Part shown: piece by piece, positions 1 through 64,000 of the stretch
Layout of the letters: the number at the start of each line of letters is the position of its first letter
How positions within the stretch are numbered: position 1 is the stretch's first letter
Source of the DNA: Halichondria panicea
Lineage: Eukaryota > Porifera > Demospongiae > Suberitida > Halichondriidae
Assembly: GCF_963675165.1 (NCBI RefSeq)
Contig: NC_087386.1
Location: 6,025,566-6,089,565 of the forward strand
Direction: 5' to 3'
DNA: 64,000 nucleotides
Program-made: the position numbers and the translations under genes
The notes under the pieces: generated by a model
The model's database searches: none
The model's input: only the letters and a program-made list of their open reading frames with translations
Told to the model about the DNA's origin: nothing

Positions 1-45
1 GAGTGGTATAGCTACAATGTTATAGCTAACTGACAGCACCTCACC

Positions 46-211
46 TCAAGCTTTGCAAGCCCCTCTTTGAAATCAGGATTGTCCTCATGGCTTCTTGATA
101 TGTCCAGTAGCTCCATGCCTCCTTGCAACTCTTCAATATTGTGCAGTAAGTCAGTCAAGCAGCAAGACCATGAAGAAAGCCCAAGTTGAAAGTTTAGAGC
201 TAAAGAAAGTC
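46..211 (-). CDS. Partial minus-strand gene, internal or first exon, unrecognised
   Basis: On the minus strand a stretch reads open and ends at a good donor (GAG|gtgagg, at about 46), after a plausible acceptor (ctttctttag, at about 212). The peptide includes LHNIEELQGGMELLD and continues to DFKEGLAKLE, an acidic, helical-looking segment. Translation might begin at the internal Met of GGMELLD or further upstream. The rest of the gene lies beyond the left edge. I do not recognise the family. It is divergent from the V-ATPase G gene, about 270 bp away, so the two may share a promoter. Confidence 0.35.
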
Positions 212-479
212 ACTCCAACGACGAACACGCCCACCTACACACACCCACTCTCAAATGGTGGGCGTGATCATTATTTTGAGAGTTCAAAGGACAACAACAT
301 AGGCGTGGTTTTGCTTCTTGCCAGCATATAAACATGTGACTTCCGGTGAGGTCTCATTTTAACCGGAAGTTAGGCGGAGTGAACTGTTACATCAAAGGAG
401 ATCAAAGGAAATAATAATGCCAGAACAGGAGAAGGAGCGTCAGAGTGACACGACAGTAGTAAGAAAGAGAGACAAGAAC

Positions 480-1071
480 ATGGCTACTCAAAGTCAAGGC
501 ATCAAGCAGCTCATGGCTGCCGAGAAGGAAGCAGCTCAAGTGGTCAATAACGCAAGAAAAAGTGAGTGCTTTGCTTGAAGGGAGGCTGGTGTTATTTACT
601 GCTACGGTTGTAAAGTACTAGAGGTTTGGATGACATTGCAAACATGCTAGCTGTGTATGAAATGGTAGAGTTGAGGCCTGAAGAGGACCATTGCTCTATG
701 TGTACATGTGAGTGTGTGACAATGTATGCTTGAATGGACTCATGTTAGTGATACATGGTGGTGAATTGACGACTAAAAGTGTCCTTTGTTCCTGTCCAGG
801 AAAAGCTCAGCGACTCAAGGAAGCAAAGGAAGAGGCGGCCAAAGAGATTGAAGAGTATCGTAAAGAGAGAGAGGGCCGCTTCCAAGAGCAGCAGAGGACA
901 TTCATTGGGTCAAAGGATGACTTCACGGCCAAAATAGGGGAGGAATCTGAGGACAAGTTACGTACAATTGAGATCGAAGTGAAGGAAAACAAAGAAGAAG
1001 TCATCGGCCGACTTCTGGAGCTCATCTATGATATACAACCAGAACTGCATATAAATGCTAAGAATATCTAG
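480..1071 (+). CDS. ATP6V1G: V-type proton ATPase subunit G
   Basis: Two coding exons, 480-561 and 800-1071, joined in phase 1, encode 117 aa, the usual length of subunit G (about 118 aa). The protein starts MATQSQGIKQLMAAEKEAAQ and continues NARKRKAQRLKEAKEEA, the highly conserved N-terminal helix of V-ATPase G. The whole chain is charged and alpha-helical. Subunit G pairs with subunit E to form the peripheral stalk that holds the V1 catalytic head against the membrane V0 ring in endosomes, lysosomes and the plasma membrane. The intron follows the family's conserved ARK position. Start chosen as the first ATG giving the canonical N-terminus. Confidence 0.95.
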
Positions 1072-1334
1072 ATTGGACCATTTTGTTTAGTGAATGTGTG
1101 CTGTTAGTTTATTGTAGCTTTGTTGTTTCATCTATAGTTTGTTGCAATAATTATGTTGAAAAAAGTGAACAGACTCAAGGGAAAGTATAAAGGAATTACA
1201 GTACATGTATATAACAACAAAATAATTAATTTATGTATAAAGGAGCCTACGTACAACGTGCAACAAACTTTAGCGCATAAAGATGAAATTAATTAGTGGT
1301 TGCATAGCCATGAAGAAATACAAGAAACATGAAA

Positions 1335-1967
1335 CTAGCTCATAACTGAATCAGTTCCAAACTGTTGTCTCAGCAGTCTTTTTTCTTCCTCCACATAATT
1401 CTTTCCACGAGAAGACTGTCCCAAATCTCTCTTTCTCTTTTCCTTAAGTCTGAAAGTCTTTGCTTTTTTGGTACTATTACTTGCTTGCTCATCAGCTACA
1501 CCCCGCTTGACACCTCTCGTCTCCTCAGTACAAACCTTGTCCTCGGTTGAGGTTGTGGCCACCTCACGAGTGCTGCCGCTGTAATTAACAGGAGCACCTG
1601 CTATCTGTCCAACTGCTCCTTTGTTGTAAGTGCCCACGATTGCAGCTGACAGACTGTTGTACACTCGATCGTCAGAGTCTTGTGAGGGTGGTGGAATGGC
1701 TGCATACGAACCATCCTCTGTAATGTGAACACTGTACTTGTCCTCGTCTAACTTATTTTTAACAAAGTGGTCCCAATCAATTTCTTTTCCCACAGGGTCA
1801 TTCAGAAAGGATGGCTTGCCAACAGTAGAAAACAGTGTGGATGGTGATGGCAGTTTATCCACTGAGGATGGTGTTTCAGAGTCTTCATCACAGTTATCTT
1901 GAGCCGCCTCCTCTTCTTCAGACGAGGACGAATCATCACCAGCGAACAGAGAGAGAGGATCAGACAT
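1335..1967 (-). CDS. C1orf52-like (UPF0690) acidic/basic nuclear-type protein
   Basis: A single open exon encodes about 210 aa from ATG at 1967 (MSDPLSLFAGDDSSSSEEEE). Features resemble human C1orf52 (UPF0690): an N-terminal DPLS-F motif followed by a Ser/Glu-rich acidic tract, a central LFSTVGKPSFLNDP...KEIDWD block, and a basic C-terminus with KRKRDLGQSSRGKNYVEEE. The family has no established biochemical function. No membrane segment or catalytic motif is visible. The gene is convergent with ATP6V1G (3' ends about 260 bp apart) and head-to-head with the C3orf33-like gene (start codons 172 bp apart). Family assignment is by remembered motif similarity, so it is moderately confident. Confidence 0.7.
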   Translation of the reverse strand: MSDPLSLFAGDDSSSSEEEEAAQDNCDEDSETPSSVDKLPSPSTLFSTVGKPSFLNDPVGKEIDWDHFVKNKLDEDKYSVHITEDGSYAAIPPPSQDSDDRVYNSLSAAIVGTYNKGAVGQIAGAPVNYSGSTREVATTSTEDKVCTEETRGVKRGVADEQASNSTKKAKTFRLKEKRKRDLGQSSRGKNYVEEEKRLLRQQFGTDSVMS

Positions 1968-2139
1968 TTCACACAAAGCAGATTTGTGCTAGTTCTTGAT
2001 GATGCACATCTATTGTGAACTTCGACCCAAAATAGATTTTGTACACTTTGAACTTTATACTTAGACCTTTGATCTAACTAGTTCTTAAAAACGCACACCT
2101 TGTAGCACCTGTAGAAAACCTCTTCAATTGGACTTTTAT

Positions 2140-3019
2140 ATGTCTACATCTGGCAATGACAATAATCAGCCACTCAGCATTTTGGACACTGTATCACACT
2201 TCATCGACAATTATCTGAGGGTGTTTCGTCTCTTGCCATGGTTGCTGGCCGGTTCTGGGGTGTTGCTTGTATACAGGCACTCAAGAGGTCCCATGCGGAG
2301 GTTCTTCAAAGCAACTGACGTTCCCCAGTCGTGTATAGAGTCCCATGTGCCATTGAGAGGAGTAGTGGTTCGTGTGTGTACTGAGAGTGTGTGTGTGTGG
2401 CATGTTCCTATCTGGAGCCGATGGTTCAAGCCGCCCTCCCCTTCGTCAGGTATGTAATGTATTTATGTATTTACGTATTAAATGATGTAATCCCACCAGT
2501 TGAGAAGTGTGATCTGATTCAGCTGAGGCTTGCTGGAGTGAGTCCCTACCCTGCCAGTGAGCAATGGCTACAACAGCGTCTGTGTGGGAGGAAGGTCACC
2601 TTTGTACCTCTCTCACTGTGCGGAGATCACCTCTACAGCACTCTCTACACAAGAGTGAGTCTGCTATTGTATTTATAGCGACACTATAAATAATGGATAT
2701 TTCTCCCATAATTATACGCAGCACCATATAAACTATTTTTGCTGTTGCCTTAAATCGAATAAACACTGTAGCCCACTTGGTTGGTAGATCATGCCCATAC
2801 AATGTTTGTAGCTATTGAATTGTCAACTGGTAATGTACTAATCATCCTGTTTCTCTCTAGATTGGTTGGAGGCGTGTGTGTGTTAACACGGAGTTGGTTG
2901 CCAAGCGACTTGCTGGTCTAGATCAACTGGACACCCTCCCAACATCTTCGGAGGGTCTTTTGTTAACTCAGAAACTGTTGGCCAGTGAAATAAAGGCAAG
3001 GAAATGGAGGCCTTGGTGA
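2140..3019 (+). CDS. C3orf33-like protein (SNase-like fold, N-terminal membrane segment)
   Basis: Three exons (2140-2449, 2500-2654, 2861-3019) join in phase and encode about 207 aa. The N-terminus has FIDNYLRVFRLLPWLLAGSG followed by VLLVYR, a hydrophobic membrane-anchor-like segment. It is followed by HVPLRGVVVRVCTESVCVWH, which matches the beta-strand pattern of human C3orf33 (VKLRGRLRRI...). Later parts align with that protein: QLRLAGVSPYPASEQWLQQ in exon 2 and GWRRVCVNTELVAKRLAGLD in exon 3. C3orf33 homologues have a staphylococcal-nuclease-like beta barrel, and a nuclease role is not established. The protein is shorter at the C-terminus than the human one (about 250-290 aa). The first ATG (2140) was chosen because the upstream in-frame codon is TTG. 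Confidence 0.7.
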
Positions 3020-3538
3020 AGTAAGTGAAGTAATTCATTTATCATCAACTCATCACGTGTTCTCTGCAGATTGAGCTATCAAAGGATGGTCATCACTCCC
3101 CAAGAGGGGGGGGAGGTTCAAACTCTGTACCACAGAGGGGCAAACATGGCTGAGCAAAATGAACGTTATAGCTAAGCCATCACAACAAACTTTTCATCTT
3201 ATGTCGCTGAATTACACATTGATCTCTTTGCATAATTATTAATTAAAACACGACTATAAATATTACTTGAGGTTATGAGTTTGTTGCTTCATTGATGTGA
3301 TTGGAATCATTGCAGGCGCAAGCAAAAGTGTCCTTATTTGGGGAGAAAGTTATTACACAAAGATCTGTTTGCATTTGACCAAAATTGTGTGGGCGTGGCT
3401 CCTCAGGACGGTATTTCTCTAATATAACACTTGCTCAAAGAGTGGGCGTAGCTGCTCCACTAGCTGGGCGGAGCCTGGCACCCGACGGTCGGGCTCCGCC
3501 CAACTACTGCTCCACGTGGAGTCAAGTGTTGTGTGGAG
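3020..3538. other. Gap between C3orf33-like gene and QTRT2
   Basis: No supported coding exon. It holds the likely 3' UTR of the upstream gene and the promoter or 5' UTR of QTRT2. The only clear structure is a GC-rich inverted repeat near 3466-3502, in contrast to AT-rich surroundings. Confidence 0.5.
3466..3502. repeat. GC-rich inverted repeat (hairpin) upstream of QTRT2
   Basis: The arms gggcggagcc and ggctccgccc are exact reverse complements, and inside them cccg and cggg pair again. This gives a strong two-tier stem about 40 bp before the QTRT2 start codon. It may be a 5'-UTR hairpin or a promoter GC-box cluster (gggcgg/ccgccc). Confidence 0.6.
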
Positions 3539-5309
<1,771 letters not shown>

Positions 5310-5559
5310 TTATTGTGCTGATTTGTAACATTATTTTTGTTGTGGAGAAACATTTATTTTGTACATGTAACTCTAATTCCAAACCGATTTTTCTCCAATA
5401 CATTCGCGTGTTAAACTGGGAGAAAATCGACCTTGGGCTTTGAACCCCGGCGTTTTATCGAAGAAATAGGAATGTTTTTACCACAATGAGGGGGAGGGGC
5501 TGGTCTGCCTCTAATCACTCCTAGATCGAGTGATCGAGAGCTAGCTTATAATCAACAAC

Positions 5560-7377
5560 ATGATGAACAAGCTCCTGACAAGCTCCCTGCTAGTGGCGGT
5601 GGTTAGCTATCTGGCCTTTCAGTTGCTGACATGGTCTCCACGACACCTTCCCTACAGAGCAGTAACAGAGACAGAGTTTGACTATGTGATTGTGGGTGCT
5701 GGCTCTGCTGGATGTGTGCTGGCCAACAGACTCAGTGAAGATGGAAACTACTCAGTACTCCTCATTGAAGCAGGACCGCAAGACTCTATGCGAGAAATAC
5801 ACATACCCTTGGCCTTTGCTAAGCTCCAACTCTCCGACGTCGACTGGAACTTTAAGACAATTCCTCAGGACACTTGTTGCGGAGGCTTTAACTCACGACA
5901 GTCTGCATGGCCCAGAGGGAAGGTTGTTGGTGGTACGAGCTCCATTAATGCAATGGTATACACGAGAGGAAATAGCGAGGACTACGATCGCTGGGAGAAG
6001 TTATACGGGGCCAAAGGATGGTCATATAAAGATGTATTGCCGTACTTCAAGAAATCAGAGAACTATCAATTGAAAGACGGCGATGGAGAGTTCCACGGTG
6101 TAGGAGGGCCATTGATAGTGGACAAAGCCAAGTACGTCACTCCAGCAGCTAGAGCTTTTGTGGACGGAGCCAAAGAAATAGGATTCAAAGAGATTGATTA
6201 CAACGGACCTTCTCAAATTGGAGTTAGCTTGACACAGCAGACCGTCAAGAATGGAGCCCGGTGGAGTACAGCTCAAGCCTTTTTGCACCCTGCCCGACGA
6301 CGCCCCAACTTGTTTGTACTCACAGAGACGACTGTGCGATCACTGGACACGAGTGATGGGAGAGTGACAGGTGTGAGGGTGATGGGAGCGCCTGGAGGTG
6401 TGGAAACTGTGATAAAAGTGAGGAAAGAGGTTGTGTTGTCTGCTGGAGCAGTGGGCTCTCCACATATTCTCATGCTCTCAGGCATCGGACCAAAGGAACA
6501 GCTCGAAACTGTTGGTATACCACTCAAGAAAGATCTCCCAGTCGGGCAAAACCTGCAAGATCATGTCATGGTCTCAATGGCGTTCATCTCTGATGTTTCT
6601 TATCAATCTGGACTGTCTTTAACACGACCATACGTTGAAACTCTGACTCATCTCACACAATACGTGTTTGGAGGGAAAGGCCCACTCTCTATTTCTCCTC
6701 TGGAGGCTCATGGATTTATTCAGTCTGGTTTGCAAGAGGAGAGTGAAAGCCGACCAGATATTCATCTATTGTTTGTAGCTGGACGTGGAGATCGACGTCA
6801 AATATCCAGCATGAACTTCGATACCGTGAAGCTTGACAAATTAGTTGGTTCTTTGTGGAGAGGCTCTGAAGAAATACTTGCTGTCAATTTTCTGTCTGGT
6901 CTACTTCACCCTAAGAGTGTCGGAGAGGTTCGTTTGAATCCAGACGACAAGTTTGGACCTCCATTGATTGATCCAAAGTACTTTAGTCACCCAGATGACA
7001 TTGAAGTTGTTTTGAAAGGCATTCGTGTTTTGGAAGAAATTCAAAAATCTTCTGCTTTTGATATATTTCGACAGAACAACAATACAATGAAGTGTAGCAT
7101 GGAAAATTCAAATGCTCCGTACCCGTATCCATCTGATGAATTTTGGAGGTGGTATATTTTAAATAACCCTCTGACTATTTACCACCCGGTGGGCACATGC
7201 AAGATGGGCGTCGACTCGAGCAGTGTTGTGGACCCTAGACTAAGAGTGCACGGCTTCACAAACCTGAGAGTGGCGGATGCTTCAATCATGCCCGAGGTTA
7301 TGAGTGGAAATACGAACGCTCCAGCGATAATGATTGCTGAGAAGGCAGCGGATATGATCAAGAAGGACAATTTTTAA
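5560..7377 (+). CDS. GMC-family FAD oxidoreductase (choline/glucose dehydrogenase-like), intronless
   Basis: One uninterrupted 605-aa ORF. Residues 1-25 form a hydrophobic signal or anchor segment. The Rossmann FAD motif [13 protein letters not shown] lies near 46-58, with LLIEAGP after it. GMC signature 1 appears as [20 protein letters not shown], and signature 2 as [16 protein letters not shown]. The C-terminal active-site region has [10 protein letters not shown], with the expected catalytic His, and SGNTNAPA near the end with the conserved Asn. The family oxidises alcohols (choline, glucose, sorbose and others) using FAD. Substrate cannot be told from sequence. It resembles bacterial/animal choline-dehydrogenase-type enzymes. 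Intronless structure stands out among intron-rich neighbours and may reflect retroposition, gene transfer or simple intron loss. Confidence 0.92.
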
Positions 7378-7778
7378 TACTGTCTATAGTTAGGATTGCG
7401 TTTATATATTGTGTGTGATTTATTTTTGTGATTGTATGTATAATTTTGAATGCCATAATTATGTTCAGAATGTGACAACACATACTTCATATGATTTTCC
7501 TAGACGAATATAGTTAATTTTTGATTGATGGAATGCATAGCAGTATACACTCCCACTAGTCAGCATAGACCACCATATAATGGGCTTATATAGGCTGCGT
7601 TAAATCATGTGACTTTAAAACTTTATTTTTTATTTGTTCAGAATTTCACAAACGTTATCATAATTATAATTAAATAAGTGATTCATTGATTCAGCTGTAT
7701 ACATGTATACGAGGATAAATAATCAAAAAACAAAGTAAATACACGTGAAAAAATACAAGTAGACAATAATTATACAGT
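7378..7778. other. Convergent intergenic region, GMC gene / TDRD5-like gene
   Basis: AT-rich 3' flank shared by two converging genes. I see no ORF or structured element beyond AT-rich UTR-like sequence. Confidence 0.5.
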
Positions 7779-10700
7779 TTAAGATGATGATGTCAGACTG
7801 CCGGGTCGCCTGTCACGAGGTACACCAGGGGAAAGCCCCCTTCCAAGTCCAACAGAGCGTGCACTTATTCTTTTCCTTGGTACAGAGTCCATTGGTCCAG
7901 TACGCCCACTGCCCAAGCCCAAACGAGGACTGGCAGTTGTCATTGGAGACACACCAACACCTGCCATGGACATCACACCTGACTGTTTTGTGCTTAGAAT
8001 GGAGGCTGTAGAGATTTGACTTTTACTAGATTCTGCAATAGTTGACCGTGGGACTAGTGTGCTTGATTTGGTTACAGCCTGTTGAGCAGATGACGTATTC
8101 AGTAAACCCAGGTCGCTTGCTGATTGTGTGTCCGCTGATTTAGTGTCCTCACTGGCCAGGCGTATAGGTACAGCTGATTTTGTTCTTCGCGGTACATGAG
8201 TTCGATGGGGAGAGAACGGTGTTTCATTCACAACGGGGGGAGCAGCTGGCACGTACTGAGGTTGTTGCATCACCGGATAGCCGTAGGGTGGTGGTTGGTG
8301 GTAGGTCATATACCGAGGTGCGTACTCATTATTCATTGGGCGTTGGGGATACATCAATCCCTCTTGGTAGTACATGGGAGGTGAGGGGGGGTACGGTGGG
8401 TAGTGATAAATCACATGAGCCGGAGAAAACATAGGGTCGTGAGGGGGACCTCCATAGGCCCCCTCCACGCCGTGCTGGTGAGTGGGGAGAGGATAGACCC
8501 CCTCCACACTGTACTGGTGGGCGGGGAGAGGATAGACCCCTTCCACACCGTGCTGGGGGGTGGAGAGAGGGAGGAGTCCCTTATCGTTAGCGGAAGTGTA
8601 TAGTTGTCTCTGAAATCTCGGTGGAAGTTTCGGCGAATACTTCACTTGATTGCTTATAATAGGTGGTCCTGGATATCTTTGGAGCGGATGATACTCTTCG
8701 TATTGGGCGGACCCGGGGAACGATCTCCTGACAGGGGGTGGTCCATGAATATACGACTGTGTTGTCACTATTTGGTTAGCAAACATCCTGGGGGGGAATC
8801 CAGGTGGGGGGTCCTCCGCAGTATTTGATTGGTCACCGAGACTGTAATCAAGCGACTGAAGCTCTTCACTCTCAGAGTCTGTGTGTGTAGGAGGGGTCAG
8901 AGGTCGAGTTATTAGTTCCACCCCCTTGTGGTCAATAGCACTGGCTTCAGTCCTCAACAAAATATTCTGATCATCACTGCTAGCAATAAGTTTGTTCGGA
9001 GGAGGCGAAGGAGGAAGGGCTTCGACACAGACATTGTCGTTGGCTGCATTGCTTGGGAGAAGCTGTTCATCTGTAGTACTAGTAACAGTAGTCTCAATCT
9101 GTTCACTCCTCACAAGGTCATCATTGCCATTGGTTGTGCTTGTCACACTAACAGTAGCAGCTTCAGTAACAGTCTCCACCTCCTCATGCATCATGTCACT
9201 ATCCTCACCAACAACATGGGCTTGAGGGACATCGGTTTTGTCCAGAATAATGTGAACTACATCCTTCAATTGTTCAGCAGTTTCCTTTACTTGTTCAGTT
9301 TGAGTCAATGGGTCTGGAATTGATTTATGTAAGGACTGTTCTTTGTCCGGAATAGACATTTCCTCCCACACTTCGTCAGATGGAATACGAATTCGGCTTC
9401 GACCGTCACTCGGCAACAAGTCTTCATTATATGTCTGGTTGCCACCGGCAATAGGCAAGGATGGCCAATGGTCGAACTCCAAGCCCTGGGAGGGGGCATC
9501 CTGCTCATCGTACAAATCGTTAGCCGGGTCCCACCCGTCAATATTCACATCCGGAACGGCCTCTTTTTCTTGGGGGAGGTGTGATTTGCTCAGATCGACG
9601 TCAGAGGAAACTACGGGTACACTGGAGCTTTTCATCATCTCGTCATCGTACAGAGACTCCCAATTGCTGCAAGTTGACTCAGTCATCACTTCTCTATCGC
9701 TTGCCACCACAGGTTCGGTAACGGGCTCGCTAGACTCTTGAAAGTTAGTGTTTCTGAATCGGAGTTTACCTTCGTCTTCTGAAGAACTCGTGAATGCAAC
9801 TAGTGTTTTGTCTCGTTTACTGGAATCGTTTTCCAGCTGCTCTGAAGCCGTGTCAACTGGAGAGCCACTATTTCCCTGATATGCATTATCAGCACTATGC
9901 TGTGTTTGAATATCATCGTCATCAGACCAACGAATAGATTGTTTCTCTTCCAGAGCGTGAACTGGTGGTAGCTCCTCCGATTGTTCCGTGTTTGTGAGAA
10001 GTATGGTAGAGTTGATTGGAGTATTGCCTCGTGACATCGCCATGACATCACTAGAGTGTTCACTGGTCGTACTGGCGGACTGAGGAGAATGAGAGGAAAC
10101 AGGTTGTGAGTGAGTGGAGCCTGACTCGTTTACGCCACTGTCTGACACTACTGAAACAGGAAGTTCGTCATCAGGGTTCGGGAGATCCAGAAGGTCATCC
10201 GAGATAAGGGGATGGGGCACTTCCTGTATTGTATGCGAGGAGGTAGAGGGGTGTGGCACTTCCTGCATTGTATGCGAGAAGACAGGATGTAGGATATCTT
10301 CGTTATTCAGCGGAGGCTTCGAGAGGTCCTGTGATGCTTCGATTCTTTCTTTGAGCTGTCCAATGGATTTCTCAACTTGGATCAATTGTGCCAGACCTTC
10401 CGTGTTGCTTATCATAGCGACTAAGATCTCCTTCCTGTATGAACACACAAAGAAGAATTGTAAATCACAGACTTACTTTTACACTGTGCATGCGAACAAT
10501 TTTCTATAGCTGAAACTATAAAATTAATATGAAAACCAAAAGAATACATGCATTCAACCATTCAACCACACTTTTATACCAACAGTCGGCAGTCAGTCCT
10601 TTACCGACCATCTAGTGCAATTTGCCATGTGCTCTGACAAAATGGCCTGACAATATTTTAGTGCTGTTCTAGTTCTAGTTCTGATAGCTCTGCATCTAGT

Positions 10701-13700
10701 AATGCTTTTTGAAAAATGAAATCAGAAGAAATTACTGTGCCAAGCAGAACCATCTTGTTGAGTCACTCAAGGAAAAATATTTGTACGCATTTTAATGGAT
10801 GGCTCCACAGATCCCTAGCTGCCTGATATTATAATAATTATGTCAGCTAGGCCATCAAATAAGCATTGCAATTTCATGAGCCTATAAAGCCTCTATTTTG
10901 ATAATTACTTTATACACTCTTACCTTTGCTCTTGAAGAGTGGCCAGTTCTGTCTCAAGGTTTTCTGTATTGCTCGGACAGAAGTAGGCGGGGCCTAGGGT
11001 CTTCCATCGACACACCTCCCTCTCCACAGCCTCATAGAGACGCGGTGGGCCATCAAATGTGGAGATGATCAGAGGAAGACTGTGTGTGTGTGTGTGTGTG
11101 TGTGTGGGAGGGTCATTATGTCACTAGCGTTAAAATACCCGCATCTTTGAACGGTCATAACTTTAGTTCTGTCGGTCAAATAACGTTAATTTTATGATTT
11201 TTAGAATATTTTTGACATTGGATGAACGGTACTCAAGTTAATGGCTGTTGAAAGATGTTCCCCCTCCACAATTTAATCAATGGTTCGGGGACTCTTTCAG
11301 CTCCTATAACTTGAATTCTGTGTATCCAATGTCAAAAATTTTATGATTTTCTGAAAGCTCAGAAAAAGACCTTTCAAATGGTGTCATCAAACTTCGTATT
11401 TGAGAGATAAAAGTATTTGCCAATTTGGCGATATCATGAATTATAGCCCATGGTCTGAGGCCGAAAAATGTCAAATTTAGGCTCCGAAGAAGTTTTGGAT
11501 TGAAACACATCATTTGAAAGGTCTCTTTCTAAGCTTTCAGAATATTTTTGACATTGGATGAACGATACTCAAGTTAATGGCTGTTGAAAGATATTCCCCC
11601 TCCACAATTTGGTTCGGGGACTCTTTCAGCCGCTATAACTTGAATTCTGTGGATCCAATGTCAAAAATTTTATGATTTTCTGAAAGCTCAGAAAAAGACC
11701 TTTCAAATGGTGTCATCAAACTTCGTATTTGAGAGATAAAAGTATTTGCCAATTTGGCGATACCATGGATTATAGCCCATGGTCCGAGGCCGAAAAATGT
11801 CAAATTTATGGCTCAGAAGAAGTTTTGGATTGAAACACATCATTTGAAAGGTCTCTTTCTAAGCTTTCAGAAAATTAGAATATTTTTGACATTGGATGAA
11901 CGGTACTCAAGTTAATGGCTGTTGAAAGATGTTCCCCCTCCACGATTTAATCAATGGTTCGGGGAACTGCTTGCTATAACTTGAATTCTGTGGATCCAAT
12001 GTATGATTTTCTGAAAGCTCAGAAAAAGACCTTTCAAAAGGTGTCATCAAACTTCGTATTTGAGAGATAAAAGTATTTGCCAATTTGGCGATACCATGGA
12101 TTATAGCCCATGGTCCGAGGCCGAAAAATGTCAAATTTATGGCTCAGAAGAAGTTTTGGATTGAAACACATCATTTGAAAGGTCTCTTTCTAAGCTTTCA
12201 GAAAATTAGAATATTTTTGACATTGGATGAACGGTACTCAAGTTAATGGCTGTTGAAAGATGTTCCCCCTCCACGATTTAATCAATGGTTCGGGGAACTG
12301 CTTGCTATAACTTGAATTCTGTGGATCCAATGTATGATTTTCTGAAAGCTCAGAAAAAGACCTTTCAAAAGGTGTCATCAAACTTCGTATTTGAGAGATA
12401 AAAGTATTTGCCAATTTGGCGATACCATGGATTATATATATATAGCCCATGGTCCGAGGCCGAAAAATGTCAAATTTAGGCTCCGAAGAAGTTTTGGATT
12501 GAAACACATCATTTGAAAGGTCTCTTTCTAAGCTTTCAGATTTTTTAAAGCTCAGAGAAAGGCCTTCCTTCAGGTGATGTGTTAAAAAAATCATAAGTCT
12601 ATTTTGGGCATTTTTTGACAAAATACCACTTGGTTATAATTATAGCTCATGTTAATTCATCAAAATAAGAAATTATGGCCCGTCCCAAATTTGGTATCCT
12701 TCTAAGTTTTCAGAAAATCATTACAAAAACGTTGAATTTGGACCACCAGAACTCTAGTTACAGAGCCAATTCTCAGACTAGTACTTCCATGAAGGGACCT
12801 AAGCGTTAAATAGAGCATCTTTAAACGGCCATAACTTGTGTTGGTCTTCCCAGGAACCAGTACACTAGCTGTATTATCTTCAATTAAACACAACCACAAA
12901 CAAACAGTTGTACACTAATATGCTGTGTTTGTAGATTACTTGTACCTCAAGTATTTTACAAATTACATAGCCATTGTAATAAGTATACACATACACAGAC
13001 ATAACCGCAAAGTTCACCGAGGCAACTATTTGAGAGCAGCTTCAAATTCTATTCTAGCTGAAGATGGGTTGTAGGGAGGCTACTATTCGAGTACGGCCTC
13101 TATACAAGAGCGGCCTCTGATCAAGCATATACGATACTCAGTATAAATAACGCCACTGAATTAAGTATAATTATACAGATACACACGATTAACTCACTCC
13201 TCCAGGTTATAGATATTAATGTCTCTTTGTCCCTTCTTCAAGAATCCTCGTGTGCCCGTATCATTACGTAATCCTCGGAATAGTTGCCGAGCTTGCTGTT
13301 CCCGTAGCAACCGCCCCCACACAGGCTTGGAGACTTGTCTGAGCTTCAACTGCAGCAGATCACTTTCCCACAGCCAGAGAGACACTTCAGCAGACAGGAA
13401 GCGGGCGTGGTCATTGTAACACAACACATGGAGGGTGTGTTCAGTCGTGAGCTCAACTCTGTGAAAAGAAGAAAAAACCAGCTAATGGCAGCATTAATCG
13501 AGTTAAGATATGAAGTTGCTGTGTACACAAACCTTTGCTAAGGGTGTACAATTAATATAACCACACTATGCAGTCAGCAACAAGCTGCAGGACTAGCTCA
13601 AGTTGGGAGCAGCATAACCTACTAATTAAGCTACATCAACTTGCATATGCATCAACACGTACACAAGTCGTAGAACACACATGCACACATCACACACACA

Positions 13701-16700
13701 TAAGCACACAATACACACATAAGCATGCACACACCCACCTATTGATGAGGTTGGCTCTGGTCTTGGGCATGCATTGCTCTGCACTGCTACTCATCAGGTC
13801 AGACACATCACTAGCGAGCACACTCCGAGCTCCTGATTGGTCAGTTCCCATCACATGACCATCCGGAGTACTAAAACTCCGCCCCCATGCGCCACGCCTC
13901 TCTTTCCCACTCAGTGAAGATTTCTTCTTGACAACACTTGGGCGAAACACCACGTCACTGTCACTACTGGAAACAGAGTCACTTCTTCTACAATAGCTAT
14001 CTTTTCGTCTTCCCAATGTTGTTACGCTAGGTAGTTTGAGAAGTGATTGTTGGGAGGCGGTCACTTTCGGCTCGAGCTGGGTTGATACAGTTGTAGCTAC
14101 GGTGCTTAAACTCGTCTGACCGGTTACACCACTTGCGGCTATAACAGGAGCGTTGCTACTAACATTGGTACTGGCATCAGAATAGAAACCAGGTGGTAGA
14201 GGAATCGTGTGTTTGGACGAATCGTTTGAAGATGCTGTTACAGTAGTCAGTTCAAGTTGAGCTGCTTGAGGCGGAAAACTCGCTTGACCGGTTTGACCGG
14301 CCATACTTAATAGTCCAGGTAAACCCGCTTGTCCAGTTAACATTGAGGATGCATTTGAGAACAAACCAGCGGAGAGTCCAGGGTTCATTTGCCCCAGAAA
14401 CAGGTGAGGATGCAATACCATGAGTTGTTGGAGATAGCTTAGTTGGAGAAGATTGTGAGGCTGTAACTCGGCCGGTACGAAGGGGTTGGGGGGTTGTGGA
14501 GTGGGCGGTTGTGAGGGTGTGTGGGTGTGTGATGGTTGTGGGTTGGGTTCAAGGTTGGCTTGGCCGGAGGGTAGTGTGGCAATCTTCCCACCCTCTTCCG
14601 GTAGCCTCACTCGAGGCACAATGTCCGTACTCTGTGAGGTGTGAGGATGTGTGAGAGGTGTGTGTGTGGAGTAGAATTCAGCTACTGCATTACCTCGGGA
14701 AAGCAACACACAGTACACAGTACATGCATGTACATTGTACAGTAGTGCTGTAAAACAAAGCTACATTAAAACAGGCAATCATAGTATCAAAGTTAGCTCT
14801 GGAAACAGGCCACAAAAACCCCACTATTTTTATAGTCCATGGTGATACAACACTTACAGTGACAGGTGTTCCCTCCAGTTGGTAACCGTCGACGTCCCGA
14901 GTGTCTTGATCAGTATCAGGAGTGAACAGAGCCAGTCCTTGCTCCACGAGGATGTCATTGATGTGGATATCTTTAGTGGTGTTCGTGTCACAGAGACAGA
15001 GTGAGAGCATCTTGTTCTGAGATGGAGGGAAGGGGCATTGAAAATATAAAGATGCTGGTAACGTAAAGCGGAAAATTTTTTTATTGGTGACTATAAACCA
15101 CTAAGTTTGCGTGTATTTAACATTACAAATATTCGTACAGCTCAGTGATGTGAACCTATTGCAAATAATTTAGAGGACAATTTGGTGATGCTCTCAATGA
15201 AATGGACTGGGCAGTAGGCCAAATATTCCAGTACATTGCCGTTTTAATTTCCAGATTAATGCTCAAAATACAAAAATAACCATCCATACGATAATTTTAT
15301 AAAGAAGGTATAATGGCCGGCTAACCTTGTAAGCTGTCTTAATGGCTACTATCGGCTTGTCCTTGGTCATCTGAAACAGCAGCTTTGTGGCCTTCATGCT
15401 CCAAGTCTGCATAACACAACGCAACACAGCAGGTAATAATACACAACTGCAGGGCTGGTTTATATTCCACACACACTAGGAGAGCCAGCCAATAAACTGA
15501 AGGGGACAGCTGCAGCAATGCCTGACAGTGTGTACCTCTACAGTTACTATGTCATTAGAATACATGCAATGATATAAACTGAAAGAGAAGTGCATGGAAT
15601 TTATGATTACACTACAGGAAAAGAAGTAGTACTCCAATGCAATAAAACAAGTTCAGCTGTTTGTTTTGGTAATTGCACAGAAGCAATTAAGACACATAAC
15701 TCACGCTGCCAGCTGGCTTGAGGTTGGCCAGTCGACACTGCACGCCTTGGGCAGGGAAGATGAGGTAATAGGCCTTGGGCATACGCAGTGAACCCAGAGG
15801 GACTTGAGAGCTGTTCCCGTAGTCCACGTATTTGACAGTGATCGCGTCTCTGTCCTCGATCTCTTCAATCTCCGCTCTGTACCACGTGCCGTCGTTATCA
15901 AACATGGCACAGCACGGCTGTGTATATGAGAGGGGGGGGGGGAGATGAAAATTGATGCAGGCACGTACAATTATTACGTGTATAATTTGTTGTCAAAACC
16001 GATCCAAAATAGGACTTTTGGATTTTAACACATCATCTTTCAGGCCTTAGCTTTCAGAAAATTATTGTTTTTGGACCAACTAAAGTTATGGCTGTTCAAA
16101 GATGCTCTATTTAACGCTAGGGTTGGAAGTACTAGAATCAGCTCTGCAACTATAATTATAGAGTTGGAGTTTTCATGTTATCAATGCAGCTAAATTTTAG
16201 ACATTATTGAGAGGTCTCTTCCTAAACAATCAAAATATGAAAAATGTTGACATTGGATCAACGGCACTGAAGTTATGGCTGTTGAAAGATCTTCAACTAC
16301 CCCCCCCCCCTTTGTTTGTACGAGGGACTCTTTCAGCTGCCATAACTTGAATACCGTGGATACAAAATCAAAAATGTTATGATTTTCTGAAAGCTTAGAA
16401 AAATACCTTTCAAATGGTATCATCAAAGTTCATATTTGAGCGATAAAAATATTTGCCAATTTGCCTGTACCATGGATAGCCCATGGTCCAAAGGCGAAAA
16501 ATGACAAATTATGGTCCCGACAAAATTTTTGGTTTAAATACATCATTTGAAAGGTCTCTCCCAAAGCTTTCGTAAAATCATAAAATTAACGTTATTGGAC
16601 CAACGGAACTAAAGTTATGGCCGTTCAAAGATGCTCTATATCATCTAACACTAGCTAGGTCGATCCCCTAATAATTATATCTTTAACATTAATAATACAT

Positions 16701-19700
16701 GTATGTTTTACATTACCGTATTACTAGAATGTTTTGCGAGCATCAAACATTTGCAAACTTTGTGAGGGTTGATCAATTCGCAACAATAAAATCCGCTAAA
16801 CCTAAATTATTACTAGTAAATACACCCGATCCTTGCCAGAACGCAATAGTTAGATCGCAAAGGGTCAAATTTTCTGCTGATTTGGCTCATTCGCAAAGGT
16901 TTTTCACTAGCAAAATATTCTAGTAATACGGCAACAATACATGCATGTTTTACAGTACCTGTCCAACATAAGGAGTCCGTATAGAGTAGCTGTCAGAGTC
17001 TAGTCCAGTATAAAACTTTGTTATGTCTTCTTGTAGCTGCTCAAGAGTTTGAGTGGTTTTCTTGCCGAGTAGTTGAACCGTGAAGCAGCTGGGGGTCTTG
17101 ACATGGGCCACATATACCGGGAACATGCTGGGCTCATCGGGGACCTCCTGCATAGCGTAGACAGAGGGCTGTGGGGGGCCAGAGGTGGGCGGGATCGGCT
17201 GTGTGTGTGTGGAGTGGGTGGGGAGTGGTGAGGTGACATACATACATACACTGTAGCAGTATACATTACACTATGTTATTTAATACAGGTAAATAGTGTA
17301 CAAATTATAGCTGTTAAATGGGCTGGAATTGAGTCATGCTGCAACATGCTGACTAATATGTGGTAAGTGTTAGAGTATCCTTATTGACCTGGCACACCAT
17401 CCTTACAGCCCCTTCAGCCGCAGTACTAGCTGTGGTGGCAAGATTAGCTGTGGTCCCTGTGTGTGGTGTGTATAAGACCCACCTTTGTGAGTATATCCAC
17501 TTCTTCAGAGTCACGTTTGCAAAACCTCACCAGAAGCTTTGCCTTGGGAGGTTTGATGAGTTCAACCGATGGTACCCTCTGAAGCAGCTCATTCAGTGAG
17601 TGGAATCCATACTCATAAAACAACAGCTGCTCTGAGTGTGTGCTCTGATGGGCAAACAAGACCATTCACATTCTGTGACTGCATGCACAACACGACAATG
17701 TATATCATTTACTAATTACATTGTCTTTCCACAATCAAGCCTGTGTCAAAATTTTGCATGCGAAACCAACTTTGCATGCAACATTTGCTCAAATCAAATA
17801 CTTTTTAGAATGCACAGCACTGAAAAAAATTGAACCTTCTAAACTAACTACAATTTGTTATCCATAACTATGTGTGATTATATTTACTTACCTGATACAC
17901 ATTCAAGAAGTTCTCAACAACGATTCCATTGGGTTGAGTCCAGAGGAGCTTGTGGATCTTCTGGACCAGCTTGTCAGACACGTACGCCTCAAAGTTAATC
18001 CTGCGCCCTTGAGCAACTGCACGGACACAAACACACACAGCTGTATGATGATGCTGTATGATGACACTGTATGACGCTGTATATATACAATGCTATAATT
18101 ATGATGCTAGAATGCCAAAGCTTAAAGAGAAGAGGGCATGCAACTCAAGACTCATCAAACTTCATACTGTCATTATTTTTAGACATTATGCATGGGCGGA
18201 GTGCTTGACTTTTGCCACTACTGGAGGATTGTATATTCTAATAATTATGAAGTTTGCTGAGAACAATGGGTATAGATAGTGAGTTGCATGCCATGATGAG
18301 GTTACCATGGTGATGTTACTGGATACCAGAGTTTCATGCACTGCATATGCACCTCAGTTTTCCATAATTATATGCACTAATCCTGTTATACTATGTCATA
18401 GTCCAAAACTGCCACATTTTAAAAGAAAATTATTAGTTTATAGCGTTTGTCAAAATTGATGGATTTGCAGAACTTGCAGCTGTATCTAGGAGACATCATG
18501 CACGCACGTACATAGTATAATTATAGCAAGTAGCACTTGAGCATGATAATGCATCATCCTCTGCGCACACATTAAAAACACTTATTGCTAGCTAAGTGTG
18601 ATATATTAAACAATGTGTAGGAGTGCATGAATGACTTGTATATAGTATTGATATGCACAAGTAAACGAGCTCCAACATTCTTACAACTTCATCTACAAGC
18701 ACTTGTACAGTGTACTATGCAGATATTGTTGTGTAGTTATATACATGTAAGGGTCACCTTCGGGGGTAGGTAGTCCCCTGAGGAATACTAGCCAGTCGCC
18801 TAGTCCCGTGGGCCGCTCCACCTGACACACGGAGACAGCAGACACCAGCTGGGCCACACTTGAGTAGCCATACGAGGACACTTGGAGGGAGGTCTGGTGA
18901 TGAGTCTGCAGGAGCAAAGATGATTGTGCATTGGTTATAGCAGAACCAACAATAATAATAGTCCAGCCTTCTCCCCAGATTTAGTTGCCATTGTCACTGA
19001 TAATTATAAGCTAGGTATAATTATGACCAACATGGCATTTATATCCCAGAGAGGCAATCAACACTGAGACTGCATCAGATTAGGCTCCACTGGGCTTGAT
19101 CACGATTGGGCTTGATCACGTGCAAAATTCAACAGTAAAGTCATTGCTGCATGTACTAATTAACTCAATTTTAGCCTAATCGAGGTACTCGTGTCGGACC
19201 TCCTCTGGGACTGCATGATTCAGGACAATACTGCGGGGACAGTATTAGGACTTTGGTTTCACACCAGCATGCAATTTTAATTTAATTTCCTTTTTTGTCA
19301 GCCTTTGAAGGCATTGCTACTCTGCAGCTTTTTGGCTTCTTACCACTGTAGTACCCTACCAGTGTGTGCAGACCTATAGTACCCATAAGAGAGTAGCTTG
19401 AGGTTATACTCATGTGAGCTCACAATATTTGCTTCTCTACCATGTGATATTTTGCATTTTGCGGTAAAAAAAACTGAGCCAAAAAAGGAAAAAAACTGAC
19501 CCTTTGCAATCTAACAATTGCGTTCTGGCAAGGATCGTGTGTATTTACTAGTACTAATTTAAGTTTTGCGATTTTATTTTTGCAAAAGTAATTAACGCTA
19601 GTAATACGGTGCTGGCTCTGTTACTATAGGAACTCACTTGAAATTCTTCCACAAATTTCGACAACCATATGCCACTGGGATTAGCGCGCAGTAGCTCTTC

Positions 19701-20795
19701 TATCTCTTTCACTAGCTTCTTAGGGAGACATCTTCTCACATTTCTGGCAGGCGTCCTCGTCGTCGGTGGTTTTGTCTTCTTTAACTCAGCCAAAAAGCTG
19801 GCTTTATCAATGGCCTCTACTTTCATGGATGAGAATGGAACTGCTAGAGGCGGTGGTTGCTGTGGAGGACGGGTCTCCGTTTCCAATGAGTTTAAACTCT
19901 CCGCAGGACATTTGGAGGAAACATCTAAAAAGGTGGTGAAATTATAACATTTATAACACAGCACATTAATCACCATTAACACATACTAATTACTATTATC
20001 ATCATCAGCTGTGACTTTTATCAATGAAAAAGTAGTGCATGTGCTATTTAATATAAGGCCTGCAATATTATCTTAAAGCAAGAAAACAAACGTACTTTCT
20101 CGATGCTTCAACTCGTCTGATGTCTTACGGTCCTTTCCCAGTTTTGTCCAATTAATCCCGGAAGTTTTAGCAGCTGCATTCTCAGAAGCTGCAGTCACCA
20201 CTAGTCCCCTACCACCCTCAAAACGCATTTCCAACACACTTGGTATCGACTCAATCATTTCCGTGAGATTATTAAATCCACACTCTCTGTAACTGAAGTA
20301 AAATGAGAAGCGACGAGCGAATGCCTCTCGTAGATCGTCTAGCCTGATACCGTTCGGATAAGAGAGAGTAAGACTCGTCAGCTGCTTCTTGAGACCGGAC
20401 GGGACTTCGGTTACCGGGGCTTGAGCGGACTTGGAGCTACTTGCAGTAGCCTGTTCTCCAGTGCTGCTAGTACTGGGATCACAGGAACGTTGAGAGCTAC
20501 CGAAACTTGAGGTTGACGATTTCTGTTTGGACACTAATTTCGAGATATTCCGAGTGGCTGGATCAGGGACGGCAGTAAGTGTTGTACGATCCCTGCCCCT
20601 GGATACAGTGAGGATACTGGATAAAGAATTCAGATAGCTCATGAGAGTGGAGTGTCCAAATGATTCGTATGGTATTTCACTGTTTGCAACATATCTGTAG
20701 TCTTGCACAAGTTGACGCGGTGAGCAGCCACCTTTGGAGGAGATGAGCAATGCTTTAATTGTCTTCTTCACCGTTTCTTCACTAGCCTGCGACAT
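7779..20795 (-). CDS. TDRD5: TDRD5-like LOTUS/Tudor protein (four LOTUS modules, long C-terminal tail)
   Basis: Thirteen exons on the minus strand join in phase: 20795-20096, 19924-19638, 18905-18758, 18016-17892, 17644-17483, 17198-16959, 15917-15705, 15406-15326, 15016-14858, 14631-13739, 13458-13198, 11079-10924, 10434-7779. They encode about 2026 aa. The first LOTUS (residues about 8-85, KALLISSKGGCSPRQLVQDY) and the following AVPDPATRNISKLVSKQ match TDRD5 closely. Further LOTUS modules fall at about 133-203, 292-377 and 387-470. An extended Tudor domain spans about 480-700, with core VKYVDYGNSSQVPL and an SN-like part ending HINDILVEQGLALF. TDRD5 family proteins act in germ granules in piRNA processing. 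The tail from about 1140 on is Ser/Thr/Glu-rich then Pro/Tyr-rich (YHYPPYPPSPPMYY). Mammalian TDRD5 has three LOTUS modules and about 980 aa. Exon 10's acceptor (cacctcacag) was chosen for phase. Confidence 0.88.
11082..11106. repeat. (TG)n microsatellite beside TDRD5-like exon 12 acceptor
   Basis: A run of tg dinucleotides; on the coding strand it is (CA)n leading directly into the cag acceptor of exon 12. Confidence 0.8.
11126..12900. repeat. Foldback repeat family A: about 335-bp units in tandem within a TDRD5-like intron
   Basis: The anchor gacattggatgaac recurs at 11214, 11550, 11888 and 12219, giving spacings of 336, 338 and 331 bp. Each unit contains aagctttcagaa and, later, the inverted form ttctgaaagct, plus catttgaaaggtctctttct against its complement agaaaaagacctttcaaatg. 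Each unit can therefore fold back on itself. Edges carry agcgttaaatagagcatct and gaacggtcataactttag, found inverted in other copies. Copies three and four share the same internal deletion (ggaactgcttgctata), so they are recent tandem duplicates. No protein-coding content is supported. Confidence 0.85.
15999..16660. repeat. Foldback repeat family A, dispersed copy
   Basis: This region in the intron between TDRD5-like exons 6 and 7 repeats the words of the 11-12.9 kb array: tgacattggatcaacgg, gattttctgaaagctta, acctttcaaatggt and catttgaaaggtctc. Its ends carry gctgttcaaagatgctct and gccgttcaaagatgctct, the inverted form of the array's edge. Confidence 0.8.
16716..16931. mobile_element. MITE family B (216 bp), copy 1
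   Basis: The left end ccgtattactagaatg and right end cattctagtaatacgg-type sequence (here tattctagtaatacgg) are inverted repeats. The interior contains gttagatcgcaaagggtcaaa and gatccttgccagaacgc. Two near-identical copies occur in VAV introns in the opposite orientation. There is no ORF, so it is a non-autonomous miniature element. Confidence 0.85.
17893..18757. other. TDRD5-like introns 3 and 4 region, no distinct element
   Basis: Apart from exon 4 (18016-17892) this is AT-rich intron. I see small simple-sequence patches around 18045-18075 (tgatgctgtatgatg) but no recognisable element or coding exon. Confidence 0.4.
19075..19215. mobile_element. MITE family D, degenerate copy
   Basis: It contains ggcttgatcacgtgcaaaatt, caacagtaaagtcattg and the terminal gtgtcggacctcctctggg, shared with the well-formed copy at 25191-25305. 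A cgatt/gggcttgatcacg unit is duplicated at its left side. Confidence 0.65.
19425..19608. mobile_element. MITE family B, degenerate copy
   Basis: It shares ccctttgcaatctaac, cgttctggcaaggatcg, tgtgtatttactagta and a terminal ctagtaatacggt with the three intact family B elements. The left end is eroded. Confidence 0.6.
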
Positions 20796-20918
20796 CTTCT
20801 ACGGGCCGTAGCTATACAACACGACTCAAATAGCATAATTATAAATAATGAAGATTCAAGAATGAACCCATGTGGGTTGCACAACGCGCATGTGCGAATC
20901 AATAACGCGTCATAAAAA
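20796..20918. promoter_or_regulatory. Putative bidirectional promoter, TDRD5-like / SNRNP35
   Basis: Only 123 bp separate the two divergent start codons. The interval is AT-rich with a CpG-containing patch (acaacgcgcatgtgcg, ataacgcgtc) near the SNRNP35 side. That both transcripts initiate here is inferred from geometry. Confidence 0.5.
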
Positions 20919-23550
20919 ATGTCTACCGAGAAGCAAGACCTTGAAGTAGCTGTCCCATGGCACCCCCTAGTTGTGGACCATGGGTTCTATTCCCCTCTCA
21001 TGTCTGGTAGTATTGATGGCACTGATTCTACTCCACATGACAAAGCTATCAGAAGAGCTCTGGAAGCCAGCTGTAGGGTGTAGGGTCATATACCATATCG
21101 GGTAAATTTGGCGAAGGAAGGAGGCAAATTAACTATTGGCAATATTGCCGATCATGCTGCATTTCAATATTTATCACATGCGATACACTGCAAGCCTGAC
21201 TACAAGCTAAAATATTGATTTCACCTTGTTTCGCCAAATCGCCAAATTTACCCACTATACGGCATGCGGTAGTACTGATATTAAACCTAATCATTTTTAT
21301 GCACTATTTTTTCTTCAATTACAGACAGAGTTGACAAAAAAGTACAAAGTGATCCAGAGAAGACCATTTTCATTGCTAGGCTGAGTCACAGAACTACCCA
21401 AGGCAAGTGGCAAAAGAACTTTCTTGACTTTAGTTCTGGTGACCCAATTTTCATTGAAAGCTTTTTCAGTTGGTGTGTTCAATCAATTATCGATCCATTT
21501 TTGGCAAAATACCATAAGCTCATTCATTTACCGAAATGAGTAATATTGAAAATTTGAGAGTTAAACATTCAAGAGCTCCTTTTAAGCTTTCAAAAAAATC
21601 AGAAAGTCATTGAAATTGAATCACTGCAATACAAGTTTTGGCCGTTCAAAGATGCTACACTGAACACAAATTAGCTGTAATTGTACATGTACATGTAGAC
21701 GCGCTGTGTACGTACATGTACATGTAGACGCGCTGTGTACGTACATGTACATGTAGACGCGCTGTGTACGTACATGTTATACATGATGGTTACAGTAACT
21801 ATTGTGGTCTTGATTGCAGAGGTGTTGTGTAGGGCCTTCACAAAGTACGGAGAGATTAAGAACTGTCATCTTGTTAGAGATATTGGTGAGTTGGTGATGT
21901 ATTGTTCTTTGTGCCCATGTTATGACCTTTGACCCCCGTGTAGTAACTGGCAGATCATCAGGATATGCATTCATTGAGTTTGAAACAGTTGAAGAAGCAG
22001 AAACAGCATACGAGGTTGGTTAGTTTTTAACGTCAACAAAATGTAACACCATCATTCATCTATTCAAGACGCCACTCTAATATAAACGCCACTTGGACAC
22101 ATCGCCCGCCCACATAGCACCGTATTTGTTTTGTGTTTATAATCGTAGTCTCACAAACATAATAGTTTTAGTGGCCCCTTAAAGGTATCTGTTTGATATT
22201 GTGTAGGCTTGTACTTTTTGTACTTATTGACAATTAACGTGCAGTGTATCACATACAGGAGTGCCATGACATATGTTCCTCACTTGCAGGAGTGTCATGA
22301 CATGTTCCTGGATGGGTCACAGCTGGTGGTAGACTATGAGGCTGAGAGGTTGCTGCCAGGATGGGTACCACGGAGACTGGGTAGGTCACACCTGCATTGT
22401 CAACCAGTCTATACTGTATAGCGGGTATATTTCAAGGGTATAAAGTTTCGCAGAAAGACAATTGAAAAGGTGTTTGTGGATTTAATTTTCGCAAAATATC
22501 CTGTTACAGCATGCATGCAATATTAAATTTGTGGGTATAAATGTTCACAGTTAGTACGCAACATCTACACACATCATGTGTTTGGACCTGTGTTAGCTGG
22601 CCACCTCTTTACTACAGCCACTAGCTGTTGGTTAGCCTCGATTCCAGGCCGCGAAGAGAAAGGCGTTTTATTCGCGGCCTGGAATCGAGGCTAGCTGTTG
22701 GTCTGCCATAATGGTGATCACCAGATTTCACTGTCAGTAATAAATTTATTTTGATAATTTTATGTTATATTTGTCTTTAGGTGGTGGTCTCGGTGGTAAG
22801 AAGGAGTCAGGTCAGCTGAGGTTTGGTGGGAGGGACAGGCCATTCAGAAAACCAATGTAAGCACATCACTCAGAAAACTAAACTCTTCAAACATTAAATT
22901 CATTGTACGCATTATCAACGGCTCTTTATCAGCGTTATCTTGCACTCCTGGCATTATCAACGGCTCTTTATCAGCGTTATCTTGCACTCCTGGCATTATC
23001 AACGGCTCTTTATCAGCGTTATCTTGCACTCCTGGCATTATCAATGGCTCTTATAAGCGTTATCTTGCACCCCTGGCATTATTGATGGCTCTTTATAAGC
23101 GTTATCTTGCACCCCTGGCATTATTGATGGCTCTTTATCAGCGTTATCTTGCATTATCAACGGTTCTTTACAAGCCCTTGTGGTAACTATTGGCTGGCTA
23201 CCTGTTTAGTTTGCTTTGTCCCTCTAACCACCAAAACATGTATATAGGATATAGAAACTGTTTTGTTTTGTTTTAATGTGGTCGTATGGGAAATCCATTT
23301 GAAGCACTGGTAATCATTATACGTACACACGTGCACTCCCTTCAGCCTCTTGAGCAGACCAGCACATGGCACCTACAGTGACCGTGCTACAGACCGAGTG
23401 GACGGGCAGTCTAGAAGGCCCCCATCCCATCGTCATAGGGGAGAGGGGTCTCATCACAAGGGGGATGGGCCTGGTCGCTATAGGGAGGAGTCACGAAGAC
23501 GTCACAGTAGAACTGGCCGCTCTAGAAGCAGGAGCAGACCTAGATACTGA
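20919..23550 (+). CDS. SNRNP35: U11/U12 small nuclear ribonucleoprotein 35 kDa protein
   Basis: Seven exons (20919-21072, 21325-21402, 21820-21885, 21944-22014, 22290-22380, 22781-22856, 23346-23550) join in phase to 246 aa, the same length as the human protein. The [20 protein letters not shown] segment, the RRM (TIFIARL as RNP2-like, SGYAFIEFE as RNP1) and the downstream [19 protein letters not shown] block match SNRNP35 almost exactly. An Arg/Ser-rich tail ends the protein. It is a U1-70K counterpart in the U11/U12 di-snRNP that recognises U12-type introns, so its presence implies a working minor spliceosome. Intron 2 starts with GC (CAAG|gcaagt). Exon 1's donor (AGCT|gtaggg) was fixed by phase. 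Confidence 0.95.
21091..21265. mobile_element. MITE family C, copy in SNRNP35 intron 1
   Basis: The left end taccatatcgggtaaatttg and right end caaatttacccactatacgg are imperfect inverted repeats. Similar ends occur at 34091-34270, 35727-35910 and 39905-40107. The interior is short and non-coding. Confidence 0.7.
21430..21665. repeat. Foldback repeat family A, diverged copy in SNRNP35 intron 2
   Basis: It contains ccttttaagctttcaaaaaa, attgaaagctttttcag and ggccgttcaaagatgct, recognisable as diverged family A words in both orientations. Confidence 0.6.
21684..21778. repeat. Three-copy 31-bp tandem repeat rich in tgtacatgta
   Basis: The unit built from gtacatgtacatgtagacg and cgctgtgtac occurs three times in a row, with the palindrome gtacatgtac in each. 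It lies just upstream of SNRNP35 exon 3. Confidence 0.85.
22621..22702. mobile_element. Small palindromic insertion with 12-bp flanking direct repeat
   Basis: The arms at 22633-22655 and 22671-22693 are perfect reverse complements over 23 bp (arm begins tagcctcgattccaggcc). The loop is about 15 bp. The sequence ctagctgttggt stands at 22621-22632 and again at 22691-22702, like a target-site duplication. The element lies in SNRNP35 intron 5. Confidence 0.8.
22908..23165. repeat. 42-bp minisatellite in SNRNP35 intron 6
   Basis: About six copies of a unit made of gcattatcaacggctctttatc and agcgttatcttgcactcctg. Early copies are nearly identical; later ones vary at a few sites. Confidence 0.9.
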
Positions 23551-23852
23551 AAATATTAGTCTGTTTATTGTTGTTACTGTGAAAGGGTCATTTTCCTCCC
23601 CTTTATGTATTATACATCATTGCGATTCGAATCATAAAAATGTTTTATTTACACAATCAAAAATAAACATCATTGGTACAATGAAAACGATAAAAAAAAT
23701 GTCCACATTACTTATACGTACATATATATATATACAATTATTATGTGTTCGCTAGATAGATAAATCAGTTTCAAAACGTGTGAGAGTTGTTTTTTTGTAA
23801 ATTCGATCGATGATAATTATATGATTAAGCAATACAGTTCGGCGAGTGCAGT
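23551..23852. other. Convergent 3' region, SNRNP35 / CARD gene
   Basis: AT-rich 3' UTR sequence. It includes caaaaataaac near 23650 as a possible SNRNP35 poly(A) signal and a short (ta)n run near 23722. No ORF of note. Confidence 0.5.
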
Positions 23853-25846
<1,994 letters not shown>

Positions 25847-26160
25847 GATAGATCTCTTGAAGAAATAGGAGATACCTCTTCTATATCAAAGATACGTCTT
25901 GTTCAGATCAGCTAGAACACACTATCGTCTCGCACTTTCGCTGAATCTTCCCGGATCCCTAAGCTTTAGAACTTTGACCCTGATGTAATCGATTGAATCC
26001 AGTGGGGGCAGTCCCCAAACATCACGTGATCTAGTAGTAAGGAAATGGCTGATAGATACACAGTGTATAGTGTTAATACTGAGTAAATAAACTCGTCGGT
26101 GTATAGTTCTATGTCTACTTTAGCCGTCTATCAGACATCAGAGAGACAGGACCTAAAGCA
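25847..26160. promoter_or_regulatory. Putative bidirectional promoter, CARD gene / VAV
   Basis: 314 bp separate two divergent start codons. Nothing coding is seen. Joint regulation is an inference from the arrangement. Confidence 0.45.
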
Positions 26161-29100
26161 ATGTCGGTAGATTTGTCGCTGGAGTGGCAGCAGTCGAGGC
26201 AATGGCTCATCAACAGTGGAGTCATACCAGTGACACACAATGTGACAAAACCTGGTGTGGATTTGGTGGATTTTGTGCGTTCACTGAGAGATGGGGTGTT
26301 TCTGTGTAGCCTGCTCAACAAGCTGAGGCCTGACTGTGTGTCTAAAAACGAATTCAACCCAAAACCTCTCATGCAGGTATACACCCGTGCACTCACTCTC
26401 CCCATTCATTTTGGGTCTGGCCTGCGAGACTAGATACACACGCACTCAGCACAGAGGGAGTGTAACCGGATAAATCTTGATGGGGGGTGCTATGTGGGAG
26501 GTCACGCTTCTTACTTATATAGTTAGGTTGTGACAGTTAAATCGCCGATGCTTGAGCTGTAAATATGTGTATGCTCGCACGGAATGTTAGTATGTGTTAC
26601 TATAGAAATGTGATCCTTGAAAAATCTGTTTTCTCTCCCTGTACATAGCATTCTTATCTGAAAAACATCTCGACATTTCTTCACATCTGTGAGACCAAGT
26701 TTCGGCTGAAGGAGAGCGATCTGTTTATAGAGTCGGATCTTTACGATGTGGACAATTTTCAAAAGGTGAGTGGGCGTGTTAGTCGAAATTAATGTTTTTC
26801 ACTCTGTTAGTGGAGTTGGAGTTGCCTTACAGTCAAGTATTTAGTGCTAGTGCTAGGAGATGGATAATATTTCAACTATTTCCCAGTCTCTTTGTTATTG
26901 CTAGTTTGACTTGTTATTCACTGTTTTGTGTGGCAGGTGGTCCAGCTGCTCTCTAAGCTCTCGCACACGCCCGAGGCACTTCAGCTGGGATGGGTGTAAG
27001 TATGCATTTTGAGTATGCAGAATTATATACTTGCATTCAAATTGCGTTTACTTACCGTACATAGATCCAGGTGGTATTTGTTTGCAGCGTAGTGACCCTG
27101 TTTATGGCAGTAGTTATAAAGGGTGGCCTGCTAACACTAGGCTGTGTTATAGAGGGTGGCCTGCTAACACCAGGCTGTGTTATAGAGGGTGGCCTGCTAA
27201 CACCAGGCTGTGTTATAGAGGGTGGCCTGCTAACACCAGGCTGTGTTATAGAGGGTGGCCTGCTAACACCAGGCTGTGTTATAGAGGGTGGCCTGCTAAC
27301 ACCAGGCTGTGTTATAGAGGGTGGCCTGCTAACACCAGGCTGTGTTATAGAGGGTGGCCTGCTAACACCAGGCTGTGCTATAGAGGGTGGCCTGCTAACA
27401 CCAGGCTGTGCTATAGAGGGTGGCCTGCTAACACCAGGCTGTGTTATAGAGGGTGGCCTGCTAACACCAGGCTGTGCTATAGAGGGTGGCCTGCTAACAC
27501 CAGGCTGTGCTATAGAGGGTGGCCTGCTAACACCAGGCTGTGTTATAGAGGGTGGCCTGCTAACACCAGGCTGTGTTATAGAGGGTGGCCTGCTAACACC
27601 AGGCTGCGTTATAGAGGGTGGCCTGCTAACACCAGGCTGCGTTATAGATGGTAGACTGCTTATAAGGTAACTAGTACAATTTTGGGTACATGATATTTTA
27701 GCTTACTATTCCACATCATGATGCTGTGATTATTGCAGACCCTTCCCTCGACAAGAGAAACCGAATACTTACTACAATGAAGTGGCTGCGAATAAAGATG
27801 AAGACGATATTTATGCCTCCCTCAAAGACATTGGAATGTGAGTTAGCACTACCGAGCTCTAGACCACGCCCACACACCCTCAGACATGAGGTTGTCCCTG
27901 CTAATTATTTTAAGCGTGATTGTTTTGCAATTCCACTGAGTATATAGACAACAAACATGCATGGTGTCTGTACAGCATGCATGGTGGTTGTACAGTCCAT
28001 TTTAGGGTAGCAATGTGTGAAGATAGTCCACAATGTCTACTGTGTTGCTTGTTTAGCTACTGCCTGTAATGTCGGTAGGTGGGCTCTATAATGATCGAGG
28101 TATGCTTATAGATAGACTATAGATGAAATGATACAAGATACACTCATGGCCTGGGGACATGTATTATTAGATACACTCATGGCCTGGGGGCTCTTCATGT
28201 GTGCACACTGTGTGCTGGTATGGTCTCAGTCAATCAGAAGTACATTCTACAACTTATTGCTTTATGTGTATAAACGCTTCTTTTAACAATTTTGGTTTCT
28301 GTCTGTGTGCTGTATGTACATGTGCTAGTTGTGTGTGTGTGTGGGTGGGTGTGAGTGGGTGGGTGGGTGAGTGGGTGGGTGTTGACCTGTCTCTCTCTGT
28401 ATAGGGAGCGGCTGTATGCCAATGTGGGGGAGTACCCTCCACCAGTTGAAGAAGAGGAGGACCCGTATAGTTACGGTGATGACACTATCTACGACTCCAT
28501 CTGTTACTACCAGTCCCCGGTAAGACACACACACACTCAGCTAGTGGGTGATATACATGAACTACTTAGTCATTAAAGACATTCCTTGTAGTACATAGTT
28601 GTACTTTGTACCTCCCTCCCCCACATACACATCCTCACGCTCCCACCCACTACACCCCCCACAGCCTGTGAAGACAAGTGACGCAGACGAGAAGAAAGGC
28701 TACGTGATGAAGGAACTGTTTGAGACAGAAAGGAGCTTCCTCACCGTGTTGCATCTCATCAGTCAAGAATTCTTCAATGCACTCTGTGAACTTATCAATG
28801 CCGAGGACGTGCAACTCATCTTCTCAACTGCCAAGGTGATTTATAAATATGTGAGAGTGTCTATGGGGACCTTTACCTATAGATAGTGACCTTTACCTAC
28901 ATATATACCTGCGGTGACCTTTTACTTGGGTATTGGTGTTTTGTAGGTAAAGATTTGGTGTTCAGTGCTTGCACCATATAGAGTGTACAGTGTCAGCTGT
29001 GTTGTAGCTACTAGTGTACGCATGCACAGTACACGAGTCCCTTAGAGTGAAGCCTTTAAAGATCACTCTAGGACAGTGGGTCGTAATTAAGCGGTCTCCT

Positions 29101-32100
29101 GCTACCTGCCATAGACGGAAAACAATTATTGTATAAACCCTGCAACAGTTACAATGTACTGTATTACTAGAATATTTTGCTGATGAAAAACCTTTGCGAA
29201 TGAGCCAAATCAGCAGAAAATTTGACCCTTTGCGATCTAACTATTGCGTTCTGGCAAGGATAGTGTGTATTTACTAGTAATAATTTAGGTTTTGCGGATT
29301 TTATTGTTGCGAATTGATCAACCCTCGCAAAATTCACAAATGTTTGATTCTCACAAAACATTCTAGTAATACGGTATATACCCCCCACACACCCACCCAC
29401 ACACACACGCGCCCTTATTAGGAGCTCTACCCAATCCACACTGCTCTCCTGGAGGGATTTGAGAAGAGTCTGGAGCCAGGAGGGGACATCTCCAAGTGCT
29501 TCCTTGATGCTCAGCAAGGGCTACTACAATATGGTATCTATGCAGCTAGACTACCCAAAGCTGTGGAGAGGGTGAGTGTAGTGTGTGTGGAGTGTGTGGG
29601 TGTGAGTGTACTTGTCTTGTGAGCCATTGCTTTGTAAGTGTCTCTATAACAATGAGGTTGTGGTTTTCAGGGTGGCTATGAAAGTGTGGCCTCTACTGTA
29701 GTTAACTCTATACATGTCAGCATCACATGTGCAACACTATCAGTACATTATAGTCAGCTTTTGTGTGATGTCCTTATAACAATGGAGATGTAGTTACTGC
29801 CATTCTGTTGTGTGTGTGGGAGGGTATACAATAATGATCTCTTACACATGTACAGTACATTGAGTTATTGCTTCTACATCTGTGTCTGTCATAACCCATC
29901 ACCACTCAACCTTCACCTATCTACATGTCCCCCCCCCCCCCACCCTACCCTCCATTACCACTCAACCTTACCTACCTACATGTCCCCCCCCTACCCTCCA
30001 ACCCTAACCTATCTACCTACCCCTACCCTCCATTACCACTCAACCTTACCTACCTACATGTCCCCCCCCTACCCTCCATAACCATTCAACCTTATCTACC
30101 TACCCTCCATCACCACTCAACCTTACCTACCTACATGCCCCCCCCCCCCCCCTACCCTCCATCACCACTCAACCTTCACCTATCTACATGCCCCCCCCCC
30201 CCCCACCTACCCTCCATAACCATTCAACCTTATCTACCTACATGTCCCCCCCCCCCCCCCCCCACCCTCCATCACCACTCAACCTTACCTACATATTATC
30301 CCCCCTCTCCTCTACAGGCAAAGCAGCTGGCTACTCGGCGTGAGACAGGACAAGTATTGCAAGCGTGTCAAGATCGCTCTAGACAACGGTTTCCCCTCAA
30401 AGACCTCCTAAATGTGCCAATTCAGCGGTTTCTCAAGTACCCACTGCTCATAAAGGTGCCAGGCTGCTACTATGTACATGTAGCTTTCCTGTAGTGTCTA
30501 CACATCATGTGTTAAGTACTGCATTGAGTTAGCATCCTGTTTTCTGTGAAGCTTTAAAGAATGTTTTCAGAGAAGGGTATCTTTAGGGAGGTCAAAGTCA
30601 ACAGTTAGTGTGAGCATTGTAGGGACTGTGTTTGTATGGTACTGCTAACATGTGTACTAACACCCAGGCCCACTAATATTGAAGTATTGTCCTTTAATTG
30701 GAGAGACCATCCCTACATTATTCTAATTATCCTCCTACACGAGTACATGTAGTAACTGCATTCAGTTGTACAGCTTTCTCATAGTTCAAGCGATTTCGAT
30801 ATTTCTTGCACCATTTGAAAGCTCTATGTAAAACACATCCAATGAAGCTCATGTTTATACGTGTATGTATCTGCTTATATAGGAGTTGCACAAATGTGCT
30901 GGACGGACCAGTCTACCCAATCAGAGTGAGATCTCCAGCTTAGAGCGTGTTCAGGAGTTACTGGAGGTGGGTGTGGTGTTGTCATAGTAACAGTGCCGCT
31001 ATCGTATCCACTCACTCTAATAGTGTACACTGTGTGGTTAGTGGAGGGGGCGTATAGTGTACACTGTGCGGTGTGTGGGGCAATTAGTGTAGTTCCCTGT
31101 ACATGGAATGTATACACTGTGACCAGCTAAGAAAACAAATACTAAAATTGTTTTGACACTGAGTACTAACACCGTGCAGTACCATTATATGCACGCATGC
31201 CTTGTATGTACATCAACCCAGGGTCACACACACAGCGTTTATAATACTTATGCGTATGGGTCATTTAGCGTACAGTACGTGTCAATGTGCTTACACATAT
31301 ACATGAATAAATGAGCCATACAGTCTCTTCTGCATAGGAATTATTTTGGCACAGAGTCACTACAATTATACCATTTTATTGCGGTTGTGTGCATGCATTT
31401 CAACCTAGGTCCATATACACAGCGTTATTATTGTCTACGTACGTCTCCCCTTCTGTTCTGCATGCACTGTACATATACAAGCTAGTAGACATATATAATC
31501 ATGTGACAGGCCCCCCCCTAGGAAAACAATCATTATGGAGGAAGGACTAATTTGCAGTACATTACTTTACAAAACAGCCAATTTAGACTTATTTACAGGA
31601 AGTTTGATTGTCTTTCATAAGAAGTAACTTTACTTAAATGTATGCATGTATCTACTCCTCATTGGGACATACTGTTGTAGTGTTCCCTTTTGTAGCCTTT
31701 GGTTTATCCTTAATACTGCACTTATAATAATAATGTCACTGTGTGTTTGGTATTGTACTGTCCCCTCAGGACATAGCTCGTTACATCAATGCCACCAAGG
31801 GAGACTACGAGGGCATGCGTCAGATAGAGGAGGTGGAGCAGAGCTTAGAGCAATATCGGGGACCACACCTCACTACGTACGGCAACTATCATCTGGACGG
31901 GGAGCTACGAATTAAGAGTGCTGACGGGGGAAACGCTCGAACGTGAGTCTGTGTACATGTACCCATAGAATGTGACCTTTATGTTAGCAGTGACGTTTAT
32001 GCAAAGTATTTATTGTACGTCACTCTAATTATACGAAACTTGGAATATTTTCTAGCATCATATAATTTTGTATATAGCCTCGCACTGGTGCTATAAGTAC

Positions 32101-35100
32101 ATGTATGTATAACGAGCACGTTAGTTATTACTAGCGCACATGTGTTAGGAGGAAATAAAGAAAGCATGAACGTGTTAGGGAGAGCCCTGTTTTTGTGTAG
32201 TACATATAATAATGCTTAGTCATCACTACACCTTTACTCTCTGCCACGCCCCCCCCCCACCCTCTGCAGTCCTCGCTGGGTGTTTCTGTTTGACAAAGTG
32301 ATGCTCATTTGTCATAAGAAGAATAAACTACGACTTGGCTTTGAAGTACGTTACTCGGTCAAGCACGTCTTTCCAGTTAACTCCCTGAGGGTGGAGCCCA
32401 TCACTAACCCCTCGGGGAAAGGGGGCAATTTTTCACAGGGGTTCAAACTCATTGTGAAAGGTCATGGCGATTTTCTGGCCTTTGCCAAGACGGAGGAGCT
32501 CAAGTCACAGTGGATAGACGCCATTAATCATGCACGGTGGGTGAGCTGTGCTATATCTTTGCTCGTGGTTTATAGTTTTAGAGAGGTCTGTAAGATTGGT
32601 TGTAGATGTGCAATCTTTTGTAAGCCTTTGTTCATCCTTGATTTTGTTCCTAGGTCTTTATGACTTGTATGTTCACCATGTACTTGTATGTTACGTACTA
32701 AAGCTGTTGTATGCAATTGTACATGTACTTAAATGCTATCTTTTTCAATCCTCATCATCTTTACCGTTGTGAGGTGTGTGTCAGTGTCATCTCTCTCCCC
32801 CCCCCCCCTTACAGTGAGATGAGCTCACCAAGAGATGGGAAGAAAGGTCATCATCAGTTTGAGTTGTTGACCTTTGAGAAGCCACGTTACTGTGATGGCT
32901 GTCAGAAACTACTCCACGGCTGCTACTTCCAGGGCTACTTCTGTAAAGGTCAATATAAGATACACTGTACATGGACATGTATACTGTATTACTAGAATAT
33001 TTTGCTGGTGAAAAACCTTTGCGAATGAGCCAAATCAGCAGAAAATTTGACCCTTTGCGATCGCGTTCTGGCAAGGATCGTGTGTATTTACTAGTAATAA
33101 TTTAGGTTTTGCGGATTTTTTTGTTGCGAATTGATCGACCATCGCAAAGTTCACAAATGTTTGATGCTCGCAAAACATTCTAGTAATACGGTATTATTGT
33201 AGCACTTGTATTTCCTTCCTACACACACTGTACCTTATAAGCTGTATGTATGCATTTTGCAAATAACTCTGTATTTAATACCCGCAAAATTGCTAATTTT
33301 CCTTAATTAATATCGTCTCTCTTATAATTCATTGCAGAATGTTCAAGAGCCTCTCACAGAGAATGTCTCTGCAACGTACTAAGCTGCTCTACCCCACTCC
33401 AGCCGGGTAAGCCCCTCTAATTAATGCGTACTACCCCTCCTAATTAATATATTCACCCCCCCCACAGGTCCACCCCCTGGTCATCGTCGCCTAGCACCGT
33501 CACGCTCGGGACCTAAACTGGAGCGCCCCACACGACCCACACCACGAGATAGAACATTGCACACTAATGGTGTGGAGAGCAGTGAGTCTGTATGCAGGGG
33601 CAGGGTAGGCAGAGTTCAAATCCAGTGAGGGGGGGGGGGAGCTTCTCCCCTCCTCCACTAGTCTGAACAGTATATATAGTAGTTCCATGGGCACTAGTCT
33701 GAACATTTTATAGAGAGGGTCTACTAAATGGCATTCTTTGCTTTCTGAAAAGCTAAAAAGTTTTTTTCCAGGGAAAGAACTTTTCAATTCGTCTTCCCAT
33801 TCCCTAACTATTAATCTATTATTACCATTATAACCCTGGCATGGGCTAGGTTGACCACACCCACTTCCTGTTTAGTCGCTTAAACATCTTAGTGTTATTT
33901 TACTCTGTACTTCACTCATTGTTCTGTGTATAGAGCGAGGTCAGATCTATGTTGCCAAGCAACGGTACGATGCCATTGGTGGCCGTGCCAACCGAGTCTT
34001 GTCATTTGACCGTGCAGAGGAACTGGAGGTCCTCAATGCATCCACTGGAGGGGACTGGTGGGAGGTCAGAATATCTTGACAACTGTACTGTACCGTATAG
34101 TGGGTAATTTTCGAGGGACAACAAGTTATTTTCAACCGCGAAAATGCAATATACAAGCCTGCTAAAAAAACTACTAATCTATCCTCGAAAATATTATTAT
34201 ATGCGAAATTCACAAAAATAGCCAATTTATGGAAAAATCATACCCTCGAAACTTACCCGCTATACGGTATACCTGTACTGTGCTTGTATAGTTCACTGCA
34301 CTGTAGCTACACTATTGGATTTGTGAAATTTTGAAATAATAGGAATTTTATCTCCCCTACCAAACATTTGTACTGTATTTGACTGTATATTTCTTTGTGT
34401 GTGTGTGTGTTTGACTGTGTATGTCTTTGTGTGTGTGTAGGCCATCTCCCTCAAGACTGGCAACAGAGGAGAGGTCCCGGCCAGCTACCTCCTGCCCAAG
34501 GTACTGGGTTGTCATACTATGCCCTGTGTGTGCCTGCCTACACTGTTGGGCTAATACCTCATTAGTCAGAACTTACTAGTGAAAGCATAAACTTGCAGGA
34601 AATTTTGCATTGCCATCTGTGTGCATCTTCATCAATGTTCATGCCGCCTGAGTGCTACTGTTTCTGTACCGTATTTTCATTAGAGAGCTAGAAATGTTAT
34701 CAAAACTCATATATCATGACTCCCCCCCCCCCCCTCCCTTTGTAGGGGATGGTTGATGCTGATGGCCTCGAGCTAGGAGCCTCCGCAGTGAGCATGTCAC
34801 GCGAGAGTGAGTCCATGACCCATTACCCGTGGTACATCGGGAAGAAGTCTCGGATAGAGGCGGAGCAAGCGCTCCACAAAATGAAGGATGGTGTGTTTGT
34901 GATACGAGAGAGTGATGTGAGGGACAGAGAGTATGCCATTGCACTCAAGTGAGCAGATGTGTACATACATGTACATGTAGCTCATAGTTGTGCTTAGCTT
35001 TGTACTTTGTACTTTGCGTTGTAACTTTAGTTTCGGTGATCCGATTTCAAATATTTTATTATTTTATGAAAGCTTAGAAGGAGACCTTTCAGATTACATG

Positions 35101-36733
35101 TTCAACCCTTACATTCTGAAACAAACTTACATTTCTCATTTTCAGGAAAATACCATAATTATTTATATTGCTGTCTACGTGTATAATACATGATCATTGC
35201 ACAACATGAGACTTGCTGCTACCTCTCTAGGTGGAACAGAATGCCCAAGCACATTAAAATCCTCAAGCATCCATTGTCAAGAAAGTACTTTGTCGCTGAT
35301 GTCTGTGAATTTGGATCAGTTGCAGTAAGCATAATTATAACTGGATCTACTTCATTAGTTTATAAGTCCTTACCTCTGTGTTGCATAAATGACAACTCTG
35401 GAAGGCTTAAAATGACTCAAAATTTGTCTTTTTTGCAGGACCTAGTTAAATTCTACAGTACCAACTCACTTGGCGCCAGTTTCCCGGGAGTGGACACGTC
35501 ACTAAAGTACCCCTACAAAGATGCGGTCCCGGACGCAAGACGAGCTCGTTCCATATCCAACCCACCCACCCCTCAACTCAACCCCCCGGTCAGTCCTGTA
35601 GGCGTACTACCCCCCATCAGTGCGGCGGTGGATCGTTTTGCTGACGTTCTCTTCAACTTTGTAGCCGAGTACCCAGATGAACTAAGTGTAGATGTGAGTG
35701 TGTTGGTGTTACGTTGTAAATAAATTACCGTATTTATAATAGCAGGTTATTTTTAAGGCACTACATTTTCACGGATTGCCCAAACAAACATTTTCGAGGA
35801 TAGCGGTTCAAATGACCACACTCCTACAGTAATACTCATTTTCTAGACACTAAATTTTTGTGTTTCTGAGTCAATCCTCGAAAACCTCCAAAATAACCAG
35901 CTATACGGTAATAAGTGCTGTGTGCAATGTATGTGCAGTGGTGGAAACACTCTCAAATTATTAGAGCCCTAGTTGAAAGTATAATTATGTATAACCTGTA
36001 TGGATTGCGATTGTTACAGCCTCCCTGTGGCATAAGTACATGTAGTAATAGCTTGCTGCGTGTACACTGTCTCTAAAACTGCCCCCTCCCCTTGTTAATG
36101 CTGTCTCTGTAGCTGCTCTCTATTGCATACACATTGTACATCATATATACACTGTCTTTACAACTGTCCTCCCCCTCCCTCCCCCTCCCCCTCTCTCTCT
36201 CTCTCTCCCCGTTTGTTGATCTCTACCTATTGCTACCCGCTGTAGATACATGATCGAGTCAAGATCTTGGAGAAGGACACCAACCTAATGGGCTGGTGGC
36301 TAGGGGAGTGCAATGGAAGAGTGAGTATATAGACAGCAACCTAATGGGCTGGTGGAGCTGTACGAAAATAAATTTAAATGGGTCGTTTGTACGAAAATTT
36401 GCAACTTACAGCGAAAATTTCCTGCTCTACGGTAATAGGTTATAGCCCTATACCTACATGTATAGCAGTGGCGTAGGAAGCAATTTCTCAGTGGAATGGG
36501 ATGGCTCTAGTTTTTTTGAATGGACAAAAAATACGGCTATCTGTCCATAGTACATTGATAAGTCATCTCTACTTATAGCCTAGAAAGACGAGCTACGCTT
36601 CCTACGCCACTGTATATTGATGGTTTTGCTGTATTACTTATTCAATCACTGTGTGCCCCCCTCCCCACACTTCTACCCACGTCTATAGACTGGACTGTTC
36701 CCATCAAATTATGTACGTGAAATCGGCAGCTGA
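26161..36733 (+). CDS. VAV: VAV-type Rho/Rac guanine nucleotide exchange factor
   Basis: Twenty-one coding exons, from 26161-26376, 26649-26765, 26937-26995 and 27739-27837 through 36246-36320 and 36689-36733, join in phase to 922 aa. Domains in order: CH (1-130, EWQQSRQWLINSGVIP, SLRDGVFLCSLLNKL); acidic region with tyrosines (DDIYASL, ERLYANVG, DDTIYDSI), like the autoinhibitory VAV tyrosines; DH (about 203-440, DLLNVPIQRFLKYPLLIK); PH (441-530, ending FAKTEELKSQWIDAINHA); C1 zinc finger (about 540-590, HQFELLTFEKPRYCDGC and HRECLCN); SH3 (about 637-700); SH2 (about 715-810, WYIGKKSRIEAEQAL, DGVFVIRESD); SH3 (850-922, GWWLGECNGRTGLFPSNYV). VAV couples tyrosine-kinase receptors to Rac/Rho. 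Remaining exons: 28405-28519, 28665-28835, 29422-29571, 30318-30455, 30883-30966, 31770-31942, 32270-32536, 32815-32948, 33338-33406, 33468-33581, 33934-34064, 34441-34500, 34746-34948, 35231-35324, 35439-35693. Confidence 0.96.
27114..27665. repeat. 33-bp minisatellite in VAV intron 3
   Basis: About 16 copies of the unit tatagagggtggcctgctaa followed by caccaggctgtgt. The unit is a multiple of three, so two frames stay open across it, but it lies between exons 3 and 4 that join in phase without it. A related single unit appears at 52263-52360 in the BRD4-like gene. Confidence 0.95.
29159..29374. mobile_element. MITE family B, copy 2 (VAV intron 6)
   Basis: 216 bp from ctgtattactagaata to ttctagtaatacgg, flanked by TA on both sides. 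It is the inverse orientation of the copy at 16716-16931 and the same length. Confidence 0.88.
29929..30305. repeat. C-rich simple repeat with recurring caaccttacctacctacat units
   Basis: Several repetitions of ccctccatcaccactcaacc and ttacctacctacatg separated by poly-C runs of up to 17. It precedes VAV exon 8. Confidence 0.9.
30967..31769. other. VAV intron 9
   Basis: About 800 bp of intron. I see no coding exon or clear element. A repeated pair of cacagcgttataat-like words (31231 and 31421) is the only notable pattern. Confidence 0.5.
32984..33191. mobile_element. MITE family B, copy 3 (VAV intron 12)
   Basis: 208 bp from ctgtattactagaata to ttctagtaatacgg, flanked by TA on both sides. 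Nearly identical to copy 2 with a short internal deletion around cgatcgcgttctgg. Confidence 0.88.
34091..34270. mobile_element. MITE family C, well-formed copy (VAV intron 15)
   Basis: Starts taccgtatagtgggtaattt tcgaggg and ends cgaaacttacccgctatacggtat, an inverted repeat of about 25 bp with a few mismatches. Interior AT-rich with no ORF. Confidence 0.8.
35727..35910. mobile_element. MITE family C-related copy (VAV intron 19)
   Basis: Left end accgtatttataatagcagg and right end ccagctatacggta are inverted-repeat-like, and the interior contains cctcgaaaacctcc. It is more diverged than the copy at 34091. Confidence 0.65.
36466..36612. mobile_element. 147-bp miniature element with 16-bp perfect terminal inverted repeats (hAT-like ends)
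   Basis: Begins cagtggcgtaggaagc and ends gcttcctacgccactg, exact reverse complements. The CAGTGGCG start is typical of hAT-superfamily non-autonomous elements. No clear 8-bp target duplication is seen. It sits in the last VAV intron. Confidence 0.8.
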
Positions 36734-37232
36734 ACAAAATCATTAGTGTGTCAGCAGTTTGCAATCAGTGCTCGTTGGATGTTAGCGTTTATTTTCACTG
36801 TTTGTCTGTGTAGTGCATTCGTTGTGCTAGAAATATTATATGTGCTTGCTATGTGTATACATTACTACGACTGTGAGATGTTTTGTTATGATAATTATTA
36901 TGATATTGATTTTGTCAAGTACGGAAATAACTAAATATGCATGCAACATCTGTGCCAAGGAGCACGTGTAGGAGTTACCCATTCCTTAAATGAGCAAGAA
37001 TGAACCTGTTAGTAGGAAAACATAATTATGGCAGCAATTTTTATTGCTTTAGCCATGATCAACCTTAGGTGAACCTGATTAAAGGCCGAGGGTATAGTCG
37101 GGGTACGCAGTATGCATCACGTGAGCAAATAAGGACACTCCCCTAAACACGTGTTGACACAAAAGTTAGAAGAACTACAGCTAGCTCCTCAGTGAAGCCA
37201 AAGCAGAGAGGAAGTACATACCATATTGCAGC
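36734..37232. other. VAV 3' flank and SNU13 upstream region
   Basis: About 500 bp with no supported coding exon; likely VAV 3' UTR followed by the SNU13 promoter and 5' UTR. Confidence 0.5.
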
Positions 37233-38017
37233 ATGGTAGGTGGCGTATGGCGTCCACTATAGTCATACATACACTGACCTTCCATCTTTCAGGCAAGCTC
37301 AGAACCTAAAGCAGTGAACCCCAAAGCCTACCCTCTGGCTGACCCCCAGCTGACTGGTACCATCCTCAACCTCTTGCAACAAGCCACCAACTACAAGCAG
37401 ATCAAGAAGGGAGCCAATGAAGGTAAGCATCAGATCGTGCAAAATTCTAGCCCCTTACAATCATTAATTATTAAAGAAGACCTACATAAACACTTTAATT
37501 ACTGCTTTTATGTGAATAAAGTGTCAATAATTTGTCGCTACTGTGCAGCTACAAAGTCTCTCAACAGAGGTATCTCTGAGTTCATAGTGATGGCTGCTGA
37601 CACTGAGCCACTGGAGATCGTGCTCCACCTTCCACTCCTCTGTGAGGACAAGGTAAGAGATAGCTAATGGCTGCACTGATTACATTGCTCATGCAGTAAT
37701 AAGGTTTACAGCATCACTTGTAGTATTGTCCACTTAATTTCGTTTGACAGAGTAAGGTGGCTCAGAGAGTTCACCTAACCCCACTACCTATGATGATCTT
37801 AATCTATGAGCTTACAACTACACTATTATAAATGTCTGTGTTTTCTTTCCCTATACAGAATGTGCCTTATGTGTTTGTGACCTCTGGTGCTGCATTGGGG
37901 CGAGCGTGTGGACTAGAGAGGCCAGTGGTGGCCTGCGCTGTCACTACCAATGAAGGATCTCAACTTAAACCTCAAATTACCACTTTACAGCGAAATATTG
38001 AGAAACTTCTCATCTGA
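37233..38017 (+). CDS. SNU13: SNU13 / NHP2L1 (15.5K) RNA-binding protein
   Basis: Four exons: the first codes only for the ATG (37233-37235), then 37293-37422, 37549-37652 and 37859-38017. The product has 131 aa (human 128). Key stretches [47 protein letters not shown] and [17 protein letters not shown] leave no doubt about the family. It is an L7Ae-type kink-turn binder that nucleates the U4 snRNP (spliceosome) and box C/D snoRNPs in the nucleolus. The start-codon-only first exon is fixed by the donor ATG|gtaggt and phase 0. Confidence 0.97.
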
Positions 38018-38435
38018 TTGCTCTCTCTCATGAATCAATGCTGTGTTGCTGCTTGTATTGTTCTTTATTTGAACCTTGATTTAAATATTCAGTATGACTC
38101 TATATGAAAGGTCGTGTTGTCACAAACATAGTGTATTCAGTTGTAAGCCAGCCCCACCCCTCTTTCTTGGTTATATCTGCTGATTCATCAAAATTCCTGT
38201 CACATGAATGTCTTGTAAAAATGTCCACCATTACCATATGAAGTACTAACAATATAAAAAAATATAGCTGAAAGAGAAAGCTTACTACTGTTCTGTATTC
38301 ATAGTATCTATGCTGTACTGTACTGTGTGATATAAATGCAGCACAAAACCCAGGCCTTCGCTATGGTATGTCACATCATGTACCTCCTCAGTGTATGCAT
38401 ACTTCAATATGAACAATGTGTTCTATTCTGTTCAG
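38018..38435. other. Gap between SNU13 and TMEM115
   Basis: About 420 bp of 3' UTR and promoter sequence; no further feature seen. Confidence 0.5.
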
Positions 38436-38741
38436 ATGAGCCTACAACAAGTCAAGGCTATGTCACTGTGTGCTAAAGTGTTGTCTGGTGTCATCGTGTT
38501 GTTCTACTTGTTCAGTTTCTCTCCGTTCCTCCATAACAACCTCGCCATGACACCAGCTTTGTACGCTCACCACTTTAATACGTACCTATGAATCAACCAT
38601 ACGTAAAATCAGGGTTTGATGACATCATTAACTTAAACTTTATTTTGGTATTTGGATCTAACTCCATGTAAGTAGCCTGGTATACTATTGCACGCACCAT
38701 ATTCCTCCCCACTGTAAATACTAGATGAAACCCTGATAATA

Positions 38742-38779
<38 letters not shown>

Positions 38780-40374
38780 TTGTCTATTGTGATGTACATA
38801 CGTGTCCTCCTGTGTGCAGTGTGTCTCCACCAAGCATGAAGATCTGGACCCTGATAACAGCTCCCTTCTATGAAAACAGAATCATATTTGTGAGTACCTA
38901 CAACACAGTGTGTGGGAGAGAGGGTCAACGCTTATATGTGCTCTAATATATAGGCTTCTAAAATTAATATTATTTTGTGTGCAGGTTGCTATGGACCTTG
39001 TTGCTGTGATTGGGTTTTCCACCATCCTAGAGCCACTGTGGGGCATCAAGGAGTTTATGGTTGGTTGCGTTATTTTCTTAAATACCTAATAATGATATCC
39101 CCATGTGCAGATATTCACAGGTGTGGTGGGTGTGGCCAGTCTGCTCTCTGGTGTTGTGTTCGCCATCTTCCTCTATTCTGTCACTTACTCGTACGATTAC
39201 ATGTGAGCAACATGTACATGCATGTAGACTACATGTGAGCAACATGTACATGCATGTGGTTGTCCAGGGTTTCATACAGAGCCCTGAGATTAACATTCAC
39301 TGATACTACCAGCAGAAGACTTACTCTGCTGGGTGGGGGTTTTCTGAAACTCACACTCTTGTATGCAGGTTGGTTCCGTTCCATGGTCTGGTAGCTCTTG
39401 CCTGTGGGTACGTGGTGGCAGTCAAGCAGTTCCATCCAGACAGTGTGGCCTTCCCCCCTCCTGCTCCGCCCACCTTTAGGGTCAAGGTACACAAAGGATC
39501 GTCCAACTGTGATTGTCTCAAAATCTACATGTACATTTTATCATAATTATCAAAACCAACTCATACTGTTCCTACACAGCACCTCTCTCTACTCATCATC
39601 ACCACGACGACGGTCCTGGCACTAGTGGGTGTGGTCTCGTACGCCTTCTTCTGGCTGTCCCTGAGTGGTACAGTATCAGGATGGATCTACCTTCGATTCT
39701 ACCAGAAGAAGGAGCAGGGGAGCAGAGGGGATATGTCAGAGAGCTTCTCTTTCGCCACTTTCTTCCCCGAGCCAATACAGTGAGCATCAGCATGGTTTCG
39801 TAATAATTATTATCATTTTTGGATTGTTTGGATATTTCTATTACAAAATGCACACGTTTTGTGTATCTAAGAGACGTCTTAAACTTTCTATATTATATTA
39901 CAGATATACCATAACTATAGCGCGAAATTTTCGTGGGCCTTAATTTCACTGTTTTCGTAGGTTAGCAATCCCCCACTAAATGCTTAGCTAACGGGGAAGA
40001 CACAGCGTCATTTTATCAGATACAATGTAGCGTGGAATTTAACGAAATGCTTTTAGAGGCCATTCCACGAAATTTAAGAGTCTCGAACATTTCGCGCTAT
40101 ACGGTAGTAGCTAGAAGTTGTCATAACTATTAATGTTGCAATAAATACACCTACGATAGATACACGACTGTGCTATTAATAAAATGAGTGTTTTCTCACA
40201 GACCTCCACTGGCTACGTTGGGTGGCTTCCTATATCACGTCCTAGTCAAGATCAAGGTGTGCCCCAAGGCAGTGAGGACCTACGATGTGAGTGCCCCCTC
40301 CACCATCCGTCTCACTTTACCAGGGACTGACCCCCTCGACGCTCAGAGGAGAAAGTAGGTGGAGCTTGTGCGAC

Positions 40375-40428
<54 letters not shown>

Positions 40429-41019
40429 AGTAGTGATTGACTGTAGTTTCCATTAAAGGTATGTACTCTGACAAATTGGTATATTCACATTTTTAAAAAT
40501 TTTGTCCTGTAATGATCACGTTAGATTTCTTATGGTATATACATGCACTGCAATGTTCACACACACACACACACCACCACCATCCACACACACACCACCA
40601 CCCCCCCCACACACACACACCACCACCCCCCGCACACACACACACACCACCACCACCACACACACACCACCACCCCCCACACACACACACACACCACCAC
40701 CCCCCACACACACACCACCACCCCCCCCACACACACACACACACACACACACCGCACACACGCATACAGACAGAGAGCATTGAAGGCACTGGACGAGAGA
40801 CTCAACAAGAACGATGAGCCATTGAGCTGGCCCTCTCTTGATGACGCTGGTACAAGCAGTCAAGAGGAGGAGATATCACAAGCTGTTGGTGCGGTGCAAC
40901 TAGAAGCTGTGGTGGTGCAAAGTCACCCTCCTCCTAGTGTGCCTACAGAGACTATTACTGATCAAAGCAAAGCATCGTCTAGTGCTAGCTTGCAGACTGC
41001 AAAGACAGAGCTAGTTTAG
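38436..41019 (+). CDS. TMEM115: TMEM115, rhomboid-like Golgi membrane protein
   Basis: Eight exons (38436-38560, 38820-38889, 38985-39059, 39111-39202, 39369-39486, 39580-39779, 40202-40354, 40770-41019) join in phase to 360 aa (human 351). Matches to TMEM115 include LAMTPAF followed by VSPPSMKIWTL, ILEPLWGIKEF, SGWIYLRFYQ, SFSFATFFPEPIQP, VKVCPK-type VKIKVCPKAVRTYDV, LPGTDPLDAQRR and ALKALDERL. Several hydrophobic segments are present, as in the rhomboid-like fold that lacks a protease site. TMEM115 is a Golgi protein implicated in retrograde transport with the COG complex. The last, soluble exon is acidic and Ser-rich. Confidence 0.95.
39905..40107. mobile_element. MITE family C-like copy (TMEM115 intron 6)
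   Basis: Starts ataccataactatagcgcg aaatttt and ends tttcgcgctatacggtagt; the ends are inverted repeats. No ORF. Confidence 0.7.
40376..40430. repeat. (TG)n microsatellite, TMEM115 intron 7
   Basis: Uninterrupted tg run of about 50 bp immediately after exon 7. Confidence 0.95.
40558..40757. repeat. (CA)n/CACCACC simple repeat before TMEM115 exon 8
   Basis: Alternating (ca)n and accaccacccccc blocks of about 40 bp recur several times. Long open frames over it are artefacts. Confidence 0.95.
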
Positions 41020-41239
41020 TGTATAATTATCATTCTTCACATGCATCACACATCTACTTGTGTTAATTGTGTTATGTTATCATGGCAACTAGCTAATGAA
41101 TAATGAATTTGCAAACATTTCTACACCCCCTAAGGCAGTCATCAACAACATGTGCTTGCCTACTGTTATAAAGTATGCTAGATCTACAAGCTAGCTGTAG
41201 TATATAAAATAGGTTGAGCTCTGACTAGACTGCCAAGCC

Positions 41240-44200
41240 ATGTCTAACTCAAGCCTTGTGAACAGACTGCAAGGTAAACTGCACCAGGAATCTCACACAA
41301 GACAACTACAGGAAGACGTCAACTCCAAACTGCAGACAGAGCATGATCGACTACTCAAGAGGCTAGCTGAGGCTGAGAATCACATCGATCGACTTCGATT
41401 GGGAGCACATCTTGAGCTAAAGAGACATTTTGTTGTCACGCACGAGCACAACTATGGCGACGATGATCATGCCTCGAGGGCCAAACCTGTATTACTACCA
41501 CACCACCCCCCAGTACATGATCTAAACACTGCTACCACTAGAACTGACATGTCTGTTGGAACCACATGGGAGGGGATAGTACATGATATCGAATTACCAG
41601 AAGACACTCTGACTGATTTAGACGAGAGATTACACCACCCATCACCTCAGCATTACACACTCGATGTTAACACTGACCATGAGTCCGAACCTATTGACCA
41701 CACCCCATACGAGGACACCTCCTCCTTGAGCACGGACGGAGATATCTCTCAGATGTCAGCGACTACGATTGTGGATAGGGCAAGTGCTGAGAGTATACAA
41801 TATGCACATTTACTCAAGATCAAGTCTCTACAGGGGAAAATTTCCGAGCTCAAATCAAAGCTTAACGAGAAGGGCTCCCCATTTAATGAAGGGGTTTCCC
41901 CATGTAACGAGGGGGGCGCCTCATTTAACGAGGTACTGACGGGACTACGAGATGTGCAGACGGAGCATACACAGTTGAGTGAGGATATTCACGAGTCACA
42001 GGCCACACTGGAGGCACTAAAGAACAAGTACAAGGGAAAAGCATCTCGGAGGATAGCAAGCAGTCAGCAAGCCATTGGAAAGGAGGTAGTTTACAATTGA
42101 CATTTTAGTCCGTACAGCCTTGTCTTTTCCTACTGTAGCTATAATTGTGTTTGTATGTACAGCCTAAATACTGACCTGACTTTACTTTCCGTAAACTGTT
42201 TCAACAGCCGTTAACAATAATCCAATTTCAACAATTTTATGGTTTTCTGAAAGCTTAGAAAGAGACCTTTCAAATGAATGTGTTTAAATTTAGCATTTTT
42301 CGCCTTTGGACCATGGACTAATCCATGGTATTGGGTCGAAATTAGCTAATTATTTGATCTCTCAAAGATGAACATGTATGACATCATTTGAAACGTCTCT
42401 TTCTAAGCTTTCAGAAAATATGAAAATTAATCCACTGAATTCAAGTTATGGCAGCTGAAAGAGTGTCAGAGTCAGAATTGCTTTTGTTTTTTTCTTCACT
42501 GCAGTTGGCTACTCTTGCTGACCAACTTAGTGACTTTGTGCAGCTCCTACAGTTGACGGCGGAACCGTCTCAAACCTCCACTCCACCCATCTTCATGCCC
42601 TTACACCTCCACACTCCCACACGCCCACTCCTCCACACACCACACAAGACGAGGGACGAGACCACGCCTCTCCTCCCCCCTCCCGGATCATCTGCTACAG
42701 AGAGTGCCCTACATGCTCCAATAAATGGACAATGGCGAGTGAAGTATTATATAATATAGAATGGTCTCAGAATCAAAAAACTGAAGGAATTTGGACATAA
42801 TAATCATACTGTTGCAAGTGCCAATAAACTGCTTTTGGTACTAATGAATTAATTGCCATGTCATAACTAAATACAAGTCATAGTACATGGCAGCTATAAA
42901 ATTATTCTACACAGCCTTTGCTACTGGAAAAGTATTTGTACTGTGCTCACTTTTTAATAATGCTAGCTCTATTAAATTTTTATGACTCCCCTTTCTCCAC
43001 ACAGGTCTCCTCAACCAGTGGAGGATGACTCGGACAGTATCGTGTGTTCAGAGCTCTCTTACGACTCCTCCCCTTTCCTCTCTTCCAAGTATTTCTCTTC
43101 AACGCTGGATATAGAATCACATGATGCTACAGTTGACCCGCTAGAACTGTCACCTGATGGTGTATACCGTACTAGTGATGATGGCAAGTATCAGACACAT
43201 ACAGAGCAGTCAAGTGATGTGTACAATCCACCACCTCAGCGTCGTGATGGTGTATATCGTACTAGTGATGATGGCAAGTATCAGACACATACAGAGCAGT
43301 CAAGTGATGTGTATAATCCACCACCTCAGCGTCCTGATGGTGTATATCGTACTAGTGATGATGGCAAATATCAGACACATACAGAGCAGTCAAGTGATGT
43401 GTACAGTCCACCACCTCAGCGTCCTGATGGTGTATATCGTACTAGTGATGATGGCAAATATCAGACACATACAGAGCAGTCAAGTGATGTATACAGTCCA
43501 CCACCTCAGCGTCATGATGGTGTATATCGTACTAGTGATGATGGCAAGTATCAGACACATACAGAGCAGTCAAGTGATGTGTACAGTCCACCACCTCAGC
43601 GTCCTGATGGTGTATACCGTACTAGTGATGATGGCAAGTATCAGACACATACAGAGCAGTCAAGTGATGTATACAGTCCACCACCTCAGCGACCTGATGG
43701 TGTATACCGTACTAGTGATGATGGCAAGTATCAGACACATACAGAGCAGTCAAGTGATGTGTACAGTCCACCACCTCAGCGTCCTGATGGTGTATATCGT
43801 ACTAGTGATGATGGCAAGTATCAGACACATACAGAGCAGTCAAGTGATGTATACAGTCCACCACCTCAGCAACCTAGAGAAGATACGTTCCTCCTACAAG
43901 AGAGAGCTCCTTCAACAACTGAATTAAATGAAGGTTGTCTAACATACCACACACACTAGCTACTAGTACTCTGTATGTTAACAATTATTAGCTAGCAATT
44001 TGATGTAGGTAGTTAAGTATATAGAGGGTTCGTGTAAGTTATAACTTTTATCATGAATTGTATGATGCATAAAAACGTGGCTACCTAGAGAGCTAAGAAA
44101 ATGTACTCATGAAGTTTTAATTTTTTTACAGGAACTGATCCAAGAGGCACATTCCTGCTGCCAGACGCCCCCTCATTCACGACTGTACCAAGAGGCCAGC

Positions 44201-47200
44201 TATCGGACACCTCCTCATTCGCAACTGGACCAAGCGACCAGCTGTCAGACGCCCCCTCATTCACAACTGGACCAAGAGGCCAGCTATCGGACGCCCCCTC
44301 ATTCACAACTGGACCAAGAGGCCAGCTATCGGACGCCCCCTCATTCACAACTGGACCAAGAAGCCAGCTGTTGAACGCCCCCTCATTCACGGCTGTACCA
44401 AGGGACCAACTATCAGACGCCCCCTCATTTACAACTGGCCAGCGGCCATACTCCCCCTCATTCACAACTGTACCACCGAATGAGAGAATGATATCATCTG
44501 ATAACAGTGAAACTGAACACTACGAACAATTTACTGCTGCACCAAAATCATCCCGCATCCCTAGAGCCAATCATATCTCTCAAAAAGCTCCAAGAAGAGA
44601 ACCAGAACATTTGTACGAACAACCACACTCCCGGCAGTCCCCCTCCTACACACCCTCACACATAGGGCTCGTGTCCACCCACTCCATATCACAGTCTTCC
44701 TCAGCCCACGTCCGAGAGAGTGTCTCAAACCGCCCCCACCACACACTCACACCATCACAAGGCCATCACCATGAAGCCTACAAGTCCTCGCATCAACCTA
44801 CGAGTGTGTCAAACTATCCACAGTCTGTCACAGCATCACAGTTATCTGCATCTGCTACTGGAGCACTTCCCCTCACACCCTCACACCCCCACACTAGCCG
44901 GCCCCTCACACCCTCACACTCTTCAGCGACCAGTGCCTACACACCCTCACACCTCCACACTAGCCGGCAGCCGCCCCTCACACCATCACACTCTTCAGCG
45001 ACCACCTACACATCCTCACACCTCACACACTCGGCTCAGAACCACACTCCATCGTGTAATACCATCGGCACATCCTCCTCATCTTCAGTTATTAGCAGCC
45101 GAACCAAGCCGTCAGAAATGGACAGAGGTGTGGTCAAAACATCCGCCAGGGGAGAGGACAGAGGTGTGGTTAAGATGTCCGCCAGGGGAGAGGACGGAGG
45201 TGTGGTTAAGATGTCCGCCAGGGGAGAGGACAGAGGTATGGTCAAGATGTCCGCCAGGGGAGAGGACAGAGGTGTGGTCAAGATGTCCGCCAGGGGAGAG
45301 GACAGAGGTGTGGTCAAGATGTCCGCCAGGGGAGAGGACAGAGGTGTGGTCAAGATGTCCGCCAGGGGAGAGGACAGAGGTGTGGTCAAGATGTCTGCCG
45401 AGGAAGAGAAGGAGAAGCAAGACTACACCACACTCACTGTGTATGTCTACAATGTACCACAGTGATTATGTTTATAAGCTAGGTTTTAAAGCTATCACAA
45501 TTATCGTACCCCTCGTGCGGCTAGGCCTTGAGGTGTAATAATATTATATTGTTCAATGTCTTCATATTGAATTCCTGTATACGTATACACACATGTATGG
45601 AACAGGTGCAGTCATTAGCTGTTATTGTGACTGACAGTCCTTGTGAAGTTTCATACTTTGTGATCTTACAGACTAAACAGTTGTTCAGTATAAAATAGTT
45701 ATCAAGTTGTTATTTTTGTTTTTTCTGCAGCTCTGCCATTGATCAGTTGAGAGCTGAACTGGACCAACTTAAGGAGCAGATAATGAGGTCACAATCGTCA
45801 GTGGTCCTCACACACCCACACCGTCGTCACTCCGATCACAGCTCCACACCGCCCACACACTCGGCATACAGCAGCTATCCCAGTCACACCCCTCACAGCT
45901 ACACTCACCATGCCTCACAAGAAGTACACCCTCACGAAACGACTCCGATATACGCCTCCTCGTCCCTCCCTTCACACACTTCCCTCGTAGCCTCACCCCC
46001 TCACAGCACGCCCCCTCACCACACCTCCCCCAGACGCTGTGTCCATACTGAGCAAATCACAACAGTTGAACTATCATCACCTGAGGGGCATTTATCGAGT
46101 ATACCTCTTCTTTATACCCCCTCGAGGACTATTAGCGCCATGGCAACACCGCAGACCACACCCTCTCACGGTATGAGCGACGGAACACAACTAGACACAG
46201 TGAGCAACGCAGTGTATAACAATCAACCAACTTTCAGTAGACATTTGTCAACACACACCCGACATTTCAGAGCCGGTTCAACACCGCAATTTAGTGATAA
46301 TTCAACTCCTTTGAGAACTGGTGATTTATTTGGCTCCAATACAAGACTCAGTACACCGGCATCAGTGAGTAATATCGGTTATGAACAATCGTCTAGAAAC
46401 TCGCAAACCGAACTCTCGAATCACGGAGCTTTGTATAGTAGTAACCAGAGCACTACACGTCGTATGACATCATCAACTAGACGTCCATCAAATGATCGCT
46501 ATTCTGTAGAGGGAGAAAAAATGAAAAGAAGTTTAGAATCGTTTGAAAGAAGGCCAAGTGTTGAAAAATCAATATCGGATAGCAAATCTGGATCGTCGAG
46601 ATTTTCAAGGAGCTCTAGTTTTGAACGACAAACTCGTGAATTTGATGATGATTGGTCATGTCCGCAGTGTAGTGGTAGAGGAACAAGTTCCACTGCTGTA
46701 TCCCCCGGGGGAACACGTACTCAGACACGCACACACAAGTGTACTCAAGTGTATAGATCTCCAACACCCACGATGAATAATGGCCGCATCAACACTGGCA
46801 GGGAACAAGGCTTGGGCACGATGGATAATGGCCGCATCAGCACTGGCAGGGAACAAGGCTTAGGCACGATGAATAATGGCCGCATCAGAGAACAAGGCTT
46901 GGGCACGATGGATAATGGCCACATCAGCACTGGCAGGGAACAAGGCTTGGGCACGATGGATAATGGCCGCATTAGCACTGGCAGGGAACAAGGCTTGGGC
47001 ACGATGGATAATGGCCGCATCAGCACTGGCAGAGAACAAGGCTTGGGCACGATGGATAATGGCCGCATCAGCACACATGGCAGAGAACAAGGCTTGGACA
47101 CGATGGATAATGGCCGCATCAGAGAACAAGGCTTGGGCACGATGGATAATGATGGCTTGGGCACAATGGATAATGGTGGCTTCAGCACACATGGCAGAGA

Positions 47201-47615
47201 ACAAGGCTTGGGCACAATGGATAATGGCTGCATCAGCACACATGGAGGCTTAGGCACAATGGATAATGGCCGCATCAACACTGGCAGAGAACAAGGCTTG
47301 GGTATTGGATCCATGAGGGACAGAGCCACTCTGAGGAGCACAGCTGACCATCGTAACCAACCCTCTACAAAGACACAGTCAGGTGTGTGTGTACTGTACA
47401 CGTACGTCTTGCTGTGTATATGTGGTATCTACCCCCTCTCATTGATGGGACTAAGTAGTTTTCTACACAATACATGTGTACATACTATACTTTCTAATGG
47501 TGTTTTGGTGCTTCCTCCAATCCTATGTAAAAAACATTTCTTATAATTTGTAGTTAGTCTAGTTACTCCCTCCAATGTAAGTATATGCCATTAGCCTATA
47601 AGGGCTGGTTGTGCG

Positions 47616-47672
<57 letters not shown>

Positions 47673-49696
47673 ACGCACACACACACACCAGGTCAAGCTG
47701 ACAAGAGAGACTACAGTGCCCAGGCAACCACTCCTGACAATGTCAGGGGGGAGGAGCCAAGCTTCGCTCAAGTGATTACCTCAACACCCACAAAAACCAA
47801 CAGAACTGTCCAACAAACACCACATGCAGTACCCGCAAACCAAAAAGCACTCTTCCATTCCGAGGACTCAATCTCTCCCTCACCCCCAGCGGCTGGAGAG
47901 AGAGATCGCTCACGGGAAAAAAGGAGTGTAAAGTTATCAAGTCCAGCCTCTCCCTCAGGCTATGGGTCTACACAACCACATGCTACTTATCGTACCGTTG
48001 CAACCACCCGGCACTCTACTCCGGGTGCAGTACACAGAGTGGCAGTCACCTCACAAGATGGCCAACCTAACACCACGTCTCCCCAGCACACACATTATCG
48101 GAGCACAGGTCCAGCCTATCCCTCAGGCTATGGGTCTACACAACCTTATCGTACCGCTGCAACCACCCGGCACTCTACTCTGGGTACAGCAGATGGCCGA
48201 CCTAACACCACCTTCCCCCAACATACACATTATCGGAGCACAAGTCCAGCCTATCCCTCAGGCTATGGGTCTACACAACCTTATCGTACCGCTGCAACCA
48301 CCCGGCACTCTACTCTGGGTACAGCAGATGGCCGACCTAACACCACCTCCCCCCAACATACACATTATCGGAGCACAAGTCCAGCCTCTCCCTCAGGCTA
48401 TGGGTCTACACAACCTTATCGTACCGCTGCAACCACCCAGCACTCTACTCTGGGTGCAGCAGATGGCCGACCTAACACCACCTCCCCCCAACATACACAT
48501 TATCGGAGCACAAGTCCAGCCTCTCCCTCAGGCTATGGGTCTACACAACCTTATCGTACCGCTGCAACCACCCAGCACTCTACTCTGGGTGCAGCAGATG
48601 GCCGACCTAACACCACCTCCCCCCAACATACACATTATCAGAGCACAAGTCCAGCCTCTCCCTCAGGCTATGGGTATACACAACCTTATCGTATCGCTGT
48701 AACCACCCGGCACTCACCTCCAGGCACAGCACACAGAGTGACAGTCATCTCACAAGATGGCCGACCTACCTCCCCCCGGCACACACATTATCAAAGCCGC
48801 CCTACTGTAAGAGACACCCTCCATACAGAAAGAAGAGACTACGGCAGTAACGTATCCATGGCAGCAAGACACACACCACTCGAAGGCAACTATAAACACT
48901 TTACTACATCAGCCACATATGGCCCAACCCCAACCAATCTCATGTATGGACCCCCCACAGTCGTGACCCCCAGCAGACAAGAGAGGGGACCACCCACAGT
49001 CGTGACCCCCAGCAGACGAGATAGGGGACCCGCCACAGTCGTGACCCCCAGCAGACAAGAGAGGGGACCACCCACAGTCGTGACCCCCAGCAGACGAGAT
49101 AGGAGACCCGCCACAGTCGTGACCCCCAGCAGGGTGGTATACGTATCGACACACTCTCCATCGGACGAGGAGCTGTATCTCTCCGAGCCAGTTGGTACAA
49201 CACAGAGGATAAAGGTCAAAGGTGGGAGGAGGCTGGTTGTGAGACCTGTGCATTATGTTGTGAGGGGGAGTGGCTTTGACAGTGGACAGGAAGTGAAGGT
49301 CAGAGGTCCTTGTATTGCTAGTTTAAGTACATCCTACCCATCTCTACCGTGCATATTATTTTGGATGGTCTTTCCAATAGCTAGTGTGTTAGTTTTTTTA
49401 TCAATCAATTTGACCACATCAAAAGCTTATACTCTAGCAATTTTTCCATAATCAGTTCAGATTCTCTAGCACTCAACCAATTAATGTGTTTGTTGTAGAC
49501 TAACGCATATAATTATGTTAGTTGAATCCGTAGAATAAAAGTTACATTTTGTTACCTCCGCCCTTCCCAGATGATGGACGGCCATGGTGGTCAGCTGGAT
49601 CTGAGCCAGGCTCTGCGTCTGGCCAAAACCCTCAAGAAAAGATCCCGCAAGATGCAAAGCTCTCTCAAGGAACTGGCCAAACACAAGAATATCTAG
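41240..49696 (+). CDS. AKNA-like coiled-coil protein with extensive tandem repeats
   Basis: Seven exons (41240-42085, 42505-42734, 43005-43933, 44132-45440, 45731-47382, 47692-49298, 49571-49696) join in phase to about 2232 aa. Near residue 35 the sequence [20 protein letters not shown] then [10 protein letters not shown] matches the AKNA signature (LL..YAEAENTIDQLRLGA). Further coiled coils are [16 protein letters not shown] (about residue 195), [15 protein letters not shown] and [15 protein letters not shown]. Between them lie six in-frame minisatellites. The last exon is a basic helix, [20 protein letters not shown], at a place where AKNA has a similar helical end. Human AKNA organises microtubules at centriole subdistal appendages. 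Intron 2 uses a GC donor (CAATG|gcgagt). Orthology rests mainly on the signature block. Confidence 0.75.
42190..42455. repeat. Foldback repeat family A copy (AKNA-like intron 1)
   Basis: Contains tggttttctgaaagctta, agagacctttcaaatgaa, catttgaaacgtctctttct and aagctttcagaaaata in inverted arrangement. Confidence 0.8.
43156..43875 (+). repeat. Coding minisatellite: 90 bp (30 aa) x 8
   Basis: Eight tandem copies encoding [18 protein letters not shown] then SSDVYxPPPQRx. DNA copies differ at only a few bases, so the array is young or homogenised. It lies in exon 3 of the AKNA-like gene. Confidence 0.97.
44164..44457 (+). repeat. Coding minisatellite: 42 bp (14 aa) x about 7
   Basis: Unit encodes [14 protein letters not shown] with small variations, in exon 4 of the AKNA-like gene. 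Confidence 0.93.
45121..45408 (+). repeat. Coding minisatellite: 36 bp (12 aa) x 8
   Basis: Unit encodes [12 protein letters not shown]. It ends the fourth exon's repeated part, before [10 protein letters not shown]. Confidence 0.97.
46771..47305 (+). repeat. Coding minisatellite: about 48 bp (16 aa), irregular, about 12 copies
   Basis: Unit encodes [16 protein letters not shown], with shortened and expanded variants, all multiples of three. Confidence 0.93.
47619..47688. repeat. (CA)n microsatellite before AKNA-like exon 6
   Basis: About 70 bp of (ac)n with a few g substitutions, ending at the cag acceptor at 47691. Confidence 0.95.
47939..48725 (+). repeat. Coding minisatellite: 135 bp (45 aa), about 6 copies
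   Basis: Unit contains [20 protein letters not shown] and later [14 protein letters not shown]. Copies begin about 135 bp apart (48121, 48256 and so on). Confidence 0.95.
48950..49135 (+). repeat. Coding minisatellite: 39 bp (13 aa) x about 5
   Basis: Unit encodes [13 protein letters not shown] or [13 protein letters not shown] variants in exon 6. Confidence 0.95.
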
Positions 49697-50087
49697 GGCT
49701 AGTTTGAATTAACTCTGTGTCTATGATTATAGCTAGCTTGCAATTGCAATATTGCTATTTTGACCGCCATTAATTTTGTTTGAATTGTTGAATCATTCAA
49801 CGTATACGTGTTATGATATTAAATACTGTTATTATAAAATAAGTTGATTAATCACATTATATATGTACAAAAATTCAATAAATATAATTATGCCTATAAA
49901 TATTCCAACAGTGATCACACAAGAGCATATAATAAACAACAAGATTTGCAATCAACTGAACAAAAGGTTAAATGCATGGCAATCGGTTTCTATAGTGACT
50001 ATACGTACGGTTGCTATGGAGCAAGTTCTCCACAAACACAAATTGCAGTTTAATAACATGCTCACACACAAAACACACGTCACAAGG
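49697..50087. other. Convergent region, AKNA-like / BRD4-like genes
   Basis: AT-rich 3' UTR sequence for both genes, with aataaat-type signals near 49877. No ORF supported. Confidence 0.5.
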
Positions 50088-51041
50088 TTATGATGATAGA
50101 GTGTCCATTTCAAACTGGTTCATGATGTCCATCTGGTGAGTCATGTCCACTTGCTGCTTCATCTGTGCGTGTGTGGGTGGGGTCAGTGGGTGGGGTCAGT
50201 GTCAATACATCATATATAATTTTTCTATAGCCAATAATGGAAAATTAGGTACTTTTCTGCTGTTTAACAATTGAATTTTGTCGGGACCATAATTTGGTAA
50301 TTTTTCGGCTTTGGACCATGGGCTATTATTATCCATGGTATTGGGTCGAAATTAGTAAATTCTTTGATCGCTCAAATATGAACATGTATCACCATCTGAA
50401 AGGCCTCTTTCAGAAAATCACAAAAGCAGTGAAATTGGATTGACGGTATATTATTATCTCAGGGCTAACCTTCTCTCGTTGCTTCCGCTGCTCTGCTCTC
50501 ATTCGCTCCCTCCTCAGACGTGCCTCTTCGTCGCCGTCGGTAACCTTGCCCCCCTCCCCTCCGGGAGATGAACCATCTGACCTCGGCTCAGACATTTCGA
50601 CCTTCTCTCTGGGGTCACACAGAAAAAGAAACACTTTATTAGGCAGATCTTTTTAGGACATAGAAAGAGACATACTGCACGTGCTAATACGAACAATAAA
50701 AGTTGTAGGTGTGCCAGCGCTCTAAGCCAAACAATTAATCTAATTAAGAGATGACGTGGATTGATAGTATGTTAGTTATGTAGGTAGGTACCTTTCTTTA
50801 GCTTTCTTGTGTTCTTCCTCCACATGTTTCCTCTGCTGTGTCTTGGCCACTTCTTGTTCCCTTGCCAGTCGTTCCTGAGAGAAAGTTGACAGCACATTGT
50901 AATCATTACGCCAACCATCAACTTTAAAAGCATGCATTCTAGAGTTCTAAATTATACACACAGGTTTGTCACTATTCAAGCTATGGCATCCACCCACCAC
51001 ACAACGCCCACACAATCACTCCCCACCCACACACGCCCACA

Positions 51042-51100
<59 letters not shown>

Positions 51101-54100
51101 GCTCTTTCTTCTCCATGGCCTGTCTCCTGAAATGCTGGAAGCTGGAGTTGGCCGATGGTATGGGAACCTTCTTCACTGCCACACTGGGACTGGGCAGTTC
51201 TGGTTCAGGGCTGTTAGGAAGGAGGGTGGGCTTCACTGGCTCGGGTGCGAGTGGGAGTGGGAGTGGGAGTGTGGGGTGTGTGGGTGTGGGTGTGGAGGTG
51301 AGGGTGGAGAGGATAGAAGCAGCGGATGGCTTTGGTACAGGTTGTTTTGGAGGGGGCATCACTGATGGTCGTTGTCCAGGATTAGTCGGTGAAGGGTGAC
51401 CTCCAGGTATAGGAGCGGCCTGTTATGTAAGATGAAAGCAAGTTACATAACACACAAGGGAAACCACATGACATTCACCATTAACGTAGGGGAACCAACC
51501 ACATGATAACATATAAGAAACCACATGACATAATCACAAAACCACATGGACATAATCAGAAACCACATCAAAACACAAGAGAAACCATACAATCATGTAC
51601 CATGTTGAAACATAAACATAACACGTCACATGACATGTTTAGCTGACCTTATTGGTTGATACTGGCTTATGTGTGCCTCCAACGTTAAGTGATGTATCTA
51701 CACAAGAAAAGAAAACACTTCTTTATATTCAGAACACAACAGTAACAACCATCTTCAAACAAACAACACAAACAGACAAACACGAACACAAATGAATAAA
51801 TGCACACGTCATGACAAACACAAACACAAGAGTACTGTATGCGTGATTTGATTATTGTTCCTATCATTATAGGCGTCCCTATTAAGACCAGAGAGCTAGT
51901 TAGTTAGCTAGCTAGCTAGAGTCCTGCTATTGCTCAGCGACCTTGCTCCGAGTCTGAACTGGAACTGGTGGAGGACCCACTACCAGAAGAGCTGCTCTCA
52001 TCGTCTGAGTCATCAGAGCTGCTGCTACTGCTACTAGCGCTCAGGCGTGAGGCTTTGTTGTCAGTCACTGTCAATGAGGCGGAGCCAAGACCACCACCTG
52101 CAGAGGGAGGGGCTGCTGTTAACACACACTTGTCATTGCAAGTATACACTATAAATGTATTACTGCTTTGACACCAGTGTATGATCAATGGCCACCTTTA
52201 GACCAACACTGATGTGATAAAGAGCTGGCCTGAAGTGAAGAACACATGCTATGGAGACTATGGGGCCTGTATTATAGAGGGTGGCCTGCTAACACAGGTC
52301 CAAACACATGCTATGGAGACTTTTGGGCCCATTAACCTGGCTGTATTATAGATGGTACTAAAAGCCTGCTTAAAGGGACACCACAATAGATGTATATGCA
52401 TGGGCTTCAAGAATCCTGCCTACTTGGAATTGAGCACGTACATGTACAATGTAAATTTCCCTTAGTTTATTATTTATAAATATTGAAAGCCTTACTTTTA
52501 CTGGTCTTGTGTTTGATGGTTTTGTTGCCTAGTTTTCCACTGACATCCTCGAGTCTCTTCTCAAGCTCTGCCTTCTTACGAGCTGCCGAGGCCTCGGGAT
52601 TCTTGGATTTTTGAACTGTGTGAGGAATACAATTATCGGGTAAGGTAATTACAAGCTTCTGGTGGTGTGCCTATAATTAGAGAGAGTACAGTACATGTAC
52701 AACGCAATATTTAAATGCTACCACAACACGAACAAAACTATAATACTGTTTTTACATGTACCACATTTAGTATAAAAGTTTTCTACTGATAGCAATGCTT
52801 CTAGAACATTCTGACCAGCCATTATTATATTGAAACCCACCATTCAGACTTAACTATGTACAGTGTACATTCAATATAATTGTGTTTTACAACAATCAAG
52901 TTCTCTAAAAAATGTACAGCAAATGGTTTTTGATATCACTACTTTATCCCAAGGCATATTCTGAAGTTATAAATGGCTGAATATAATGCACTGGACAAAG
53001 CTTAACTCTTACGTACATGTAGCTATGTATATGAGCTATAACTCACTGGACGGTCTCTTCTGCTTCTTGAGAATGGAGTTGATATATTTCTCTAACTCTC
53101 TAAGAGTGGAGGGTTTCAGAGTCTCAAAGTCAATCTCAATCTCGTCAGGAGAGCTGTCCTTTAGTTCCGGTTCTCTCATCTGTATAATGTGGACCACATC
53201 TCCTAGTTTCTTGCCAGGCAGCTTATTGATGTTCTGACTTAGTTGACGCTTTTCATCGTAAGTCATGGGACGTGTTTCATCGTCGCTGCTCGGGTAGCCA
53301 CTCAGAGGGCGCTTCTTGGGAGGGGGTCTGGCGGGAGGGCAATACAGGAAGTCAAAAATAGCATCTAAACAATGTACCAGTATGCTATATTGTGTGTCAT
53401 GAATTAATATGACTTGGAATACTCATAATAATATATGCATGTACTGTACGCACAAACTGCACACTGTGAAAATTACAAAACTCTGTTCCTTTAATAACAA
53501 ATGCCATATCAACTCCAGTGCATGTAGCAAGGGATACATGTACACACGGCTATAAAGCTGTATACTCACTTGGACAAAGCCTTCTTAGGAGCAGCCATTG
53601 GTGTGGCTGGTTTAGAGTAGTTCTTAGGTTGTTTCTTCTGAGGAGGCAAAGACACGGAATTCTTGGATGCTTTCTTCTTTGGCTTCTTCTTATTCAAGAG
53701 AGCAGCTGCAGCGTTCAAGGGTGTGAATATTGGGTCAGTGGGGTCAATGGACTTCCTCTTCTTCTTTTTTCCTCCTCCTCCTCCAGTCAAAGCAGCCAGA
53801 CGCTCATACACATCTTCAACCTGGAGTTAGAAAATAGAAGACATGTACATAATAATATATGCAACATGGTTACAGTACAATGAACGTACATGTTATACTG
53901 GCTAACAATAATTTATTATTAGAGTGAGAGAGGGCAAATGCTATTCAATATATCCTGAGAGATTGTATGAAGCTGAAACCAACCAGTCATTAGTAGAGCT
54001 TATGTGGGGTTACTATCAGCACATTTTTGCACTGCTCTAGTGGGCACCACACACAAAACTAAAACCATAGATAAACACCCACACACCCCACACACACGCC

Positions 54101-57100
54101 CACCTGTTTCTCGAGATAGCGCAGCTGCACTGCTCTCTTGTCCTCACTCTCCGAGTCTTCCTCTTCGTCTGATGAACTCTCGTCACTTCCCTCTGTCCCA
54201 CTATCATCAGAGGAGCTCTCTTTAGGCGGAGGAGGAGGCTCATCTGGGATCTTGGCAAAACGCAACTCAAACACTTCCTGTGAAGACAAGATAGGGTGTG
54301 TTATATGTACACACAGACATTGTAGCTCACGTAACTATGTATACTCATTTATTACTGATACAGGCTTCAACAAACACCAGCTATATTATAAGTCAATAAT
54401 TACACTTTCTACAACACGGTGTAAATTATACATCGGTCTATAACGCATCTCTACATTTGAGCACACGTATAACTAATGTGCATGTACTATACTGATCAAT
54501 ACAGCATTCTATAAACACCAGCTACAACCAGTTATGCTCTAAAATATCAATTGTCCTCCTATATACACACATACTTTGTACAAGAGGCCATCTTGGTTAT
54601 GACATGGACACAAGGCATGGGGGCACGATTTACACAACAAACCAGCTCAGTTTACATAATAATTTAAGTGACTCTTATACCTGTAATAATCTGCCCATTT
54701 TGACGACGTCATGCTCTGGTGGGTTGTACTTGTAACAGTTGGTGAAAATGAGCCGGATGTCAGCTGCAAATTCATTGGCATTCTTGTACACTCGCTCTTC
54801 CAAATTTTTCTGTACGTGGTAATAAGAACAGGAAATAAATGATTAGCTCAAATACTGAAATAGGGATCAGACCTTTTAAGTGGTGGGTATTTTCGATCAT
54901 GAAACACACATTTTATTGTCTGACTGTGGTGAACATTTTTGTCTAGAGGTGGTTAGTTGCCTACCACACCACTGACCAATAAGGGCACATCCCTCTATCA
55001 TTATACAGCTACATAGTACACCCAGCCACATGTGCTAAGAAACTAAGGGTGTATAAAAAAGGAGAGGGCATGCAATAGCTTGCGAGAAAAAACTAAAACA
55101 GGCAGTGGAAAAGTGCAGTAATATCTAAAAATAAAGTCTATTAATAGATTTTTGCGTACAGTACATAGTATATCCGGTCGGTGGCTTCAGTTTTTACTCG
55201 CACATAGGGTTGATAGTCAGTGTGCATCCCCTCTCTCTTTTATACACCCTTGAAGAAACTATATAGACATGTATCAGAGGTTTCTAGGTAAACTTCTTTC
55301 CCCTGACTTGAAAGCAAATGCTAATGACCTCAAGTGTGTAGAATCATCTCCACTTTTACATTCTCTAACGCATTTCAAGTGACATGAAACTGTTTCTGTT
55401 CTAACACATACACCATGGACACACACATAATAAGATGACTCGATCTCTACTCATCACTAACACATTTGGTGGCAAGCTCACCTTGACTGTTCCTAGGTCC
55501 ATTGGTTTCTTGATGATGGTGTGATAGTCAGCCAGCCCCAGGGATTGGGCATCCACAGGTTGGTAGAATGGCCAGGCATAGCCCTGTAGGGGGGAGAGGG
55601 TTAGATCCAAATATAATCTTGCTACCATATGTATATCGGGTTTCGAATGCGAGGTTGATCGATTGTGAATGACACTGTACCAGCAAGCATTGATTGCGTT
55701 TCTAACTATTGAGAGGAATCGCATGCAAAAATTGCATCCGTGCATGCGTACTCTTTTTATTCCATTTTTGCTAAAATGCAATCGAAACAACGTTGCATTT
55801 GAAACCTGATACATGATATGTAGCATTGGATACAGTCACTGAGTGTAGTGCACACTGGAACTGAGTACATGTGATAATGACATGTGGAGAGCATGTGCCT
55901 ACCATATGGTGAAGCCACACGCATACCATACACTGTAAGCCACACACAAAGACACTATAAGCAGCCACACACAAAGGCACTATAAGCCACACACACACAC
56001 CACACACTGGGTTCAACATGTGTGTGCGAATCACTACAAGTTCAGTGCATTGATGTCATTACGGTCACGTGATAACGTCCAGGCCACAATGCACTGGACT
56101 TGTAGTGATTCGTGCACGCATATCGGACCTCCTCTGGTACAATGTATATACACAAAAGAAAATGGCTGAAATAAAATCCTACTACTAGAGTTTGGATACA
56201 TAATCAACTGTGGTACATGTACATACAACACCGTAGCTATCACATTGTAAGAGTTACCGCGTGTTTCTTTGACAGTATCTCCTTGAGTAAAGTACTGCAG
56301 AACCGGAGCTGTACTGAGAGTGGTTTTTGCTTCCTCTGTGACTGTGTTGACTCTCCAGGGAGGTCCATCTTAGGCCTCTTCACCTGTCTAGTGGACTCTC
56401 TACGCTGGGGTACGAGGGGGATAGGAGGAAGGACTGCGTTGGGACTTGGCTGACCAGTGGAGGGAGTGGTCGTGTCCGCCTGCCTCTTGACACCACGGCG
56501 ACCCTGTACAGACACAGAGGAGGTACAATATCCTTAATTAACAATCCCTGGTGTAAACCACATGAACATTGAATCCGACATGCAGTATCGATTAGGCTTG
56601 ATTGAGCACTTTACTTACATTCCGTTCACGTGTATATAGGCCTATAGGCTTATCAATGCTGAGTCAGATAATCAAGTCCCATGATCCCGCATGCCGTACC
56701 TCCTCCGGTATAGACACATCAATTTAGGCAAATTAGGAGTTATTTAGAATTAAGAGTTATTTTTAGCGTAACTAACGACCCATGAATACTTGTGGAGCTA
56801 GTTTAACGAACCTTGAGAAGTTGTTGAGGAGCCGTGACAGTGGTCGACACGGAAGGGGTGGATAGACTGACAGCTGCCGTTGCTTTGTGCACAGCTACTG
56901 GAGCCGGAGGGGGGGTGGGCACAGAGGGTGTGGTAGACTCAGACTTTCTGATAAGTTTTCCTCCCTTTTTGCCCTTTGGAGTGGCAGCGATTTCCACCTC
57001 CTAAATTTACATTAGTATGAATATCATTATGAATATGCCAGCCGCCCACTGATACACACACACACCTCTTTGGGCATATTTGGGAGTTTCTGCTCAAAAA

Positions 57101-58409
57101 TTCTCTCCACAGTTTGACACATCATGGTGATATCCTGCAGTGGTAATTATGGTCACTAGTGGAATGTGCTGACACGGAATAATCAATAAACAGGCACACA
57201 CGAACGGAGAACTAACAGTAGTATCAATTCTTACATCTGTTGGCTTGTTATATGTGTAGCAATTACTGAACACGAGTCTGAAATCATTGATGCAGTCTTG
57301 GCCGCTGTGGTATAAGTTCTGCTCCAGTTTGTTCTTGATAATACCCATATCCATAGGCCGTTTGATGACTTTGAAGTAATCCTAAGAAAGAGAGCGATAA
57401 TAGCCACAGAAGGTGACGGTATTGATACCCCAAACACACAAATATTGATAGATCAGACCCTTACATGATATTGATTAACAGGCAAGTATCGTATCCTTCA
57501 ATAATTATACCTGATTAACCGGAATGATAAGACTGACCAGTGTATACACAAGGCGCGTACAAAATAAACAAGTTTAACCACATTTTGGGCGAAAGCTCAT
57601 TTTGGGTGGAAGCTTGAAAAGCTCACTACATATAATTATGTATACAGGAGATAAAGTGAATGATTTTATGCTTGTTGAACTCACTGGTAAACCAAGAGCA
57701 ACAGGGTCTACAGGTTTATGGAATGGCCAGGCATACTGGTGTCTCCATAACACTCGGAGAACACTCTTGAGTAGAAACTGAAGCTGATTGGTTTGTCTTC
57801 CCAGGCTCTTCCTGCCAACCACCTCGGGGGTCAGCACTTTTGGTGACTGTGAATAAAGCACAGAGAGACAATAACACACATAATAATAACAGTGACACAA
57901 TTATACTACACGACAAAATTAGTTGATTGTCGCCCTAGGGGAAGATCGAAAGAAACGATTATTTTACGTACTGTTATTGAATGTTGTTCATAGTCTTCGT
58001 ATTTCGACGATTGTCTTCTTATTCTTTTTCCTAGTATACTCTCCTGGGCTGCATTGGTTGCTACTGGCGATACCGTCGTCACGTCAACCATTTTGTTGTA
58101 CGTGGCAACAGACTTTGGTTGACTCGCATCTGAGCCTCTCTGCAGCAATGAGTTAGTTGTAGTGAGTCCACTCGTAGTGATAGCTTCTGTTTTGACTTCC
58201 GTTACTTTAGGTAATTTATTAGCTTGTAATTGTGCGGCAATTCTCTCGAGATGTGACACTTTCTTCATCGTCGTGGGAGTGATATGATAACCTGGTGAGA
58301 CTTGTGCGGTTGCTATGGATGATTTTGATATGATGCTCTCTGAATTGACTTCTAAATTGGCGACTCTAATGGCGGCTGAAGACGTTCCCACTTGCAGGTT
58401 GGGTACCAT
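50088..58409 (-). CDS. BRD4: BRD4-like BET double-bromodomain protein, short and long C-terminal forms
   Basis: Eighteen coding exons on the minus strand join in phase: 58409-57972, 57846-57685, 57381-57235, 57134-57066, 57000-56812, 56503-56258, 55583-55482, 54809-54681, 54277-54104, 53820-53570, 53327-53047, 52615-52496, 52115-51942, 51697-51648, 51419-51099, 50874-50792, 50608-50470, 50162-50088. The long form has about 1049 aa. BD1 (about 170-270): [30 protein letters not shown], acetyl-lysine Asn in [10 protein letters not shown]2 (about 395-490): [29 protein letters not shown] Ser/Glu/Asp segment, then the ET domain ([20 protein letters not shown]). The Ser-rich end is [13 protein letters not shown] and stop if exon 13 of the list reads on (829 aa). 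Splicing continues to a charged tail and a helical end, [16 protein letters not shown], like the BRD4 P-TEFb-binding C-terminus. BET proteins bind acetylated histones and promote elongation. A 5' noncoding exon upstream (donor tttc|gtaagt near 58510) is likely. Confidence 0.93.
50240..50455. repeat. Foldback repeat family A copy (last BRD4-like intron)
   Basis: Shares ttttcggctttggaccatgg, gctcaaatatgaacatgta and gaaaggcctctttcagaaaa with the other copies. Confidence 0.75.
51043..51098. repeat. (CA)n microsatellite at a BRD4-like splice donor
   Basis: About 55 bp of (ac)n. On the coding strand the donor GAGCAG|gtgtgtgt runs straight into the repeat. Confidence 0.95.
51934..51945 (-). promoter_or_regulatory. 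Alternative end: exon read-through to stop (short BET isoform) or splice donor (long isoform)
   Basis: The coding strand reads GAGCAAG|gtcgctga. Reading through adds GR and a TGA; using the weak donor gtcgct joins in phase 1 to exon 51697-51648. Both outcomes keep all core domains. Confidence 0.6.
54821..55481. other. BET gene intron between the two BD2 exons, no distinct element
   Basis: Intron sequence of about 670 bp. I see no coding exon or recognisable repeat in it. Confidence 0.4.
56026..56113. mobile_element. 88-bp foldback element in a BET intron
   Basis: The arms cgaatcactacaagttcagt and the right-hand actggacttgtagtgattcg (continuing gcattg/caatgc inward) are inverted repeats of about 26 bp with one mismatch. 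The right side is followed by atatcggacctcctctgg, a family D end. Confidence 0.75.
56514..56715. mobile_element. MITE family D-related copy
   Basis: Begins cagaggaggtacaatatcc and ends ccgtacctcctccggta, inverted-repeat ends; contains cgattaggcttgattgagc. Confidence 0.6.
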
Positions 58410-58688
58410 CTGAGGAGGTAGGCTTCGTACTTGTAGCGTAGTAGTTTTGAACCTGTAGAAAATATGAATAATGTGGTTAAGCTTTTAGGCTTCGACTGGT
58501 TATAACTTACGAAATAATTAAAGTTACGGCGCAAAACTTGATGAATACAACAAGCAACTATAGCTCAACCATTTGCTACTATCAGTAGCCATGTACAGGT
58601 AACCCACAAAGTAGAATCGGGGTGACGAAATGGATAGGTGGATCTAACATAAGCCAGACAATTTAAACCTTTAAAAGCTTGATACGCT

Positions 58689-59027
58689 ATGATCTGTGAT
58701 CAGACAATGTCCCAATGGTTGAGTATAGTTGCTACACCGTGTAGAGTAAGCAAGGATGTCCCACACAGAGCTCTTAGTGGGACTTTTTATCCGCCATTAT
58801 GTACGCACCCACGTGGCCTAAAAGTAGCCGACCTCTTTAGAAATACTGTTGCTTTACGGTCACCTACCCATCTGCGCCATAAGCAGAGGTGGACCCAGCA
58901 GTTTCTAGAGGCGGATGGCTTTCCACAAGAGAGCTCTGCATTGGATCCATCTTTCACTTCTTCTGTCAGGGTCGTGTGTAAACTACTTGAAAATCAAGAT
59001 TTGATACGTCTTTCATCTTTTTTATAG
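58689..59027 (+). CDS. Small unrecognised ORF between BRD4-like and INTS11
   Basis: A 112-aa open frame starting MICDQTMSQWLSIVATPCRV (or at the second Met, 58707). It is basic and without obvious transmembrane segments; the first 30 residues could act as a mitochondrial presequence. Middle: LFRNTVALRSPTHLRHKQRW. I do not recognise a family. It is intronless, diverges from the BET gene, and ends about 200 bp before INTS11 in the same orientation. The frame covers most of the available gap and its composition is protein-like, but it might be a chance ORF or 5' exon. Confidence 0.4.
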   Translation: MICDQTMSQWLSIVATPCRVSKDVPHRALSGTFYPPLCTHPRGLKVADLFRNTVALRSPTHLRHKQRWTQQFLEADGFPQESSALDPSFTSSVRVVCKLLENQDLIRLSSFL

Positions 59028-59223
59028 TCTGCGCAAGACCAGAAACAGGAAGTCACGAGCTGATTTGTCACCATGACGTAATATACACGTGTTAAAACTC
59101 ACTCAACCGGTTTGGCCTGTTTCAAAGTGTTGTCTAAATATCCGAAAATAGAAATATGCAAATATTGAAATCCTCGCAGCTCACCCACGTGGCTAAAATT
59201 ACAATAAATTTTGCTTGTAAACA

Positions 59224-62116
59224 ATGGCTGAGATCAAAGTTGTTCCGTTAGGTAAGCGATCAATGCACCCTTTACTGGCGTTACTGTAACTATATCTCCC
59301 CCTCCATATGCTGGTTTATTAATGGCTGTCAGGAGCTGGCCAGGGTAAGCACACACTGGGTGAACATGCACAGCGGAATCAACCATATTTATATCTTTGA
59401 CACATACACACATAGATGTTGGTCGTAGCTGCATATTGGTGTCCCTGGGAGGTAAGAACGTGATGTTGGACTGTGGGATGCACATGGGCTTCAATGACGA
59501 GGTATCTAAACCAAAACATTCACTATGCACTGTTTATAAATACATGAAATGCATCAATTAATGATTATTGTAGAGAAGATTTCCTGATTTTTCGTACATC
59601 ACTGAATCTGGGAGATCACTCACTGAGCACATTGACTGCCTCATAATCAGGTACAGTGGTGTCTCCTTGAAGAATGCGTTTGTAATAGTGTTCGAGTGAT
59701 CATTTTACATGTACATCCATCCATTTTACATTTCTAGTCATTTCCACCTTGACCACTGTGGTGCTCTTCCCTACTTCACTGAAATGTGCGGCTATAATGG
59801 ACCAATCTTGATGACTCATCCGACCAAAGCTATCAGCCCCATCTTACTGGTAATGCCAAACTTAATAGTTATAAGAAACGTTCTTCACGCTCTTAATTTT
59901 TTAGGAAGACTATAGAAAAATCAGTGTGGAAAGAAAAGGAGAACAGAATTTCTTTACTTCCCAAATGATCAAAGATTGTATGAAGAAAGTGACCACCATA
60001 AACCTGCACCAAACTATCAAGGTACAAGTCGATGGATATAACTGCAGTATAATTATGACATACCTACTGCAAGTTTCAGAGCTACATGTACAAGCAATAG
60101 CAATCAAACAGTGATGCTAGTTACACTTGTTGGTGTACACACACACACACACACACCCTCACAGATACCACACTCCTCACACCCTCTCTAGCTCACACAC
60201 ACACTCACACCCTCACAGATAGCACACTCCTCAATTACCATAATTATCTTAGATTGCTTAAAGCCCTGATGTTAAATTTTGTTACAGATTGATAGCGCTC
60301 TAGATGTGAAGGCGTACTATGCTGGTCATGTGCTGGGTGCTGCCATGGTGTTGGTCACGGTTGGAGGGCAGTCGTTTGTCTATACAGTACGTTTGCAGCT
60401 GCTGTGCCTTTATTTTTGTGATTGTTACCATGATTACCTATGCCTACAGGGTGACTACAATATGACTCCTGATAGACATTTGGGGTAAGTTTTACTATTG
60501 CTAGGTATTGTAGAGTTGAGTGGAGAAGCTCCTCTCCTCCCCCTCCTGGCCTGCCCTTGTTAGAGCACTAGTCTCTGGCCATTGTGACATTGCAACAAGT
60601 TCATGTTGTTATTTCATGCAATCTTTTTTCTGCAGCTCAGCATGGATTGATAAATGTCAGCCTGACTTGCTCATCACTGAATCAACGTATGCAACAACAA
60701 TTAGAGACTCCAAGAGGTGAAATGCAACATTGTGTACTTATTATTCATATACTGTGGTGTATGCATTTGTACAACAATATTCACTATTTGATGTGTGGTT
60801 GGTCCTGTGGTGTAATGGTTAGCACCTTGGACTTTGAATCCAAAGATCCGAGTTCAAGTCTCGGCAGGACCTGTTTTTTAATTATTTTTATTAACTACTA
60901 CAAAAACACTGTAACAGTTCAATTCTTGGGAATACCTCTTTTTATTTCTTTTTTTGATCACTGCAATCACCGCTTCTCTTTTTTGTTGTTGCTAGGTGCA
61001 GAGAGAGAGACTTTCTGAAGAAGATAAACGAATGTTTGGAGAGAAATGGAAAGGTATTCAACGCTTTTAATGCTCATTGCTTACACAACATTGTACCTGT
61101 TAGGTTCTCATTCCCGTGTTTGCTCTTGGTAGAGCTCAGGAGTTGTGCATATTGCTGGAAACCTTTTGGTAGGCCCATACATTCTAACTAAAAAGAATTT
61201 CCACTCATTATGTTTTAAATTTTCCCAGGGACAGGATGAACTTAAAATATCCCATTTACTTTTCTCAAGGCCTGGCAGAGAAGGTAAGGTATTTATGTTG
61301 TCACTCGATGTCTTCTTCAAAGAATTTCTTTTCCCTCAACAGGCCAATCATTACTACAAGCTGTTCATCACATGGACAAACCAGAAAATACGGAATACCT
61401 TTGTACAGCGAAACATGTTCGAGTTCAAGCACATCAAAGTGAGATTAATTACCTCACCTGGTGCTGTTTCCTTAATTGGAATACCCCCCACAGCCGTTTG
61501 ATAGGTCCTATATTGACCAGCCCGGACCCATGGTGGTGTTTGCTACCCCAGGCATGCTGCACGCTGGTCTCTCACTGCAAATCTTCAAAAGATGGGCCGA
61601 TGACGAGAAAAACATGGCAAGTCAATAATTATAATCCTCGTATAGATTATTGCATGCTATTTACTCTCTGCTGTAATTATGCCTCAAGGCGTAGCCGCAT
61701 GAGGGATACGATAAAGCTGACTGTGTGTGTGTGTGTTCTTACTGTAAGCTCTGTAGCTTCTGTAATAAGAGACATGTACAATATATCACCTCTCATGTAT
61801 AATTAATTAGTTATTATGTTATTAACTTCCTGTCCAATGCCCCCCCCTTGATCCCCCCTGCAGCTTATCATGCCCGGGTACTGTGTGGCAGGCACTATAG
61901 GGCACAAGGTTCTCTCTGGGGCTAAGAAGATTGAGATAGACAAGAAGATGGTCAACGTGAGGCTCTCTGTGCAGTACATGTCCTTTAGGTGAGTTTCTAT
62001 GGGAACACATGTACAGTGCACTAATCTCATAAGAGGACCTTTTAATATTGTAGACTTGTGTGTGTTTCTCCAGTGCCCATGCCGATGCCAAGGGAATTAT
62101 GCAGCTGTTGCGACAG
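59224..62116 (+). CDS. INTS11: Integrator complex subunit 11 (3' end outside the window)
   Basis: Sixteen exons join in phase to 404 aa of a protein that is about 600 aa in humans: 59224-59251, 59333-59344 (12 nt), 59416-59501, 59574-59650, 59738-59849, 59905-60021, 60288-60386, 60450-60484, 60636-60716, 60996-61053, 61104-61168, 61229-61283, 61343-61438, 61494-61616, 61864-61988, 62074-62116. The metallo-beta-lactamase zinc site is HFHLDH; further INTS11 landmarks are [71 protein letters not shown] and [16 protein letters not shown]11 is the catalytic endonuclease of Integrator, cleaving snRNA and paused nascent transcripts with INTS9. Intron 14 has a GC donor (ACATG|gcaagt). The C-terminal third is not found by 64000, so the next intron exceeds 1.8 kb or the gene is broken. 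Confidence 0.94.
60801..60872 (+). tRNA. tRNA-Gln (anticodon UUG)
   Basis: A 72-nt cloverleaf: acceptor stem ggtcctg pairs with caggacc. D arm gtgtaatggttagcac contains the A box; anticodon stem ttgga/tccaa with loop ctttgaa gives anticodon TTG. T arm cgagttcaagtctcg holds the B box gttcaagtc. Discriminator T, as in other eukaryotic tRNA-Gln. A pol III terminator (six Ts) follows. No intron and no encoded CCA. It lies within INTS11 intron 9, on the same strand. Confidence 0.96.
60874..60879 (+). terminator. RNA polymerase III terminator of tRNA-Gln
   Basis: A run of six T residues starts two bases after the tRNA discriminator, as expected for pol III termination. Confidence 0.85.
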
Positions 62117-64000
62117 GTGAATTAGTATGCCTTGAGGTATAGCCGCATGTGGGATACGGTAAAGCTGAATGTGTGTCTGCCTGTCTTTTTATACGATAGG
62201 AACCAGAGGTATAAATAACACATCTTGATTGTCCTGACAAGTTGTCCTAGCATAATACATTTTGTTCTGCCATCAGATGATATTGGTCGGACACTAGATT
62301 ACCCATGAAATGTCCTTGGTAATCTCTATATAAAAAAGGAGGGTTTAGGGAAGATAAGGTAATGCTTAGCACATAAAATAGAAGCTTACCTATTCATCTT
62401 GTCACTCTGCTACATAGCTATATAAATATCTAGGCCTCCTCTTGTGCAATGAACAAAGACACATGGCTGTTATGAGATCATTATTTTAGTGCGCATGCGC
62501 ATCATAACTATGACCTTTGGCCTTCAATCTTTGCATGCTAGGACACTATGACCGAGCAAGTAGCTAGGACACTATGACCGAGCAAGTAGCTAAATGGTCG
62601 GTCAAATAGGCTAATTGCTCGGAAATTGACCGATGACCGACTGTTATTTATACCTCTGGGAAACGCACACTGAATTTATGTAGTGCCGTCATGTTCCATC
62701 CTCGTTATACCCCGCCCACTAGCATCATGCACAGACACAGTATAGCAGCTACATTAGTTTTGCAGGCAGAAATTCCACTGTAGTCTGCGTACTAAAAGTA
62801 TATATAGCTAGGTGCATGAGATTATAAAGAGTTGTTTACAATGTTACCAAGTATAGAGGATGTTATAATTATATCTGCAAGAAGATATAATCATGAATAA
62901 ATGTAATTAATAAGACTTAATTTAAGAGTTAGTTCAATAAGTAACTAGCTGTCTTGTTTTGTTGCTGATTGTGATTACAATCTACAGCTATTTTATAAGT
63001 TACCCGAGGAGCACGTGGGCGGCCACGGGTAGTAGTCGTCTGGTTTGTTTGTCTGTTTGTGTGTGACATGTGAGTCTACTCATCTGGATGCCATAGCACT
63101 GCGTTTACAGCATGGATAGCCTCCACACAACAAGTTATTAATTTTAAAAGTGGAAGATTTTAAAGCTTTGTTGTCATATAAATGACAATCAGGATATTTT
63201 AAGAACTAAACTTGCACGTTGTCTTAGCTCTACACGTGACCTTTATTCAAGGTAGATCTACATAATAATTTGCAGCTGAAGTGATTCTTTACCTGTCTAT
63301 ATTAAAAGTTAAAAGTAAAATTGTAGGTTGTTGCTTCTTTTCTCCTCTGGTTTTTACATATCTACAGCCGAGGGTTAATATAGCACTTCAGTACTCCAGT
63401 TATAGAATGAGTCCCCTGAGAATATCTACGATAGAGTCTAAGACTTGGGATTATTTTGAATACTTTTTTGTCGTAGTTTTTGCAGAAAAATGAATAGACC
63501 AAACAGAGTACTGAAGTACACCTTGTATTTAAGGAATTACGGTACCCCACCCAGTTGCTATGATACTGACCCCAAGTGGCACATCTGGCTATAAATCAAA
63601 TTTGAGTAATGAATATCGTTATCTTATCTGATTGGGCTGCACCTGGAGGAACCACTTGACCAAGGTCACTAGTTGGATTTCTCTTTTGCAGACTACTTGC
63701 AGAATTCTAGCCTAGTTTTTAATTTCTGTAAGCTTAAAATGTTATTTTTCAGGGGTGTCAAATTTTATTTCGCTAATTTTGCTCAGAAGCAGAGATACAC
63801 GCCTCAAGACCAGCTTTGCGTTGGCGTGTTCCCCGGCTACCTGGAGGGAGCCACTGTTATCCAGATACTCATCAGTGGTTCAAGTGAGCCAGTAAACGCA
63901 CAGGATTCAGCAACTGTCTTAGCACGTGCAGAATTTAAGAAAGTATACAACATGGTGAAAATAAAAACTACAGCACAATAAAAATTACATAAATTATATA
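62117..64000. other. Presumed INTS11 intron or 3' region; no supported exon
   Basis: I found no match to the missing INTS11 C-terminus. There is a tandem duplication of taggacactatgaccgagca (about 62540-62590), a repeated word gtagccgcatg near 61690 and 62140, and an unplaced 102-codon ORF (63673-63981) of unclear meaning. AT-rich otherwise. Confidence 0.5.

Follow-up and report, generated by a model that had tools for sequence, protein, structure and literature searches.

We find it reasonably probable that the intron behind the Ser-rich segment of a BET gene in the sponge Halichondria panicea occupies an ancient position, and that this gene, probably the only BET gene of the animal, gives rise at least to the long form of its protein. 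The exon boundary itself is real and, judged by its likeness to the corresponding boundary of human BRD4, probably ancient. An isoform switch at this boundary is possible, as something that we infer, and the DNA gives no sign of a short form. The gene lies in a window of 64,000 nucleotides (the whole stretch of DNA analysed; contig NC_087386.1, positions 6,025,566 to 6,089,565), and positions are those of the window.

Results

A BET gene, probably of BRD4/FSH-L type

The gene was modelled with the exons listed in part in Table 1. All 18 introns have GT-AG ends and the frame is kept throughout, exons 1 and 2 (58950-57972) being taken from the open frame only. Pfam detected two bromodomain stretches in tandem (PF00439, E = 7.4e-43) and a BET/ET domain (PF17035) at residues 698-761 (E = 1.5e-26). 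The tail matched the BRD4_CDT profile (PF17105) below the curated cut-off of 27 bits, both when isolated (residues 1054-1086, E = 6.7e-5, 22.7 bits) and as part of the whole protein (E = 5.8e-4, 19.7 bits), and this sub-threshold match is divided between exons 18 and 19. A six-frame search of the sponge's own genome with PF17105 gave no match at 0.001; the search controls were silent too, and the motif is divided over two exons. From the in-frame splice model and the Pfam domains, the sub-cut-off BRD4_CDT match included, the gene is probably of the BRD4/FSH-L type. Among the 9 PDB sequences matched, BRD2 (6cui_A) had the best E-value and BRD4 isoform C the next (Table 1); the chains are of unequal length, so that this order does not show kinship.

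Table 1. Features of the sponge BET gene (positions in the window)
Feature	Positions	Strand	Basis and remarks
BET (BRD4-type) gene	50088..58950	-	19 modelled coding exons; long form 1091 aa; in-frame splice model and Pfam
Exon 12, ET domain	53047..53327	-	Pfam PF17035; PDB matches to BRD2 (1.8e-39) and BRD4 isoform C (7.9e-38)
Exon 13	52496..52615	-	symmetric phase 1-1; aligned to BRD2 in PDB 6cui_A
Exon 14, Ser/Asp/Glu-rich, 174 nt	51942..52115	-	ends in SSSSDSEQ + G, phase 1; symmetric 1-1
Exon 14 donor CAAG/GTCGCT and read-through stop TGA (51936-51934)	51934..51945	-	
Intron 14, 244 nt	51698..51941	-	without AATAAA/ATTAAA; single TATAAA at 51727
Exon 15, 50 nt	51648..51697	-	splice sites and frame only; homologue not found
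Exon 16, Pro-rich	51099..51419	-	splice model
Exon 17	50792..50874	-	splice model
Exon 18, start of BRD4_CDT match	50470..50608	-	splice model and Pfam
Exon 19, C-terminal motif and stop	50088..50162	-	PF17105 match, sub-cut-off; ATTAAA downstream at 50054

To count the BET genes, the 131-Mb assembly (39 contigs) was searched with PF17035. Two candidates scored, namely the BET gene and one other, which we take to be a YEATS/AHD-type protein. Since the ET profile scored in these two places only and the other reads as YEATS/AHD type, that candidate was rejected as a second BET gene, and the sponge probably has a single one, like the fly.

The end of exon 14 and the nearby stop codon

The minus-strand bases 51945-51934 read CAAG/GTCGCTGA. 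Exon 14 thus ends with its last full codon followed by one base of the next (phase 1), and reading through the donor adds Gly-Arg before the stop. An acceptor 18 nt inside the exon, at 52097, has a higher score than the one modelled and also keeps the frame. Counted from the upstream ATG at 58950, the read-through product has 871 residues and the spliced product 1091. A preliminary description of this DNA had placed a Ser-rich exon behind the ET domain, with a stop two codons beyond its donor, and the Gly-Arg-stop confirms this. It had given lengths of 829 and 1049 residues, both smaller by 42, as if counted from Met43, and four further exons where we find five (Table 1). Its in-frame splicing to a CTM-like end holds as far as the open frame to the BRD4_CDT match is concerned, but that match stays under the cut-off (22.7 bits vs 27).

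How often does intron sequence offer such a stop? In this gene, read-through meets a stop within two residues of the donor in 6 of the 18 introns (1, 6, 9, 11, 14 and 15), or in 5 of 17 when intron 14 is set aside. When phase-1 donors only are considered, the expected frequency is lower: it is 0.107 with bases drawn randomly from the introns, and 47 of the 528 intronic GTs read in phase 1 (0.089) reach a stop as early. Measured against all introns of the gene, the near stop by itself is not much above chance, although at phase 1 it is expected only about once in 10 cases. It was rejected as a mark of an isoform because six introns of the same gene do likewise.

The exon 14 donor, GTCGCT, lacks the usual bases at +3 to +5. 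With a matrix built from the 17 other donors (leave-one-out), which is a small set, it scored fifth lowest of 18, above those of introns 9, 1, 4 and 13. The donor is weakish, not exceptional.

Comparison with the human BRD4 boundary

The end of human BRD4-S is SSSSDSEDSETGPA (PDB 36iu_K, residues 689-722), and the change-over between the human isoforms is at ...SSSSDSEDSET/GPA-stop, in phase 1. The phase was read from isoform primers, which give, for the short form, ACA G/GT CCT GCC TAA and, for the long form, ACA G/AG ATG GCT; reverse-complemented, the primers are AACAGGTCCTGCCTAATCATT and GAAACAGAGATGGCTCCGA, respectively (PMC6300607). The bases common to both run to ACAG, that is, a Thr codon and one base more, which gives phase 1. 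This presumes that exon 11 ends at the last base common to the two primers; the end would lie one base earlier if both next exons start with G. We take the frame of NUT exon 2 to be SALP. On that assumption, the in-frame BRD4 ex11:NUT ex2 fusions, in which NUT exon 2 starts CATCTGCATTGCCGG (PMC4670959), fit a phase-1 end of exon 11.

With 18 introns in 1091 residues, an intron of a given phase lies no more than 3 residues from a given site at a rate of ∼0.04, so that the coincidence in position is mildly significant, the site having been picked after the fact. Owing to the low complexity of the Ser/Glu run, two local alignments were equally good; they stop 3 residues apart, one at residue 27 and the other at residue 30 of the 31 human ones. 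The comparison covers two species, sponge and human; searches for relatives of the ET exon gave 48 pattern matches in viral_contigs and 272 in genome_contigs, none of which was confirmed in either set. Taken together, the end of sponge exon 14 is likely to be homologous to that of human BRD4 exon 11. As to the preliminary description's statement that the sponge switch lies at the same place as that of mammalian BRD4, the place agrees (phase 1, where a Ser/Asp/Glu run ends), and the switch and its mechanism do not follow from it.

The structure of the gene is old in general, since bromodomain I is encoded by three exons in the BET genes of mouse and amphioxus (PMC5133849) and apparently also in the sponge gene (exons 3-5, by our reading of the translation).

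Poly(A) signals and acceptors in intron 14

Neither AATAAA nor ATTAAA was found in the 244 nt of intron 14, and one of the two is carried by 7 of the 18 introns of the gene. Because 244 nt are expected to lack both 74% of the time, their absence is nearly neutral. The intron also has a GT-rich stretch with G or T at 19 of 20 positions; three other introns attain 20 of 20.

A last exon hidden within intron 14, as in human BRD4, was sought by scoring its 10 internal AG sites, the first 20 nt excluded, with a matrix from the 18 acceptors of the gene. The best site, at 51878 (5.72), opens a tail of 64 residues. The acceptor at 51834 (3.21) would give a tail of 8 residues and outscores four of the 18 acceptors of the gene model (leave-one-out scores of 0.10, 0.17, 1.49 and 3.16); the rest of the intron beyond it contains no canonical poly(A) signal. 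Sites that would give tails of 2-4 residues scored under -2.7. A human-style last exon within intron 14 is possible.

Intron 13 has an AATAAA 24 bases past its donor (read-through region 52466-52495, minus strand). Judged by the poly(A) signal, it would suit an early end better than intron 14 does, though this is probably due to chance.

Neighbouring genes and other loci

The BET gene is faced head to head by an Integrator subunit 11-like gene on the plus strand, the ATG of the latter at 59224 (by our reading) being separated by 273 bases from the ATG at 58950; two exons of the Integrator-like gene match INTS11 in PDB at 2.9e-40. Because the start codons are so arranged, the two genes may share a promoter region. 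A tRNA-Gln (TTG) gene at 60801-60872 on the plus strand, downstream of the confirmed INTS11-like exons, perhaps lies inside an intron of that gene. On the other side, a convergent gene (44113-49696, plus strand) has long in-frame coding repeats, for instance around 46770-47300 and 48080-48700, with a weak Pfam match of the repeats to Bflower_2 (37.8 bits vs a cut-off of 38) in one of three open frames scanned.

Elsewhere in the genome, a cathepsin-like exon of silicatein kind (L021; G000:C2:656417-656944) reads CGASYAF, with Ser replacing the catalytic Cys, and its best match among PDB sequences was silicatein alpha (8.3e-11). Silicatein is a mark of silica-forming sponges, and the exon suggests that the assembly comes from a sponge with silicatein. 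Seven papain-type protease genes (L011, L012 and L014-L018; G000:C8:493345-521186) are clustered, each with its domain in one open frame; in one of them, L015, the motif is CGSSWAF, the catalytic Cys being again replaced by Ser.

Discussion

The sponge gene shares with human and mouse BRD4 (BRD4-L, 1362 aa; BRD4-S, 722 aa) the two bromodomains and the ET domain, the Ser-rich acidic segment ending in SDSE-x with a phase-1 boundary behind it, and a long tail with a C-terminal motif, which is putative in the sponge, where the match is below the cut-off. It may differ in the origin of a short form: mammalian BRD4-S ends in a last exon of its own, exon 12, whose splice acceptor defines the isoform and on disruption turns S into L (PMC6300607), and a counterpart of that exon in sponge intron 14 is no more than possible. 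Since BRD4-S has a last exon of its own, a choice between reading through a donor and using it is not the human way; the preliminary description's likeness to mammals applies to the position and not to this mechanism. The sponge protein also has a 14-residue segment that aligns to BRD2, whereas the alignment to BRD4-S ends ahead of it. With human BRD2 and BRD3 it has the ET domain in common; these two are without the CTM tail (PMC4053998), for which the sponge gene has a sub-cut-off match. Drosophila FSH (Fs(1)h-S, 120 kD; Fs(1)h-L, 210 kD) resembles it in being the sole BET gene, as the sponge gene probably is, and in carrying the CTM, a putative one in the sponge, in the long form; it differs in that both forms are proven in the fly, where the mRNA for the short form has a separate 3′ UTR (PMC4053998, PMC4883770).

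In our preferred reading, the intron behind exon 14 would be an ancestral one, identical with that which follows exon 11 of human BRD4, and its splicing would yield at least the long protein. Bromodomains that read acetylated histones, an ET domain that recruits partners and a C-terminal motif that binds P-TEFb are known from BRD4 and FSH; by analogy, the long sponge protein would combine these roles, the last through a putative motif. The stop two codons past the donor would be what intron sequence often offers, and by itself would not signal an isoform. Because fly and human make a short form, the sponge may also make one that ends at exon 14; it would arise, if at all, through read-through with intronic polyadenylation or from a hidden last exon.

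The agreement with human BRD4 could also be a coincidence, an intron having been gained independently in a low-complexity stretch without homology to the human exon 11/12 boundary. The Ser-rich run has no unique alignment and two species were compared, which leaves room for this; yet the phase is identical, the order after the ET domain is identical, the intron follows the Ser/Asp/Glu run directly (at the rate of ∼0.04 given above, for a site picked afterwards), and bromodomain I is split over three exons in mouse and amphioxus (PMC5133849) and apparently in the sponge. We regard such a coincidence as improbable. A slightly smaller chance still is given to exon 14 being a cassette exon (174 nt, phase 1-1) whose skipping would drop the Ser-rich segment and leave the C-terminal tail unaffected. 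Exons 13 and 15 do join in frame (1033 aa, no internal stops), and the exon 13 donor, AAA/GTAAGG, has the consensus at +3 to +5, but frame-compatible cassettes are common by chance, and in our small-sample scoring that donor is no better than the exon 14 donor (4.86 vs 4.99).

An ancient short/long switch in the strict sense would make exon 14 a composite last exon: U1 would fail at the weak donor GTCGCT, cleavage and polyadenylation would follow within intron 14, and a protein of 871 residues without the CTM would result, with that of 1091 residues made otherwise. The departure of the donor from the usual +3 to +5 bases and its rank among the 18 fit this idea, as do the TATAAA and the GT-rich stretch of intron 14 (three other introns being richer), the production of both forms by the human and fly genes, with a separate 3′ UTR for the fly short mRNA (PMC4053998, PMC4883770), and the probable presence of one BET gene to fill both roles. 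Against it, intron 14 is without the canonical poly(A) signal that 7 of the 18 introns carry, four donors are weaker, a near stop is nothing unusual in this gene, and human BRD4-S arises differently (PMC6300607). If intron 14 were kept without polyadenylation there, introns 15-18 downstream would make the mRNA a substrate for NMD, which also counts against the switch. We hold this switch to be unlikely, although a quarter-way chance of it is conceded. A fuller scenario is more doubtful still, namely that in the first animals a single BET gene already used its Ser-rich exon as a composite last exon, the weak phase-1 donor being read through for a CTM-less short form and used for a P-TEFb-binding long form, and that the sponge retains this, vertebrate BRD4 having swapped in exon 12 and BRD2/BRD3 having kept the short form only. 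Of the preliminary description's suggestion that the alternative end is ancient, the boundary is thus retained as probably ancient, and the switch itself stays conjectural.

Judged by title, none of the literature matches listed dealt with the isoforms of BET proteins in sponges, cnidarians or other invertebrates, which does not imply that the literature has no such study. In cancer cells, the roles of BRD4-S and BRD4-L differ and are in part opposed (PMC8446420). Drosophila FSH is already known to have a short and a long form (PMC4053998, PMC4883770), and because the fly has them, an early origin of the pair is a natural idea for bilaterians. What the present data establish is a probably conserved boundary only; a sponge with both forms would push the pair towards the base of the animals. 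Should the split date back to the origin of animals, it would count among the basic features of transcription control, and a sponge with a single BET gene would be a simple system in which to study it.
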